Source of the DNA: Bdellovibrionales bacterium | Lineage (GTDB): Bacteria; Bdellovibrionota; FAC87; UBA2466 | Assembly: GCA_005776395.1 (NCBI GenBank) | Contig: SXPJ01000059.1 | Coordinates: 1-42,365, forward strand | Reading direction: 5' to 3' | Length of the DNA stretch: 42,365 nucleotides | Shown here: one piece after another, positions 1 through 42,365 of the stretch | Layout: each line of letters starts with the position of its first letter | Position numbering within the stretch: the first letter of the stretch is position 1 | Program-made: the position numbers and the translations under genes | The notes under the pieces: model-generated | Told to the model about the DNA's origin: nothing | The model's input: only the letters and a program-made list of their open reading frames with translations | The model's database searches: none

Positions 1-5
1 AGAGA

Positions 6-341
6 ATGAATAATTTTAGAACTTATGAATTGGCCAGAACTAATAATTTTAGAACTTATGAATTGGCCGTTCAATTTTATCGCCTGGTTTCGAAATTTAA
101 AGTGCCCTGTCATCTGAAGGGGCAATTGCAACGAGCAGCTTCAAGTGTGGCTTTAAATCTCGCAGAGGGTTCGGCTAAACCCAGTCCTAAAGACAGAGCA
201 AGATTCTACCGTATTGCTCTTGGCAGTTTTCGTGAAAGTATAGCAGCTCTTCAATTACTTGAGATTCATAACCCTGAATTGAATGAAATCACGGACAAAC
301 TCGCTCGTCACCTTTACAAACTATGCAAAGCCCTCGAGTGA
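6..341 (+). CDS. Four-helix-bundle protein (23S rRNA intervening-sequence protein family)
   Basis: This 111-residue protein matches the small four-helix-bundle family first met in 23S rRNA intervening sequences. Visible family marks are the helix VQFYRLVSKFK, the segment SSVALNLAEGSAK and the later helix FYRIALGSFRES. Family members are usually stand-alone chromosomal genes, are thought to form pentamers, and have no settled function. Oddly, the first nine residues after Met (NNFRTYELA) occur twice, separated by Arg-Thr, because of an in-frame duplication in the DNA. The start lies at the window edge, so an upstream start cannot be excluded. A strong hairpin terminator follows the stop codon directly. 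Confidence 0.85.
   Translation: MNNFRTYELARTNNFRTYELAVQFYRLVSKFKVPCHLKGQLQRAASSVALNLAEGSAKPSPKDRARFYRIALGSFRESIAALQLLEIHNPELNEITDKLARHLYKLCKALE
9..68 (+). repeat. 27-bp direct repeat, 33-bp period
   Basis: Bases 9-35 and 42-68 are identical and separated by AGAACT. The 33-bp period keeps the reading frame and duplicates 11 codons at the 5' end of the four-helix-bundle gene. It looks like a recent slippage or tandem duplication. Confidence 0.9.
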
Positions 342-366
342 CGGCTAGTCCTCTAGCCGTTATTTA
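341..366 (+). terminator. Rho-independent terminator after the four-helix-bundle gene
   Basis: ACGGCTAG (341-348) pairs perfectly with CTAGCCGT (353-360) around a TCCT loop and is followed by TATTT. It starts at the last base of the stop codon. The T-rich side is on the plus strand only. Confidence 0.75.
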
Positions 367-444
367 GAAAGAACCCGGAATACAAGAAGCTAAAGTGATT
401 CTTTGAGATAAGGAGTGATTTGGAATGCCCTAACAGACAGCTAA

Positions 445-1209
445 CTAATTATTTTCCCTATACAGAAGTTCTACCCCCTCAAGAGTAAGGTTAGGTAGAA
501 TTCGGGTTTGCGTTTTTAAATGACGGTGGATGAGAGAGGAAATTCCTCCAGTGAGAGCGATCTCACACTTTTTACCTATTTCATTCTGTAAACGATTAAG
601 TAACCCGTCAATGGCATCGCAGTAGCCAAATAAAATTCCACTTTGAATGCAAGAGGTGGTGTTTTTACCAATGACCGACTTAGGAAAATCGGTATCCACT
701 AAAGGTAATAAAGAGGTTTTACGACTTAATCCTTCAGCTCCCATTGCAATTCCAGGAAGAATAATACCCCCTTGATAAACCTTATCTTCGGTGACTACGT
801 CAAAAGTAGTTGCCGTTCCTAAGTCCACCACAATCGCAGGAAGTGAAAGGTTTTTTACAGCATAGGCAGTATTAGCTAATCTGTCCGCTCCGACCTCTGT
901 AGGAGTTTCTACTCCGATCGAAAACGAGCACCTATTCGAATAGGAAACAAAAAAAGAATCTTTACCTAAGTAGGTTTCACAGAATTTTTTCAAATTAAAA
1001 TTACAGGGTGGGACTACAGAACAAATGGCCACCCCTTCAAAACTCTTCAAAGTAATTCCCACATGCTGAAGCAAAGGGAATAAGAAACCTGCATACTCAT
1101 CTACCGTTCGAACGGCCTTTGTTTCAGATCTCCAATGATAAATAAGTTTCGAATTTTGAAAAACCCCGTAAGAGGTCTGAGTGTTTCCAAGATCTATGAC
1201 CAACAGCAT
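445..1209 (-). CDS. coaX: Type III pantothenate kinase
   Basis: CoaX phosphorylates pantothenate, the first step of coenzyme A synthesis, in the cytoplasm. The 254-residue length is typical. The N-terminal phosphate-binding motif DLGNT (from residue 6), the GADRLAN motif near the middle, the second phosphate loop DLGTATTFD and the GGIILPG segment are all present, so the enzyme looks intact. It starts with ATG and overlaps the 3' end of birA by 16 bp, which implies translational coupling. The birA-coaX pairing is common in bacteria and joins two cofactor functions. It is the last gene of the three-gene minus-strand operon that begins with the pseudo-receiver gene. Confidence 0.95.
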   Translation of the reverse strand: MLLVIDLGNTQTSYGVFQNSKLIYHWRSETKAVRTVDEYAGFLFPLLQHVGITLKSFEGVAICSVVPPCNFNLKKFCETYLGKDSFFVSYSNRCSFSIGVETPTEVGADRLANTAYAVKNLSLPAIVVDLGTATTFDVVTEDKVYQGGIILPGIAMGAEGLSRKTSLLPLVDTDFPKSVIGKNTTSCIQSGILFGYCDAIDGLLNRLQNEIGKKCEIALTGGISSLIHRHLKTQTRILPNLTLEGVELLYRENN

Positions 1210-1979
1210 GTGATTTCTCCCGTCACAAAACTTTTGCGTTCACCTTGGGATGTTGATAACACAAGGGCCCCACTTTCATCAATGCCCAGGAAAGTGCCTT
1301 GAATAGAGGCTGAATTGATATTTTTTCCTAGACTCAAACCCGTCTCTTTTAACTCAATTTTCTTACCTATAAACAGGCATTCTTTCTCCCACAAAGTTTG
1401 AATAAATCGAAACCCCTCTAGCTGATACACTTCATAAGCTTTAAAAAAAAACTTCAAAAAGGATTCGAGAACCTTATCAAGTTCAAAGGATTTACCTTGT
1501 GAAACCTCAAGAAAAGAGGTCGCTTTAAAGGGACGAGAGTCAAAAGCTTTAAGCTCTGAACTGGGAACATTAATATTGATCCCTACCCCTACAATAATAG
1601 CTAACCGTGTAGGCTCTCCAATTGTCTCGCACAAGACCCCTCCCACTTTTTTTCCCTGAATGAGACAATCATTGGGCCATTTAACTCCCACCGACAGACT
1701 CGAAGGAAAAAAACTCTTAACGGTTTGAGTCATTACAGCCCCCGCCAAAAGAGCCAGATCGGTAGGTCGGATAGTGAAATTCGGAGTGAGAAGAAGAGAT
1801 AAATAAAGCCCCCCCGCGGGGGAATGCCATTGTCGTTCTCCTCGGCCTCGACCCAAGGTCTGCTGCTTAGCCACAATGACAGTGCCCTCTTGGGCTCCTT
1901 GTAAAGCTCTCTCTTTTAACGTGGAATTGGTCGATGCAATCGACTCATATCTAAAGATTTGAGGTACAACGTGGGACAA
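1194..1979 (-). CDS. birA: Biotin--[acetyl-CoA-carboxylase] ligase, class I
   Basis: This enzyme makes biotinyl-5'-AMP and transfers biotin to the carboxyl carrier protein of acetyl-CoA carboxylase. The 261-residue protein shows the ligase signature GRGRGERQWHSPAGGLYLS, the KWPNDCLIQGKKVGG lysine/ATP motif and VGVGININ. It lacks the N-terminal helix-turn-helix of E. coli BirA, so it is a class I (non-repressor) ligase. The start is TTG, preceded by AAGGTG about 6 bases upstream and lying 11 bp after the stop of the pseudo-receiver gene. It overlaps coaX downstream. Confidence 0.95.
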   Translation of the reverse strand: MSHVVPQIFRYESIASTNSTLKERALQGAQEGTVIVAKQQTLGRGRGERQWHSPAGGLYLSLLLTPNFTIRPTDLALLAGAVMTQTVKSFFPSSLSVGVKWPNDCLIQGKKVGGVLCETIGEPTRLAIIVGVGININVPSSELKAFDSRPFKATSFLEVSQGKSFELDKVLESFLKFFFKAYEVYQLEGFRFIQTLWEKECLFIGKKIELKETGLSLGKNINSASIQGTFLGIDESGALVLSTSQGERKSFVTGEITCCWS

Positions 1980-1990
1980 ACGACACCTTA

Positions 1991-2914
1991 TTAAGAGGCT
2001 AAACTTTCCTCATGTTCCTTTAAGAGCTTATCTAGTCGCTCCTGAATTAAGCGCTCCACAATAGGAGGCATAAGCTCCATTAGAGCTGTTTCAACCATGC
2101 GATGTAAATCCTGGTTTTGAACTTTTGTTTTAACCTCATTTTCTAAAGCCAATTTGTAGGCCATTGACTCTTCTGAAGTTAACACTGGGTTTGCCTGTTC
2201 CATCATGTTGAGATCCTCCGGTAGTGAACGAATCGGGGAGTTATGTGTTCCCCATAGCTCCTCTGTGCTTTCCTTAGGCCCTCCAGGCACACGCTGCACA
2301 GTTCTCTCTTTAGAAGAAGATCTCTCCCCTTCCCACAGTTCGGCAGCCGTTATGGGAACCGACTCTTCAGACGCAGAGCTCCTAGAACTCAGGTTTTTTA
2401 GGCGGCTAATGGATGATTCTTGCGAAGCCCCACCTTCACCCTCTAGAAAAGTCTGACGAACCAGCTCCTCTTCATCTGAAAAGGCTCTATTAAAGGTAGC
2501 TTGAAGATTATCTTCAGCGGGAAGAATTCGAGTAAGATCCTTCTCCATAGTTTTTTCAACCTCTCCTACCAGCCCATGAACAAGGTCTTGAAGAGCTTGC
2601 GGGGTAAAAGGTTTTTTTAAGATCGAAATATAATGTTTGGCCTCTTTAATATCCTGCCCTGTAATCAACACGACAGGTGGCGGGGAAAGCATTTTTCCAA
2701 GCCATGACTCTAATTCTTTAGGAAAGGATTGCCACGGAAGTCCAGCCACAGTCTCACTAAGAAGAATCATATCCACAGCTGTATCTACGACTGTATTAAT
2801 CACCTCTTGCCGATTGCGGGCATAAAGGACTTGGTACATTCCCTTGTCCAACGTAAGGGCGACCACTTTTTGAACCGTGAGACTTTCATCAATGAGTAAG
2901 ATTCTTTTTTTCAT
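1991..2914 (-). CDS. Pseudo-receiver protein with C-terminal helical tail
   Basis: Residues 1-115 have the CheY-like receiver pattern: strand KRILLIDE with acidic D9/E10, conserved Thr85 in VLITG, and the late lysine K101 in KKPF. The normal phospho-acceptor position (DMILLSE, residue 53) is Ser instead of Asp, so classical phosphorylation is unlikely. The middle (about 130-250) is low-complexity and rich in Ser and Glu. The last 50 residues form charged amphipathic helices (PPIVERLIQERLDKLLKE). Related delta-proteobacterial and Bdellovibrio proteins pair a receiver with such tails, but a function is not established. It is the first gene of the operon with birA and coaX; the ATG is followed at once by the AAAAAAGA codons of KKR. 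Confidence 0.75.
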   Translation of the reverse strand: MKKRILLIDESLTVQKVVALTLDKGMYQVLYARNRQEVINTVVDTAVDMILLSETVAGLPWQSFPKELESWLGKMLSPPPVVLITGQDIKEAKHYISILKKPFTPQALQDLVHGLVGEVEKTMEKDLTRILPAEDNLQATFNRAFSDEEELVRQTFLEGEGGASQESSISRLKNLSSRSSASEESVPITAAELWEGERSSSKERTVQRVPGGPKESTEELWGTHNSPIRSLPEDLNMMEQANPVLTSEESMAYKLALENEVKTKVQNQDLHRMVETALMELMPPIVERLIQERLDKLLKEHEESLAS

Positions 2915-3272
2915 GGGTAGAAAAATTATATCAATTAAATTTTAAAACTAATAATGTGAAATGTGCAATTTTTGTTGAAATCTTGATTTTTTTTTGCTTT
3001 TTTTACAATATTTAATATTCACTAATAACTTAAGCTAGTTACCGCTTTTTTCGCTCAGCATACAAGCACTGTTTAATTCGGTGCGCACAAGAAAAAATCG
3101 CATCTCTTCATTTTTTTCTTAATCTTCTTTCACAATCTGACGAAATAACTTGTGAGCACAGGGATTACTGTAGCTCAAGAATTAAGAAGGTTCGTTCCCG
3201 GAACACGAGGTTCCCTTGCAGTAAGGAGATTGCAAGAGCGCTGGATGCGATAGGGATTTCAAGGGAGGATAT
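2915..3272 (+). promoter_or_regulatory. Flagellin upstream region and folded 5' leader
   Basis: This divergent intergenic region is T-rich in its first half. Close to fliC there are two back-to-back hairpins: GGAAC/GTTCC (3200-3214, loop ACGAG) and CTTGCA/TGCAAG (3215-3236). The ribosome site AAGGGAGG (3261-3268) sits 4 bases before the ATG. I could not identify a convincing sigma-28 or sigma-54 promoter by eye. Confidence 0.4.
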
Positions 3273-4103
3273 ATGGGTCTTCGTATTAATACAAACGTTC
3301 AATCTGTAGCTTCACAGCACCGATTAGAAGAATCTCAGGAAGCTTTAAAGACGACACAAAATCGTTTAAGCTCCGGTTCACGCATCACTCGCCCAATGGA
3401 TGATGCTGCCGGGTTAGCGATTTCTGAGTCGTTAAGAGCCACCATAAGATGCACTAATCAAAACATCAAGAATGCCCACGACGGATTTTTTGTCCTTCAG
3501 ACGGCAGATGGAGCTCTGAATGAGATCACAAATATCGTGATCAGAATGAAGGAGCTAGCCACTCAAGCCTCTTCTGATACCAATGGAGATAGAGAAAGAC
3601 TTTATCTCGATAAAGAGTATCAGCAGTTAAAGCAAGAGTTGGATCGAATCTCTGAAACCACTCTATTCAACGGTCGAGCACTCATCAATGGAGAAGGCGG
3701 TACCATCTCCATCCAAGTGGGACCTAATAATGGAGAAGACAAAGATCGAATCCTAGTTACAACAAACTTTGAAGTTAATTTAAATACTCTGGGATTAGAG
3801 AGCTTCCAAATCGGTGATGCTAACGGAGCCAGAGAAACTCTAGAACAAACTCAAAGAGCCTTAGATAAGGTCGCTGACGTTCGTGGTGAAATTGGAGCTG
3901 GTGAATCTCGCTTAAATTCGAGTATCTCTGCCCTAAAATACTACGAAGAGAACACTTCAGCTGCCTATTCTCAAATCAGGGATGCTGATGTGGCTCATGA
4001 AACTTCTGAGTTGACTAAGTACAATATCTTAAGTCAGGCAGGAACATCTATCTTGGCACAAGCTAATTCAACACCGCAATTAGCTCTAAAATTGTTGGGT
4101 TAA
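3273..4103 (+). CDS. fliC: Flagellin
   Basis: This is the major filament subunit, exported by the flagellar type III system and polymerised outside the cell. At 276 residues it has the conserved N-terminal D0/D1 region (MGLRINTNVQSVASQHRL, then QNRLSSGSRI and DDAAGLAISESLR) and the conserved C-terminal coiled region ending in SILAQANSTPQLALKLLG. The central variable domain is very short (about residues 130-185), so the filament surface should be almost bare; Bdellovibrio flagellins are of this size. No other flagellar gene is in the window, so this is an isolated flagellin locus. The strong SD close to the ATG and the folded leader suggest high, controlled expression. Confidence 0.95.
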   Translation: MGLRINTNVQSVASQHRLEESQEALKTTQNRLSSGSRITRPMDDAAGLAISESLRATIRCTNQNIKNAHDGFFVLQTADGALNEITNIVIRMKELATQASSDTNGDRERLYLDKEYQQLKQELDRISETTLFNGRALINGEGGTISIQVGPNNGEDKDRILVTTNFEVNLNTLGLESFQIGDANGARETLEQTQRALDKVADVRGEIGAGESRLNSSISALKYYEENTSAAYSQIRDADVAHETSELTKYNILSQAGTSILAQANSTPQLALKLLG

Positions 4104-4201
4104 TGAACAAGCTCTAACGAGTTAAGTTCACTAACCCACCAAACTAGATAACAACCTAGCAAGCCTTTAGCCCTTAAAGAGCAAAGACTCACCTTAATAA
4201 A

Positions 4202-4303
4202 CTACCGACGAGTTTTTTTCTTAGCAGTTTTGCTCTTCGTCGTTTTTCTTTTGGTAGTTTTCTTTTTGCCCTTCTTAACAGCTGTTTTTCTTTTTGTAGC
4301 CAT
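4202..4303 (-). CDS. Small lysine-rich histone H1-like basic protein, 33 aa
   Basis: An ATG at 4303 opens a 33-codon frame starting MATKRKTAVKKGKKKTT and ending KKKTRR before a TAG stop. Roughly half the residues are Lys or Arg, most of the rest Thr or Ala, and there are no acidic residues. The upstream sequence AGGGGATGTCATA gives a well-placed SD. The composition resembles the C-terminal tails of bacterial histone H1-like or AlgP/HctB-type DNA-binding proteins, so nucleoid or RNA binding is plausible but inferred. It lies convergent with fliC about 100 bp from its stop. The repetitive AAA/ACT codons could also be a low-complexity accident; the good SD and AT-rich upstream region argue for a gene. 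Confidence 0.6.
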   Translation of the reverse strand: MATKRKTAVKKGKKKTTKRKTTKSKTAKKKTRR

Positions 4304-4805
4304 TATGACATCCCCTATTTATTGGTTAATAATTGTAACATTACTGATTGAGCTGCACTTGCCATAAGTTGCAAACCCTAAAATTAGTTTGACGCAAAAA
4401 TAATCTTGAATCAAGGCATTAATTGTTTTTTTCTTTTCATTTTCTTCATAATTCAAAATCCAGACCTCTCATTTTTCTTTTTTCCGTCGATAAACTTAAA
4501 CTTCCTGTTTTTTTTGATCTAAAAATTTATTTTCACTTTTTTTAAAAATTTATTGGTTTTAGTTTAAATCCAACCCTTTTCCACAAAAAACAGCTCACTA
4601 AAATCAGAAAATTACCCATTCCTCATTTTACAAAAAAACTAGATTTCACACTCAAAATGACTCACTCAAATAATATCTATCCCTTAAAAAAACGAAGTTG
4701 AGATACGTTTTAGGTTTCCTAAGTAGAACCTTCTGCTTTTGTTTGCCATTTTGATTCTCCATTGCTACTGTCCTATCGCTTAAAATCACAAAAGGAGGGA
4801 TCCTC
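4304..4805. other. AT-rich gene-free region upstream of nuoB
   Basis: About 500 bp of T/A-rich sequence with many T-runs and no credible reading frame. It must hold the promoters for the lysine-rich small gene (minus) and the nuo operon (plus), but no clear -35/-10 pair stands out. Nothing resembling nuoA is present. Confidence 0.5.
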
Positions 4806-5303
4806 GTGGGCCCAGGTGACAATGTTGTAATGACAACTATGGATGATGTTCTCAATTGGGGACGTAGCAACTCTTTATGGCCTTTGACCTTTGGATTGGC
4901 CTGTTGTGCAATTGAAATGATGGCGACCGGAGCTGCTGACTACGATCTGGAGCGATTCGGATGTGGAGTTTTCAGAGCTACGCCGCGTCAAGCCGATTTA
5001 ATGATTGTGGCTGGAACTGTCACCTTGAAAATGGCCTCGAGAATCAGAATGCTTTACGAGCAAATGCCCGACCCTAAATGGGTCATTTCGATGGGCAGCT
5101 GTTCCAACAAAGGCGGCCCCTACTGGCAAGAGGGGTACCATGTTTTAAAAGGGGTAGATCGAGTAATCCCCGTGGATATCTATGTTCCAGGCTGCCCTCC
5201 CCGTCCTGAAACCTTAATTGAAGCCATCATGATGCTCCAAAAAAAGATCAAAGTTCAAGAGGCTGCATTAGGCCCTATTGGATTTGCAAGGAAACAAGCA
5301 TGA
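4806..5303 (+). CDS. nuoB: NADH-quinone oxidoreductase subunit B
   Basis: NuoB carries iron-sulphur cluster N2 of respiratory complex I and passes electrons to quinone at the membrane interface. All four cluster cysteines are visible: the CC pair in [10 protein letters not shown], one in [12 protein letters not shown] and one in VPGCPPRPE. At 165 residues it is normal length. The start is GTG, chosen because AGGAGG (4793-4798) sits 7 bases upstream and the next Met candidates lack one. It opens a tightly overlapping nuoB-nuoC-nuoD-nuoI operon, sharing 4 bp with nuoC. Unusually, nuoA does not precede it. Confidence 0.95.
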
Positions 5304-5815
5304 CATTCGAAGATATTTTTTCCAAACTTTCGCAGAAGTTCCCTCAGGGTATCTTAGGAAAAGAAGAGACCAAACCGGATGCAAGTATCAAAGTAGATCC
5401 CTTGGCCATTCATGACATCCTTAAATACTTAAGGGATGAACTCAACTTTGAAACCCTTCATATGGTGAGTGGGGTCGATTACCCTGCCCTATCCGCTCTA
5501 TGTGTGGTCTATCATCCCGGTTCCTATACCCACAAGATGATCGTTCCTCTAAAGGTTTACCTTCCTAGAACAGATGAAGCCAAAGTCGAAAGTGTCACCG
5601 ATCTTTTTAAAGCGGCCAATTGGCATGAAAGAGAAACCTATGACATGTTTGGGATTCAGTTCTTAAACCATCCCGACCCCCGTCGAATTCTCTGCCCCGA
5701 AGATTGGGTGGGCTTTCCTTTAAGAAAAGACTATGTCACTCCCGATTATTATAATGGAATGCCGGTACCTCTCTATTTTGAAGATGGAGCCCCAACTAAA
5801 GAAGGAGCTCACTAA
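5300..5815 (+). CDS. nuoC: NADH-quinone oxidoreductase subunit C
   Basis: NuoC is a peripheral-arm subunit of complex I that packs against NuoD. The 30-kDa subunit signature [20 protein letters not shown] is present near residues 112-131, followed by GFPLRKDY, the typical C-terminal mark. At 171 residues it is a stand-alone NuoC, not the fused NuoCD of enterobacteria. The ATG overlaps the nuoB stop by 4 bp, and the stop overlaps the nuoD start in TAATG, so all three subunits should be made in step. Confidence 0.95.
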
Positions 5816-6978
5816 TGCAAACAGATACAACTCACGCTTTGACCCCTTCAGACAACTTAAAGGAGACTCTGCGCACAGATGATCTTCTCTTAAATATGGG
5901 TCCCCAACATCCTAGTACTCACGGAGTGCTAAGAGTTGTAGTGACCACTGACGGTGAAATTGTTAAAGAGGCCCATCCTGAAATTGGTTACCTCCACCGT
6001 TGCTTTGAAAAACACTCTGAAAATGTGGATTACATTGCAGTATTACCTTATGTGGATCGCTTAGATTATTTGGCATCAATGAATAATTCAATGGGCTATG
6101 CCATCGCTATTGAAAGCCTTCAAGGAATCGAAGTTCCCAGAAGAGCTGAGTACATTCGGGTTATTATTTCCGAATTACAACGAATCGCGAGCCATTTAAT
6201 GTCTTATGGAACGTACGGATTAGATATGGGGGCTTTCACCGCTTTCATGTACGGATTCCGTGACAGAGAGATGATCTTGGATATTTTTGAGAGTATTTCC
6301 GGGGCTCGACTTCTCTATAATTACATGTGGATCGGCGGAACCTACAGGGACATAACCCCTGAAATCGTTCAAAAAATCAAAGACTTTCTCGTTTATTTTA
6401 AACCTAAGGTTGAAGAGTATAACAACCTAGTAACCTACAACAAAATCTTTCTTGAACGCACTCGAAACATCGGTGTGATCGACTTAAAAACCTGCCACAC
6501 CTATGGATTAACAGGGGTGATGTTACGAGGTGCAGGACTGAAATGGGATTTAAGAAAGGATCATCCCTATTCTATTTATAAAGAGGTTGAGTTTGAAGTT
6601 CCAGTAGGAACAGGTCAAATGGGAACTCTTGGAGATTGTTGGGACCGTCATATTGTTAGAATGAAAGAGATGCTTCAGAGTGTGCGAATCATCGAACAGT
6701 TGCTCGATGGCATACCAGAGGGACCTCACCGAGCTAAAGTAGGTAAAGTCATTAAGCCGCCTATAGGTGAGGCTTACTCCAGAACAGAATGTCCCCGAGG
6801 AGAATTGGGTTTCTATATCATTTCGGATGGATCGGGTAAGCCCTATCGTGTTCGATGTAAGAGCCCCTGTTTTATGAATATCAGCACTCTCAATGAACTT
6901 AGCCAGGGTGTCATGGTTGCCGATTTAATTGCAACGATTGGAAGTCTTGATATCGTATTAGGAGAGGTGGACCGATGA
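5815..6978 (+). CDS. nuoD: NADH-quinone oxidoreductase subunit D
   Basis: This is the 49-kDa subunit of complex I, which forms the quinone-binding cavity with NuoB. Seen in the sequence: LLLNMGPQHPSTHGVLR with the quinone-site His, GYLHRCFEKHSE, the YVDRLDYLASM segment, a CPRGELGFY motif, and the C-terminal end GSLDIVLGEVDR, where most relatives have a Phe before GEVDR. The 387-residue length fits unfused NuoD with a short N-terminal extension. The ATG lies in the TAATG overlap with nuoC, and the stop overlaps nuoI by 4 bp. Confidence 0.95.
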   Translation: MQTDTTHALTPSDNLKETLRTDDLLLNMGPQHPSTHGVLRVVVTTDGEIVKEAHPEIGYLHRCFEKHSENVDYIAVLPYVDRLDYLASMNNSMGYAIAIESLQGIEVPRRAEYIRVIISELQRIASHLMSYGTYGLDMGAFTAFMYGFRDREMILDIFESISGARLLYNYMWIGGTYRDITPEIVQKIKDFLVYFKPKVEEYNNLVTYNKIFLERTRNIGVIDLKTCHTYGLTGVMLRGAGLKWDLRKDHPYSIYKEVEFEVPVGTGQMGTLGDCWDRHIVRMKEMLQSVRIIEQLLDGIPEGPHRAKVGKVIKPPIGEAYSRTECPRGELGFYIISDGSGKPYRVRCKSPCFMNISTLNELSQGVMVADLIATIGSLDIVLGEVDR

Positions 6979-7439
6979 CCTTCACAGAATATTTAGGCAT
7001 GATAAAAGATGCGAGTTTGACCACTTTTAAAGGGATGGGAATCACTTTAAAAATGTTCTGGAAAGTCTCCGCTAAAGGGAGTGTTACTATTCAATACCCT
7101 GAAACTCGCGACCATCTTCCCATGGGTTCACGAGGTCTTTTATTTAATGATGTCGATGATTGTATCTCTTGCAAACAGTGCGCAGTGGTTTGCCCAGTTG
7201 ATTGCATTTACATTGAAGCCGATAAGAAAGAGACCACTGCAACTGCCGAATTCACCAAAGGCGGAGTGAAAAAGACTCTGGAGCTTAAGCGTTTTGAAAT
7301 CGATGTCAGCTTATGCTGCTACTGTGGTCTTTGTAGCTCGGTGTGTCCTACAGAATGTCTTTATCATACAAAGGAATACGAATATTCTGTATTAGATAGA
7401 GATAAGCACATTATGAACTACATGGACTATAAACGGTAA
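6975..7439 (+). CDS. nuoI: NADH-quinone oxidoreductase subunit I
   Basis: NuoI is the TYKY-type ferredoxin subunit carrying clusters N6a and N6b between NuoG and NuoB. Two complete 4Fe-4S motifs are present: CISCKQCAVVCPVDC and CCYCGLCSSVCPTEC. The 154-residue length is normal. Its ATG overlaps the nuoD stop in an ATGA arrangement. In most operons NuoE-H lie between NuoD and NuoI; here D is followed directly by I, so NuoA, E-H and J-N must be encoded elsewhere if the complex is complete. The stop is followed with zero spacing by the rhodanese gene. Confidence 0.93.
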   Translation: MTFTEYLGMIKDASLTTFKGMGITLKMFWKVSAKGSVTIQYPETRDHLPMGSRGLLFNDVDDCISCKQCAVVCPVDCIYIEADKKETTATAEFTKGGVKKTLELKRFEIDVSLCCYCGLCSSVCPTECLYHTKEYEYSVLDRDKHIMNYMDYKR

Positions 7440-8027
7440 ATGCCAAAAACTCTTCGCGAAAAGCTGAAAAATCTTTTTAAAAAACCCTCTCTTCCTGTGA
7501 TTACAGACAAATCATCACTGCAGGAAATCTCCGAGGTTTATCCTCAGTTCTACAATTTTATTCAGAGAAAATACGCAGTCAAAGTGTCCACAAAAGAAAA
7601 GACCCAATCTCTAAAAGACTTTGTGGTTAGCCGAGAGCTTCCCCCATCTCAAGTCGTTTTCATGGAAGTTCAAATGGAGAGTCGCTCCAGAGGGGTGGAA
7701 CAGATTTCCGCTCAAGAGGTGATTCACTTAATTCAAAAGAGGCCCTCTCTTTCGATCTTAGATGTCCGGGAAGATTGGGAACTTAAGTTCGGCTCTCTTC
7801 CTAACTCTTCACCTCTAACCCATGAGCTATTAGATGAAATGTTACAAAAATGGGAAAAGGACAAACCCCTTTTAGTTTACTGTCATTTTGGAGTTAGAAG
7901 CCTTGATGCTGCTTCATTCTTAGCAGATCAAGGCTTTAAAAATGTTTCTATCTTAAAAGGTGGAATCGATAGCTGGTCAAACGAAATCGATCCCAATATT
8001 CCAAGATACGAAGGGGCTTATTGTTAA
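7440..8027 (+). CDS. Rhodanese-domain protein coupled to the nuo operon
   Basis: The C-terminal half (about residues 90-190) is a rhodanese domain: SAQEVIHLIQKRPSLSILDVRE, then the active-site loop YCHFGVRS with the catalytic Cys, and LKGGIDSW near the end. Rhodaneses move sulfane sulphur and often serve sulphur relay or redox repair. The first 75 residues contain SLQEISEVYPQFYNFIQRKY, which resembles the DUF1858 fold, but the usual Cys pair of that family is missing. The ATG begins at the base after the nuoI stop with no strong SD, so translation is probably coupled. Supply or repair of Fe-S clusters for the adjacent Nuo subunits is an inference. It ends overlapping rpsT, which runs the other way. 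Confidence 0.85.
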   Translation: MPKTLREKLKNLFKKPSLPVITDKSSLQEISEVYPQFYNFIQRKYAVKVSTKEKTQSLKDFVVSRELPPSQVVFMEVQMESRSRGVEQISAQEVIHLIQKRPSLSILDVREDWELKFGSLPNSSPLTHELLDEMLQKWEKDKPLLVYCHFGVRSLDAASFLADQGFKNVSILKGGIDSWSNEIDPNIPRYEGAYC

Positions 8028-8305
8028 GCTCTAGTCGCTTTATGAACAGCTTGGCTTAAGCGAGACACATATCGAGAAGCTGTTTTCTTCTTGATCAAGT
8101 TTTTGCTAGCAGCTTTCATTAATACTTTTTGGGCTTCATTAAGTAGCGGCTGCAAAGTTTTTTCAGCCTCTTTTCCTAATTTAGCCTTCATCGCTGTACG
8201 AAGATTTTTAACAATCGTACGAAAATGAGCACGAGCTTGATTATTTCTTTGATTTCTTACTACAGCTTGTCTAGCTGCTTTTACTGCTGACGCATGTGTC
8301 GCCAT
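8024..8305 (-). CDS. rpsT: 30S ribosomal protein S20
   Basis: S20 binds the 5' domain and helix 44 of 16S rRNA during small-subunit assembly. The 93-residue, Lys/Arg/Ala-rich helical protein shows the S20 pattern, including SAVKAARQAVVRNQRNNQAR at the N-terminus, KAKLGKEAEKTLQPLLNEAQ in the middle and KTASRYVSRL near the C-terminus. The SD AAGAGGTGATTT precedes the ATG. It is monocistronic and convergent with the rhodanese gene, sharing 4 bp at the stops. Confidence 0.95.
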   Translation of the reverse strand: MATHASAVKAARQAVVRNQRNNQARAHFRTIVKNLRTAMKAKLGKEAEKTLQPLLNEAQKVLMKAASKNLIKKKTASRYVSRLSQAVHKATRA

Positions 8306-8502
8306 AAATCACCTCTTAAAACCTATGCACCCTAGTCAACCGATACGAAAATGTCAAATAGCGATAAGTAGTTGGTTAGATGGCTAGCCATTTTTCAACT
8401 GTCTAGAACCTAAACGAAAATTACAGTCTAAGTCACTGTATCCTTTATGAATTATATGGCCTTGCGCTTGCATTTCTATCTTTTCAAAGAAAGAGGCAGA
8501 TT

Positions 8503-9684
8503 TTGAACCTTCGAAGTAGAATAGCTACAATAGTTGTTAAACTCACCCTGTTGAGTCTTCTATTCCCTATTTCGACCGCTTTAATAGCCGAAAATCCCCC
8601 GCTGTCGACTCCACAAGTTCCGCAAACCCAAGCTCAGCCACAAGAGAGTTCCGATCGCTCAGGATCCTCAGGAGCTGCTCAGGCTGCTGCTATGGCAGGA
8701 GCTGCTATGGCAGGATTAGGTTGTATTATGGGGTTAGAGGCTGCGTCGAAAGAACAAAACCCTAGCACAAAGAACATGATGCAGATGATGGCAATGCAAC
8801 AGTGTGCGCAGGCGGCCCAAAATGCTGCCTCTGCCGCTCAAAATGGGGATCAGAAAAAAAAATTGGATTCACCTCCCCCCTTAAATCAGCCCCCCCCTTT
8901 TCAAGCGCCTGAAATTAAAGTTCCAGAGGATGGAAAAGCGACCGATTTAAGTAAATTTGCTCAAAACACCAAAAGCTCCGACTCTGACAAGTCAAAAGAT
9001 GATTTTAAAATAAAACCTTTTGAAAACCCCATTCCAGCTAATACAGAGAAACCAGCTCGAAATGATAAAAATTCAACTCCTATTGCGGCTCTCACACCCG
9101 CAAAATCAATACCCGAGCTCATAGCGCCAAAAACCATTACCACTGGAAAAGATAACAAAGAAGAGGACTCAAATTCAATTAATCAGGCCTCTAGAACCTT
9201 AGGTTCAGCTCTTACGGGAAAAGGCTCAGCAGATGATCTCTTAAAAAAAGCACTTGCTGAAAATGGAACAAATCCAAATGAAACACCTATGATTCGTCTG
9301 AGAGGTGCGACAGGGAAAGAAGAAAGTGGAAGTGGCGGTGGCTCAAGTGCTTCTGAAGGAGGCGGTGGTGGGTCCGATTCCCCTTTTGAAAACTTACTTG
9401 CTCAAATGTTGGGTGGAGGACCAGGGGCCGCTGGAGATATAGGTTTTGGTGGAGGCTCTGACATCATCAATATAGGTAAAGACAAAAATAATCAGCCCAA
9501 AATAAACATCTTTCAATTTGCTTCTAGCGTTTACTCAGAGCTAACCCACACTCAAAATAGAATCGCAACTCGTCGTTCGGATAAGCCAGTTTCTGTAGTT
9601 AATCAAATACTCGGTTCAACTAATTACGAAGAGGGCCGGGTCGGTTCAGTGCCAAATCTAGTCACTAAAGCCCCCATTCGTTAA
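8503..9684 (+). CDS. Exported low-complexity protein of unknown function
   Basis: The 393-residue product starts with a Sec signal peptide (hydrophobic TIVVKLTLLSLLFPISTALIA, cleavage probable near ALIA-EN). The start is TTG, supported by AAAGAGG about 10 bases upstream. After the signal come an Ala/Met/Gln-rich helix (about 60-115, with the paired repeats AAMAGAAMAG and MMQMMAMQQ), a Pro-rich linker (PPPLNQPPPFQAP), a charged disordered stretch, and a Gly-rich region with EGGGGGSD and MLGGGPGAAG around 275-320. The C-terminal 60 residues are better ordered. I recognise no family. An exported protein of 266 residues follows after 107 bp, so the two may form a unit. Confidence 0.75.
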   Translation: MNLRSRIATIVVKLTLLSLLFPISTALIAENPPLSTPQVPQTQAQPQESSDRSGSSGAAQAAAMAGAAMAGLGCIMGLEAASKEQNPSTKNMMQMMAMQQCAQAAQNAASAAQNGDQKKKLDSPPPLNQPPPFQAPEIKVPEDGKATDLSKFAQNTKSSDSDKSKDDFKIKPFENPIPANTEKPARNDKNSTPIAALTPAKSIPELIAPKTITTGKDNKEEDSNSINQASRTLGSALTGKGSADDLLKKALAENGTNPNETPMIRLRGATGKEESGSGGGSSASEGGGGGSDSPFENLLAQMLGGGPGAAGDIGFGGGSDIINIGKDKNNQPKINIFQFASSVYSELTHTQNRIATRRSDKPVSVVNQILGSTNYEEGRVGSVPNLVTKAPIR

Positions 9685-9791
9685 TTTCTTAAACAATATC
9701 AAATTCAGTTTTCAGCCCAACATCTCTTGGCCACTTGTTTGCTTACTGCCTGAGCCCTCCTCAGTTGAAGTGGCTCTGAATTGGGTGGAAC

Positions 9792-10592
9792 GTGTTGAGA
9801 GTTATTGGTCTTTTAATTATTGCACTATTATTTCAGGGGCTAGCTTTGGGAGAATCTACCCATTACCCCATTAAAAAGAGTCCTGGAATACCTCTCTCCC
9901 CCCTTTTATGGAATGGCCCATCCCCTTTAAACACCTCTGAAACTTGGATAGCTCAGATTTTTCACACATCTGAAAGAGCCCTTCCCCCAATTTCCACGCC
10001 TCAAGCTCACAACTCCGTATCAGAGATCAAAATCGAAACTCAAAATCGAAAAGATCTAGCCCATAAAGTTTTACGAGAGAGAATGGACAACTTTGCAAAA
10101 GCTGAAATTATCGAACGGCTCAATTCCTATCTCATTAAAAGTGGGAAATTTAATTCCACGGCTATCACAAATCTTCAGGACAAAATGGAAAAAATTAAGG
10201 ATATAGAGCTCTTTTCTTCGGGAGAAAAAACCCATTCACTCTCAAAAAAAACATCTTATACTGTTAAGATGGGATTTGATTTTAGAAATTCACATTCAAA
10301 ACTCGAATATGTAGAGAAAGACCTAGAACTAGGCCTCTACCATAGTAGAACTTTAAGTACTTTAACGGGAAGAGAGTCTTTCACTCAAAATCTTTCGCTT
10401 CGATTAAATAAAAAATGGGAAGAACGAAACTTAAAAGCCTCTTTTGATTTACCTCTTACTATGCCCTATTATACAGCTTCATTATCACAGGATCTCTCCA
10501 CTTCAGTTTCTTCTAGTATTTCGGCACAGGCCCCTCTTCGAGGAACTAATCTAGCTAGAAAATTTGAAATTCGTATCGCTTTTCTCTTCTAA
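9792..10592 (+). CDS. Exported protein with possible outer-membrane C-terminus
   Basis: The 266-residue product begins with a signal peptide (LRVIGLLIIALLFQGLALG, cleavage near LALG-ES). The start could be GTG at 9792 or TTG at 9795; a GGTGG lies just upstream of both. The middle (residues 85-140) is charged and helical. The last 110 residues alternate polar and hydrophobic residues in strand-like fashion and end in KFEIRIAFLF, with a terminal Phe like the beta-signal of outer-membrane proteins. Outer-membrane insertion is an inference. No family is recognised. The stop merges into an A-run that leads straight into a strong hairpin. Confidence 0.7.
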   Translation: MLRVIGLLIIALLFQGLALGESTHYPIKKSPGIPLSPLLWNGPSPLNTSETWIAQIFHTSERALPPISTPQAHNSVSEIKIETQNRKDLAHKVLRERMDNFAKAEIIERLNSYLIKSGKFNSTAITNLQDKMEKIKDIELFSSGEKTHSLSKKTSYTVKMGFDFRNSHSKLEYVEKDLELGLYHSRTLSTLTGRESFTQNLSLRLNKKWEERNLKASFDLPLTMPYYTASLSQDLSTSVSSSISAQAPLRGTNLARKFEIRIAFLF

Positions 10593-10635
10593 AAAAAACC
10601 AGGGGTGTTAAATCATTAAAGATCTAACACCCCTG
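10591..10635 (-). terminator. Strong intrinsic terminator, best on the minus strand
   Basis: CAGGGGTGTTA (10600-10610) pairs perfectly with TAACACCCCTG (10625-10635), an 11-bp stem. Read on the minus strand, one G and then eight T residues follow the stem, an ideal terminator. On the plus strand the tail is TCTGATTTT, so it may also end the 9792 gene. The polarity implies transcription of the gene-free region 10640-11320 from the right. Confidence 0.85.
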
Positions 10636-10767
10636 TCTGATTTTAGATACCCGGGAGAAAGCTTTTCATCTATACACACCTGTAGAGAGTATTAGCCCCA
10701 CATCGACTTACCGCCTACTCGCCTATTTTTTTGCTCAAAGGGCAAAGCGTTTCGCTTTGACTTCTCT

Positions 10768-11318
10768 CTATGAGCTTACTTGGCGACTTGGCTCACTCAC
10801 TATCTCTTCATTCCCTATCCACCCAGCCGTTTCTGTATACCGATACTGGCTGTAGAGTTTAGCGTCCTTGGTATAAACCTGACTGTCCTATCTCATTGTC
10901 AGCCTTGGTTTTCACAACGGGATGATCTTAAATGAATCGATATCGCAACCCTTATTTTTTTAAAAAAGGTTGCTGCTTCCTACTTCGTAAAATTCCCCAG
11001 TCTCAGAGAACCCTTCTCTAAGCTCTATTCTTAAGAAACTAGATACCTTTAATGACCTCCTTTTCGGATCTGTTTGCTTTTCGTTGGGAATTTTGGCGAA
11101 GGACTTTAGTTAATGCTTAATTCATTAACTTCTTGAGGTCCTAATACGATAATTGGGAACTCATTCGCCTCCAACGTTCTGCTCGCTCCCATGACTCAGT
11201 GTAGCAATTTCCTACCTTCAAATGCAATACGCAAAGATTCGACAGTCGTTTCGTTAAACAAAATTTGAGTTAAACCATTGAAAATTGGTAAAGAGCTTGA
11301 TAGATCTTGACAGCATAT
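10768..11318 (-). pseudogene. Decayed coding fragments (possible gene relics)
   Basis: The 10593-11337 interval has no intact gene, but three minus-strand stretches read like protein. Fragment A (11318-11106) includes LFNETTVESLRIAFEGRKLL, an in-frame TGA at 11198-11196, then an ATG-led 28-codon piece with LEANEFPIIVLGPQEVNELS. Fragment B (11109-10960) lies in another frame and contains LREGFSETGEFYEVGSSNLF before its stop. Fragment C (10887-10768) contains YSQYRYTETAGWIGNEEIVS. The frame changes and internal stop point to a broken gene or several fragments. I cannot name the parent family. The alternative is an unknown structured RNA ended by the minus-strand terminator; there are no RNase P, tmRNA or SRP signatures. 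Confidence 0.35.
11278..11306 (+). promoter_or_regulatory. Possible promoter of tRNA-Leu
   Basis: TTGAAA (11278-11283) and TAGATC (11301-11306) are 17 bases apart and would start transcription about 25 bases before the mature tRNA. The -10 is a weak match, so this is tentative. Confidence 0.3.
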
Positions 11319-11337
11319 TTATTCACGACTTCATCAT

Positions 11338-11424
11338 GCCTGGATGGCGGAACTGGTAGACGCGTTGGACTCAAAATCCAATACTCGCAAGGGTGTGAGA
11401 GTTCGATTCTCTCTCTAGGCACCA
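11338..11424 (+). tRNA. tRNA-Leu (anticodon CAA)
   Basis: The 87-nt gene folds as a class II tRNA. The acceptor stem GCCTGGA pairs with TCTAGGC (one G-U pair), the D-arm contains AACTGGTAGACGC, and the anticodon stem TTGGA/TCCAA holds the loop CTCAAAA, giving anticodon CAA. A long variable arm follows (ACTCGCAAGGGTGT), then the T-arm with GTTCGATTC. The 3' CCA is encoded. It reads UUG codons. The genes that follow (ATPase, C39-like protein, AbiE) are accessory in character, and tRNA-Leu genes are common integration sites, although no integrase or duplicated tRNA 3' end is visible. Confidence 0.95.
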
Positions 11425-11485
11425 AGTTTTATCGACTGTAAAATAATAATTTCAATTCTGTATACCAATGAGATAAGGAGCGCGC

Positions 11486-11605
11486 GTGGAAGTTCTTAAT
11501 AATATGGGGTGGTCGGGATTTTTATTTTCAAATTACAAAAACAGAAAAAAAATCCCTATTGAATCGGTCCAGTCAGTTAACTCCATGCCCCCCACGGAAC
11601 AATAG
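11486..11605 (+). CDS. Possible small protein or gene remnant, 39 aa
   Basis: A GTG at 11486 has AAGGAG 5 bases upstream and opens 39 codons (starting VEVLNNMGWSGFLFSNYKN) to a TAG at 11603-11605. The frame overlaps the 3' end of the convergent ATPase gene by 29 bp. The product is basic in the middle and resembles nothing I recognise. It may be a small gene or the truncated start of a gene lost next to the tRNA. The good SD is the main support. Confidence 0.25.
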   Translation: MEVLNNMGWSGFLFSNYKNRKKIPIESVQSVNSMPPTEQ

Positions 11606-12764
11606 CCACTCCATCGTTTTTATCTGGGGGAATGGTCCTTTGTACTGGAGCTACGATAATCCCGTATTCACTTCCAAGTTTCTTCATAACACCTCTTAGC
11701 GGACGCTCTTCCCAAGATAGTCGACGAGTTACCTGCTCCAAGTTAGCAATGATTCGAATGGGAATATCCTCACACACAAGATCTACGGGATTACCTTGAG
11801 CCGATTTATAGTAAATGGGATCGAGACGTTTGCCTTGATAATCCCAATGGCAAAGCCATTCATTCCAAAGAAAATGGCGAATGAGTGAAAGCTTGACCCC
11901 AGCCCCATTTTCAGTTTTCATAACAAACCTAGCAAGTCCCGTATCCATAAAAAGCCATACATCCTTTCCAATTCCAGATGGATGACAACGGTGACGCTGA
12001 ACGATAAACAACATCTCCATCGCACTAAGATAGCGTTTCACGATGACTGCCCGTTCTTTAAAATGTCGTAGAGTGGGCAACTCCCCTTCCACCAATGTTT
12101 TTCCTATTTGCCGAAGAATGGAAAAGGCAATTTCCGGATCATAATTTCGCTTAAATAATCGGGCCATATCCCGATAGATTGAGGTTTCAAGCCAAGAGCT
12201 CCAATAAAGCTCTCTCTGTTCATCAGATCGTGTGAATGCTGGAACCGGCATTCCCCCCAATACTAAGTCCTTACTAACCGACTCCACGGAAGCGCGAACC
12301 GATTTCGTCTTCCATGGCTGACAAAAATTAACCTTAGCCTGAGACTGTTCATTTCTCTCTGCCCAAGTGAAGGGATGAAGCCTTAAAACACCTATTCTTC
12401 CTGTCAAACTTTCTCTAATACTTCCCTGATCTGAGAATGAACTAGAGCCTGTAAGTAAATAACTTCCTGATATTCTCTTCTTATCTACAATACGCTTTAG
12501 CTCATCAAAAATAATTGGAACTTTCTGAACCTCATCGATAATAGCAGGTGACTTAAGCCGCGATACAAATGACTTAATAGATCCTTGTGCCTCCTCGCGT
12601 AACTCGTAGTCGTCAAATGTATATTTTCCAGCCCCAGAAGGCATAATAGCCTCCGCCAATGTAGACTTCCCACATTGTCTGGGACCAATAATTGCTGTTA
12701 CTGGCCAAAATGCCAGGAGCTTTTGAAGTAATGTAAGGCCGTGCCTTTTTCTTAGATGAGGCAT
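11577..12764 (-). CDS. AAA-family ATPase with C-terminal DUF4143
   Basis: The 395-residue protein has Walker A GPRQCGKST (about residues 27-35) and Walker B PAIIDEVQ (about 73-80), followed by sensor 1 LLTGSSSF. This is the AAA_14 arrangement that precedes DUF4143, a domain with a PD-(D/E)xK-like fold. The C-terminal segment WLCHWDYQGKRLDPIYYKS and later NPVDLVCED fit that domain. These proteins are frequent, often single-gene, mobile accessory genes; roles in nucleic-acid or toxin biology have been proposed but not proven. The ATG is at 12764 with AT-rich sequence upstream. It lies in the accessory block between tRNA-Leu and AbiE and has no obvious partner gene. Confidence 0.88.
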   Translation of the reverse strand: MPHLRKRHGLTLLQKLLAFWPVTAIIGPRQCGKSTLAEAIMPSGAGKYTFDDYELREEAQGSIKSFVSRLKSPAIIDEVQKVPIIFDELKRIVDKKRISGSYLLTGSSSFSDQGSIRESLTGRIGVLRLHPFTWAERNEQSQAKVNFCQPWKTKSVRASVESVSKDLVLGGMPVPAFTRSDEQRELYWSSWLETSIYRDMARLFKRNYDPEIAFSILRQIGKTLVEGELPTLRHFKERAVIVKRYLSAMEMLFIVQRHRCHPSGIGKDVWLFMDTGLARFVMKTENGAGVKLSLIRHFLWNEWLCHWDYQGKRLDPIYYKSAQGNPVDLVCEDIPIRIIANLEQVTRRLSWEERPLRGVMKKLGSEYGIIVAPVQRTIPPDKNDGVAIVPWGAWS

Positions 12765-13102
12765 ATGTGTAATAATGCCTTAAATAAAAGATTTTTACAA
12801 TATACTTATTATAGGCAATTATTATCTATATCATTAAAAAGTAGGCCAGAAAATCTGTGCCTTTCGGAAAATAATACTTGGCCCTTAAGGGAAATAAACT
12901 TTATACCTATGTCATCAAACTCTTAGAGAATTAGGATTAGATGCTGTCATTAGTGCCGGTCTTTCCTTATATGAAAGCAAAGTAATGGTTTTAACGGCAG
13001 TATTTTCGCACAGGTAAACAATCCTTTTTCGCAGGAAAAACCCCCTCACAAGGCCCTGTTTTTAAACTGTAACGGATCTGTTATGATTGCGTAGAGGGAC
13101 TA
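12765..13102. other. Gene-free region upstream of the C39-like gene
   Basis: This holds the divergent upstream sequences of the ATPase and the C39-like gene. A 39-codon open stretch without a start (12898-13017, containing TLRELGLDAVISAGLSLYES) reads like a coding relic. TATGAT (13082-13087) could be the -10 of the C39-like gene, and AGAGGG (13093-13098) is its SD. A near-palindromic segment at 12872-12890 reappears inverted after the gene. Confidence 0.35.
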
Positions 13103-14257
13103 ATGCAAATCCATTTTCCACGTTTACTCTGTACCGCTCTATCTTTTTTAGCAGAATTGGGATTCTTTTTTGGAATCTTCTTAATGCTTGCTACCAAAAT
13201 TGGTTTAGGGAATGAACATAACAGATCGGAATGTTCGATACTTTTTAAGCTTATGCAAATAAATGCACGAGCCAAAGGAAATGCCCCAGAACAAACCCAA
13301 AAGGAAGCCCTTGATCTTGACAAAAGAGCTCAAGAAATTACTTCAGCTGCGCGCGGAGAGATCAAAAAACCGGTCGTGCTATCGAAAAATCTTTTGGATG
13401 AATTGACTAAACAGGTAAACGATAAAAAAAATCGTTTCTTTGAAAAAAAGGAATCTGTTTTTCAAATGACGACGGGTAATGGTAAAACACAAAGGATTGT
13501 AACTGACCTACAGATCTCCGATGGGAAAGTTGGATTTCGTGATCTTAAAGACAATAAATTTTACACGACCGATCTGACCCGCATTACCGAACTATTTAAA
13601 GTTGAACGGCCTGAATCAATAACAAATCCGAAATTTATTCGAAATTATCCACCTGCGAGCTCGGTTGACACCATCATGGATGGAAAGTTTCGCAATCAGG
13701 TGGAAATCTCCTTTATCAGCGATGCCGAAATTAGAGAGGTTCATAAACCAAAAGAAAAAGCGACTCTAAAGCAGGAGACCACTCGAAGGTATGAAGGCAG
13801 TTCTCTAGAAATTGGTCTAAACGAATCTGGCAAGGCTATAATCCAGCAGCAGGCCCTTAGAGGCTGTACAGCCGCGGTGGCTGCTATGCTCATTCGAGAT
13901 AATGGGCGTCCTGTGGATCTACATGACCTTCGAAGTACAAATCTCGGAAACGAAAACTCAATGGCGAATACGATTGAATACGCGGGATTAAAGCCCATTT
14001 CCACAGCTATTCCAGGTAATATGGAGAAACTGCAGGAGCTAATCTCTAAAAATGGTCCAGCTATTGTCTCCGTGGGGGGAGAGATAGGGGGGCATGTCAT
14101 TATAGTAGATGCCATTGATCTCAATGCCAAGACCGCACGTATTCGCGATCCTTTTCATGGGTGGGATATTACAATTGATCTAAATGCCCTTCAGTCTCGT
14201 ATCTCTAAAAACAGCTCGATTATTCAAGTAAAAAAGGCTCCTTAAGGGCCAGTATTA
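12872..14257. repeat. Inverted repeat flanking the C39-like gene
   Basis: TAATACTTGGCCCTTAAGG (12872-12890) recurs as its reverse complement at 14240-14257 with one base missing. The right copy overlaps the stop codon of the C39-like gene. Part of the match is self-complementary (CCCTTAAGGG), which raises the odds of coincidence, but the TAATACT arm is not. Confidence 0.35.
13103..14245 (+). CDS. Exported C39-like putative cysteine peptidase
   Basis: The 380-residue protein has an N-terminal hydrophobic segment (LCTALSFLAELGFFFGIFLM) that acts as a signal peptide or anchor. A helical, charged region follows (50-240). The last 140 residues look like a C39-type papain fold: Cys in ALRGCTAAVAAMLIRDNGR, His in GGEIGGHVIIVDAID, and Asp in RIRDPFHGWDITI, in the right order and spacing for Cys-His-Asp. 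C39 peptidases usually cleave double-glycine leaders inside ABC transporters; here there is no transporter, so it is a free-standing enzyme or a catalytically repurposed fold. The SD AGAGGG is 4 bases before the ATG. It sits alone upstream of AbiE and is flanked by an inverted repeat. Confidence 0.7.
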   Translation: MQIHFPRLLCTALSFLAELGFFFGIFLMLATKIGLGNEHNRSECSILFKLMQINARAKGNAPEQTQKEALDLDKRAQEITSAARGEIKKPVVLSKNLLDELTKQVNDKKNRFFEKKESVFQMTTGNGKTQRIVTDLQISDGKVGFRDLKDNKFYTTDLTRITELFKVERPESITNPKFIRNYPPASSVDTIMDGKFRNQVEISFISDAEIREVHKPKEKATLKQETTRRYEGSSLEIGLNESGKAIIQQQALRGCTAAVAAMLIRDNGRPVDLHDLRSTNLGNENSMANTIEYAGLKPISTAIPGNMEKLQELISKNGPAIVSVGGEIGGHVIIVDAIDLNAKTARIRDPFHGWDITIDLNALQSRISKNSSIIQVKKAP

Positions 14258-14278
14258 AGTTGTTTTATTGTCTAAATA

Positions 14279-14318
14279 TTGCTTATTACGATCGATACTG
14301 TCATAATATGACAGTATC
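14279..14318 (+). promoter_or_regulatory. abiE promoter overlapped by a perfect palindromic operator
   Basis: A -35 TTGCTT (14279-14284) and -10 CATAAT (14302-14307) are separated by exactly 17 bases. GATACTGTCAT (14294-14304) and ATGACAGTATC (14308-14318) form a perfect 11-bp inverted repeat around AAT, covering the -10 and the expected start site. AbiEi antitoxins are known to repress their own operon by binding inverted repeats, so this is the probable operator. The predicted start near 14314 leaves a leader of about 22 bases without an SD before the abiEi ATG. Confidence 0.75.
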
Positions 14319-14335
14319 TTGCTTTATTTACACAT

Positions 14336-14965
14336 ATGAGCACACTGGCACTAAAGATTAGAAAAGCTCTTCCTATAGACGTATTTACGGATACTGAGGT
14401 CGTAAACCTATTGAAGGGATCGCCTAATAGACGCTATGGACTTGTTAAACGAGCCATTGCAGATGGCGATTTAATTCAACTTCGTCGAGGGGTCTATTGC
14501 TTAGGGAAGATCTTTCAACGGGAGCCCCTGAATCAGTTCGAATTAGCTCAGAAAATCTACCCCTCCTCTTATGTGAGCTTGGAATCCGCACTCTCTCACC
14601 ACGGCTGGATTCCAGAAGCGGTTTACACGGTAACAAGTGTTAGTTTAAAAAGATCAGCATCCTTCAAAACTCCACTGGGGAACTTTAGCTATAGGAAAAT
14701 TCCAAAGTTTAATTTCATCGGAGTGGAAAGGGTGGATTTCGGAAGAACGGTGCATTTAATCGCAAGTCCAACGAAGGCGCTAGCAGACTACATTGTCACC
14801 CACAAGATGAATTTACAACCAAAAGAACTAATGGAGTTCTTGCGAATCGAAGAAGAGTACTGGAAACAGCTCTCCTATAAGCTTCTTACTGAAATTATGG
14901 AGAGCTATCGAAGCACTCGTCTAAGGACTTTCCTTAGGGCCTTAAGAAAGGGTAACGAGCTATGA
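14336..14965 (+). CDS. abiEi: AbiEi-type antitoxin and transcriptional repressor
   Basis: The 209-residue protein fits AbiEi, the antitoxin of type IV AbiE abortive-infection systems. The N-terminal winged helix contains RRYGLVKRAIADGDLIQLRR and GVYCLG; the C-terminal domain begins near YPSSYVSLESALSHHGWIPE, the family signature. AbiEi neutralises the toxin without stable binding and represses the operon. A palindromic operator sits directly upstream. The ATG has no recognisable SD, so translation may be weak. The stop overlaps abiEii by 4 bp (ATGA). Location in the accessory block after tRNA-Leu fits horizontal acquisition. Confidence 0.9.
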   Translation: MSTLALKIRKALPIDVFTDTEVVNLLKGSPNRRYGLVKRAIADGDLIQLRRGVYCLGKIFQREPLNQFELAQKIYPSSYVSLESALSHHGWIPEAVYTVTSVSLKRSASFKTPLGNFSYRKIPKFNFIGVERVDFGRTVHLIASPTKALADYIVTHKMNLQPKELMEFLRIEEEYWKQLSYKLLTEIMESYRSTRLRTFLRALRKGNEL

Positions 14966-15819
14966 GCGTAAAAATAATTCAGGACAAGTTGGATAGCTAC
15001 AAATGTCGGTCCACACAGGAGGAGGACTACGCTCTAAAGGAAATTACTCAAGAACTTGTTTTGAATTCGCTCTACAATTCAGGATTCTTCAAGAAGGCTG
15101 CATTTCAAGGAGGGACCGCGCTTCGAATTCTCCATGGTCTAATGCGATTTTCTGAGGATTTGGATTTCGTCCTTCTTAAACCTAACAAGAGTTTTGATCT
15201 TAACACCTACCTTTCCTCCATAAATGCCGAACTGAGGGCCTTTGGTTACGATGTAAAGGTTGAGAGGCGTTCATCCGCAAATGCTGTACAGAACACTTTT
15301 CTAAAGGACGATTCGTTAGGCAGATTGTTAAAAGTTCAATCCCCAAAGGCCGAGGGGCCGAAGAGGGTGCTAAAAATCAAACTTGAAGTGGATACCAATC
15401 CACCTGCCGGAGCAAAAACAGAGACGAAGTTTCTAAATTTTCCGATTAACTTCTCGGTGACGGCTCACGACGTTCCAAGTCTCTTTGCTGGCAAAAGCCA
15501 CGCACTACTTTGTCGCGATTATATCAAGGGGCGAGATTGGTTTGATTTCATTTGGTATGTAGGGCAAAGGGCCGTCCCCAACTTCGAGTTCTTATCCAAT
15601 GCTCTAGAGCAATTTGGATCGTGGAAAGGTAAATCGGTCAAAGCCGATATCAACTGGTACAGGAAGGAGATGGCTCGAAAAATTAAGGAGGTGAACTGGG
15701 ATAAGGCCAAGGCCGATATTCAAAGATTTCTAAGACCGGTCGACGTTAAAACTCTGGAGCTATGGAACGAGAACTTCTTTCTAGACTGTCTCAAGCAAGT
15801 CGGAACTAACGCTAAGTAG
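14962..15819 (+). CDS. abiEii: AbiEii-type nucleotidyltransferase toxin
   Basis: The 285-residue protein has the DNA polymerase beta-like nucleotidyltransferase motifs of AbiEii/MenT toxins: FQGGTALRILHG at 48-59 (GG at 50-51) followed by RFSEDLDF with D66 and D68 as predicted metal ligands. A basic segment follows (RLLKVQSPKAEGPKR), then HALLCRDYIKGRDWFDFIWY, where this family keeps conserved charged residues. MenT relatives add nucleotides to tRNA acceptor ends; AbiEii binds GTP and arrests growth during phage infection. All motifs are intact, so the toxin is probably active. It overlaps the antitoxin gene by 4 bp. Confidence 0.9.
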   Translation: MSVKIIQDKLDSYKCRSTQEEDYALKEITQELVLNSLYNSGFFKKAAFQGGTALRILHGLMRFSEDLDFVLLKPNKSFDLNTYLSSINAELRAFGYDVKVERRSSANAVQNTFLKDDSLGRLLKVQSPKAEGPKRVLKIKLEVDTNPPAGAKTETKFLNFPINFSVTAHDVPSLFAGKSHALLCRDYIKGRDWFDFIWYVGQRAVPNFEFLSNALEQFGSWKGKSVKADINWYRKEMARKIKEVNWDKAKADIQRFLRPVDVKTLELWNENFFLDCLKQVGTNAK

Positions 15820-16193
15820 AGCAAGTTTTTTGGGGTAATATACGAATGCTGAACATCTTGATCGCAGTAAATTGCTCGCACGAGCCGAGGATTTACCTTA
15901 TACAACCCACCATTCCACATCCAGCCTCTATGAACAGGGCGATGTTATTCAAGTTTTGCGTCTCTAAGAGTCATTATACTGGCTAGGGGCAATAGCTTGA
16001 ATTTAAAAAGCAATTCAAAAAAAACTCCTTATTCTTCACTTTTTATAACCTGACGTTCGTAATCCAGCGCTCAAAATCCCCGTTTTAACAAGATGAGCGT
16101 TTAAAGGACAGATTCTCCCATTTACACCTCCTTAACTTCGAGATACAAAACTTGAGGTTTAGTTCCCTAAAAGAACCTTCAAGAGGAGTTCTC
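15820..16193. other. Gene-free region after abiEii with a coding relic
   Basis: Positions 15842-15967 read open on the plus strand (TNAEHLDRSKLLARAEDLPY, then LYEQGDVIQVLRL and stop) with no start codon; this looks like the C-terminal end of a lost gene. The rest is AT-rich and carries the MFS gene's ribosome site (AGAGGAG, about 16182-16188). No copy of the tRNA-Leu 3' end is visible, so an island boundary cannot be set here. Confidence 0.35.
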
Positions 16194-17693
16194 ATGCCCT
16201 TAATATTGGTCGCATTCACTCTCATTGCTGTCGTTATTCTTTACTTTCAATATAACCCTCTTGAACACAGTAAAAAGTTCATGTTCCGACGGTTTGTGAA
16301 CTGGTTTCCGATGGGCATGAGTTACGCCTTTCTCTACATGGCTCGCTACAACTTAAACGTTACAAAAAATGCTCTCGGACCGCTCATGAATAAAGAGAGC
16401 TTTGGGCTTATTTTTGGTGCAGGAACTATCACCTACGGATTGTCCTTTTTAATCAATGGCCCCTTAGTCGATAAAATTGGTGGAAAACGCGGTATTATCA
16501 TCGCCACATTAGGCTCTTCAATTGCTAACATCGCAATGGGGATCCTCACCTTTCTTCTCTTAAACGACCGATGGCCTTTCGATATTACGATTTCATTTGC
16601 CATTTTGTACTCACTCAACATGTTCTTCCAAAGTTATGGAGCGGTCTCTATTATTAAAGTAAAGGCCTATTGGTTCCATGTGCGTGAAAGGGGAATCTTT
16701 GGCGCTATATTTGGAACGCTGATCTCTTTCGGAGTTTATTTCGCATTCGATTGGGGCCAGGCCATTGCTGAGGCCTCAAGTGCCTCAATTACGACCCCTA
16801 CAACTTTTCAAATCTACTTCCGACAGATCTTTGCTCTTGAAGGGAAACAAACCAATGCTACTTGGTTGGTCTTCTTTATTCCAGCCACTATCTTATTAGT
16901 TTGGACCCTATTAGATGCTTGGCTTATCAAAGACACCCCTTCAAAAGCCAACTTTGAAGATTTCGATACTCATGATGCCTCCTCAGGAGAGATGCATGTT
17001 GAGTACACCATGGTTGAAACCTTAAAACTGGTATTTAAAAACCCTGTTCTCATGATGATCGCTGTCGTTGAATTTACGACAGGTGTGATTCGTAACGGAG
17101 TCATGCAGTGGTACTTTATTTTCGCAAAGGAGGTAAAACAACCCGGTGCTGAATTTTTTCTCCACCATTGGGGGCTTCTACTCTGTATTTCAGGAATCAT
17201 AGGAGGCTTCACTATTGGTTATGCCTCTGACCATATTTTCCATTCAAGAAGAAGCCCACCAGTGGCCATTGCCGGGGTTTTAATCCTAGTTCTCTCTCTT
17301 GTACTTTGCGCAATTTTATACACTTCACCCATAGGAGTCGGAGTCTGTGCAGTAGCTATCTGTCTATTATCGATCTCCATCCACTCACTTATGTCGGGAA
17401 CAGCAGCTGCCGATTTCGGAGGGCGTAAACTCACAGCCACCGCTTCAGGTATTACCGACGGTTTTGTTTATCTAGGAACCGGTCTTCAGTCGGTCTCTTT
17501 GGGATACCTCACAGGCCATAGCTGGCTTTTTTGGCCCGCATTCTTGGTCCCGTTTGCGGTGCTCAGTATCTATATCGCTGTGAAGATGTGGGGCCATCTC
17601 CCCGAAGCGACTCGTAAATATTTAGTCACGGTTGAGAAGGTGACAATCAAAGAGGTATCGGTAGTAGAGATTTCACAAAATATAAAATCTTAA
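16194..17693 (+). CDS. MFS transporter, organophosphate:phosphate antiporter-like
   Basis: This is a 499-residue inner-membrane protein of the major facilitator superfamily. After one extra N-terminal helix (LILVAFTLIAVVILYF), the sequence WFPMGMSYAFLYMARYNLNV is the start of the GlpT/UhpT/UhpC (OPA) family, and GPLVDKIGGKRGIIIA is the MFS loop 2-3 signature. Twelve or more hydrophobic segments follow. OPA members exchange phosphorylated sugars or glycerol-3-phosphate for phosphate; the substrate here is unknown. The ATG at 16194 is chosen because AGAGGAG lies just upstream; a TTG 42 bp earlier stays in frame but lacks an SD. No UhpAB-type sensor is nearby. Confidence 0.88.
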   Translation: MPLILVAFTLIAVVILYFQYNPLEHSKKFMFRRFVNWFPMGMSYAFLYMARYNLNVTKNALGPLMNKESFGLIFGAGTITYGLSFLINGPLVDKIGGKRGIIIATLGSSIANIAMGILTFLLLNDRWPFDITISFAILYSLNMFFQSYGAVSIIKVKAYWFHVRERGIFGAIFGTLISFGVYFAFDWGQAIAEASSASITTPTTFQIYFRQIFALEGKQTNATWLVFFIPATILLVWTLLDAWLIKDTPSKANFEDFDTHDASSGEMHVEYTMVETLKLVFKNPVLMMIAVVEFTTGVIRNGVMQWYFIFAKEVKQPGAEFFLHHWGLLLCISGIIGGFTIGYASDHIFHSRRSPPVAIAGVLILVLSLVLCAILYTSPIGVGVCAVAICLLSISIHSLMSGTAAADFGGRKLTATASGITDGFVYLGTGLQSVSLGYLTGHSWLFWPAFLVPFAVLSIYIAVKMWGHLPEATRKYLVTVEKVTIKEVSVVEISQNIKS

Positions 17694-17725
17694 TTTCATT
17701 TAAGAGTTCCGACTAAAAAAGCGGA

Positions 17726-18517
17726 CTACTTTGAATTAAGCTTCACACTAAAAATAGTGTCTAAGGTAAAGATCCAACCGGACTTATGAGGAACCTTATC
17801 TGGCCTTGCTAAACGGGTAACCGGCTCTGTCTCCTCCGCAACCTGAAGCTGAGTTAACTCATAAGTAAACTCTTTAGCGGGATTATGGGGATCAATTACC
17901 ACGATTTGATCTTCTGAAAGTTTCTTTTTTAGCACGACAAAATGCCTTCCAAGAAGTTTTTTATCACGATCATGAACCTGAAAAACAACCATTTTCAATT
18001 CATTAGAATTGGTCTCAAGTTGTTTTCCATCAAACTTCGTCCACACCTTTAAAGGGATCTCTCCTTCACTGGGTTTCGATTGAATAGACCGCTCAGCTGA
18101 AATTTCAAGTGAATGATTAGGTAAATATTTACCTAAATAATTTAACAGCTTTGTCATTTGCGTATTAGTGACTCTGCCAGCCAAGAGCTCTGGAATCGCT
18201 AAAAAGGCCCCCTCTAAAACCGGCTTGGGATTTAAATTTTCTTGCTGTGACATGACTCTAAGTCCCTGAAGCATATTAAAAGCCGTACTCGAAGCACAGG
18301 CCCCCCCACCTTTAGGATCAATATAAGGACCAAAGTCGGACTGCAAAGCTAGCTTAGTTTTCCCTTGGGGATCTACTTTCTGTAACTCTGAAAAGAGATC
18401 GGTGAAACTTGGCTTAGTTACTAAAGCAATTTTTCTTAACGACTCTGGGCAGCTAATACCCCAGCCCACATTAAATGAGAGGAATACAGCGAGTACAAAA
18501 ATATTAAAATGATACAT
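17726..18517 (-). CDS. Exported C39-like putative cysteine peptidase, partner of the exported acyl-CoA dehydrogenase
   Basis: The 263-residue protein begins with a signal peptide (FNIFVLAVFLSFNVGWG, cleavage near GWG-IS). A papain-like Cys appears in DPKGGGACASSTAFNMLQGL, a His in LGRHFVVLKKK and an Asp in VVIDPHNP, in the order and spacing seen in C39-like folds. The final Trp-rich segment SGWIFTLDTIF may close the fold. Activity is not proven; the fold is also used by non-enzymes. It starts only 17 bp after the stop of the acyl-CoA dehydrogenase homologue, so the two are almost certainly co-transcribed and both are exported. Another C39-like protein is encoded at 13103. Confidence 0.65.
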   Translation of the reverse strand: MYHFNIFVLAVFLSFNVGWGISCPESLRKIALVTKPSFTDLFSELQKVDPQGKTKLALQSDFGPYIDPKGGGACASSTAFNMLQGLRVMSQQENLNPKPVLEGAFLAIPELLAGRVTNTQMTKLLNYLGKYLPNHSLEISAERSIQSKPSEGEIPLKVWTKFDGKQLETNSNELKMVVFQVHDRDKKLLGRHFVVLKKKLSEDQIVVIDPHNPAKEFTYELTQLQVAEETEPVTRLARPDKVPHKSGWIFTLDTIFSVKLNSK

Positions 18518-18534
18518 ATTAATTTTACTTAGTT

Positions 18535-19833
18535 TTATCTAGAGCCGAACGCCATATCCCAAAACTCTTGGCCATAAATCTTTCGTACATAATCACTGAT
18601 TAAGACATCAGATGCACCATCCGCAATTCTTAAGCCTCTTAAATCATTTAGCCTCTGCATAAGATCCATATTATCACTATAACCAGAAGCTGCATGGGCT
18701 GAGATAGCAGAATCTACAGCGTCAAAAGCCTTATCAACGCCCCAAGATTTTGCAGCGGCTGCAATTACAGCTGCGGATTTATAATCACCCCCATCCATTA
18801 ATTTCGCGGCCTTTTCCAACTGATCAAAAACCATATTTAACTCGAAAGTTAATTTACCCAAAGGCTGTTGAAGGTGAGTCATCGCTCCTATGGGTTTTCC
18901 ATTAACGATTCGAGTAGCTAAACGTTCTGCGGTCTGTTCAAGGGCTTTTTGAGCCGTTCCAATTGCCGCCGCCGTCTGCATGACTCGCCAATAGGTAAAA
19001 TGTTCCCCAAACAATTTGTGCCCCTCTCCATCCTCTCCGATTCTAAACTTCTCTGGAATAACCAACTTATCAAACGAAACACCCCCAAATGAATTGCCCT
19101 TAAGCCCTGGAGCCTTAAGATCTTTAAATTTTAGTCCGGGGTAATCGATAGGGAGACAGAAAGCATTAAGTTTAGAATGTTCAGGAGTGCTGTTAGGGGC
19201 TTGGGTTATAATAACAACATGTGATGCATTTTTAAGCCTGGCATTATATTTTTTCTCGCCAGTGATTTCATAACCCCCCTCAACTTTTTTTGAACTGCTC
19301 TTCATGCCTCCGATATCAGATCCGTATTCGGGCTCAGTAATAGCAATAGCCATATATCCCTTACCCTGAACCACCTTTTCTAAAATCTCTTTGTGGCCTG
19401 GCTCCTTGGACATAAGAAGAGATCTCGCATGTCCCCCACCAGAAATATCCCTTAAATCCAAAGAGTGCCTTCCGGCATACTGGAATATTTTTACCATTTC
19501 GGAAGGCTTTAAGTTTTCTCCTCCTACCTCTTTCGGAAGATCGAGCCCTGGCAAACCACTTTTGGCCGTTTTTCTTCTCCATGCAACGGGCGAATTAAAT
19601 TTATTAGTTCCATTAAACTCCTCTGCAACTTCATCGATCAGTTTAAAATATTTTTCTTGAACTTCACTTCCCTTAGGACGAAGCGGGTTTGAGTTAAGTT
19701 TAGCGAGTTTAATGCTACAGTTCTGACTTTCCCCTACATCGGGAATAAGGACCCCAAAACAGGGGTTCCATTGTAATGAAATCCCAATGAGCATTACGAA
19801 AACAAAAATCCCTGTCTTTGAACTTATAAACAT
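18535..19833 (-). CDS. Acyl-CoA dehydrogenase family protein with a signal peptide
   Basis: The 432-residue protein has a clear hydrophobic N-terminal leader (GIFVFVMLIGISLQW, before NPCFG) and then a complete acyl-CoA dehydrogenase layout: helical N-domain ending in LPGLDLPKEVGGENL, the beta-domain flavin motif YMAIAITEPEYGSDIGGM, GEKKYNARLKNASHVVIITQ, and the C-terminal helical domain ending RIADGASDVLISDYVRKIYG. The usual catalytic YEGT site reads ADGA, so the base is not in the canonical place. These enzymes are normally cytosolic; no twin-arginine motif is present, so Sec export of an apoprotein is implied. It heads a two-gene operon with the C39-like protein. Substrate and role are unknown. 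A membrane-anchored cytoplasmic enzyme is the alternative. Confidence 0.8.
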   Translation of the reverse strand: MFISSKTGIFVFVMLIGISLQWNPCFGVLIPDVGESQNCSIKLAKLNSNPLRPKGSEVQEKYFKLIDEVAEEFNGTNKFNSPVAWRRKTAKSGLPGLDLPKEVGGENLKPSEMVKIFQYAGRHSLDLRDISGGGHARSLLMSKEPGHKEILEKVVQGKGYMAIAITEPEYGSDIGGMKSSSKKVEGGYEITGEKKYNARLKNASHVVIITQAPNSTPEHSKLNAFCLPIDYPGLKFKDLKAPGLKGNSFGGVSFDKLVIPEKFRIGEDGEGHKLFGEHFTYWRVMQTAAAIGTAQKALEQTAERLATRIVNGKPIGAMTHLQQPLGKLTFELNMVFDQLEKAAKLMDGGDYKSAAVIAAAAKSWGVDKAFDAVDSAISAHAASGYSDNMDLMQRLNDLRGLRIADGASDVLISDYVRKIYGQEFWDMAFGSR

Positions 19834-19959
19834 ACCTATCTTTTCGGTTTTTTAAGTGGATTACTAAAATCATGTCTCATGGCATTATTTAAGGAAATTA
19901 ATAGCCTTAAAAGCCGATTGGGCATAAACTTAAACCTTACCCCTCACAAGGACATCCCC

Positions 19960-20772
19960 ATGAAACAATTCTTAATTAGTCTTTTATCTTTAATAATTTC
20001 CCAATCAGCTCTCGCAGGCTACGATAGCAAACATGCGACTCTAACCGAACTATTAAAAATGCATGTCAAATCCGGCGTAGTAAATTACGAGGGAATAAAA
20101 TCGGAATCCACAAAACTTGACTCCTATCTTGCGCAAGTTAAATCGGTTTCAAAAGAACAATATGCCTCATTTTCAAAGCCAGAGCAGATGGCCTATCTCA
20201 TTAACGCCTATAATGCCTACACTTTAAAAATGATTATCGACTTCTATCCTGTACAGTCTATTCGCGATATAGGTCCACTGGTAGGAGGCAGTCTTTTTAA
20301 TAAAAACTCAAAGCAATGGCGAATTTCAGAGTATGAAGTTAATGGTAAGAAGTTTACTCTTCAGGCCATGGGAAAAGCCATTACTCTCGATGATATTGAA
20401 CACGAAAATCTACGGCCGATATTTAAAGATGCCCGTGTTCATTTTGCCTTAATCTGTGGAGCTATCAGTTGTCCTTTTTTACAATCCGAAGCCTATACAG
20501 CAAAAAATCTTTCAGAGCAGCTCGACTCTCAAGGAAATCAATTTTTAGCGGATCCTTTTAGAAACCGTTTTAATGAAACAGAAAACAGACTCTATCTCTC
20601 TAAAATTTTCGATTGGTTTTCGGATGACTTCAAAAGAGATGCAGGATCGGTAAAAGATTTCATAAGAAAATATCTACCCAAAACTGTTCAGGCTAAAATC
20701 AACGAAGAGACATCCATTTCGCATCTAGACTACGATTGGTCACTTAATAACAAAGCCGGACGAATTCCCTGA
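19960..20772 (+). CDS. Exported DUF547 protein
   Basis: The 270-residue protein has a signal peptide (KQFLISLLSLIISQSALAG, cleavage after ALA) and a DUF547 domain: YLINAYNAYTLKMIIDFYP, the central GGSLFNKNSKQW region, DARVHFALICGAISCPFL and KIFDWFSDDFKRD. DUF547 proteins are widespread exported proteins with no defined activity. The ATG at 19960 is preferred over the in-frame start at 19879 because the signal peptide and AAGGA (8-9 bases upstream) fit it. It is divergent from the exported acyl-CoA dehydrogenase gene, leaving a short shared upstream region. Confidence 0.88.
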   Translation: MKQFLISLLSLIISQSALAGYDSKHATLTELLKMHVKSGVVNYEGIKSESTKLDSYLAQVKSVSKEQYASFSKPEQMAYLINAYNAYTLKMIIDFYPVQSIRDIGPLVGGSLFNKNSKQWRISEYEVNGKKFTLQAMGKAITLDDIEHENLRPIFKDARVHFALICGAISCPFLQSEAYTAKNLSEQLDSQGNQFLADPFRNRFNETENRLYLSKIFDWFSDDFKRDAGSVKDFIRKYLPKTVQAKINEETSISHLDYDWSLNNKAGRIP

Positions 20773-20777
20773 CTAGG

Positions 20778-20796
20778 CGCTGTTGCAACAGCGTTT
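20778..20796. terminator. Short palindromic terminator between convergent genes
   Basis: CGCTGTTGCAACAGCG (20778-20793) is a perfect palindrome that can form a 6-bp stem with a TGCA loop, followed by TTT on the plus strand. It lies in the 26-bp gap between the DUF547 gene and the VOC gene, which converge. Confidence 0.55.
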
Positions 20797-20798
20797 AA

Positions 20799-21212
20799 CT
20801 ACATTCCCTTCTCATTTAAATCAACCAACATTCCATCCTGAGAAGGGGATTGGGCAATTTCCCAACGATTATTCTCTGGATCTATGAGAAGAAAGCTTTT
20901 CTCTCCCCATGGATGCTCTTTAGGGGGACCACTCACCTTTAAATTCATTTCCACCGCTTTTTGATAGGCGGCCTGAACATCTTTAACAGTGACACCGTAA
21001 GAAACCTGTGAGCGGTCCTTAGGTAATGAAAAATACTGTGACGCCTTTCCTACCGGCTTAAAAAATGCGATACGAAAGCGACTCGATAAAACAAATTCAC
21101 AAAATTCAGAATTGGAAAAATGAGGCTCTATTAAAAATAAAGACTCAAAAAACAATTTCATGACTTCGACATTCTCAGAGGAAATCACCAGATGGGAACA
21201 GGCCTGTATCAT
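20799..21212 (-). CDS. VOC (glyoxalase/bleomycin-resistance) superfamily protein
   Basis: The 137-residue protein has the paired beta-alpha-beta-beta-beta layout of the vicinal-oxygen-chelate fold: start CSHLVISSENVEVMKLFFES, a mid-segment VSYGVTVKDVQAAYQKAVE, and the typical end HPWGEKSFLLIDPENNRWEI with the conserved Asp-Pro-Glu-Asn and metal-ligand Glu. Members include glyoxalases, dioxygenases and resistance proteins; specificity cannot be read from sequence. It is monocistronic and convergent with the DUF547 gene. Confidence 0.85.
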   Translation of the reverse strand: MIQACSHLVISSENVEVMKLFFESLFLIEPHFSNSEFCEFVLSSRFRIAFFKPVGKASQYFSLPKDRSQVSYGVTVKDVQAAYQKAVEMNLKVSGPPKEHPWGEKSFLLIDPENNRWEIAQSPSQDGMLVDLNEKGM

Positions 21213-21635
21213 CGTTTAACTCTACACTTAAACTTAAAATCTTGTAGGAATTACTTTTTGCGAAAGTAAAAGTTTTCTCTTAACAACCCTAACTGTAGCT
21301 CTGTAAGGCAACCTATCCCAATAGAAATTCTGTCAAACTTATAAGGGAACGTGTATGGACGGTGGAATCTCTACTAAATTTGAGGGAATCCGAAAAACAA
21401 TAAAAAACTAAACAGCTGTAAAAAAGTTTTTCACTTTAAGAATCTGATAACAATCCACTCTTTTCTACTCATAGACCTATAGAATACAGTTCAACCCCCA
21501 TGGAATAAAAAGGGCTCCTAAGATATCACAGGGGTTCACTTTCTTGTCCTCTGTCGGTCTTGACCGATTCTGGTCCCAGTTGTGCAACTTAAAAAACAAA
21601 AAGCGAATTTATTTGATCTTCACTTAGGGGGCATT
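21213..21635. other. Gene-free region before the exported protein at 21636
   Basis: AT-rich sequence with no long frame. An 18-codon frame at 21355-21411 (MDGGISTKFEGIRKTIKN) has AAGGGA 7 bases upstream and could be a micropeptide, but support is thin. TCGGTC-TT-GACCGA (21554-21567) is a short perfect inverted repeat shortly before the exported gene and may be an operator or leader hairpin. Confidence 0.3.
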
Positions 21636-22520
21636 GTGAAATCCATCTATCTTTTAGTCTTAATTTCTCTCTATTCTCTTTCAGCGATGGCGGATACCAT
21701 TCTTAACGGTTCATCATTTAATTCTCAAAGTTCCCAAGTTAAAGATCAAGGAGGCTTTCTTTTTGTAGCAGGTCAACCCATTTTTATCGGGGATAATGGT
21801 GAAATCCTTGTTAAAGTTAATGGGAATTTTCTCCCCGCAGATCCCAATACGACTTCACAAGTTTTGTCTATGTATCGAACTTGGGCCAATGATGTTAGAA
21901 ATGGCAAGACCCCCAATAACTCTCGATTTGCGATCGCTAATCGTGCACTGAATGCCCCCCTTATCAGAGGTGGAAACAGTCCTGATACCTCCAATATTCC
22001 CTTAAATCCCAGCATCCCCCGAGCTAGAAATGGAGGTCAGCATTCCAACGACACATCCAATCCCAACTCATCCCGCTCATTCTCTCCACTCTCGGAGGAA
22101 CAGAACGAATTCAATACCTCTATTGATAGAAGCAACTTAAGGATCTTTAAAGACAATCAAAATCATCTATTCTTTATGGATAAAGATAACAGTAAAAAGC
22201 ATATCTTCTCACTAAACACTTTTAGAGGGAACAAGATCGCTTTTCAAATGAATCAAGAATCCTCTAATGAGCAGAGTGGAACACTTAAGATAATATTTAC
22301 CGATCCTCGTTTTTTAAGTAAAAGCGAAATCTCCATTACTGAAGATAGAGCAAAACTCACCTGCAACAACGAAGAAAAGGTATTCACTGAAATTACGATA
22401 GAAAGCAAAAAAAATGAAGCCCTAGATAGCGTCCAGTTTCGTTCTCTTGCAGGTGTTACACTAAGAAGGGAACAAGGTCCCCAACCTATACGCACACTCT
22501 GTGAGTCTGTGGTTCCCTAA
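21636..22520 (+). CDS. Exported protein of unknown function
   Basis: From the GTG at 21636 (TTAGGGGG upstream) the product is 294 residues with a signal peptide KSIYLLVLISLYSLSAMA, cleaved before DTILNG. An earlier in-frame TTG at 21582 would put 18 charged residues before the signal and is less likely. The mature part starts with a strand-rich segment (GGFLFVAGQPIFIGDNGEIL), passes a long Asn/Ser/Pro-rich disordered stretch (about 110-165) and ends in a second ordered domain with alternating strands (FFMDKDNSKKHIFSLNTF onward). I recognise no family. The gene for a 133-residue protein follows after a leader bounded by a 10-bp inverted repeat. Confidence 0.7.
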   Translation: MKSIYLLVLISLYSLSAMADTILNGSSFNSQSSQVKDQGGFLFVAGQPIFIGDNGEILVKVNGNFLPADPNTTSQVLSMYRTWANDVRNGKTPNNSRFAIANRALNAPLIRGGNSPDTSNIPLNPSIPRARNGGQHSNDTSNPNSSRSFSPLSEEQNEFNTSIDRSNLRIFKDNQNHLFFMDKDNSKKHIFSLNTFRGNKIAFQMNQESSNEQSGTLKIIFTDPRFLSKSEISITEDRAKLTCNNEEKVFTEITIESKKNEALDSVQFRSLAGVTLRREQGPQPIRTLCESVVP

Positions 22521-22610
22521 TTATGAGAGACTCTCCACTCACGTCTAAAGTGCGAAGTCCGATAAGAGATTGAGTTTAAGTTTTATAAAACCCAACTCTA
22601 CTCTCATAAT
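22520..22610 (+). repeat. 10-bp inverted repeat bounding the leader of the 22622 gene
   Basis: ATTATGAGAG (22520-22529) and CTCTCATAAT (22601-22610) are perfect reverse complements about 70 bases apart. The right arm abuts the ribosome site AAGGAG (22611-22616). Pairing would bring the end of the upstream gene next to the start of the next one and could affect its translation. Confidence 0.45.
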
Positions 22611-22621
22611 AAGGAGCAATC

Positions 22622-23023
22622 ATGAAGGTTAAGACATACAAAAATGGAAAAAATGGCTACACCGCCTATCTTAAAGATCTTGGTACGGGCTGGGAGGCCG
22701 GATTCACCAATGGCAGCAATAAGCCCATTTTTGTAGGAAACTTTATCCACGCCAGTGAAGCCAATGAGTGGTACACGCTCATGAATGATGAAATCACCAA
22801 ATTTAATAAAAAATTCACCGTAGGAGCCAATTGCCCAACCCCTTGGTATACCACCTTCATAGGGGGCCATCTTTATAAGCATTACTATAATTTTATCAAT
22901 CGTGTTTTGACACAGCACAGTCGCCGCTATGAACAAATGGTAGAACGGGAAACCAAAAAATATCGCCAACTCAACAAAAACTGGTATCCAGGTGAAAAGG
23001 CCCCCTTCTTAAAGGCTTCATAA
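22622..23023 (+). CDS. Conserved-looking cytosolic protein of unknown function
   Basis: The 133-residue protein has no signal peptide or membrane segment. It begins with strand-forming sequence (MKVKTYKNGKNGYTAYLKDL) and an aromatic-rich core (EANEWYTLMNDEITKFNKKF, PWYTTFIGGHLYKHYYNF), then a charged helix with RRYEQMVERETKKYRQLNKN. The many Tyr/Trp residues and the AAGGAG SD 5 bases before the ATG indicate a real, well-translated gene. I do not recognise the family. It is followed by a very clear terminator, so it ends its transcription unit. Confidence 0.7.
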   Translation: MKVKTYKNGKNGYTAYLKDLGTGWEAGFTNGSNKPIFVGNFIHASEANEWYTLMNDEITKFNKKFTVGANCPTPWYTTFIGGHLYKHYYNFINRVLTQHSRRYEQMVERETKKYRQLNKNWYPGEKAPFLKAS

Positions 23024-23038
23024 CAGTCTTAAACTTTT

Positions 23039-23070
23039 AGAGGCCATGGGAAACCAGGGCCTCTTTATTT
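23039..23070 (+). terminator. Rho-independent terminator
   Basis: AGAGGCC (23039-23045) pairs with GGCCTCT (23058-23064). Inside, TGG and CCA pair around a GAAA tetraloop after an A-G mismatch. TTATTTATT follows. It ends transcription of the 22622 gene. Confidence 0.85.
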
Positions 23071-23197
23071 ATTCCCTTAAATTCCCAATTATAAAAACCC
23101 GACTAGCCCCTTTTTTTAATTGAAAGCCCTTTCTGGGAGATGTAAAAATAGAAAGTAGAAATTAATCTTACGAATCCAATAAGAACGAGGTTCTCAA

Positions 23198-23587
23198 GTG
23201 AAAGAGACTTCTCAATCTGAGCCCCCCAAAAAAACTAGCCCTACCTCTGAATTTATTCTTAATAAAGCTGAATGGTTTCTCTTCCAAATGGATGTGATTC
23301 GTTTTTGGTTTACCCGGGCATGGCGAATCGGGATCTTAATGGCCAAGGGAGGCTACCTGACCTCAGAGAAAAAAAAACTTTTTAACCGATTAGGGGAAGA
23401 GGCTTTTTATCGAATGCAAAAAGGGGACTTAAGCCTTACAGAACTCATCCCCTTAACTCAAAAGATCCAGAATCTAATTCAAAAAATAGAGATCCAGGAG
23501 TTACTCATTCGACGATTACGATTTGGAACATCTCACAAAAAAAAAATAACCTCACAGGGCTCTGAAGAACCCACCATAATGACTTAG
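23198..23587 (+). CDS. Unknown helical protein at the head of the acyl-CoA dehydrogenase operon
   Basis: This is a 129-residue basic protein started by GTG with ACGAGG about 7 bases upstream. It has a disordered N-terminus (Ser/Pro/Lys), then amphipathic helices: EFILNKAEWFLFQMDVIRFW, a short linker, KKKLFNRLGEEAFYRMQKGD and a coiled segment IQKIEIQELLIRRLR. There is no signal peptide. It ends 8 bp before the first acyl-CoA dehydrogenase, so it is probably in the same operon. I recognise no family; a small adaptor or membrane-associated protein is conceivable but unsupported. Confidence 0.65.
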   Translation: MKETSQSEPPKKTSPTSEFILNKAEWFLFQMDVIRFWFTRAWRIGILMAKGGYLTSEKKKLFNRLGEEAFYRMQKGDLSLTELIPLTQKIQNLIQKIEIQELLIRRLRFGTSHKKKITSQGSEEPTIMT

Positions 23588-23595
23588 GACACCTT

Positions 23596-24738
23596 ATGTT
23601 TTCATTCACTGAAGAACAAAAACTACTTATTCAATCGGTGACGGCACTTGCTAAGGAACACTTAGCCCCAAGAGCTGAAGAGCTTGATGAAACTGAAAGT
23701 TTCAACACAGTGGCCTTCAAAAAAATGGCAGAATTAGGGCTGCTAGGAATTACGGCTAGTGAAAAATATGGAGGGGCAAATCTAGGGGCTTTTGAAACCA
23801 CTCTAGTGATGGAAAAATTAGCAGAGGCTTGTGCCTCAACCACCCTCTCCTATTTAGCCCATTCCATTTTGTGTGTGAATAATATTCACGCAAACGCCTC
23901 CGAGGCTCAGAAACAAAAATATTTACCTAAACTAATTTCAGGCGAATGGTTAGGGGGCATGGCTATGACAGAGCCAGAAGCAGGTAGTGATGCTCTTGGG
24001 CTCCTCACTAAAGCTGAAAAAAAAGGTGCTAAATATATTCTAAATGGCGCTAAGACCTACATTACTAATGGTCCTGGCGGAGATATCTTTGTCGTTTACG
24101 CAAAAACAGGCCCTTCAAGAAAAGATGTCAGCACTTTTATCGTTGAGAGTAAATTTCCAGGATTCAAAGTAAGCAAAAAGCTAAAAAAAATGGGGATGAG
24201 AGCCTCCCCTACTGCAGAGTTAGCTTTTATTGACTGTGAAGTTCCCGTTGAAAACTTGATCGGGAAAGAGAACGACAGCATCTCTCACATGATGAAGAAT
24301 TTAAATTTGGAAAGAATTACCATTTCCGGAATATCACTGGGAATCACCTCGGCCTGCTTAAATTACTGTTCACGCTTTGTTCAGGAGCGGCATCAATTTG
24401 GAAAACCTTTGAGCCACTTCCAGATGGTTCAGGAAAGAGTTGCGGAAATGGCAACCCATCTTGATGCAGGAAGAGCTCTCTGTTACACAGCCGCTCAACG
24501 TTTCGACTCAGGCGACACCGATTCCACTCTAGGGGCCAAATGTAAGCTTTTCACAGCTCAAATGGGAACTCATGCAGGCATCGAGGCTATTCAGTTACTC
24601 GGAGGGGCGGGGTATATGAAAGAGTACCCTGTAGAACGCTACATGCGAGATGCAAAACTTATGGAAATTGGGGCCGGCACCAATGAGATCATGCGCATTA
24701 TTATTGCCAAATCACTTCTGAATCTAAAGGAGAAATAA
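23596..24738 (+). CDS. Acyl-CoA dehydrogenase, isovaleryl-CoA dehydrogenase type
   Basis: This 380-residue flavoenzyme has GGMAMTEPEAGSDALGL (flavin contacts), GAKTYITNGPGGDIFVVYA, and the C-terminal RYMRDAKLMEIGAGTNEIMR. The EIGAGT sequence, without Glu in the YEGT position, is the hallmark of isovaleryl-CoA dehydrogenases, which take their base from an earlier helix; the matching NLERI segment is present. The likely reaction is isovaleryl-CoA to 3-methylcrotonyl-CoA in leucine breakdown, passing electrons to ETF, but other branched substrates are possible. AGGA precedes the ATG. A second acyl-CoA dehydrogenase starts 5 bp after the stop. Confidence 0.88.
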   Translation: MFSFTEEQKLLIQSVTALAKEHLAPRAEELDETESFNTVAFKKMAELGLLGITASEKYGGANLGAFETTLVMEKLAEACASTTLSYLAHSILCVNNIHANASEAQKQKYLPKLISGEWLGGMAMTEPEAGSDALGLLTKAEKKGAKYILNGAKTYITNGPGGDIFVVYAKTGPSRKDVSTFIVESKFPGFKVSKKLKKMGMRASPTAELAFIDCEVPVENLIGKENDSISHMMKNLNLERITISGISLGITSACLNYCSRFVQERHQFGKPLSHFQMVQERVAEMATHLDAGRALCYTAAQRFDSGDTDSTLGAKCKLFTAQMGTHAGIEAIQLLGGAGYMKEYPVERYMRDAKLMEIGAGTNEIMRIIIAKSLLNLKEK

Positions 24739-24743
24739 CTCTC

Positions 24744-25889
24744 GTGGCACTCATTTTTTATCCTCCAACTCAAAGTGACGAGACTGCCGTCAGACAAAAA
24801 ACTCAAGAGTTCTATCAAAAGTGGATACTCCCGACCGCTCTCGAAGAGGATCGGAAAGAACTATTCCGTCGGGATCTGGTGAGTCTCTTTGGAAAAGCTG
24901 GACTTATCGCGCAAGCAATCTCAAAGGACTTTGGGGGCGGAGGGGGCTCTTATCGATGTCATTATTCAGTTATTGAGGAGCTCGCAAAAGGGCCAATCGC
25001 ATTTTCAGTTTCAATATCCGTTAGCAATTTAGTTATGGGAGGAATTCTTACTTTTGGAAATGAAACCCAAAAAAAAACCTACCTTCCGAAACTCACCGCT
25101 GGAGAATGGTTAGGGGCCTTCGCTCTTTCAGAACCCCAATCAGGAAGCGATGCTGCGGGGCTCATGCTAAGGGCCACAAAAGTTCCAGGGGGCTACTCAC
25201 TGACAGGAAATAAATCCTGGTGCAGCAGTGGTGGAAATGCCGATCTTTATCTTGTCATGGGAAGAACGGGCGAACATAAAACAAAAGGGATCTCCTCTTT
25301 TTTAGTCACCCAAAACACCCAAGGTTTTCGAATCGGAAAGAGAGAAAAAAAGTTAGGACTAAAATCCTCTGCCCTTACGGAACTTATCTTTGAAAATTGT
25401 TTTATTCCGGACTCACAACTATTGGGAAAAGAGGGGGCCGGTTTTGAAATAGCTCTTTCTCAACTAGACACGGGTCGAATTGGGATTGGGGCTTGTGGGG
25501 CTGGCATTGCCACGGCGGCTATCGAACGAATGCAAAAAGAGCTCAATGGAGATTTTGGTAAAACCTGTCTATTTAAAGAGTCAATTGCTCAACAATTTAG
25601 CGAGTACTACGCTCGACTTCAGGCGATTAAACTCCTCATCACAACTGCCTCTGAGCTAAAGGACAAAAAACAGAATATTAAAGTTCTAGCCGCTCAGATC
25701 AAACTACTAGCCTCTGATCTTGCTATGGAGGTAAGTCAGGATCTAGTCCACTTTTTAGGCGAGCGCGGTTTTCAGGAGGAGGAACAGGTAGAGCGATTCT
25801 TTAGAGATGCTAAGGCTCTTCAAATCGTAGAAGGAACCAACCAGATTCAACAATTAGTCATTGCTCGAGAAATGGAGAATATGGTTTGA
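24744..25889 (+). CDS. Acyl-CoA dehydrogenase (canonical catalytic Glu)
   Basis: This 381-residue acyl-CoA dehydrogenase shows GAFALSEPQSGSDAAGL, the KSWCSSGGNADLYLVMGRTG segment, and the C-terminal RFFRDAKALQIVEGTNQIQQ with the standard catalytic Glu in the VEGT position. That differs from its upstream neighbour, so the two probably act on different acyl-CoAs. It begins with GTG about 10 bases after AGGAGA and 5 bp after the previous stop. Its own stop overlaps the pgi start in TTGA. Chain-length preference cannot be read from sequence. Confidence 0.88.
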   Translation: MALIFYPPTQSDETAVRQKTQEFYQKWILPTALEEDRKELFRRDLVSLFGKAGLIAQAISKDFGGGGGSYRCHYSVIEELAKGPIAFSVSISVSNLVMGGILTFGNETQKKTYLPKLTAGEWLGAFALSEPQSGSDAAGLMLRATKVPGGYSLTGNKSWCSSGGNADLYLVMGRTGEHKTKGISSFLVTQNTQGFRIGKREKKLGLKSSALTELIFENCFIPDSQLLGKEGAGFEIALSQLDTGRIGIGACGAGIATAAIERMQKELNGDFGKTCLFKESIAQQFSEYYARLQAIKLLITTASELKDKKQNIKVLAAQIKLLASDLAMEVSQDLVHFLGERGFQEEEQVERFFRDAKALQIVEGTNQIQQLVIAREMENMV

Positions 25890-27163
25890 ATACTTACTCT
25901 TTACCTACTTTCAACTTAGATCTAAGTGACCTCTTAGGGGCTCATTCGAAGATTTCGAATTTCAATCCCCTTCCCCTATTTGAAAAGGCTCAAAAATCTC
26001 TCGAACAAAAATTCGAAAATAAAACGATAGGATTTTACCACTGGCCAGAAGTTATCTCTGCCGATGAGATTAATAAGATTCAAACTCTAACCCGAGAACT
26101 TAGAAATCAATATGAAGGGCTTATCATTTTCGGTATCGGAGGATCCCATTTAGGGGCCGCCTCTATATTAGAGGCTCTAAGAAATGAAAAAGAGGAAAAA
26201 AACTTTCCGATTTTCTGGCTAAATAATGTCGATCGTTGGGCCATGGAACGAGCCCAATCCTTTGTGACGCAGAGAAAGGTTGCAACTCTTCTTATTTCAA
26301 AATCGGGAAATACCACAGAAACTCTCTCCGGTTTTTTTCATTTAAGCCCACATCTAGATCCTAAGGGAATTGTCATTATTACCGATCCTGAGAGTGGAGA
26401 ACTCCGCCGCTGGATCAACACTCATGGTTACAACCATTTACCTGTTCCCCCGAATATTGGTGGAAGATTCAGTGTTTTAACCTCAGTAGGATTACTCCCT
26501 CTTGCCTTAGGTGGAGTCAATATTTCAGATCTACTCCAGGGTGCTAAGGACTTAAAAAAATCGCTAGCCCCTTTACCGCTTCAGAAAAACCCTGCCTATC
26601 AATACGCTTTAAGCTCTTACTGGTGGGATAAAGAAGAGGGGCATCACACCCAATATCTGATGCCCTACCATAGCAACCTAAAACTTTTAACCGATTGGTA
26701 TGTTCAGCTTTGGGCCGAAAGTATCGGGAAAAAAGATCTTCAAGGCAAGTCGGTAGGGCCTACTTTTGTAGGATCTCTAGGAACCCGAGACCAACATTCT
26801 CTTCTTCAATTATTTAAAGAGGGGCCCAACAACAAAGTGGTCGGCTTTATCGATGTAGCGTCCCATGCTCAACCGCTTATTGTAGGGGCTTCGCCTGTTC
26901 CAAGTCCCGATTTTGACTACCTCTGCCAGCATAGTTTTGAAGAGATAAATTCAAAAGCTCTCTTAGCCACCGCTCAAAGTCTTAAGACAGCAGGAGTCCC
27001 CACTTACAAAATAGTGTTTACAGAGTTAACACCCCGAAGCTTGGGTTCGTTTATTCTCTTTCAGGAATTGGCCTGCGCTATTGCTGGAGAGTTTTATCAG
27101 GTTAACACGTTTAACCAACCTGGGGTTGAAGAGGCAAAGCGCCTTTTAAGACAATCTTTATGA
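25886..27163 (+). CDS. pgi: Glucose-6-phosphate isomerase
   Basis: Pgi interconverts glucose-6-phosphate and fructose-6-phosphate in glycolysis and gluconeogenesis. The 425-residue product is the short bacterial form. Family motifs are visible: GIGGSHLGAASILEAL, the sugar-phosphate loop ISKSGNTTETLSGF, GGRFSVLTSVGLLPLAL and LGTRDQHSLLQLFKEGP. The start is TTG overlapping the preceding stop by 4 bp, with ATGGAGA as SD. Placement behind two acyl-CoA dehydrogenases is unusual and may link branched-chain or fatty-acid catabolism with gluconeogenesis, though co-transcription could be incidental. Confidence 0.93.
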   Translation: MNTYSLPTFNLDLSDLLGAHSKISNFNPLPLFEKAQKSLEQKFENKTIGFYHWPEVISADEINKIQTLTRELRNQYEGLIIFGIGGSHLGAASILEALRNEKEEKNFPIFWLNNVDRWAMERAQSFVTQRKVATLLISKSGNTTETLSGFFHLSPHLDPKGIVIITDPESGELRRWINTHGYNHLPVPPNIGGRFSVLTSVGLLPLALGGVNISDLLQGAKDLKKSLAPLPLQKNPAYQYALSSYWWDKEEGHHTQYLMPYHSNLKLLTDWYVQLWAESIGKKDLQGKSVGPTFVGSLGTRDQHSLLQLFKEGPNNKVVGFIDVASHAQPLIVGASPVPSPDFDYLCQHSFEEINSKALLATAQSLKTAGVPTYKIVFTELTPRSLGSFILFQELACAIAGEFYQVNTFNQPGVEEAKRLLRQSL

Positions 27164-27178
27164 TATAATTTCAATATT
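27161..27178 (+). promoter_or_regulatory. Extended -10 promoter directly before the GGDEF gene
   Basis: TGATATAAT (27161-27169) is a perfect extended -10 with no clear -35. Transcription would begin about 27176, only 2-3 bases before the ATG at 27179, and there is no SD, so the mRNA may be leaderless. The TG overlaps the pgi stop codon. Confidence 0.55.
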
Positions 27179-28180
27179 ATGTCACACCCCAAAAACAATC
27201 CTACTTCCAAACCTTCAGCCACGACCGATAACTCTATCGCTCCGCAACAGCCCACTCAAGAGCCTCAAGGAACCATTGAAAAATCGGAACCTACAAAAAC
27301 TCGAGCTATCGATGGAAAAACCATCGCAGATGTCATTGAAGAGGCCAAAACAAATCCTCCTGCCATTGTCGTTATTACCGGAAAACCCCTCGGCAAATAC
27401 TTTCTTATCTCCAAAGAAAAAATGTTTCTAGGACGAGAACTCAACACCGATATCTGTATTCCTGAGACCTCAATCTCCAGAAAGCACTCTGAATTTATGG
27501 TAACTGAAAATGGGGTTGCCGTTATGGATCTTGGAAGCACCAATGGGACTTTCGTTAACGATGTTAAACTCGATGCACTGGTTCCAAGAATTCTCAATGA
27601 AGGAGATCATGTTCGTTGTGGAAATACTCTCTTTAAATTTGTTCGAGAAGGTCAAATTGAAACTCGCGCTGGATTAAAAAATTACGACTACTCCACAGAC
27701 AGTCTTACCGGAATATTTAATAGAAAAGCTATTGTTGAAACAATCCAAGAGGAGTTCACTAAGGCTAAGCTTCGAAATACCGCTTTAAGTTTTATTCTTT
27801 TTGATATCGACCATTTTAAAAAGATCAACGACACCTACGGCCACCCTGCTGGAGACTATGTACTTAAAGAGATTTGTGATCTCATTAAAACTAAAATGAT
27901 TCGTCAAAGAGACGCTTTGGGAAGATATGGGGGGGAGGAATTCGCACTTCTACTGCCCCAAACAAATTCACAAATCGCAATCGATGTCGCTGAACGTATT
28001 CGTTCTGCCATTGAGAAACATTGCTTTCTTTTCGAGGATAAACAGATTTTGGTCACCATTAGCTTAGGGGTTGTAGCCCTAGACTCTACCAGCAAAACCT
28101 ACAATGATCTGATCGCTCTAGCCGATAAAGCCCTCTACGATGCTAAAAATAATGGCCGTAATCGTGTCTGTGTCCGATAA
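27179..28180 (+). CDS. Diguanylate cyclase with N-terminal FHA domain
   Basis: This 333-residue enzyme should make cyclic di-GMP. Residues 1-60 are Pro/Thr/Glu-rich and disordered. An FHA domain (about 70-150) follows with FLGRELNTDICIP, SRKHSEF and DLGSTNGTFVND, complete for phosphothreonine binding. The GGDEF domain (about 170-333) contains DSLTGIFNRKA, FILFDIDHFKKINDTYGHPA and the active RYGGEEF. The RQRD exactly five residues before GGEEF is an inhibitory I-site, so product feedback is expected. FHA suggests that Ser/Thr phosphorylation recruits it. It may be translated from a leaderless mRNA. The group II intron remnant lies downstream. Confidence 0.93.
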   Translation: MSHPKNNPTSKPSATTDNSIAPQQPTQEPQGTIEKSEPTKTRAIDGKTIADVIEEAKTNPPAIVVITGKPLGKYFLISKEKMFLGRELNTDICIPETSISRKHSEFMVTENGVAVMDLGSTNGTFVNDVKLDALVPRILNEGDHVRCGNTLFKFVREGQIETRAGLKNYDYSTDSLTGIFNRKAIVETIQEEFTKAKLRNTALSFILFDIDHFKKINDTYGHPAGDYVLKEICDLIKTKMIRQRDALGRYGGEEFALLLPQTNSQIAIDVAERIRSAIEKHCFLFEDKQILVTISLGVVALDSTSKTYNDLIALADKALYDAKNNGRNRVCVR

Positions 28181-28795
28181 AGATGGGTTAGGGAATGGCC
28201 AGCAGTTCGGGTCTATAGCCTTTTTGTGCAAGTGGCCAATTCGAGGAGAGCATATCTGTGCCTTCCAGAACTACTCAAGAAGAAATCTAGTCTATTGGAT
28301 GACGCTAGATCTGCAAAATAGTAAAAATGTCTTTACCAATTGATGAAGCCAGTCGAGCTAATAAATGCAGTTCCTATTGCCAGCTTTATCCCCGCGTTAA
28401 GAGTTTGGACGTGGTACCTAGCTGCGTTTCGAATCGCTTTCGACGTCCACGCAATATGATAAGTACTTTACAATTATATATTGGACTTATTTACAATTGT
28501 ATTTACAATTATCCTATGTACGCTAAGCAAAGCTTGCGTTTACTAGCCAGTGAGAAGCTCAGAAATGTGCTTCAAGTCTGGCCTGGTTAACCGGTAGGTT
28601 CCTACCGGCCATTGCCGAAACGAGAGGTCCTGACTCCAAAAATAAATAGGAAAATGAGACTACTAGCGATAGCAAGATTTGAAGATAAGCGTGAAAAACT
28701 TTCCACTTATACCAAACCAAAAAGATATTAATTGGAAACAACTCGGGAGATGCTATGGAATCATCTAAGCGACATAAACCCAATCAAATTTTGAA
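28181..28795 (+). other. Probable upstream domains of a group II intron, no gene
   Basis: About 600 bp without a credible gene lie between the GGDEF stop and the intron domain V. Hairpins are frequent: TGGACGT/ACGTCCA (28406-28412 and 28443-28449) and CCGGTAGG-TT-CCTACCGG (28591-28608). Three near-identical copies of TTTACAATT lie at 28467, 28490 and 28502. The segment just before domain V (28760-28795) resembles the run-in of bacterial group II introns. The 5' end of the intron (GUGYG) could not be placed with confidence. No reverse transcriptase fragment is seen. Confidence 0.4.
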
Positions 28796-28883
28796 GAGCC
28801 GCATGCGGGAAATTCGCACGTACGGACCTGTGAGGGTTTTATCTTCGACAGTTGCTTTAAACAAAGGTCGAAGGTAATTCTAC
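28796..28883 (+). mobile_element. Group II intron 3' end: domains V and VI
   Basis: GAGCCGCATGCGG (28796-28808), GAAA, then TTCGCACGTACGG matches the domain V catalytic hairpin, including the AGC triad. CTGTGAGGG follows, as in many bacterial group II introns. Domain VI is an 11-bp stem, TTATCTTCGAC with GTCGAAGGTAA, and the sequence ends ATTCTAC near 28883, a normal 3' splice boundary. The bases opposite the triad read ACC where UUC is usual, so the ribozyme may be weakened. No reverse transcriptase is encoded, so the intron is ORF-less or decayed. Confidence 0.75.
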
Positions 28884-28886
28884 TCC

Positions 28887-29930
28887 ATGGAAACGAAGAC
28901 GAAAATTTTAAGATCGATAAAAAAACTTGGAGTGGTTGCGTCCAGTGACCTAGTGGGACCTTTGGGGATTTCAAGGCAAGCACTTGCATCCCATCTATCC
29001 GAGCTTGTTGAAAGTGGAACTTTAATCAAAACTGGTTCTACGAGGAACGCTACTTACGCGATTAATTCCAAGAAGGGCAAGAGGCTTCTTCAGTCACAAT
29101 CCCCCAAAAAAATCCTGCTAGTTAAAAAGCTAAAAGGCCTTCAAGAGGATAGAGTTTGTGATGAAATATTTTGCGCACTTAATTTAAATTCAAACCTCTC
29201 TCCGAAGGTTCAAACAATATTTAGATATGTTTTTACTGAAATGTTAAATAATGCAATCGATCATTCTTATTCCCTACAGGCGATAATCACTGCAGAGCTT
29301 TTCTCAAAAGAAGTTGAGTTTCGAGTTCGAGATAAAGGTATTGGCGCCTTTAAAAATATACAAAAAAAATTTCGATTGGCTAGCGAACTTGAAGGGCTTG
29401 AACATTTATTAAAGGGAAAGCAAACAACCATACCTGAAAAACATACTGGAGAGGGGATTTTTTTCTCTTCAAGAATTGCTGATGTTTTTAAAATAAAAAG
29501 CCACTCGATTAGCCTTGCCATAGACAATCAAAAACATGAGATTTTTATCAAAGAAGAGCGTTTCAAGAGAGGTACCGAAGTCATTTTTAAAATTCTTAAG
29601 CGCAGCAGAAAATCGCTTTCCGACCTATTTAATCAATTTACGAGTAAAGAGCATGTTTTTGATCGCAATGAAATACGAGTCGTTGTTTCTTCTCAGGTTG
29701 GAAACTTGTCCAGGTCTGAAGCTAAACGACTTCTTTTGGGGTTGGATAAATTCACGAGAATTACTTTTGATTTTAAAGGTGTGAAAGAAGTCGGACAGGG
29801 TTTTACGGATGAGATTTTCAGAGTATTTCCCAGCTTTCATCCAACTATTCAAGTCGATCACGATAATGCAATTCCGGCCGTTGAATTCATGATTCGACGA
29901 GCTCAGAAAAACTCCAACCCGCTAAAGTGA
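28887..29930 (+). CDS. One-component regulator: winged helix, HATPase and DUF4325 (STAS-like)
   Basis: The 347-residue cytosolic protein joins three domains. Residues 1-60 are a winged helix (LGISRQALASHLSELVESGT). Residues about 95-225 are a GHKL/histidine-kinase-type ATPase with N-box EMLNNAIDHS, G1 RDKGIGAFKNI and G2 HTGEGIFFSSRIAD, but no phosphorylated His domain. The last 80 residues (VVSSQVGNLSRSEAKRLLLG, then EVGQGFTDEIFR) are a DUF4325 STAS-like domain. The fusion suggests an ATP-dependent anti-sigma/anti-anti-sigma-like switch controlling DNA binding in one chain; the target is unknown. The ATG lies 3 bp after the group II intron end and has no close SD, only GAAGG within domain VI. 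No partner gene is present. Confidence 0.82.
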   Translation: METKTKILRSIKKLGVVASSDLVGPLGISRQALASHLSELVESGTLIKTGSTRNATYAINSKKGKRLLQSQSPKKILLVKKLKGLQEDRVCDEIFCALNLNSNLSPKVQTIFRYVFTEMLNNAIDHSYSLQAIITAELFSKEVEFRVRDKGIGAFKNIQKKFRLASELEGLEHLLKGKQTTIPEKHTGEGIFFSSRIADVFKIKSHSISLAIDNQKHEIFIKEERFKRGTEVIFKILKRSRKSLSDLFNQFTSKEHVFDRNEIRVVVSSQVGNLSRSEAKRLLLGLDKFTRITFDFKGVKEVGQGFTDEIFRVFPSFHPTIQVDHDNAIPAVEFMIRRAQKNSNPLK

Positions 29931-30189
29931 ATTTTGAGATTAAAAATCTAAAACAATATATTTAACTGTAAGTCCACTTTTGCTAGGAAAGATCAGTTCA
30001 CCGAGAACTGCTAATTAACGAGGGCAAGCACCCCACAAAAAAAACCGTCTAATTCTTTGACAGTACCTAATTTAAATACCCGTTGTTCACGAACTTTCTA
30101 CTTTTTCAATTTTTGTCAGCCTAAATTTCTGGCATTTTTTTTGAAGTGTTTAATAGCACTTATTGAAAACAGTATTCTGGGGGATCTTT

Positions 30190-30561
30190 GTGAAATCAGT
30201 TTTTAAAACCTCTTTTTTAATTCTCTGCTTGATCTCATTAGCTAATTGCCGTCGCGGTGGTGGTGGACCTATGGATGGTGGAGGTGGACCTATGGGCGGC
30301 GCAGGCCCCTGCCCACGTTGCAATAAAAACCGCGAAGCTAACAATGATGCCCTTCGCAGAGATAGGATAAACCCATTCGATCAAGCTCCATTCCCTAGAG
30401 CAAAAGATCCCAATAATCTCGATATTGGTGGAGGTCTAGGTGGAATTGGAGATCCCTCTGTAGAGGGCCAAAGTTCGGAATCGAGAGATACAAGAGTTAT
30501 AAATCCCTCAACCTCTCACGATGGCACTTCCCCCCTCAGAATGCCACTAGCCACCGAATAA
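30190..30561 (+). CDS. Small Gly/Pro-rich lipoprotein
   Basis: From GTG at 30190, with GGGGGATC 4-5 bases upstream, the product has 123 residues. The signal peptide VFKTSFLILCLISLANC ends in a lipobox (LANC), so Cys is probably lipidated. The mature part has repeats of GGGGPMDGGGGPMGG, a CPRC pair that could bind metal or form a disulphide, and a disordered Ser/Asn/Gly-rich tail. An in-frame TTG at 30163 would extend the leader by nine residues and is less likely. No family is recognised. It stands alone upstream of the mutL operon. Confidence 0.65.
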   Translation: MKSVFKTSFLILCLISLANCRRGGGGPMDGGGGPMGGAGPCPRCNKNREANNDALRRDRINPFDQAPFPRAKDPNNLDIGGGLGGIGDPSVEGQSSESRDTRVINPSTSHDGTSPLRMPLATE

Positions 30562-30637
30562 CGCGTAGTTACAAGCTATTTCTAATCCGCTTTGTTCCTT
30601 TGCGTTTTAGCTTTTGCAGGTTAGGGTGGGGGGTTCT

Positions 30638-32338
30638 ATGTCAACACAGCAAATCCCAAACCCAGCAGGAAAAGCCACAGATCGGATCACTCGACTTCCC
30701 AGTGATTTAGTTAATCAGATCGCTGCTGGAGAGGTGGTAGAGCGCCCTGCAAATCTTATTAAAGAACTCGTAGAGAACAGTCTAGATGCGGGAGCCTTGC
30801 GAATTGAGGTTCACTTAATCGAAGGAGGGCTCAAGGAGCTTACTGTTATCGATGATGGGTGTGGCATCGTTGAAGAGGATCTTCCTCTTGCGGTTGAAAG
30901 ACATACGACAAGTAAACTAAAAGCCCTTCAGGATTTAGAAAATATTTCAACCTTTGGATTTAGAGGTGAAGCCTTATCGAGTATCGCCTCGGTTTCAGAT
31001 TTTTCGATAAGAAGCCGTCCAGAACACTCGGAGCGAGGGGTGTCGTTTCACCTTCCCTATGGCGAAAATCCTGTTCTAAAACCGGTGGGCTGCCCTACAG
31101 GGACACAGGTATCGGTAAAAGATCTCTTCTCCCGTATTCCAGCCCGTTTCAAATTTTTGCGTTCTCAGTCGACAGAACTCTCCCATTGCGCCAAAACTTT
31201 CAAAGAATTGGCTCTAGGCAATCCTGAAGTCTCATTTTTTCTTCATCACAATGGACGACTCTTATCCAAATATACCTCTCACTCAAGGCTCGATCGGCTC
31301 AAAGAGTGTTTAAAACCCGATTGGGAACCTTGCTACTTTCAAGACTCGATTGAAGAGATGAAGTATGAAGCCTTTTTTTCCCCTCCTGACTGGGCACAAC
31401 CACGAGGCGAACTCATTATCTTTATTAATCAGCGCCCTGTTAAAAACAGACTCTTAGTTTCCAGTATCAAGAATAGTTTTTTAGAAATCCTAGGACCTAA
31501 TCTAGAGCCTTCAGGGGTTTTTTATTTAGATATCCGAGGGGATTGGGTCGACGTTAATGTTCATCCTCAAAAACTTGAAGTTCGTTTTTATAGGCAGGAG
31601 AGAATCTATAGCTGGTTACTCAGCTCCCTAAGAAAACAACTCACGGAGTTCAAAAAACACTATCCATCGACCTTTTCTGATGAGAGAAGCTCTACACTTG
31701 TTAATACGACTCTGGAGTTACCCTCTTCTCAATCCTGGGGACCAAGGGGATTTGAAAGTTCAACCCCATTTAGATTTCTAAGTGTGGTGCGTTCTCATTA
31801 TTTAATCCTTGAAAACCATGAAGGGCTCTTCATTTTAAATGGAAAGGCTTACGAGGAGAGATCTCTTTTTCTAAAACTCCAAAAAGAGATTGAGTTAGAT
31901 GGAATTAAACGACTTACTTTACCTGTAGCTGTCATTCTTACTCTCACAGAAATAGCTCTATCTAAATTCCATGAACTCTCCTCTCTTTTCTCCCGTTTAG
32001 GATTCGAACTTGAACTCTTTGGTGATAGGGATGTGGCTATTAAAGCCGTTCCTAGCTCATTTGCTGAAAGTGCAATCAAGGACAAATTCAATCACCTTAT
32101 CGAACAGCTCTTAGCTCTTCCCTCTTTCGTTACAGAAGAACAAAAAAAAGAAAAAGCGCTCACGCTCCTCGCTCAAATGGGAGCCCAAACAAAAGATTTT
32201 TCGAAAAATTTAGAGGCCGGACAACTCCTCTTAAATAGTATTACAGACTTAAATGAAACCTGGACTTGCCCTCAGGGGAACCCTGTTTTATTTAAGATAT
32301 CTTGGGACCAATTGGAACATTATTTTAAACACTTATGA
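30638..32338 (+). CDS. mutL: DNA mismatch repair protein MutL
   Basis: MutL couples MutS mismatch recognition to strand removal. The ATG at 30638, after GGGTGGGGGG, is the best start; an earlier TTG at 30614 adds eight residues. The 566-residue protein has the GHKL ATPase motifs near the N-terminus: LVNQIAAGEVVERPANLIKE, ELVENSLDAGA, DDGCGI and TFGFRGEALSSIASV, then the GTQVSVKDLFSRIPARFKFL segment. The C-terminal dimerisation region is more divergent, and no DQHA(X)2E(X)4E endonuclease motif is visible, so it may lack nicking activity. It shares 4 bp with miaA, the classical mutL-miaA pairing. Confidence 0.95.
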   Translation: MSTQQIPNPAGKATDRITRLPSDLVNQIAAGEVVERPANLIKELVENSLDAGALRIEVHLIEGGLKELTVIDDGCGIVEEDLPLAVERHTTSKLKALQDLENISTFGFRGEALSSIASVSDFSIRSRPEHSERGVSFHLPYGENPVLKPVGCPTGTQVSVKDLFSRIPARFKFLRSQSTELSHCAKTFKELALGNPEVSFFLHHNGRLLSKYTSHSRLDRLKECLKPDWEPCYFQDSIEEMKYEAFFSPPDWAQPRGELIIFINQRPVKNRLLVSSIKNSFLEILGPNLEPSGVFYLDIRGDWVDVNVHPQKLEVRFYRQERIYSWLLSSLRKQLTEFKKHYPSTFSDERSSTLVNTTLELPSSQSWGPRGFESSTPFRFLSVVRSHYLILENHEGLFILNGKAYEERSLFLKLQKEIELDGIKRLTLPVAVILTLTEIALSKFHELSSLFSRLGFELELFGDRDVAIKAVPSSFAESAIKDKFNHLIEQLLALPSFVTEEQKKEKALTLLAQMGAQTKDFSKNLEAGQLLLNSITDLNETWTCPQGNPVLFKISWDQLEHYFKHL

Positions 32339-33270
32339 AAAGACAACTTGCTATCGCTATTCTGGGACCTACCGCTTCAGGTAAAACAAAACTCGCGGTT
32401 CAACTCGCCAATAGACTTCAGGGTGAAATCGTTTGCATGGACTCGACCACGGTCTACAAAGGGCTGGATATCGGTTCAAGTAAACCCAGCGCTGAGGAGA
32501 AGGCCGGAGCTACTCATCACTTATTAGACATTGCAGCCCCCAACGAACCTTTTTCGGCCTTTCACTTTGTGCAATTGGCCGAAAATACCGTCAACGATAT
32601 CGCTTCAAGAGGGAAACTTCCCATCATTGTCGGGGGAACCTACTTTTATTTAAGAGCTCTACAGTTCGGAATGTATGAACTTCCTAATATCGCGAGTGAA
32701 GTCGTCGAAAACTTAGAAAAAGAGTTCTGTGAGGATGACAAGATTAATACTTTAAACATGCATGAGGAGCTAAAGAAAAAAGATCCTAAAGCAGCTGAAA
32801 CGATTCATCCCAATGACAAGTATCGTCTCTTAAGAGCTCTCGCAATTTTAAGAACCACTAAAGAACTTCCTAGCCAATTGAAACCCACTCCGTTTTCTCT
32901 AGCACAAAAAAATAGATTGTGGATGAAGTATGCAGTGACTCTTTCCAGGCATGCTTTAAATCAGGCTATCGTTAATCGCAGTGAAAAAATGCTAGGCGCT
33001 GGCATCGTCGAAGAGACTCGAAAGCTTCTCGAACAGTACCCCGATGCTCGATGCTTAAACAGTATCGGTTATGCCGAATGTAAGGCTTTCTTGAATAAAA
33101 AAATAACGGAAAAACAGCTGCGAAATGAAATCATTGAAAAGACAAGACAGCTCGCCAAAAGGCAAGTGACTTGGCTTCGAAGTGATCCTGAAGTTCGATT
33201 CGTCGATTTCAGAGATCAAGACAGAATTTGTCTGGAAGTTGAAAACTTACAGGCCGCTTTGAACGAATAG
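32335..33270 (+). CDS. miaA: tRNA dimethylallyltransferase
   Basis: MiaA adds a dimethylallyl group to A37 of tRNAs that read UNN codons. The 311-residue protein has the P-loop GPTASGKTKLA, the CMDSTTVYKGLDIGSSKPS segment that binds substrate, HHLLDIAAPNEPFSAFHF, and IIVGGTYFYLRAL. The C-terminal KTRQLAKRQVTWLR matches the tRNA-binding motif of the family. The ATG overlaps the mutL stop in ATGA. The yicC start follows after 8 bp. Confidence 0.95.
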   Translation: MKRQLAIAILGPTASGKTKLAVQLANRLQGEIVCMDSTTVYKGLDIGSSKPSAEEKAGATHHLLDIAAPNEPFSAFHFVQLAENTVNDIASRGKLPIIVGGTYFYLRALQFGMYELPNIASEVVENLEKEFCEDDKINTLNMHEELKKKDPKAAETIHPNDKYRLLRALAILRTTKELPSQLKPTPFSLAQKNRLWMKYAVTLSRHALNQAIVNRSEKMLGAGIVEETRKLLEQYPDARCLNSIGYAECKAFLNKKITEKQLRNEIIEKTRQLAKRQVTWLRSDPEVRFVDFRDQDRICLEVENLQAALNE

Positions 33271-33278
33271 GAACATTT

Positions 33279-34169
33279 ATGCAATCAATGACTGGATTTG
33301 GTAAGGGAGATTTAACAGTAGGATCCTCGATGATTTCAGTTGAAATTAAATCGGTGAACCACCGCTACTTAGACGCCCGATTCCGACTTCCCTCAACCTT
33401 AGGTTTTTTAGAACTCCCTCTTCTCGAAATTCTTAAAACTCATTTCGAAAGAGGATCCTTGGAAATTAATATCCGACAGAAAACTCAAGGTGGCCAAGAT
33501 CTTAACGGCTCCTCCGTTAAATATTCTATTGATGAAGAGGCCGCACGTTCCATTATTGAAGGGTCGGAAAAACTTCACTTAAAATTCGCAACCCCCAAAA
33601 CCCCCTCTTTGGAAATGCTATTTCAATCAGGGCGAGTGTTTATTCTCAGTGAAAGCGCCGAAAACCTACCCGCGTTAACTGAAGGCATTAAAAAAGTTTT
33701 CATCTCTACACTTAAAGATCTTAAAACGATGAGAGAACAGGAAGGAAGCAAGTTAAAAACTATCTTAACGCAAGGCACATTAGAATTAGAACGAGGGGTC
33801 GCCGAGTTATCTAAACTTGCCCCTAGGCAACCTCAAAAAATTAAAGAACGTTTAGAGACGCGATTAGCCCAATGGAACATCTCAACCCCGGCCGATCCCC
33901 ATCGCTTAGAATGGGAGATTGCGTTGGCGGCAGAAAAATCTGATATTACAGAGGAAATTGACCGACTCAGAACTCACTCCGATTCGTTTTTAACCTTATT
34001 GAATCAAGCGGGAGCCGTGGGAAGAAAGCTAGATTTTTTAACACAAGAGCTCCATCGTGAGGTCAATACCACGGCAGCTAAATCGGCCGATATTGAAATA
34101 ACTCAACTTGCCGTCACTCTAAAAACCCAGATCGAAAAGCTAAGGGAACAGGTGCAAAATGTCGAATAA
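33279..34169 (+). CDS. yicC: YicC/YloC-family endoribonuclease
   Basis: The 296-residue protein has the N-terminal signature MQSMTGFGKGDLTVGSSMIS followed by EIKSVNHRYLDARFRLP, and the conserved C-terminal VGRKLDFLTQELHREVNTTA. YicC-type proteins are endoribonucleases linked in E. coli to regulatory-RNA decay. The SD AGGAACATTT precedes the ATG. Its stop overlaps the remA start by 11 bp. The order yicC-remA-gmk resembles the Firmicute yloC-remA-gmk block, suggesting a very old arrangement. Confidence 0.92.
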   Translation: MQSMTGFGKGDLTVGSSMISVEIKSVNHRYLDARFRLPSTLGFLELPLLEILKTHFERGSLEINIRQKTQGGQDLNGSSVKYSIDEEAARSIIEGSEKLHLKFATPKTPSLEMLFQSGRVFILSESAENLPALTEGIKKVFISTLKDLKTMREQEGSKLKTILTQGTLELERGVAELSKLAPRQPQKIKERLETRLAQWNISTPADPHRLEWEIALAAEKSDITEEIDRLRTHSDSFLTLLNQAGAVGRKLDFLTQELHREVNTTAAKSADIEITQLAVTLKTQIEKLREQVQNVE

Positions 34170-34494
34170 CTATCAAGGAATAACGAGTTCGGAATCACAA
34201 TCAGATCGAATGCTAAATATCGGTCACGGGAGCTTTGTAAAAGTGGATCGAATCTTGGGAATTTTTGAAGCGGGATCTCTTCCAATGCGTCGTTGGAGAG
34301 ACAAAGCTCTCGAAGAAAATAGATTGGTAGATGCCACTAAAGGAAAAAAGATGAAGTCATTGATCTTAACCGACTCCAATCATGTCATTCTCTCGAGCGT
34401 CGTTGCCCAAACCCTTAACGATCGCTTGTGTGAGAAACGTTCTCCCACGGGAACTTCGTTAAGACCCCAGGAGGAAAGGCTGTTTGTCTCCTAA
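34159..34494 (+). CDS. remA: RemA-family protein (DUF370)
   Basis: The 111-residue protein carries the DUF370/RemA core: LNIGHGSFVKVDRILGIFEA, then RLVDATKGKKMKSLILTDSN and HVILSSVVAQTLNDRL. In Bacillus, RemA is an oligomeric DNA-binding activator of matrix and osmoprotection genes; a role in this organism is not known. Compared with RemA it has about 17 extra N-terminal residues, and a start at the internal Met of SDRMLNIG is possible, but AGGTG sits near the first ATG. It overlaps yicC by 11 bp and gmk by 11 bp, so all three are translationally linked. Confidence 0.85.
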   Translation: MSNNYQGITSSESQSDRMLNIGHGSFVKVDRILGIFEAGSLPMRRWRDKALEENRLVDATKGKKMKSLILTDSNHVILSSVVAQTLNDRLCEKRSPTGTSLRPQEERLFVS

Positions 34495-35083
34495 AAGAAA
34501 CCAACACACCCCCTTACCAAGATTGGTGGTGATCTCTGCCCCGAGTGGCGCAGGAAAAACAACTCTCTCCTCAATGTTACTGAAAGAGTTTCCTCAACTC
34601 CAGCGTTCAGTTTCCACTACGACCCGAACTAGAAGACCCAATGAAATTGAAGGAACTCACTACCATTTTGTCGACGATGCAACTTTCCAGAAAAAGATCA
34701 ATCAAAACCTATTTGCCGAGTGGGCACAGGTCCACGGAAAACGATATGGAACCACTCGAGCTATTGTGAATTCCCTTTTAGCTCAAGGTAAGAACCCCGT
34801 TTTTGATATTGATGTCCAAGGGGCCATGAATTTAAAAGCACTCTATGGCGACCGAATCCTTTTAATCTTTATCCATCCCCCTTCTATAGAGGCCTTAAGA
34901 GACAGGCTCATCCAAAGAAAAGAGGACTCAACCGAGTCCATTGAAAACCGCCTCAATAATGCCTATAGTGAAATTCAATGGAGTCAAAAATACGATTACC
35001 AGATCATAAACGACAACCTCCAAAGAGCCTTTCAGGAATTAAAGACGATCATACAGCACGAGTGTCTGGAGAGGTCGAAATGA
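34484..35083 (+). CDS. gmk: Guanylate kinase
   Basis: Gmk converts GMP to GDP with ATP. The 199-residue protein has the P-loop ISAPSGAGKTTLSSMLLKEF, the GMP-binding segment STTTRTRRPNEIEGTHYHFV, FAEWAQVHGKRYGTTRAIV and DIDVQGAMNLK. The start is TTG, supported by AGGAGG about 9 bases upstream, within the 3' end of remA. The stop overlaps the rel start by 4 bp. The usual downstream neighbour rpoZ is absent; rel takes its place, so guanine nucleotide supply and (p)ppGpp metabolism share one transcript. Confidence 0.95.
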   Translation: MSPKRNQHTPLPRLVVISAPSGAGKTTLSSMLLKEFPQLQRSVSTTTRTRRPNEIEGTHYHFVDDATFQKKINQNLFAEWAQVHGKRYGTTRAIVNSLLAQGKNPVFDIDVQGAMNLKALYGDRILLIFIHPPSIEALRDRLIQRKEDSTESIENRLNNAYSEIQWSQKYDYQIINDNLQRAFQELKTIIQHECLERSK

Positions 35084-37308
35084 CCCCTCCCCCCAACCTT
35101 CCTCTTGTTATTGCTAAGCCAAGAGAGCTAGCAGATCTCATTGCGTGTGTTAAACAATACAATCCCAATGCAGACACTAGTTTAATTGAAAAGGCCTATC
35201 TCTTCTCCGAAGAGGTTCACAAAGGGCAAAAACGTAGTAGTGGGGAAAGTTATTTTCACCATCCCATCGAAGTCGCTTTCATTATTGCTGATCTTCAACT
35301 TGATACGGTCACAGTTACCACCGCCCTACTCCATGATACCGTCGAAGATACTGTTGCTACACTTCCCCAGATTGAAGAACAGTTTGGCTCTGAAATCGCA
35401 GCCCTAGTCGATGGGGTTACAAAAATCAGTCAAATTTCATTTCAAACAAGCGAAGAGAAACAGGCCGAAAATTTTCGTAAAATGGTTTTTGCCATGGCGA
35501 AAGATCTCCGTGTGATTTTAGTTAAACTTGCTGATCGCACTCATAATATGCGAACTCTTCAGCACTTACGCCCAGATAAACAGGCTCGAATTGCTCAAGA
35601 GACTTTAGATATTTACGCTCCATTGGCAAATCGCTTGGGATTATCAGCTTTAAAGCGGGAACTTGAGGATTTATCTCTTCGATATACTAAGCCGGAAATC
35701 TATTACAAGCTTAGTATTCAGGTCGCAAAAAAAATAAAAGAACGAGACCAGTACACTCAAGATGTTCTTACGATGATAGAAGGGGCTCTACATGAACATG
35801 AGTATCACAACGTCTATGTCACGGGTCGCCCTAAACATTTTTACAGCATCCATAAAAAGATGGAGAAACGTAACCTAACCTATGATCAGGTCTACGATCT
35901 TACGGGCTTCAGAATTGTGCTTGAAACCGTAGAGCAATGTTACGGAGTTTTAGGACTTATCCACTCTCTATGGACGCCGGTCCCTGGAAGATTTAAGGAT
36001 TATATCGCCATTCCAAAAGCCAATTTTTATCAATCTCTTCACACAACTGTGATAGGACCGGGAGGAGAAAAGGTTGAGGTCCAGATCCGTACACGAGAGA
36101 TGCACGAAACAGCAGAACGTGGAATCGCGGCCCATTGGGCTTATAAAGAAGGGAAAAACATTTCCCAGGAGGCTTCCAAATTTAGCTGGCTCAATCGCCT
36201 AGTTGAATGGAATAAGGATCTTCAGGATCCTAATGAGTTTTTAGAAACGGTAAAATTAGATCTCTTTTCTGAGGATGTTTATATTTTTACACCTAAAGGG
36301 AAGGTGATTGAATTCCCGGCTGGAGCCACCCCACTAGATTTTGCCTATACGATTCATACCGATCTAGGCCACCACTGTATTGGGGCCAAAGTGAATGGAA
36401 GAATGGTCCCGCTTAAATATAAATTAAAAAGCGGAGACACAGTTGAGATCTTAACCTCTCCCAACCAAACCCCTCATAAAGACTGGCTAAAACTCGTAAA
36501 AACCTCTAGAGCAAAGAGCAAAATCCGCCAGTTTATTAAAGTTCAAGAGCACGAGAGCTCTAAAGTTGTAGGAGAGATGATCCTTGAGAAGGAGCTTAAA
36601 AAAGAGGAGCTAAGATTTAAAACATTACTCAAAGAAGGGATTTTACAACAGGCCGTCGAAGCCTTTTCACTTAAAACAGTTGATGATCTCTTAAGCTCTA
36701 TTGGTTACGGTAAACTCTCGGCTAAAAAAGTTATCAGTCGTCTTCAACTCCCCTCTAGAGAAATAGAAACGACAGAAACAAAAGAGGCCAAGGAATCTAA
36801 AGAAACTAAACACCCCTTACAGAGAATCGTCGAAGAGGCTTCAAAGAAAAGCACCACTCGTCATGTGGTTAAAGTTAAGGGAATAGAAGGGCTGTTAGTT
36901 CATTTTGCAAGATGTTGCAGTCCGGTCCCTGGAGACTCAGTGGTGGGTTTTATCACACGAGGTCGTGGAATTAGCGTTCATACTCGTAAATGCCCTAAGG
37001 TTTTCGATTCAGATCCCCATCGTCTAATCGATATCGAGTGGGATACTACGGCCGCAACTGAACGTGCGGTAAAAATCCGGGTCCTTTGTGAAGATCGTCC
37101 TGGTCTACTTGCGGATATGTCAGGGGTTATTAAAGATCAAGATTCTAATATTACTAGAGCGCAGATCGGAACCACTAAGGACAAAAAAGCGGTCTGCCTT
37201 TTCTCAATCTCAATTAAAAATCTAAATCATCTGTCCAAAATTATTTCAGCTATTGAAGGGGTTCCCGGTGTTCTAAGGGCCGAGAGAGTTCAAAAAAAAG
37301 AGAGATAA
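35080..37308 (+). CDS. rel: Bifunctional (p)ppGpp synthetase/hydrolase
   Basis: From the ATG at 35080 the protein has 742 residues; GGAGAGG lies upstream and the start overlaps the gmk stop as ATGA. An earlier in-frame start inside gmk is rejected. Domains in order: hydrolase with HHPIEVAFIIADL, ALLHDTVEDT and VKLADRTHNMRTL; synthetase with GRPKHFYSIHKKM, RFKDYIAIPKANFYQSLHTT and VEVQIRTREMHETAE; TGS (VYIFTPKGKVIEFPAGATPL); a Cys-rich zinc-finger-like region (HFARCCSPVPGDSVVGF, RKCP); and a C-terminal ACT domain (EDRPGLLADMSGVI). Both active sites look complete, so it can make and degrade the alarmone. A charged Lys/Glu/Thr linker (EIETTETKEAKESKETKH) precedes the zinc-finger-like region. No SpoT paralogue is in the window. 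Confidence 0.95.
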   Translation: MTPPPNLPLVIAKPRELADLIACVKQYNPNADTSLIEKAYLFSEEVHKGQKRSSGESYFHHPIEVAFIIADLQLDTVTVTTALLHDTVEDTVATLPQIEEQFGSEIAALVDGVTKISQISFQTSEEKQAENFRKMVFAMAKDLRVILVKLADRTHNMRTLQHLRPDKQARIAQETLDIYAPLANRLGLSALKRELEDLSLRYTKPEIYYKLSIQVAKKIKERDQYTQDVLTMIEGALHEHEYHNVYVTGRPKHFYSIHKKMEKRNLTYDQVYDLTGFRIVLETVEQCYGVLGLIHSLWTPVPGRFKDYIAIPKANFYQSLHTTVIGPGGEKVEVQIRTREMHETAERGIAAHWAYKEGKNISQEASKFSWLNRLVEWNKDLQDPNEFLETVKLDLFSEDVYIFTPKGKVIEFPAGATPLDFAYTIHTDLGHHCIGAKVNGRMVPLKYKLKSGDTVEILTSPNQTPHKDWLKLVKTSRAKSKIRQFIKVQEHESSKVVGEMILEKELKKEELRFKTLLKEGILQQAVEAFSLKTVDDLLSSIGYGKLSAKKVISRLQLPSREIETTETKEAKESKETKHPLQRIVEEASKKSTTRHVVKVKGIEGLLVHFARCCSPVPGDSVVGFITRGRGISVHTRKCPKVFDSDPHRLIDIEWDTTAATERAVKIRVLCEDRPGLLADMSGVIKDQDSNITRAQIGTTKDKKAVCLFSISIKNLNHLSKIISAIEGVPGVLRAERVQKKER

Positions 37309-37312
37309 CTCT

Positions 37313-38659
37313 TCACTCTTGAAACCTCTTTTTTGATTTTCCTACAGGAACTAAAGCCACAGTTGGAGTGCTAGTTTTCTTTTGAGTTATCAAAGAGGAT
37401 TTAATCGATTGAGCTAAACTTCCAGGAATTGAAAGCAAACCCGAACTTACTAAAGATCTACTTTCGTTTAAGGGCAACGGCTTAGCCCCCTCTAAAATCC
37501 ACTCCTTCACTTGTCGATAATCAACCGACGACCTATTCTTAATTTGGCTAAAAAGTAAAGCTGCAGCTCCTGTTACAAAGGCCGTTGCTTGAGATGTGCC
37601 AGACATGGTTCCAAATTTTCCACTGGGGATTGTGCTTAAGATTCCTAACCCCGGGGCTGCAATATGAACTGGAGTTCCAAAATTGCTCGAAGAGAGCAAT
37701 TGATTCTTGTGGTTAATCGAGGCCACTCCGATGATGTTATCAAGGGGATAGCTTGCAGGATAGTAAGGGCTAATTGAATTGTTGTGGCCATCATTACCAG
37801 CGGCTGCAACAAAAAGGACCCCTTTTCGGTTAGCCTCTTCAATAGCAGCTCTCTCAGCCGAGGCAGATTCAGCCCCTCCTCCACTGTAATTGATAATATG
37901 AGCCCCCATGCGAACAGCATACTGGATAGCTTTAACAGTGTTTTGAAGATTATTCATTCCATTGCTTCCAGAGTCATAATACTTAAGTGGCATGATAGAA
38001 ACAGTAGGACATACTCCAGTCGTACCGATACCATTAGCCCCCTCTGCAGCAATAATTCCCGCAATATGAGTTCCGTGTCCATGCGTATCGTAGGGAAGAG
38101 GCTGATTATTTACAAAATCCCAACCGGCAACGTCGTCAATAAATCCATTTCCATCATCATCAATTCCATTACAACTTTTATCTCGGCAAGTTGAGGAATT
38201 AATATTTTTCGCAGTCCAGGGTCCCACCTCACCTACATTGGCCCAAATATTATTTTTTAATTCAGGATGAGTATAATCGATTCCGGTATCAATAACTGCA
38301 ACTACAATTTGGTTCAAACACTGCAAGACCTGCCCTTGAACAGGTTGTATAAGGGGAGTAAAGGAATCAAAAAATCCAATGTCAGCTAATCCCCAATCTT
38401 GATTTAACAGAGGATCAATCTGATTATTTAAATTACCTTTTTGACGAGAATGGTTCTCGAAACGACTTAAAAGTTCTTTCGGAAAAACTGGGAAGTTGTA
38501 AGGATTGGAGCTTTTCAAAATTGTGTTTTCAAGTTCTTGGGCTTTAGCCACAAAGGGAAAAATAACAAGAACCAGAACAAAACCAAAAGCTAGAGAGATT
38601 CGCTTCAAAGAACAGCGTTGAGTTTTAATTTCTTTTGCTACTAACTTAGCGCGGATCAA
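37313..38659 (-). CDS. Exported subtilisin-like serine protease (S8)
   Basis: The 448-residue protein has a hydrophobic leader (RISLAFGFVLVLVIFPFVAKA, cleaved near AKA-QE); the first 19 residues may be an over-extended start, since an SD for this ATG is not obvious. A short propeptide (about 45-95) precedes the catalytic domain. The triad is intact: Asp in VIDTGIDYTHPE, His in THGHGTHIAGI and Ser in GTMSGTSQATAFVTGAA, with the oxyanion Asn in FVAAAGNDGHN. The insert NGIDDDGNGFIDDVAGWDF is typical of a calcium-binding subfamily. It is probably secreted or periplasmic; a predatory or scavenging role is an inference. It converges with rel, leaving 4 bp. Confidence 0.92.
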   Translation of the reverse strand: MIRAKLVAKEIKTQRCSLKRISLAFGFVLVLVIFPFVAKAQELENTILKSSNPYNFPVFPKELLSRFENHSRQKGNLNNQIDPLLNQDWGLADIGFFDSFTPLIQPVQGQVLQCLNQIVVAVIDTGIDYTHPELKNNIWANVGEVGPWTAKNINSSTCRDKSCNGIDDDGNGFIDDVAGWDFVNNQPLPYDTHGHGTHIAGIIAAEGANGIGTTGVCPTVSIMPLKYYDSGSNGMNNLQNTVKAIQYAVRMGAHIINYSGGGAESASAERAAIEEANRKGVLFVAAAGNDGHNNSISPYYPASYPLDNIIGVASINHKNQLLSSSNFGTPVHIAAPGLGILSTIPSGKFGTMSGTSQATAFVTGAAALLFSQIKNRSSVDYRQVKEWILEGAKPLPLNESRSLVSSGLLSIPGSLAQSIKSSLITQKKTSTPTVALVPVGKSKKRFQE

Positions 38660-39114
38660 CTACTACCTCCACCCACTGAGGTGTCCTTACTAATCAGTTC
38701 ACAAGTAAGACATCCAGTCTACGGCTTCAATACCCAGGATGCCCCCTGGGTATCTCTCTAAAGAGCAACCCGTATGCCACGGAGAAAGAGCTTCTAAGGT
38801 CTTGAATTTGATAAGAGGTTTTTATAAGAGGCTAAGGCAAGCTGGAAATTGAAATGACAGTCAGAAACAAATTCTGTCACTGTCACTTATTGTCCTGTTC
38901 GGAGACAAAAGTAACAGCATTATCGCTCTCTAAATCCTGCAACCAAAAGATTAACATCACTCTTTGTTTCACAGAGGAGCTTGCAACTATAGGATTCTTA
39001 TCAATTAAATCGAATGGTGGTGAGTTGAGACTAGTTGAAAACCATTGGGACCCCATAAAAATCTAGTGTTCTATTTATAGACATGCTATTAGCTGATTTA
39101 AAGAGGGTAAATAT
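38660..39114. other. Gene-free region with hairpins and a possible IS relic
   Basis: TACCCAGG (38731-38738) pairs with CCTGGGTA (38745-38752). TGACAGT and ACTGTCA (about 38854-38884) form a second stem with AGAA/TTCT inside. A 70-codon open frame at 38854-39066 (ending GGELRLVENHWDP and stop) has odd Cys-rich composition and no SD; it may be a fragment of a mobile element but I cannot name the family. The promoter of the protease gene (minus) must lie in the first part. Confidence 0.3.
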
Positions 39115-39573
39115 ATGATGAAAATTCTTAAACTCAATTCTCTAATTCTAATGACATCTTTCTTCGCTTACGCAAAAGGGCCTATGCTTCATGGAACCTA
39201 TTACGAAGCAACCCATAACAACTCGATTGGCTTTGTAACAGTCGATATCCATGGAACCGCCACTCGCGTTTCTAGTTGCAATGTCCATCCCCTTTGCGCC
39301 CAATCAAGAGTGGAAATTGCCCACTGCACAAACAGCTTAGAACGCGAATGTTCTTATCTAAAAGATATTGTGATGAGCAAATTAAGATTCGATTCGCAGA
39401 GTACAGACTATCCATGGATCGTTGAGTACAGTTTTTTTGAAGAGACCCAAGAAAAATGGACTCCTCTTTTTACTGTGCGCTCTTCGACAATCGGTGAGAA
39501 ACAAATTCTGGTTCAGTTCAGTTCGGAAAGCATTGAGAGAGTCTTCAATAAGTCTTTAATAACAGAGCGCTAA
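39115..39573 (+). CDS. Small exported protein of unknown function
   Basis: The 152-residue product starts with a signal peptide (KLNSLILMTSFFAYA, cleaved before KGPMLHG). The mature 130 residues are strand-rich (HGTYYEATHNNSIGFVTVDI) with four Cys residues (in SSCNVHPLCAQ, AHCTNS and RECSY) suitable for two disulphides. An AGAGGG lies about 10 bases upstream of the ATG. No family is recognised. It is convergent with the lytic transglycosylase gene, 3 bp from its stop. Confidence 0.7.
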   Translation: MMKILKLNSLILMTSFFAYAKGPMLHGTYYEATHNNSIGFVTVDIHGTATRVSSCNVHPLCAQSRVEIAHCTNSLERECSYLKDIVMSKLRFDSQSTDYPWIVEYSFFEETQEKWTPLFTVRSSTIGEKQILVQFSSESIERVFNKSLITER

Positions 39574-39576
39574 TCT

Positions 39577-41328
39577 TTAGCGTTTTTTACTGCTAATCGT
39601 TCGAGGCAAAGGGGAAGATGGCAGAGTCATTGTTATGAGGTTGGGGGCTAAACCGCCCCCCGTTCTCATAGCCTTATAGTAGAGATAGTTTCTTAAAACC
39701 AACTTCACATAATTTCGGGTTTCAGTCACCGGAATAAATTCTACGAATACATCCAAAGATTGATTCCCAAACTTTTGCCACCAACGACGAGTACGCTTAA
39801 ACCCTGCATTATAGGCTGCAGCCATAAGCGCATAATGGGGGGCCAGTTTCTGAAGCTGATAGAGATGGTAGGTCGAGATCTTTAAATTCTCTTCGGCCTG
39901 GAAGAGAACCTTGTCGGTTGAATAGGGTTGATATTTCCAACTTTGACTAAGGCTGCGAGCTAGACTCGGCATGAGTTGCATAAGCCCACGAGCATTGCTG
40001 GAACTCACAACTCCAGGGTTAAAGGCACTCTCCTGTCGCATGATTGAATAGATAAAGTCCTCATCGATGTTCCATTCTTTAGCTAACCATCCCACTTTAT
40101 CGGCAAAGGGCCTTGGGAACATTTCTAAGAACTCGCTATGGATCATCGGAGTCCATTCGGCAGGAGGAGTTTTATGAGCCCCCACAAGAAGAGAAAAGAT
40201 CTTCATCGACTCTAGATGGTTGCCTGCTGCCCTAAAAAGATGCGCGATATAAAGCATGGAAAATAAATTTCTCTCCGGATGTTCTTTAACTTCATTCACA
40301 GCTTTAGTGAGAAACAGGTTCGCATCTTTATTTAATCCTGCTTTCAATCTCTCCTCGGCCTTAAGAAGATATTTATTAATCAAAACTGGAACCTCGAAAA
40401 CTTCATCTAGATATTTTCGACTAGCCTCTAAGTTCACTTCAGGAATAGTAAATTTTTCTCCTCGCTCACTTTTTGCTAAGTAAAGATAGTAACCGGGAAG
40501 AGCTAATGAACTAAGCGTCTGAAACTCATTTTCAGCTAATTTTGGATTAACAGATTTTTGGAATCGATAGAGCCAATAGCTTTTGCGAGTTTTGTTTGAT
40601 AGCGAATGATCCTCGTCACACTGACTCGATAATACATCGATCGCTTTTTGGGGCTCTTGTTTAGAGTAATAGGTCAGAGATAAAAGAAGTGCCGCATTTG
40701 CAGATTCAGGAGAGCAGGACTCATATTCTTTAATTTTTTGATAGGCTTCAGTGATCGCTAAAACATCTCCTACATCGTGCGCGATTCGAAAATAGAGATT
40801 TAAAATCTTCATCCACTCAAATCGAGTGCTGTTTTTTGAGAAATCTGGATTCGCAACTAACTCTTTAGCTTTAAATAGAGCTTGCTCATTCTCGTCTCGA
40901 TTCCATAATTGATAAACTTGAGCATGGGCCTTTTTTAGAGTCTCATTTTGAAATTCATTTTTTTCATCCTCTCCCGACTCTTTTCTCTCTAAAAACAATT
41001 CCGTTTTAAGAGTTTCACTTTCAGAGAGTATGGGCTCCACCTCAAACTTAAGTTTCTCACTTTTATCTAAAAGCTCCTGAAAACGCTCCGAGTTAAACTT
41101 TACATGTTTAGATTCAAGGGTATAGAGATCCATTAATCTCTTTTTCTCAAGCGATGTCAGATCGGGTTTTATTTCAAGTAGGCGGCATTCCTTCACAGTA
41201 CTGGAGGAGAAGAGCTCTTCAGGAAACTTTTGAAACGTCGCAGGAAAGCGAATGGGTTGATGTTTGGTGGCACACTGGCATAATAAGAGAACACCCAATA
41301 CAGTTAAAATAAGCAGTCTCAAAACCAT
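39577..41328 (-). CDS. Soluble lytic murein transglycosylase (Slt70-like)
   Basis: The 583-residue protein cleaves peptidoglycan glycan strands to 1,6-anhydro products. The catalytic SLT domain is at the C-terminus: FIYSIMRQESAFNPGVVSSS with the catalytic Glu, NARGLMQLMPSLARSLS, and YALMAAAYNAGFKRTRRWWQ. A long helical superhelix of TPR-like units fills residues 60-400. The N-terminus is a signal peptide LRLLILTVLGVLLLCQCA; the Cys pair could be lipidated, although Gln at -1 is atypical. In predatory relatives such enzymes remodel self or prey wall; here cell-wall turnover is the safe reading. It is divergent from the lipoprotein gene at 41368. Confidence 0.9.
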   Translation of the reverse strand: MVLRLLILTVLGVLLLCQCATKHQPIRFPATFQKFPEELFSSSTVKECRLLEIKPDLTSLEKKRLMDLYTLESKHVKFNSERFQELLDKSEKLKFEVEPILSESETLKTELFLERKESGEDEKNEFQNETLKKAHAQVYQLWNRDENEQALFKAKELVANPDFSKNSTRFEWMKILNLYFRIAHDVGDVLAITEAYQKIKEYESCSPESANAALLLSLTYYSKQEPQKAIDVLSSQCDEDHSLSNKTRKSYWLYRFQKSVNPKLAENEFQTLSSLALPGYYLYLAKSERGEKFTIPEVNLEASRKYLDEVFEVPVLINKYLLKAEERLKAGLNKDANLFLTKAVNEVKEHPERNLFSMLYIAHLFRAAGNHLESMKIFSLLVGAHKTPPAEWTPMIHSEFLEMFPRPFADKVGWLAKEWNIDEDFIYSIMRQESAFNPGVVSSSNARGLMQLMPSLARSLSQSWKYQPYSTDKVLFQAEENLKISTYHLYQLQKLAPHYALMAAAYNAGFKRTRRWWQKFGNQSLDVFVEFIPVTETRNYVKLVLRNYLYYKAMRTGGGLAPNLITMTLPSSPLPRTISSKKR

Positions 41329-41367
41329 GGGTCTATTCTAATCTAAGAACGCCTTAGGAGAAAAGCA

Positions 41368-41673
41368 ATGAACTCTATTCCTCTAAAAAGACTTTTAATC
41401 CTATTTTCGCTATTGTGGATTCTTGGATGCACGTCGTCAGAGCACCCTAAGGTTAAAGAGATTGAAAAACAGCTACTAGCGGCAGCAGAAGCGGTCACTC
41501 AAATTGAGACCTATATTAAGAAGATTCCAGAACAGGACCAGGGACTACTCTTAAAGCTTAACCAAGACAAACAACTAGCGCTATCTAGACTCGCAAGGCT
41601 CAAAGAAAACTTAATGGCATTAGCGCCTAATAAAAAGATTGAATCTAAATCTGAAGAAAGTAGCACTCACTAG
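41368..41673 (+). CDS. Small coiled-coil lipoprotein
   Basis: The 101-residue product has a lipoprotein signal (KRLLILFSLLWILGC, lipobox ILGC). The mature part is a highly charged helix (KVKEIEKQLLAAAEAVTQIE, then KLNQDKQLALSRLARLKENL) with heptad-like spacing, followed by a short polar tail. TAGGAG lies about 6 bases before the ATG. Lpp-like envelope anchoring is conceivable but not shown. It is divergent from the transglycosylase gene and upstream of the MBOAT pseudogene. Confidence 0.75.
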   Translation: MNSIPLKRLLILFSLLWILGCTSSEHPKVKEIEKQLLAAAEAVTQIETYIKKIPEQDQGLLLKLNQDKQLALSRLARLKENLMALAPNKKIESKSEESSTH

Positions 41674-41691
41674 AAAGATCCACAGCCCAAC

Positions 41692-42136
41692 ATGCTATTT
41701 AATTCTTATCTCTTTCCGATTTTCTTTGTTGGATTCTTTTTAGTCTATCTACCACTGCCCCATTCCCTACGTCGCATTTGGTTACTTCTTAGTAGCTGTG
41801 TCTTTTACATGGTTTTAATTCCCAAATATATTCTGATACTTTTTTTCTTAATCGGAGTAGATTATGTTGCTGCATTGGCAATTGAACGCCATTGCGGTTA
41901 TCGTCGAAAAACAATTCTTTTTATTAGTGTTTTATCAAGAACGAATGGACCTAGTTATTAAAGATATGCTTCAGGCAACCACTGCCGCATCAACTCGTTT
42001 TTTTGATTATTTCGAAAATAGTAGTTTTTCGGAATCCGATTTTTACAATGCAGATCACTTGAATCATATTGGCAGAGAAAAATTTTCACTTATTCTCAAT
42101 AAAGATATAATACAGAACTACTTAACCAAAGATTAA
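41692..42136 (+). pseudogene. Deletion-fused remnant of an MBOAT acyltransferase and an SGNH-hydrolase-like gene
   Basis: The first 80 codons (LFNSYLFPIFFVGFFLVYLP, RIWLLLSSCVFYM, RRKTILFISVLS) are the N-terminus of an AlgI/DltB-type MBOAT, which O-acylates polysaccharide. Near 41940 the homology stops and the frame closes at 41961. In another frame from about 41937, sequence resembling the C-terminus of an AlgX/DltD-like SGNH protein follows (FFDYFENSSFSESDFYNADH, LNHIGREKFS) and ends at 42136. These two families are normal neighbours, so one deletion has probably removed about a gene's worth from each. Neither product should work. Confidence 0.7.
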
Positions 42137-42237
42137 ATGGTTCTTGAACAATCGTAGTGGAATACAAGAGGTCATAAAAGGATTTTGATAGGATTTGTGG
42201 ATGTGCAAACGGCCCCTGCTCCGCCTAGCCTGAAAGT

Positions 42238-42315
42238 GACAATAAAGGAGGGCCTTCGGCCGGCATCTGAAACGTTCAGCGGCTACGCCGCTTCACTAAA
42301 AGCCTGAAGATTGTC
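42238..42315 (+). repeat. GC-rich multi-hairpin element at the window edge
   Basis: GACAAT (42238-42243) and ATTGTC (42310-42315) enclose two hairpins: GGCC-TTC-GGCC (42251-42261) and AGCGGC-TAC-GCCGCT (42278-42292). The stretch is richer in G+C than its surroundings and looks like a structured repeat or small RNA. It ends near the window edge, so flanks are incomplete. 42137-42237 holds no gene I can support. Confidence 0.4.
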
Positions 42316-42365
42316 GCAAATTTTGGAGTAGATTTCCTCGCGGACATCACAAGTATTTAATTTGA

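Follow-up and report, generated by a model that had tools for sequence, protein, structure and literature searches.

Acyl-CoA dehydrogenases (ACADs) usually act on CoA substrates, which do not occur outside the cytoplasm. What, then, could be the role of an ACAD homologue that begins with an apparent export leader and is encoded next to a second leader-bearing protein? This gene pair lies in a 42,365-nt contig of a Bdellovibrionales bacterium (SXPJ01000059.1), the whole of which we refer to as the window. A preliminary description of the window had proposed that the two proteins form an envelope-located unit built around a repurposed flavin fold.

The gene pair, its leaders and a papain-like fold

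The ACAD-fold gene lies upstream of the papain-like gene, both on the minus strand and separated by 17 bp (Table 1), in agreement with the preliminary description. The window ACAD matches the Pfam C-terminal domain (PF00441, E 9e-22) and middle domain (PF02770, E 7e-12), both above the gathering score, and shows a weak Pfam match in its N domain; its closest PDB relatives are 1ws9, 6fah and 1ukw. The papain-like protein matches no family in Pfam or NCBIfam.

Table 1 Coordinates of the features discussed (bare positions refer to the window; others are prefixed with the locus).
Feature	Position	Strand	Remarks
ACAD-fold gene	18535..19833	minus	432 aa with N-terminal leader; Pfam/NCBIfam ACAD matches
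ACAD leader, about residues 1-28 (MFISSKTGIFVFVMLIGISLQWNPCFG)	19750..19833	minus	Approximate cleavage site; hydropathy 3.28 at residue 8
ITEPEYGSD, residues 165-173, flavin-site motif common to ordinary ACADs	19315..19341	minus	T166, E167, G171 in 29/29; 172 Ser or Thr
YNAR, residues 196-199, family motif at the ordinary W-I-T-N	19237..19248	minus	A198, R199 in 29/29
Arg283, general ACAD arginine	18985..18987	minus	29/29 family, 23/23 ordinary ACADs
Asp405, presumed catalytic base at the MCAD catalytic Glu position	18619..18621	minus	Asp in 29/29
Intergenic gap, ACAD gene/papain-like gene	18518..18534	.	17 bp
Papain-like cysteine protein gene	17726..18517	minus	263 aa with leader; AlphaFold2 model and Foldseek
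Papain-like protein leader, about residues 1-22	18452..18517	minus	Hydropathy 2.99 at residue 5
Cys74, presumed nucleophile, GGGAC motif	18296..18298	minus	30/30 relatives; N-terminus of helix 74-89 in model
His192, GRHFV motif	17942..17944	minus	30/30 relatives
Asp209, DP motif, third triad residue	17891..17893	minus	Asp 23, Asn 6, Ser 1 of 30
Fusion locus with CBASS cyclase, E2, phospholipase	L102:8506-13548	same for fusion and CBASS	Phospholipase gene ends 45 bp upstream of fusion
Fusion locus with Wadjet JetA/JetB	L094:1378-9914		
Fusion locus with BREX BrxC	L096:9010-16348		
Fusion locus with Avs2	L099:1512-17214		
Fusion locus with type I RM	L070:7615-17966		
Fusion locus with type I RM	L104:8802-18172		
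AAT/TPR gene	L072:10857-12743, L076:1349-3238, L074:5611-7497, L079:3004-4890		

Both N-termini contain a short hydrophobic core, with best 10-residue Kyte-Doolittle means of 3.28 (ACAD) and 2.99 (papain-like protein), and neither contains a twin-arginine motif, bearing out the Sec-type leader described earlier for the ACAD. We call these signal peptides based on hydropathy and on the recurrence of leaders among relatives; by hydropathy, two ordinary ACADs encoded in the same window (23596-24738 and 24744-25889) have no such leader. We ruled out a mis-called ACAD start: in the first 112 codons, in-frame ATG, GTG or TTG codons occur only at positions 1, 14 and 94. Codon 14 falls within the leader and codon 94 within the ACAD N domain, which is conserved, so a full-length protein without a leader cannot arise from such starts. 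Full-length ACAD orthologues also begin with hydrophobic leaders.

An AlphaFold2 model of the papain-like window protein (pLDDT 88.4, pTM 0.82) returned staphopains as its sole confident Foldseek matches (1cv8 and 8oig; probability 1.00, E 6e-4 and 7e-4, TMt 0.50 and 0.55). In our sequence alignment, the Cys, His and Asp/Asn of the triad are kept in 30, 30 and 29 of 30 relatives, respectively. As in staphopains (C47) and C39-type peptidases, the cysteine starts the central helix of a papain fold and the His and Asp/Asn lie on the sheet; like staphopain, the protein is predicted to be exported. Unlike these peptidases, the family has no sequence-family match, its possible oxyanion Gln lies 15 rather than 6 residues before the Cys, and it always accompanies an ACAD domain, except for two distant relatives (L054 and L055) that occur without one. 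Of the earlier label “C39-like”, the papain Cys-His-Asp pattern holds but the C39 assignment does not: the Peptidase C39 profile (PF03412) does not match the window protein, and it gives sub-threshold matches (E 0.1-0.2) to L054 and L055.

Split genes and fusions in three phyla

Within the window's genus, the two domains are encoded by separate genes, with identities of 58-65% for the ACAD and 43-53% for the papain-like protein. The genes are adjacent in three genomes (G000, G003 and G001), with a 1-nt overlap in G003 and 9 nt between them in G001, and are both present but unlinked in G002 and G004. In G001 the pair sits at a contig end that truncates the ACAD gene, and the ACAD N-terminal part is found at the end of a second contig. 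The papain-like gene occurs in all six genomes of the genus, mostly at one conserved locus; in G005 (83% complete), it alone was seen.

Outside this genus, all 24 loci found to carry the ACAD family encode both domains in a single ORF. These fusions comprise one from another Bdellovibrionota family (G039, a 663-aa ORF with a single leader), 22 from Planctomycetota and one from Myxococcaceae. Against the ACAD profile they all exceed 560 bits, whereas ordinary ACADs of the same genomes reach at most 148 bits. Scanning genome contigs with the papain-like profile revealed further relatives in the Myxococcaceae MAG and in Planctomycetota, each with an ACAD domain in the same ORF. Our profile searches covered 392 planctomycete genomes, 195 from the phylum of the Myxococcaceae MAG, 369 from the window's phylum and 297 from one planctomycete order; the distribution is a sample rather than a census, and search E-values are per genome. 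A search for plasmid-borne copies found generic ACADs only.

The two domains also track one another across genomes. In the window's phylum, seven genomes gave a strong papain-like match and six of them also have the ACAD (Fisher p 2e-12, uncorrected for relatedness). No ACAD of the family was found in a genome lacking the papain-like partner, and this holds for G002 and G004 too. The two-protein unit proposed earlier is thus strongly supported, both by fusions in three phyla and by co-presence even where the genes are unlinked. The refuting outcomes named with that proposal, namely homologues lacking the leader, genes never found side by side or a mis-called start, were checked and did not apply. 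Since the same two parts are found fused as one leader-bearing protein in other bacteria, the pair points to an undescribed two-part enzyme predicted to work outside the cytoplasm. A literature search found no description of an acyl-CoA dehydrogenase that is periplasmic, exported or secreted, and none of a papain-like domain paired with an ACAD domain.

In phylogenetic analysis, the exported-type ACADs form a single clade (100/100 support), far from ordinary ACADs; the stem leading to it has a length of 2.5 changes per site. Inside it, the separate genes of the window's genus cluster as one clade (99/99), and a second clade (100/100) holds the planctomycete fusions. The existence of both domain orders, together with the patchy distribution, suggests horizontal spread.

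By hydropathy, 23 of the 24 fusions have an N-terminal leader, in many cases with a plausible Ala-X-Ala-type cleavage site downstream. Only the Myxococcaceae fusion (L039:1831-3831, plus strand) lacks a leader; its domain order is also reversed, with the ACAD preceding the papain-like domain, and its Arg/Ala-rich N-terminus with VQR motifs suggests another localisation route or a cytosolic form. This leaderless protein, the retention of Arg283 and the predicted nature of leader function would fit a scenario in which the leaders anchor the proteins in the membrane or fail to direct export, and the pair functions at or inside the cytoplasm as an atypical CoA-dependent ACAD together with a hydrolase. 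We consider this very unlikely, given the leaders on both split proteins and on nearly all fusions, many with a plausible cleavage site, and given that the extracellular structural relatives of the papain-like domain, the staphopains, fit export better. The leaders instead support the envelope location that was proposed for the pair.

We also considered other export routes. Tat export was rejected: the window protein has no twin-arginine motif, and one fusion (L043) contains the sequence TRRIFAF while most others have no such motif. A cysteine following the leader is kept across the genus in both split proteins (papain-like Cys23, 18449-18451; ACAD Cys39, 19717-19719), and is missing from the sampled planctomycete fusions. 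We rejected an acylated lipoprotein, as the residue preceding this cysteine varies (Ser, Asn or Asp) and no canonical lipobox is kept. Cys23 and Cys74 are the only cysteines of the window papain-like protein, making a disulfide or redox switch possible.

The ACAD domain and its altered active site

We compared 29 ACAD sequences of the family with 23 rows of ordinary ACADs (two of the 23 being duplicates). The fold of the window ACAD was taken from its sequence and from a model of a fused homologue (L011), whose ACAD domain resembles solved ACADs (Foldseek E 6e-21, TMt 0.81-0.87); the fusion model has a pTM of 0.59, and the relative placement of its two domains is uncertain. Like MCAD, SCAD, IVD and glutaryl-CoA dehydrogenase, the family has the three-domain fold, the ITExxxGS/T motif, Arg283, Arg308 and a C-terminal G-T. 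Residues common to the family and ordinary ACADs are T166, E167, G171, Arg283 (equivalent to R287 of IVD and R631 of ACAD11), Arg308, D397 and G406. The family differs from this superfamily in its predicted export, its pairing or fusion with a papain-like domain, an Asp in place of the Glu base, Ala-Arg in place of Thr-Asn beside the flavin, a polar pocket and its position in a separate clade.

The family-specific residues are Asp405, Trp282, Ala198-Arg199 and Asn247. At positions 198 and 199, ordinary ACADs have Thr (20/23) and Asn (20/23); at position 405 they have Glu (19/23) or else Ala (4/23), in which case Glu is found at position 282. The classical catalytic Glu is therefore missing from both its MCAD C-terminal helix and IVD positions, with Asp405 and Trp282 in all 29 family members. 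Because an Asp base is accepted in ACAD10/11, membership in the superfamily stands, and membership among classical acyl-CoA dehydrogenases does not. The preliminary description had noted ADGA instead of the catalytic Glu site: the Glu is indeed absent, but the site is an invariant Asp, and because Asp is an established base here in ACAD10/11 and LvaC (PMC12440821), Asp405 implies no loss of the catalytic base.

ACAD10/11 and LvaC resemble the family both in this Asp and in charged residues of the acyl pocket, and in ACAD10/11 the ACAD domain is likewise joined to another catalytic domain (PMC12440821). They differ in that the partner is a kinase rather than a papain fold, in being intracellular and in using CoA thioester substrates; the profile match to ACAD11 (8v3u, 105.5 bits) is only moderate. 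Eight further charged residues are family-specific and invariant in the 29 sequences (R128, D129, H135, R137, H278, R304, H320 and R394), suggesting a polar substrate rather than a fatty acyl chain. PigA, AnaB and ColB1, among the closest structural matches to the ACAD domain of the fusion model, share the fold and are described as acting on aminoacyl groups tethered to assembly lines or carriers. These enzymes are cytosolic and require a phosphopantetheine carrier, and none is known to be fused to a cysteine hydrolase. The altered active site, with Ala198-Arg199 for Thr-Asn, Asp405, Trp282 and a polar pocket, fits the repurposed flavin fold suggested earlier, and the redox or peptide-modifying role raised in the same description is a plausible hypothesis.

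The main alternative to an active flavoenzyme is that the ACAD domain has lost its catalytic function. It could serve as a scaffold for binding or oligomerisation, directing to its target an exported protease or amidase of papain-like fold that performs all chemistry. FAD is scarce outside the cytoplasm, in keeping with such a scaffold, and the papain residues are fully kept. In human IVD, R287 is the general Arg, R312 the FAD Arg, and T200 and Q323 contact FAD, with T200 hydrogen-bonding the isoalloxazine (PMC12369846). The family keeps both arginines (R312 as R308), along with T166, E167, G171, S/T172, G406 and T/A407 of the flavin site, and replaces T200 with Ala in all 29 sequences and Q323 with Thr; flavin chemistry may thus be altered or lost. 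On the other hand, the invariance of Asp405, Arg283, Arg308 and ITExxxGS/T over three phyla would be unexpected in a dead scaffold. We view the scaffold as an unlikely but serious explanation, and the retained flavin-site and general ACAD residues indicate that the domain is probably still an enzyme.

Genomic context and a proposed mechanism

The planctomycete fusion gene stands alone and often lies within genomic islands. PADLOC models matched among its neighbours number 241, versus 60 in random windows of the same genomes. Counted per locus, a high-scoring defence gene is present at 6 of 14 planctomycete fusion loci versus about 1 of 14 control windows (Fisher one-sided p 0.038, in a test on 14 loci prompted by viewing them), the control gene being a type II methyltransferase. 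In addition, an SNF2 helicase matching HmaA (501 bits) lies directly upstream of the fusion at L095 (4596-8165), with an N6-methylase-like gene on the helicase's other side.

These neighbours raise the idea that the planctomycete fusion is an anti-phage defence component or accessory in the envelope, acting for instance on incoming phage or envelope peptides. The known defence genes within ~10 kb of the fusions, and HmaA at L095, are in its favour when set against the matched controls. The sample is small and partly post hoc, however, its loci are not fully independent, and defence islands gather unrelated mobile genes. Moreover, the papain-like gene in the window's genus keeps mostly to its one conserved locus, where no defence gene recurs consistently, export is unusual among defence proteins, and neither domain is recognized by PADLOC (no match at E 1 for two fusions and both window proteins). 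We judge a defence role decidedly unlikely, and treat the proximity as a lead, not a demonstration.

Within the window, AbiEi/AbiEii toxin-antitoxin genes (14336-15819, plus strand; PADLOC 200 and 330 bits) are separated from the pair by an MFS transporter gene. On the other side, a DUF547 gene (19879-20772, plus strand) probably starts near 19960 (MKQFLISLL..., a leader) rather than at its first ATG at 19879; this would widen the divergent intergenic region to ~126 bp. The MFS, DUF547 and glyoxalase neighbours were rejected as partners, as they reflect genus synteny only. An exported AAT-family (PF03417) Ntn-hydrolase with TPR repeats is syntenic beside the pair in five genus members and missing at the window locus. 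We rejected it as a third part: the window's genome contains nothing closer than a 26% paralogue at another locus, and the gene is absent nearby in other lineages. No neighbour gene conserved across lineages was found that would point to a substrate.

Overall, we favor a model, with a probability of about 0.5, in which the two genes are halves of one extracytoplasmic enzyme that is fused in most other lineages, an exported bifunctional protein combining a cysteine domain with ACAD-type oxidation. Fusion in 24 loci, three phyla and both domain orders supports this model, as does conservation of the catalytic residues of both domains across phyla. The pairing and fusion, leaders, papain Cys-His-Asp/Asn, ACAD fold and flavin-site motif, Arg283 and Asp405 are read from sequence; from these we infer chemistry, substrate and flavin binding.

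In this mechanism, Sec export would come first, followed by FAD binding to the ACAD domain. Cys74 of the papain-like domain would attack an amide or ester to form an acyl-enzyme thioester, and the acyl group would then be released or transferred. Fusion and co-occurrence suggest that both activities act on one substrate. In the ACAD domain, Asp405 would serve as the base and FAD would accept the hydride, oxidising a group on that substrate that is small and polar (acyl, aminoacyl or peptide), most likely by alpha,beta-dehydrogenation. Either O2 or an electron carrier of the envelope, not cytosolic ETF, would then reoxidise the flavin. Predicted export argues against a CoA thioester substrate, although Arg283 is kept. 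In a bolder version, the acyl-Cys74 thioester itself would stand in for the CoA or carrier thioester, allowing the ACAD domain to dehydrogenate acyl or peptidyl groups extracytoplasmically as a new class of flavoenzyme. The idea is attractive because ACAD chemistry requires an acidified alpha-proton, and we regard it as a long shot.

The frequent CBASS, Wadjet, BREX, Avs and RM neighbours in planctomycetes offer a separate, testable lead. The system appears self-contained, comprising one gene in most hosts. A leader-bearing ACAD fold joined to a cysteine hydrolase in three phyla would represent either ACAD chemistry freed from CoA, or the recruitment of this fold for another job in the envelope.
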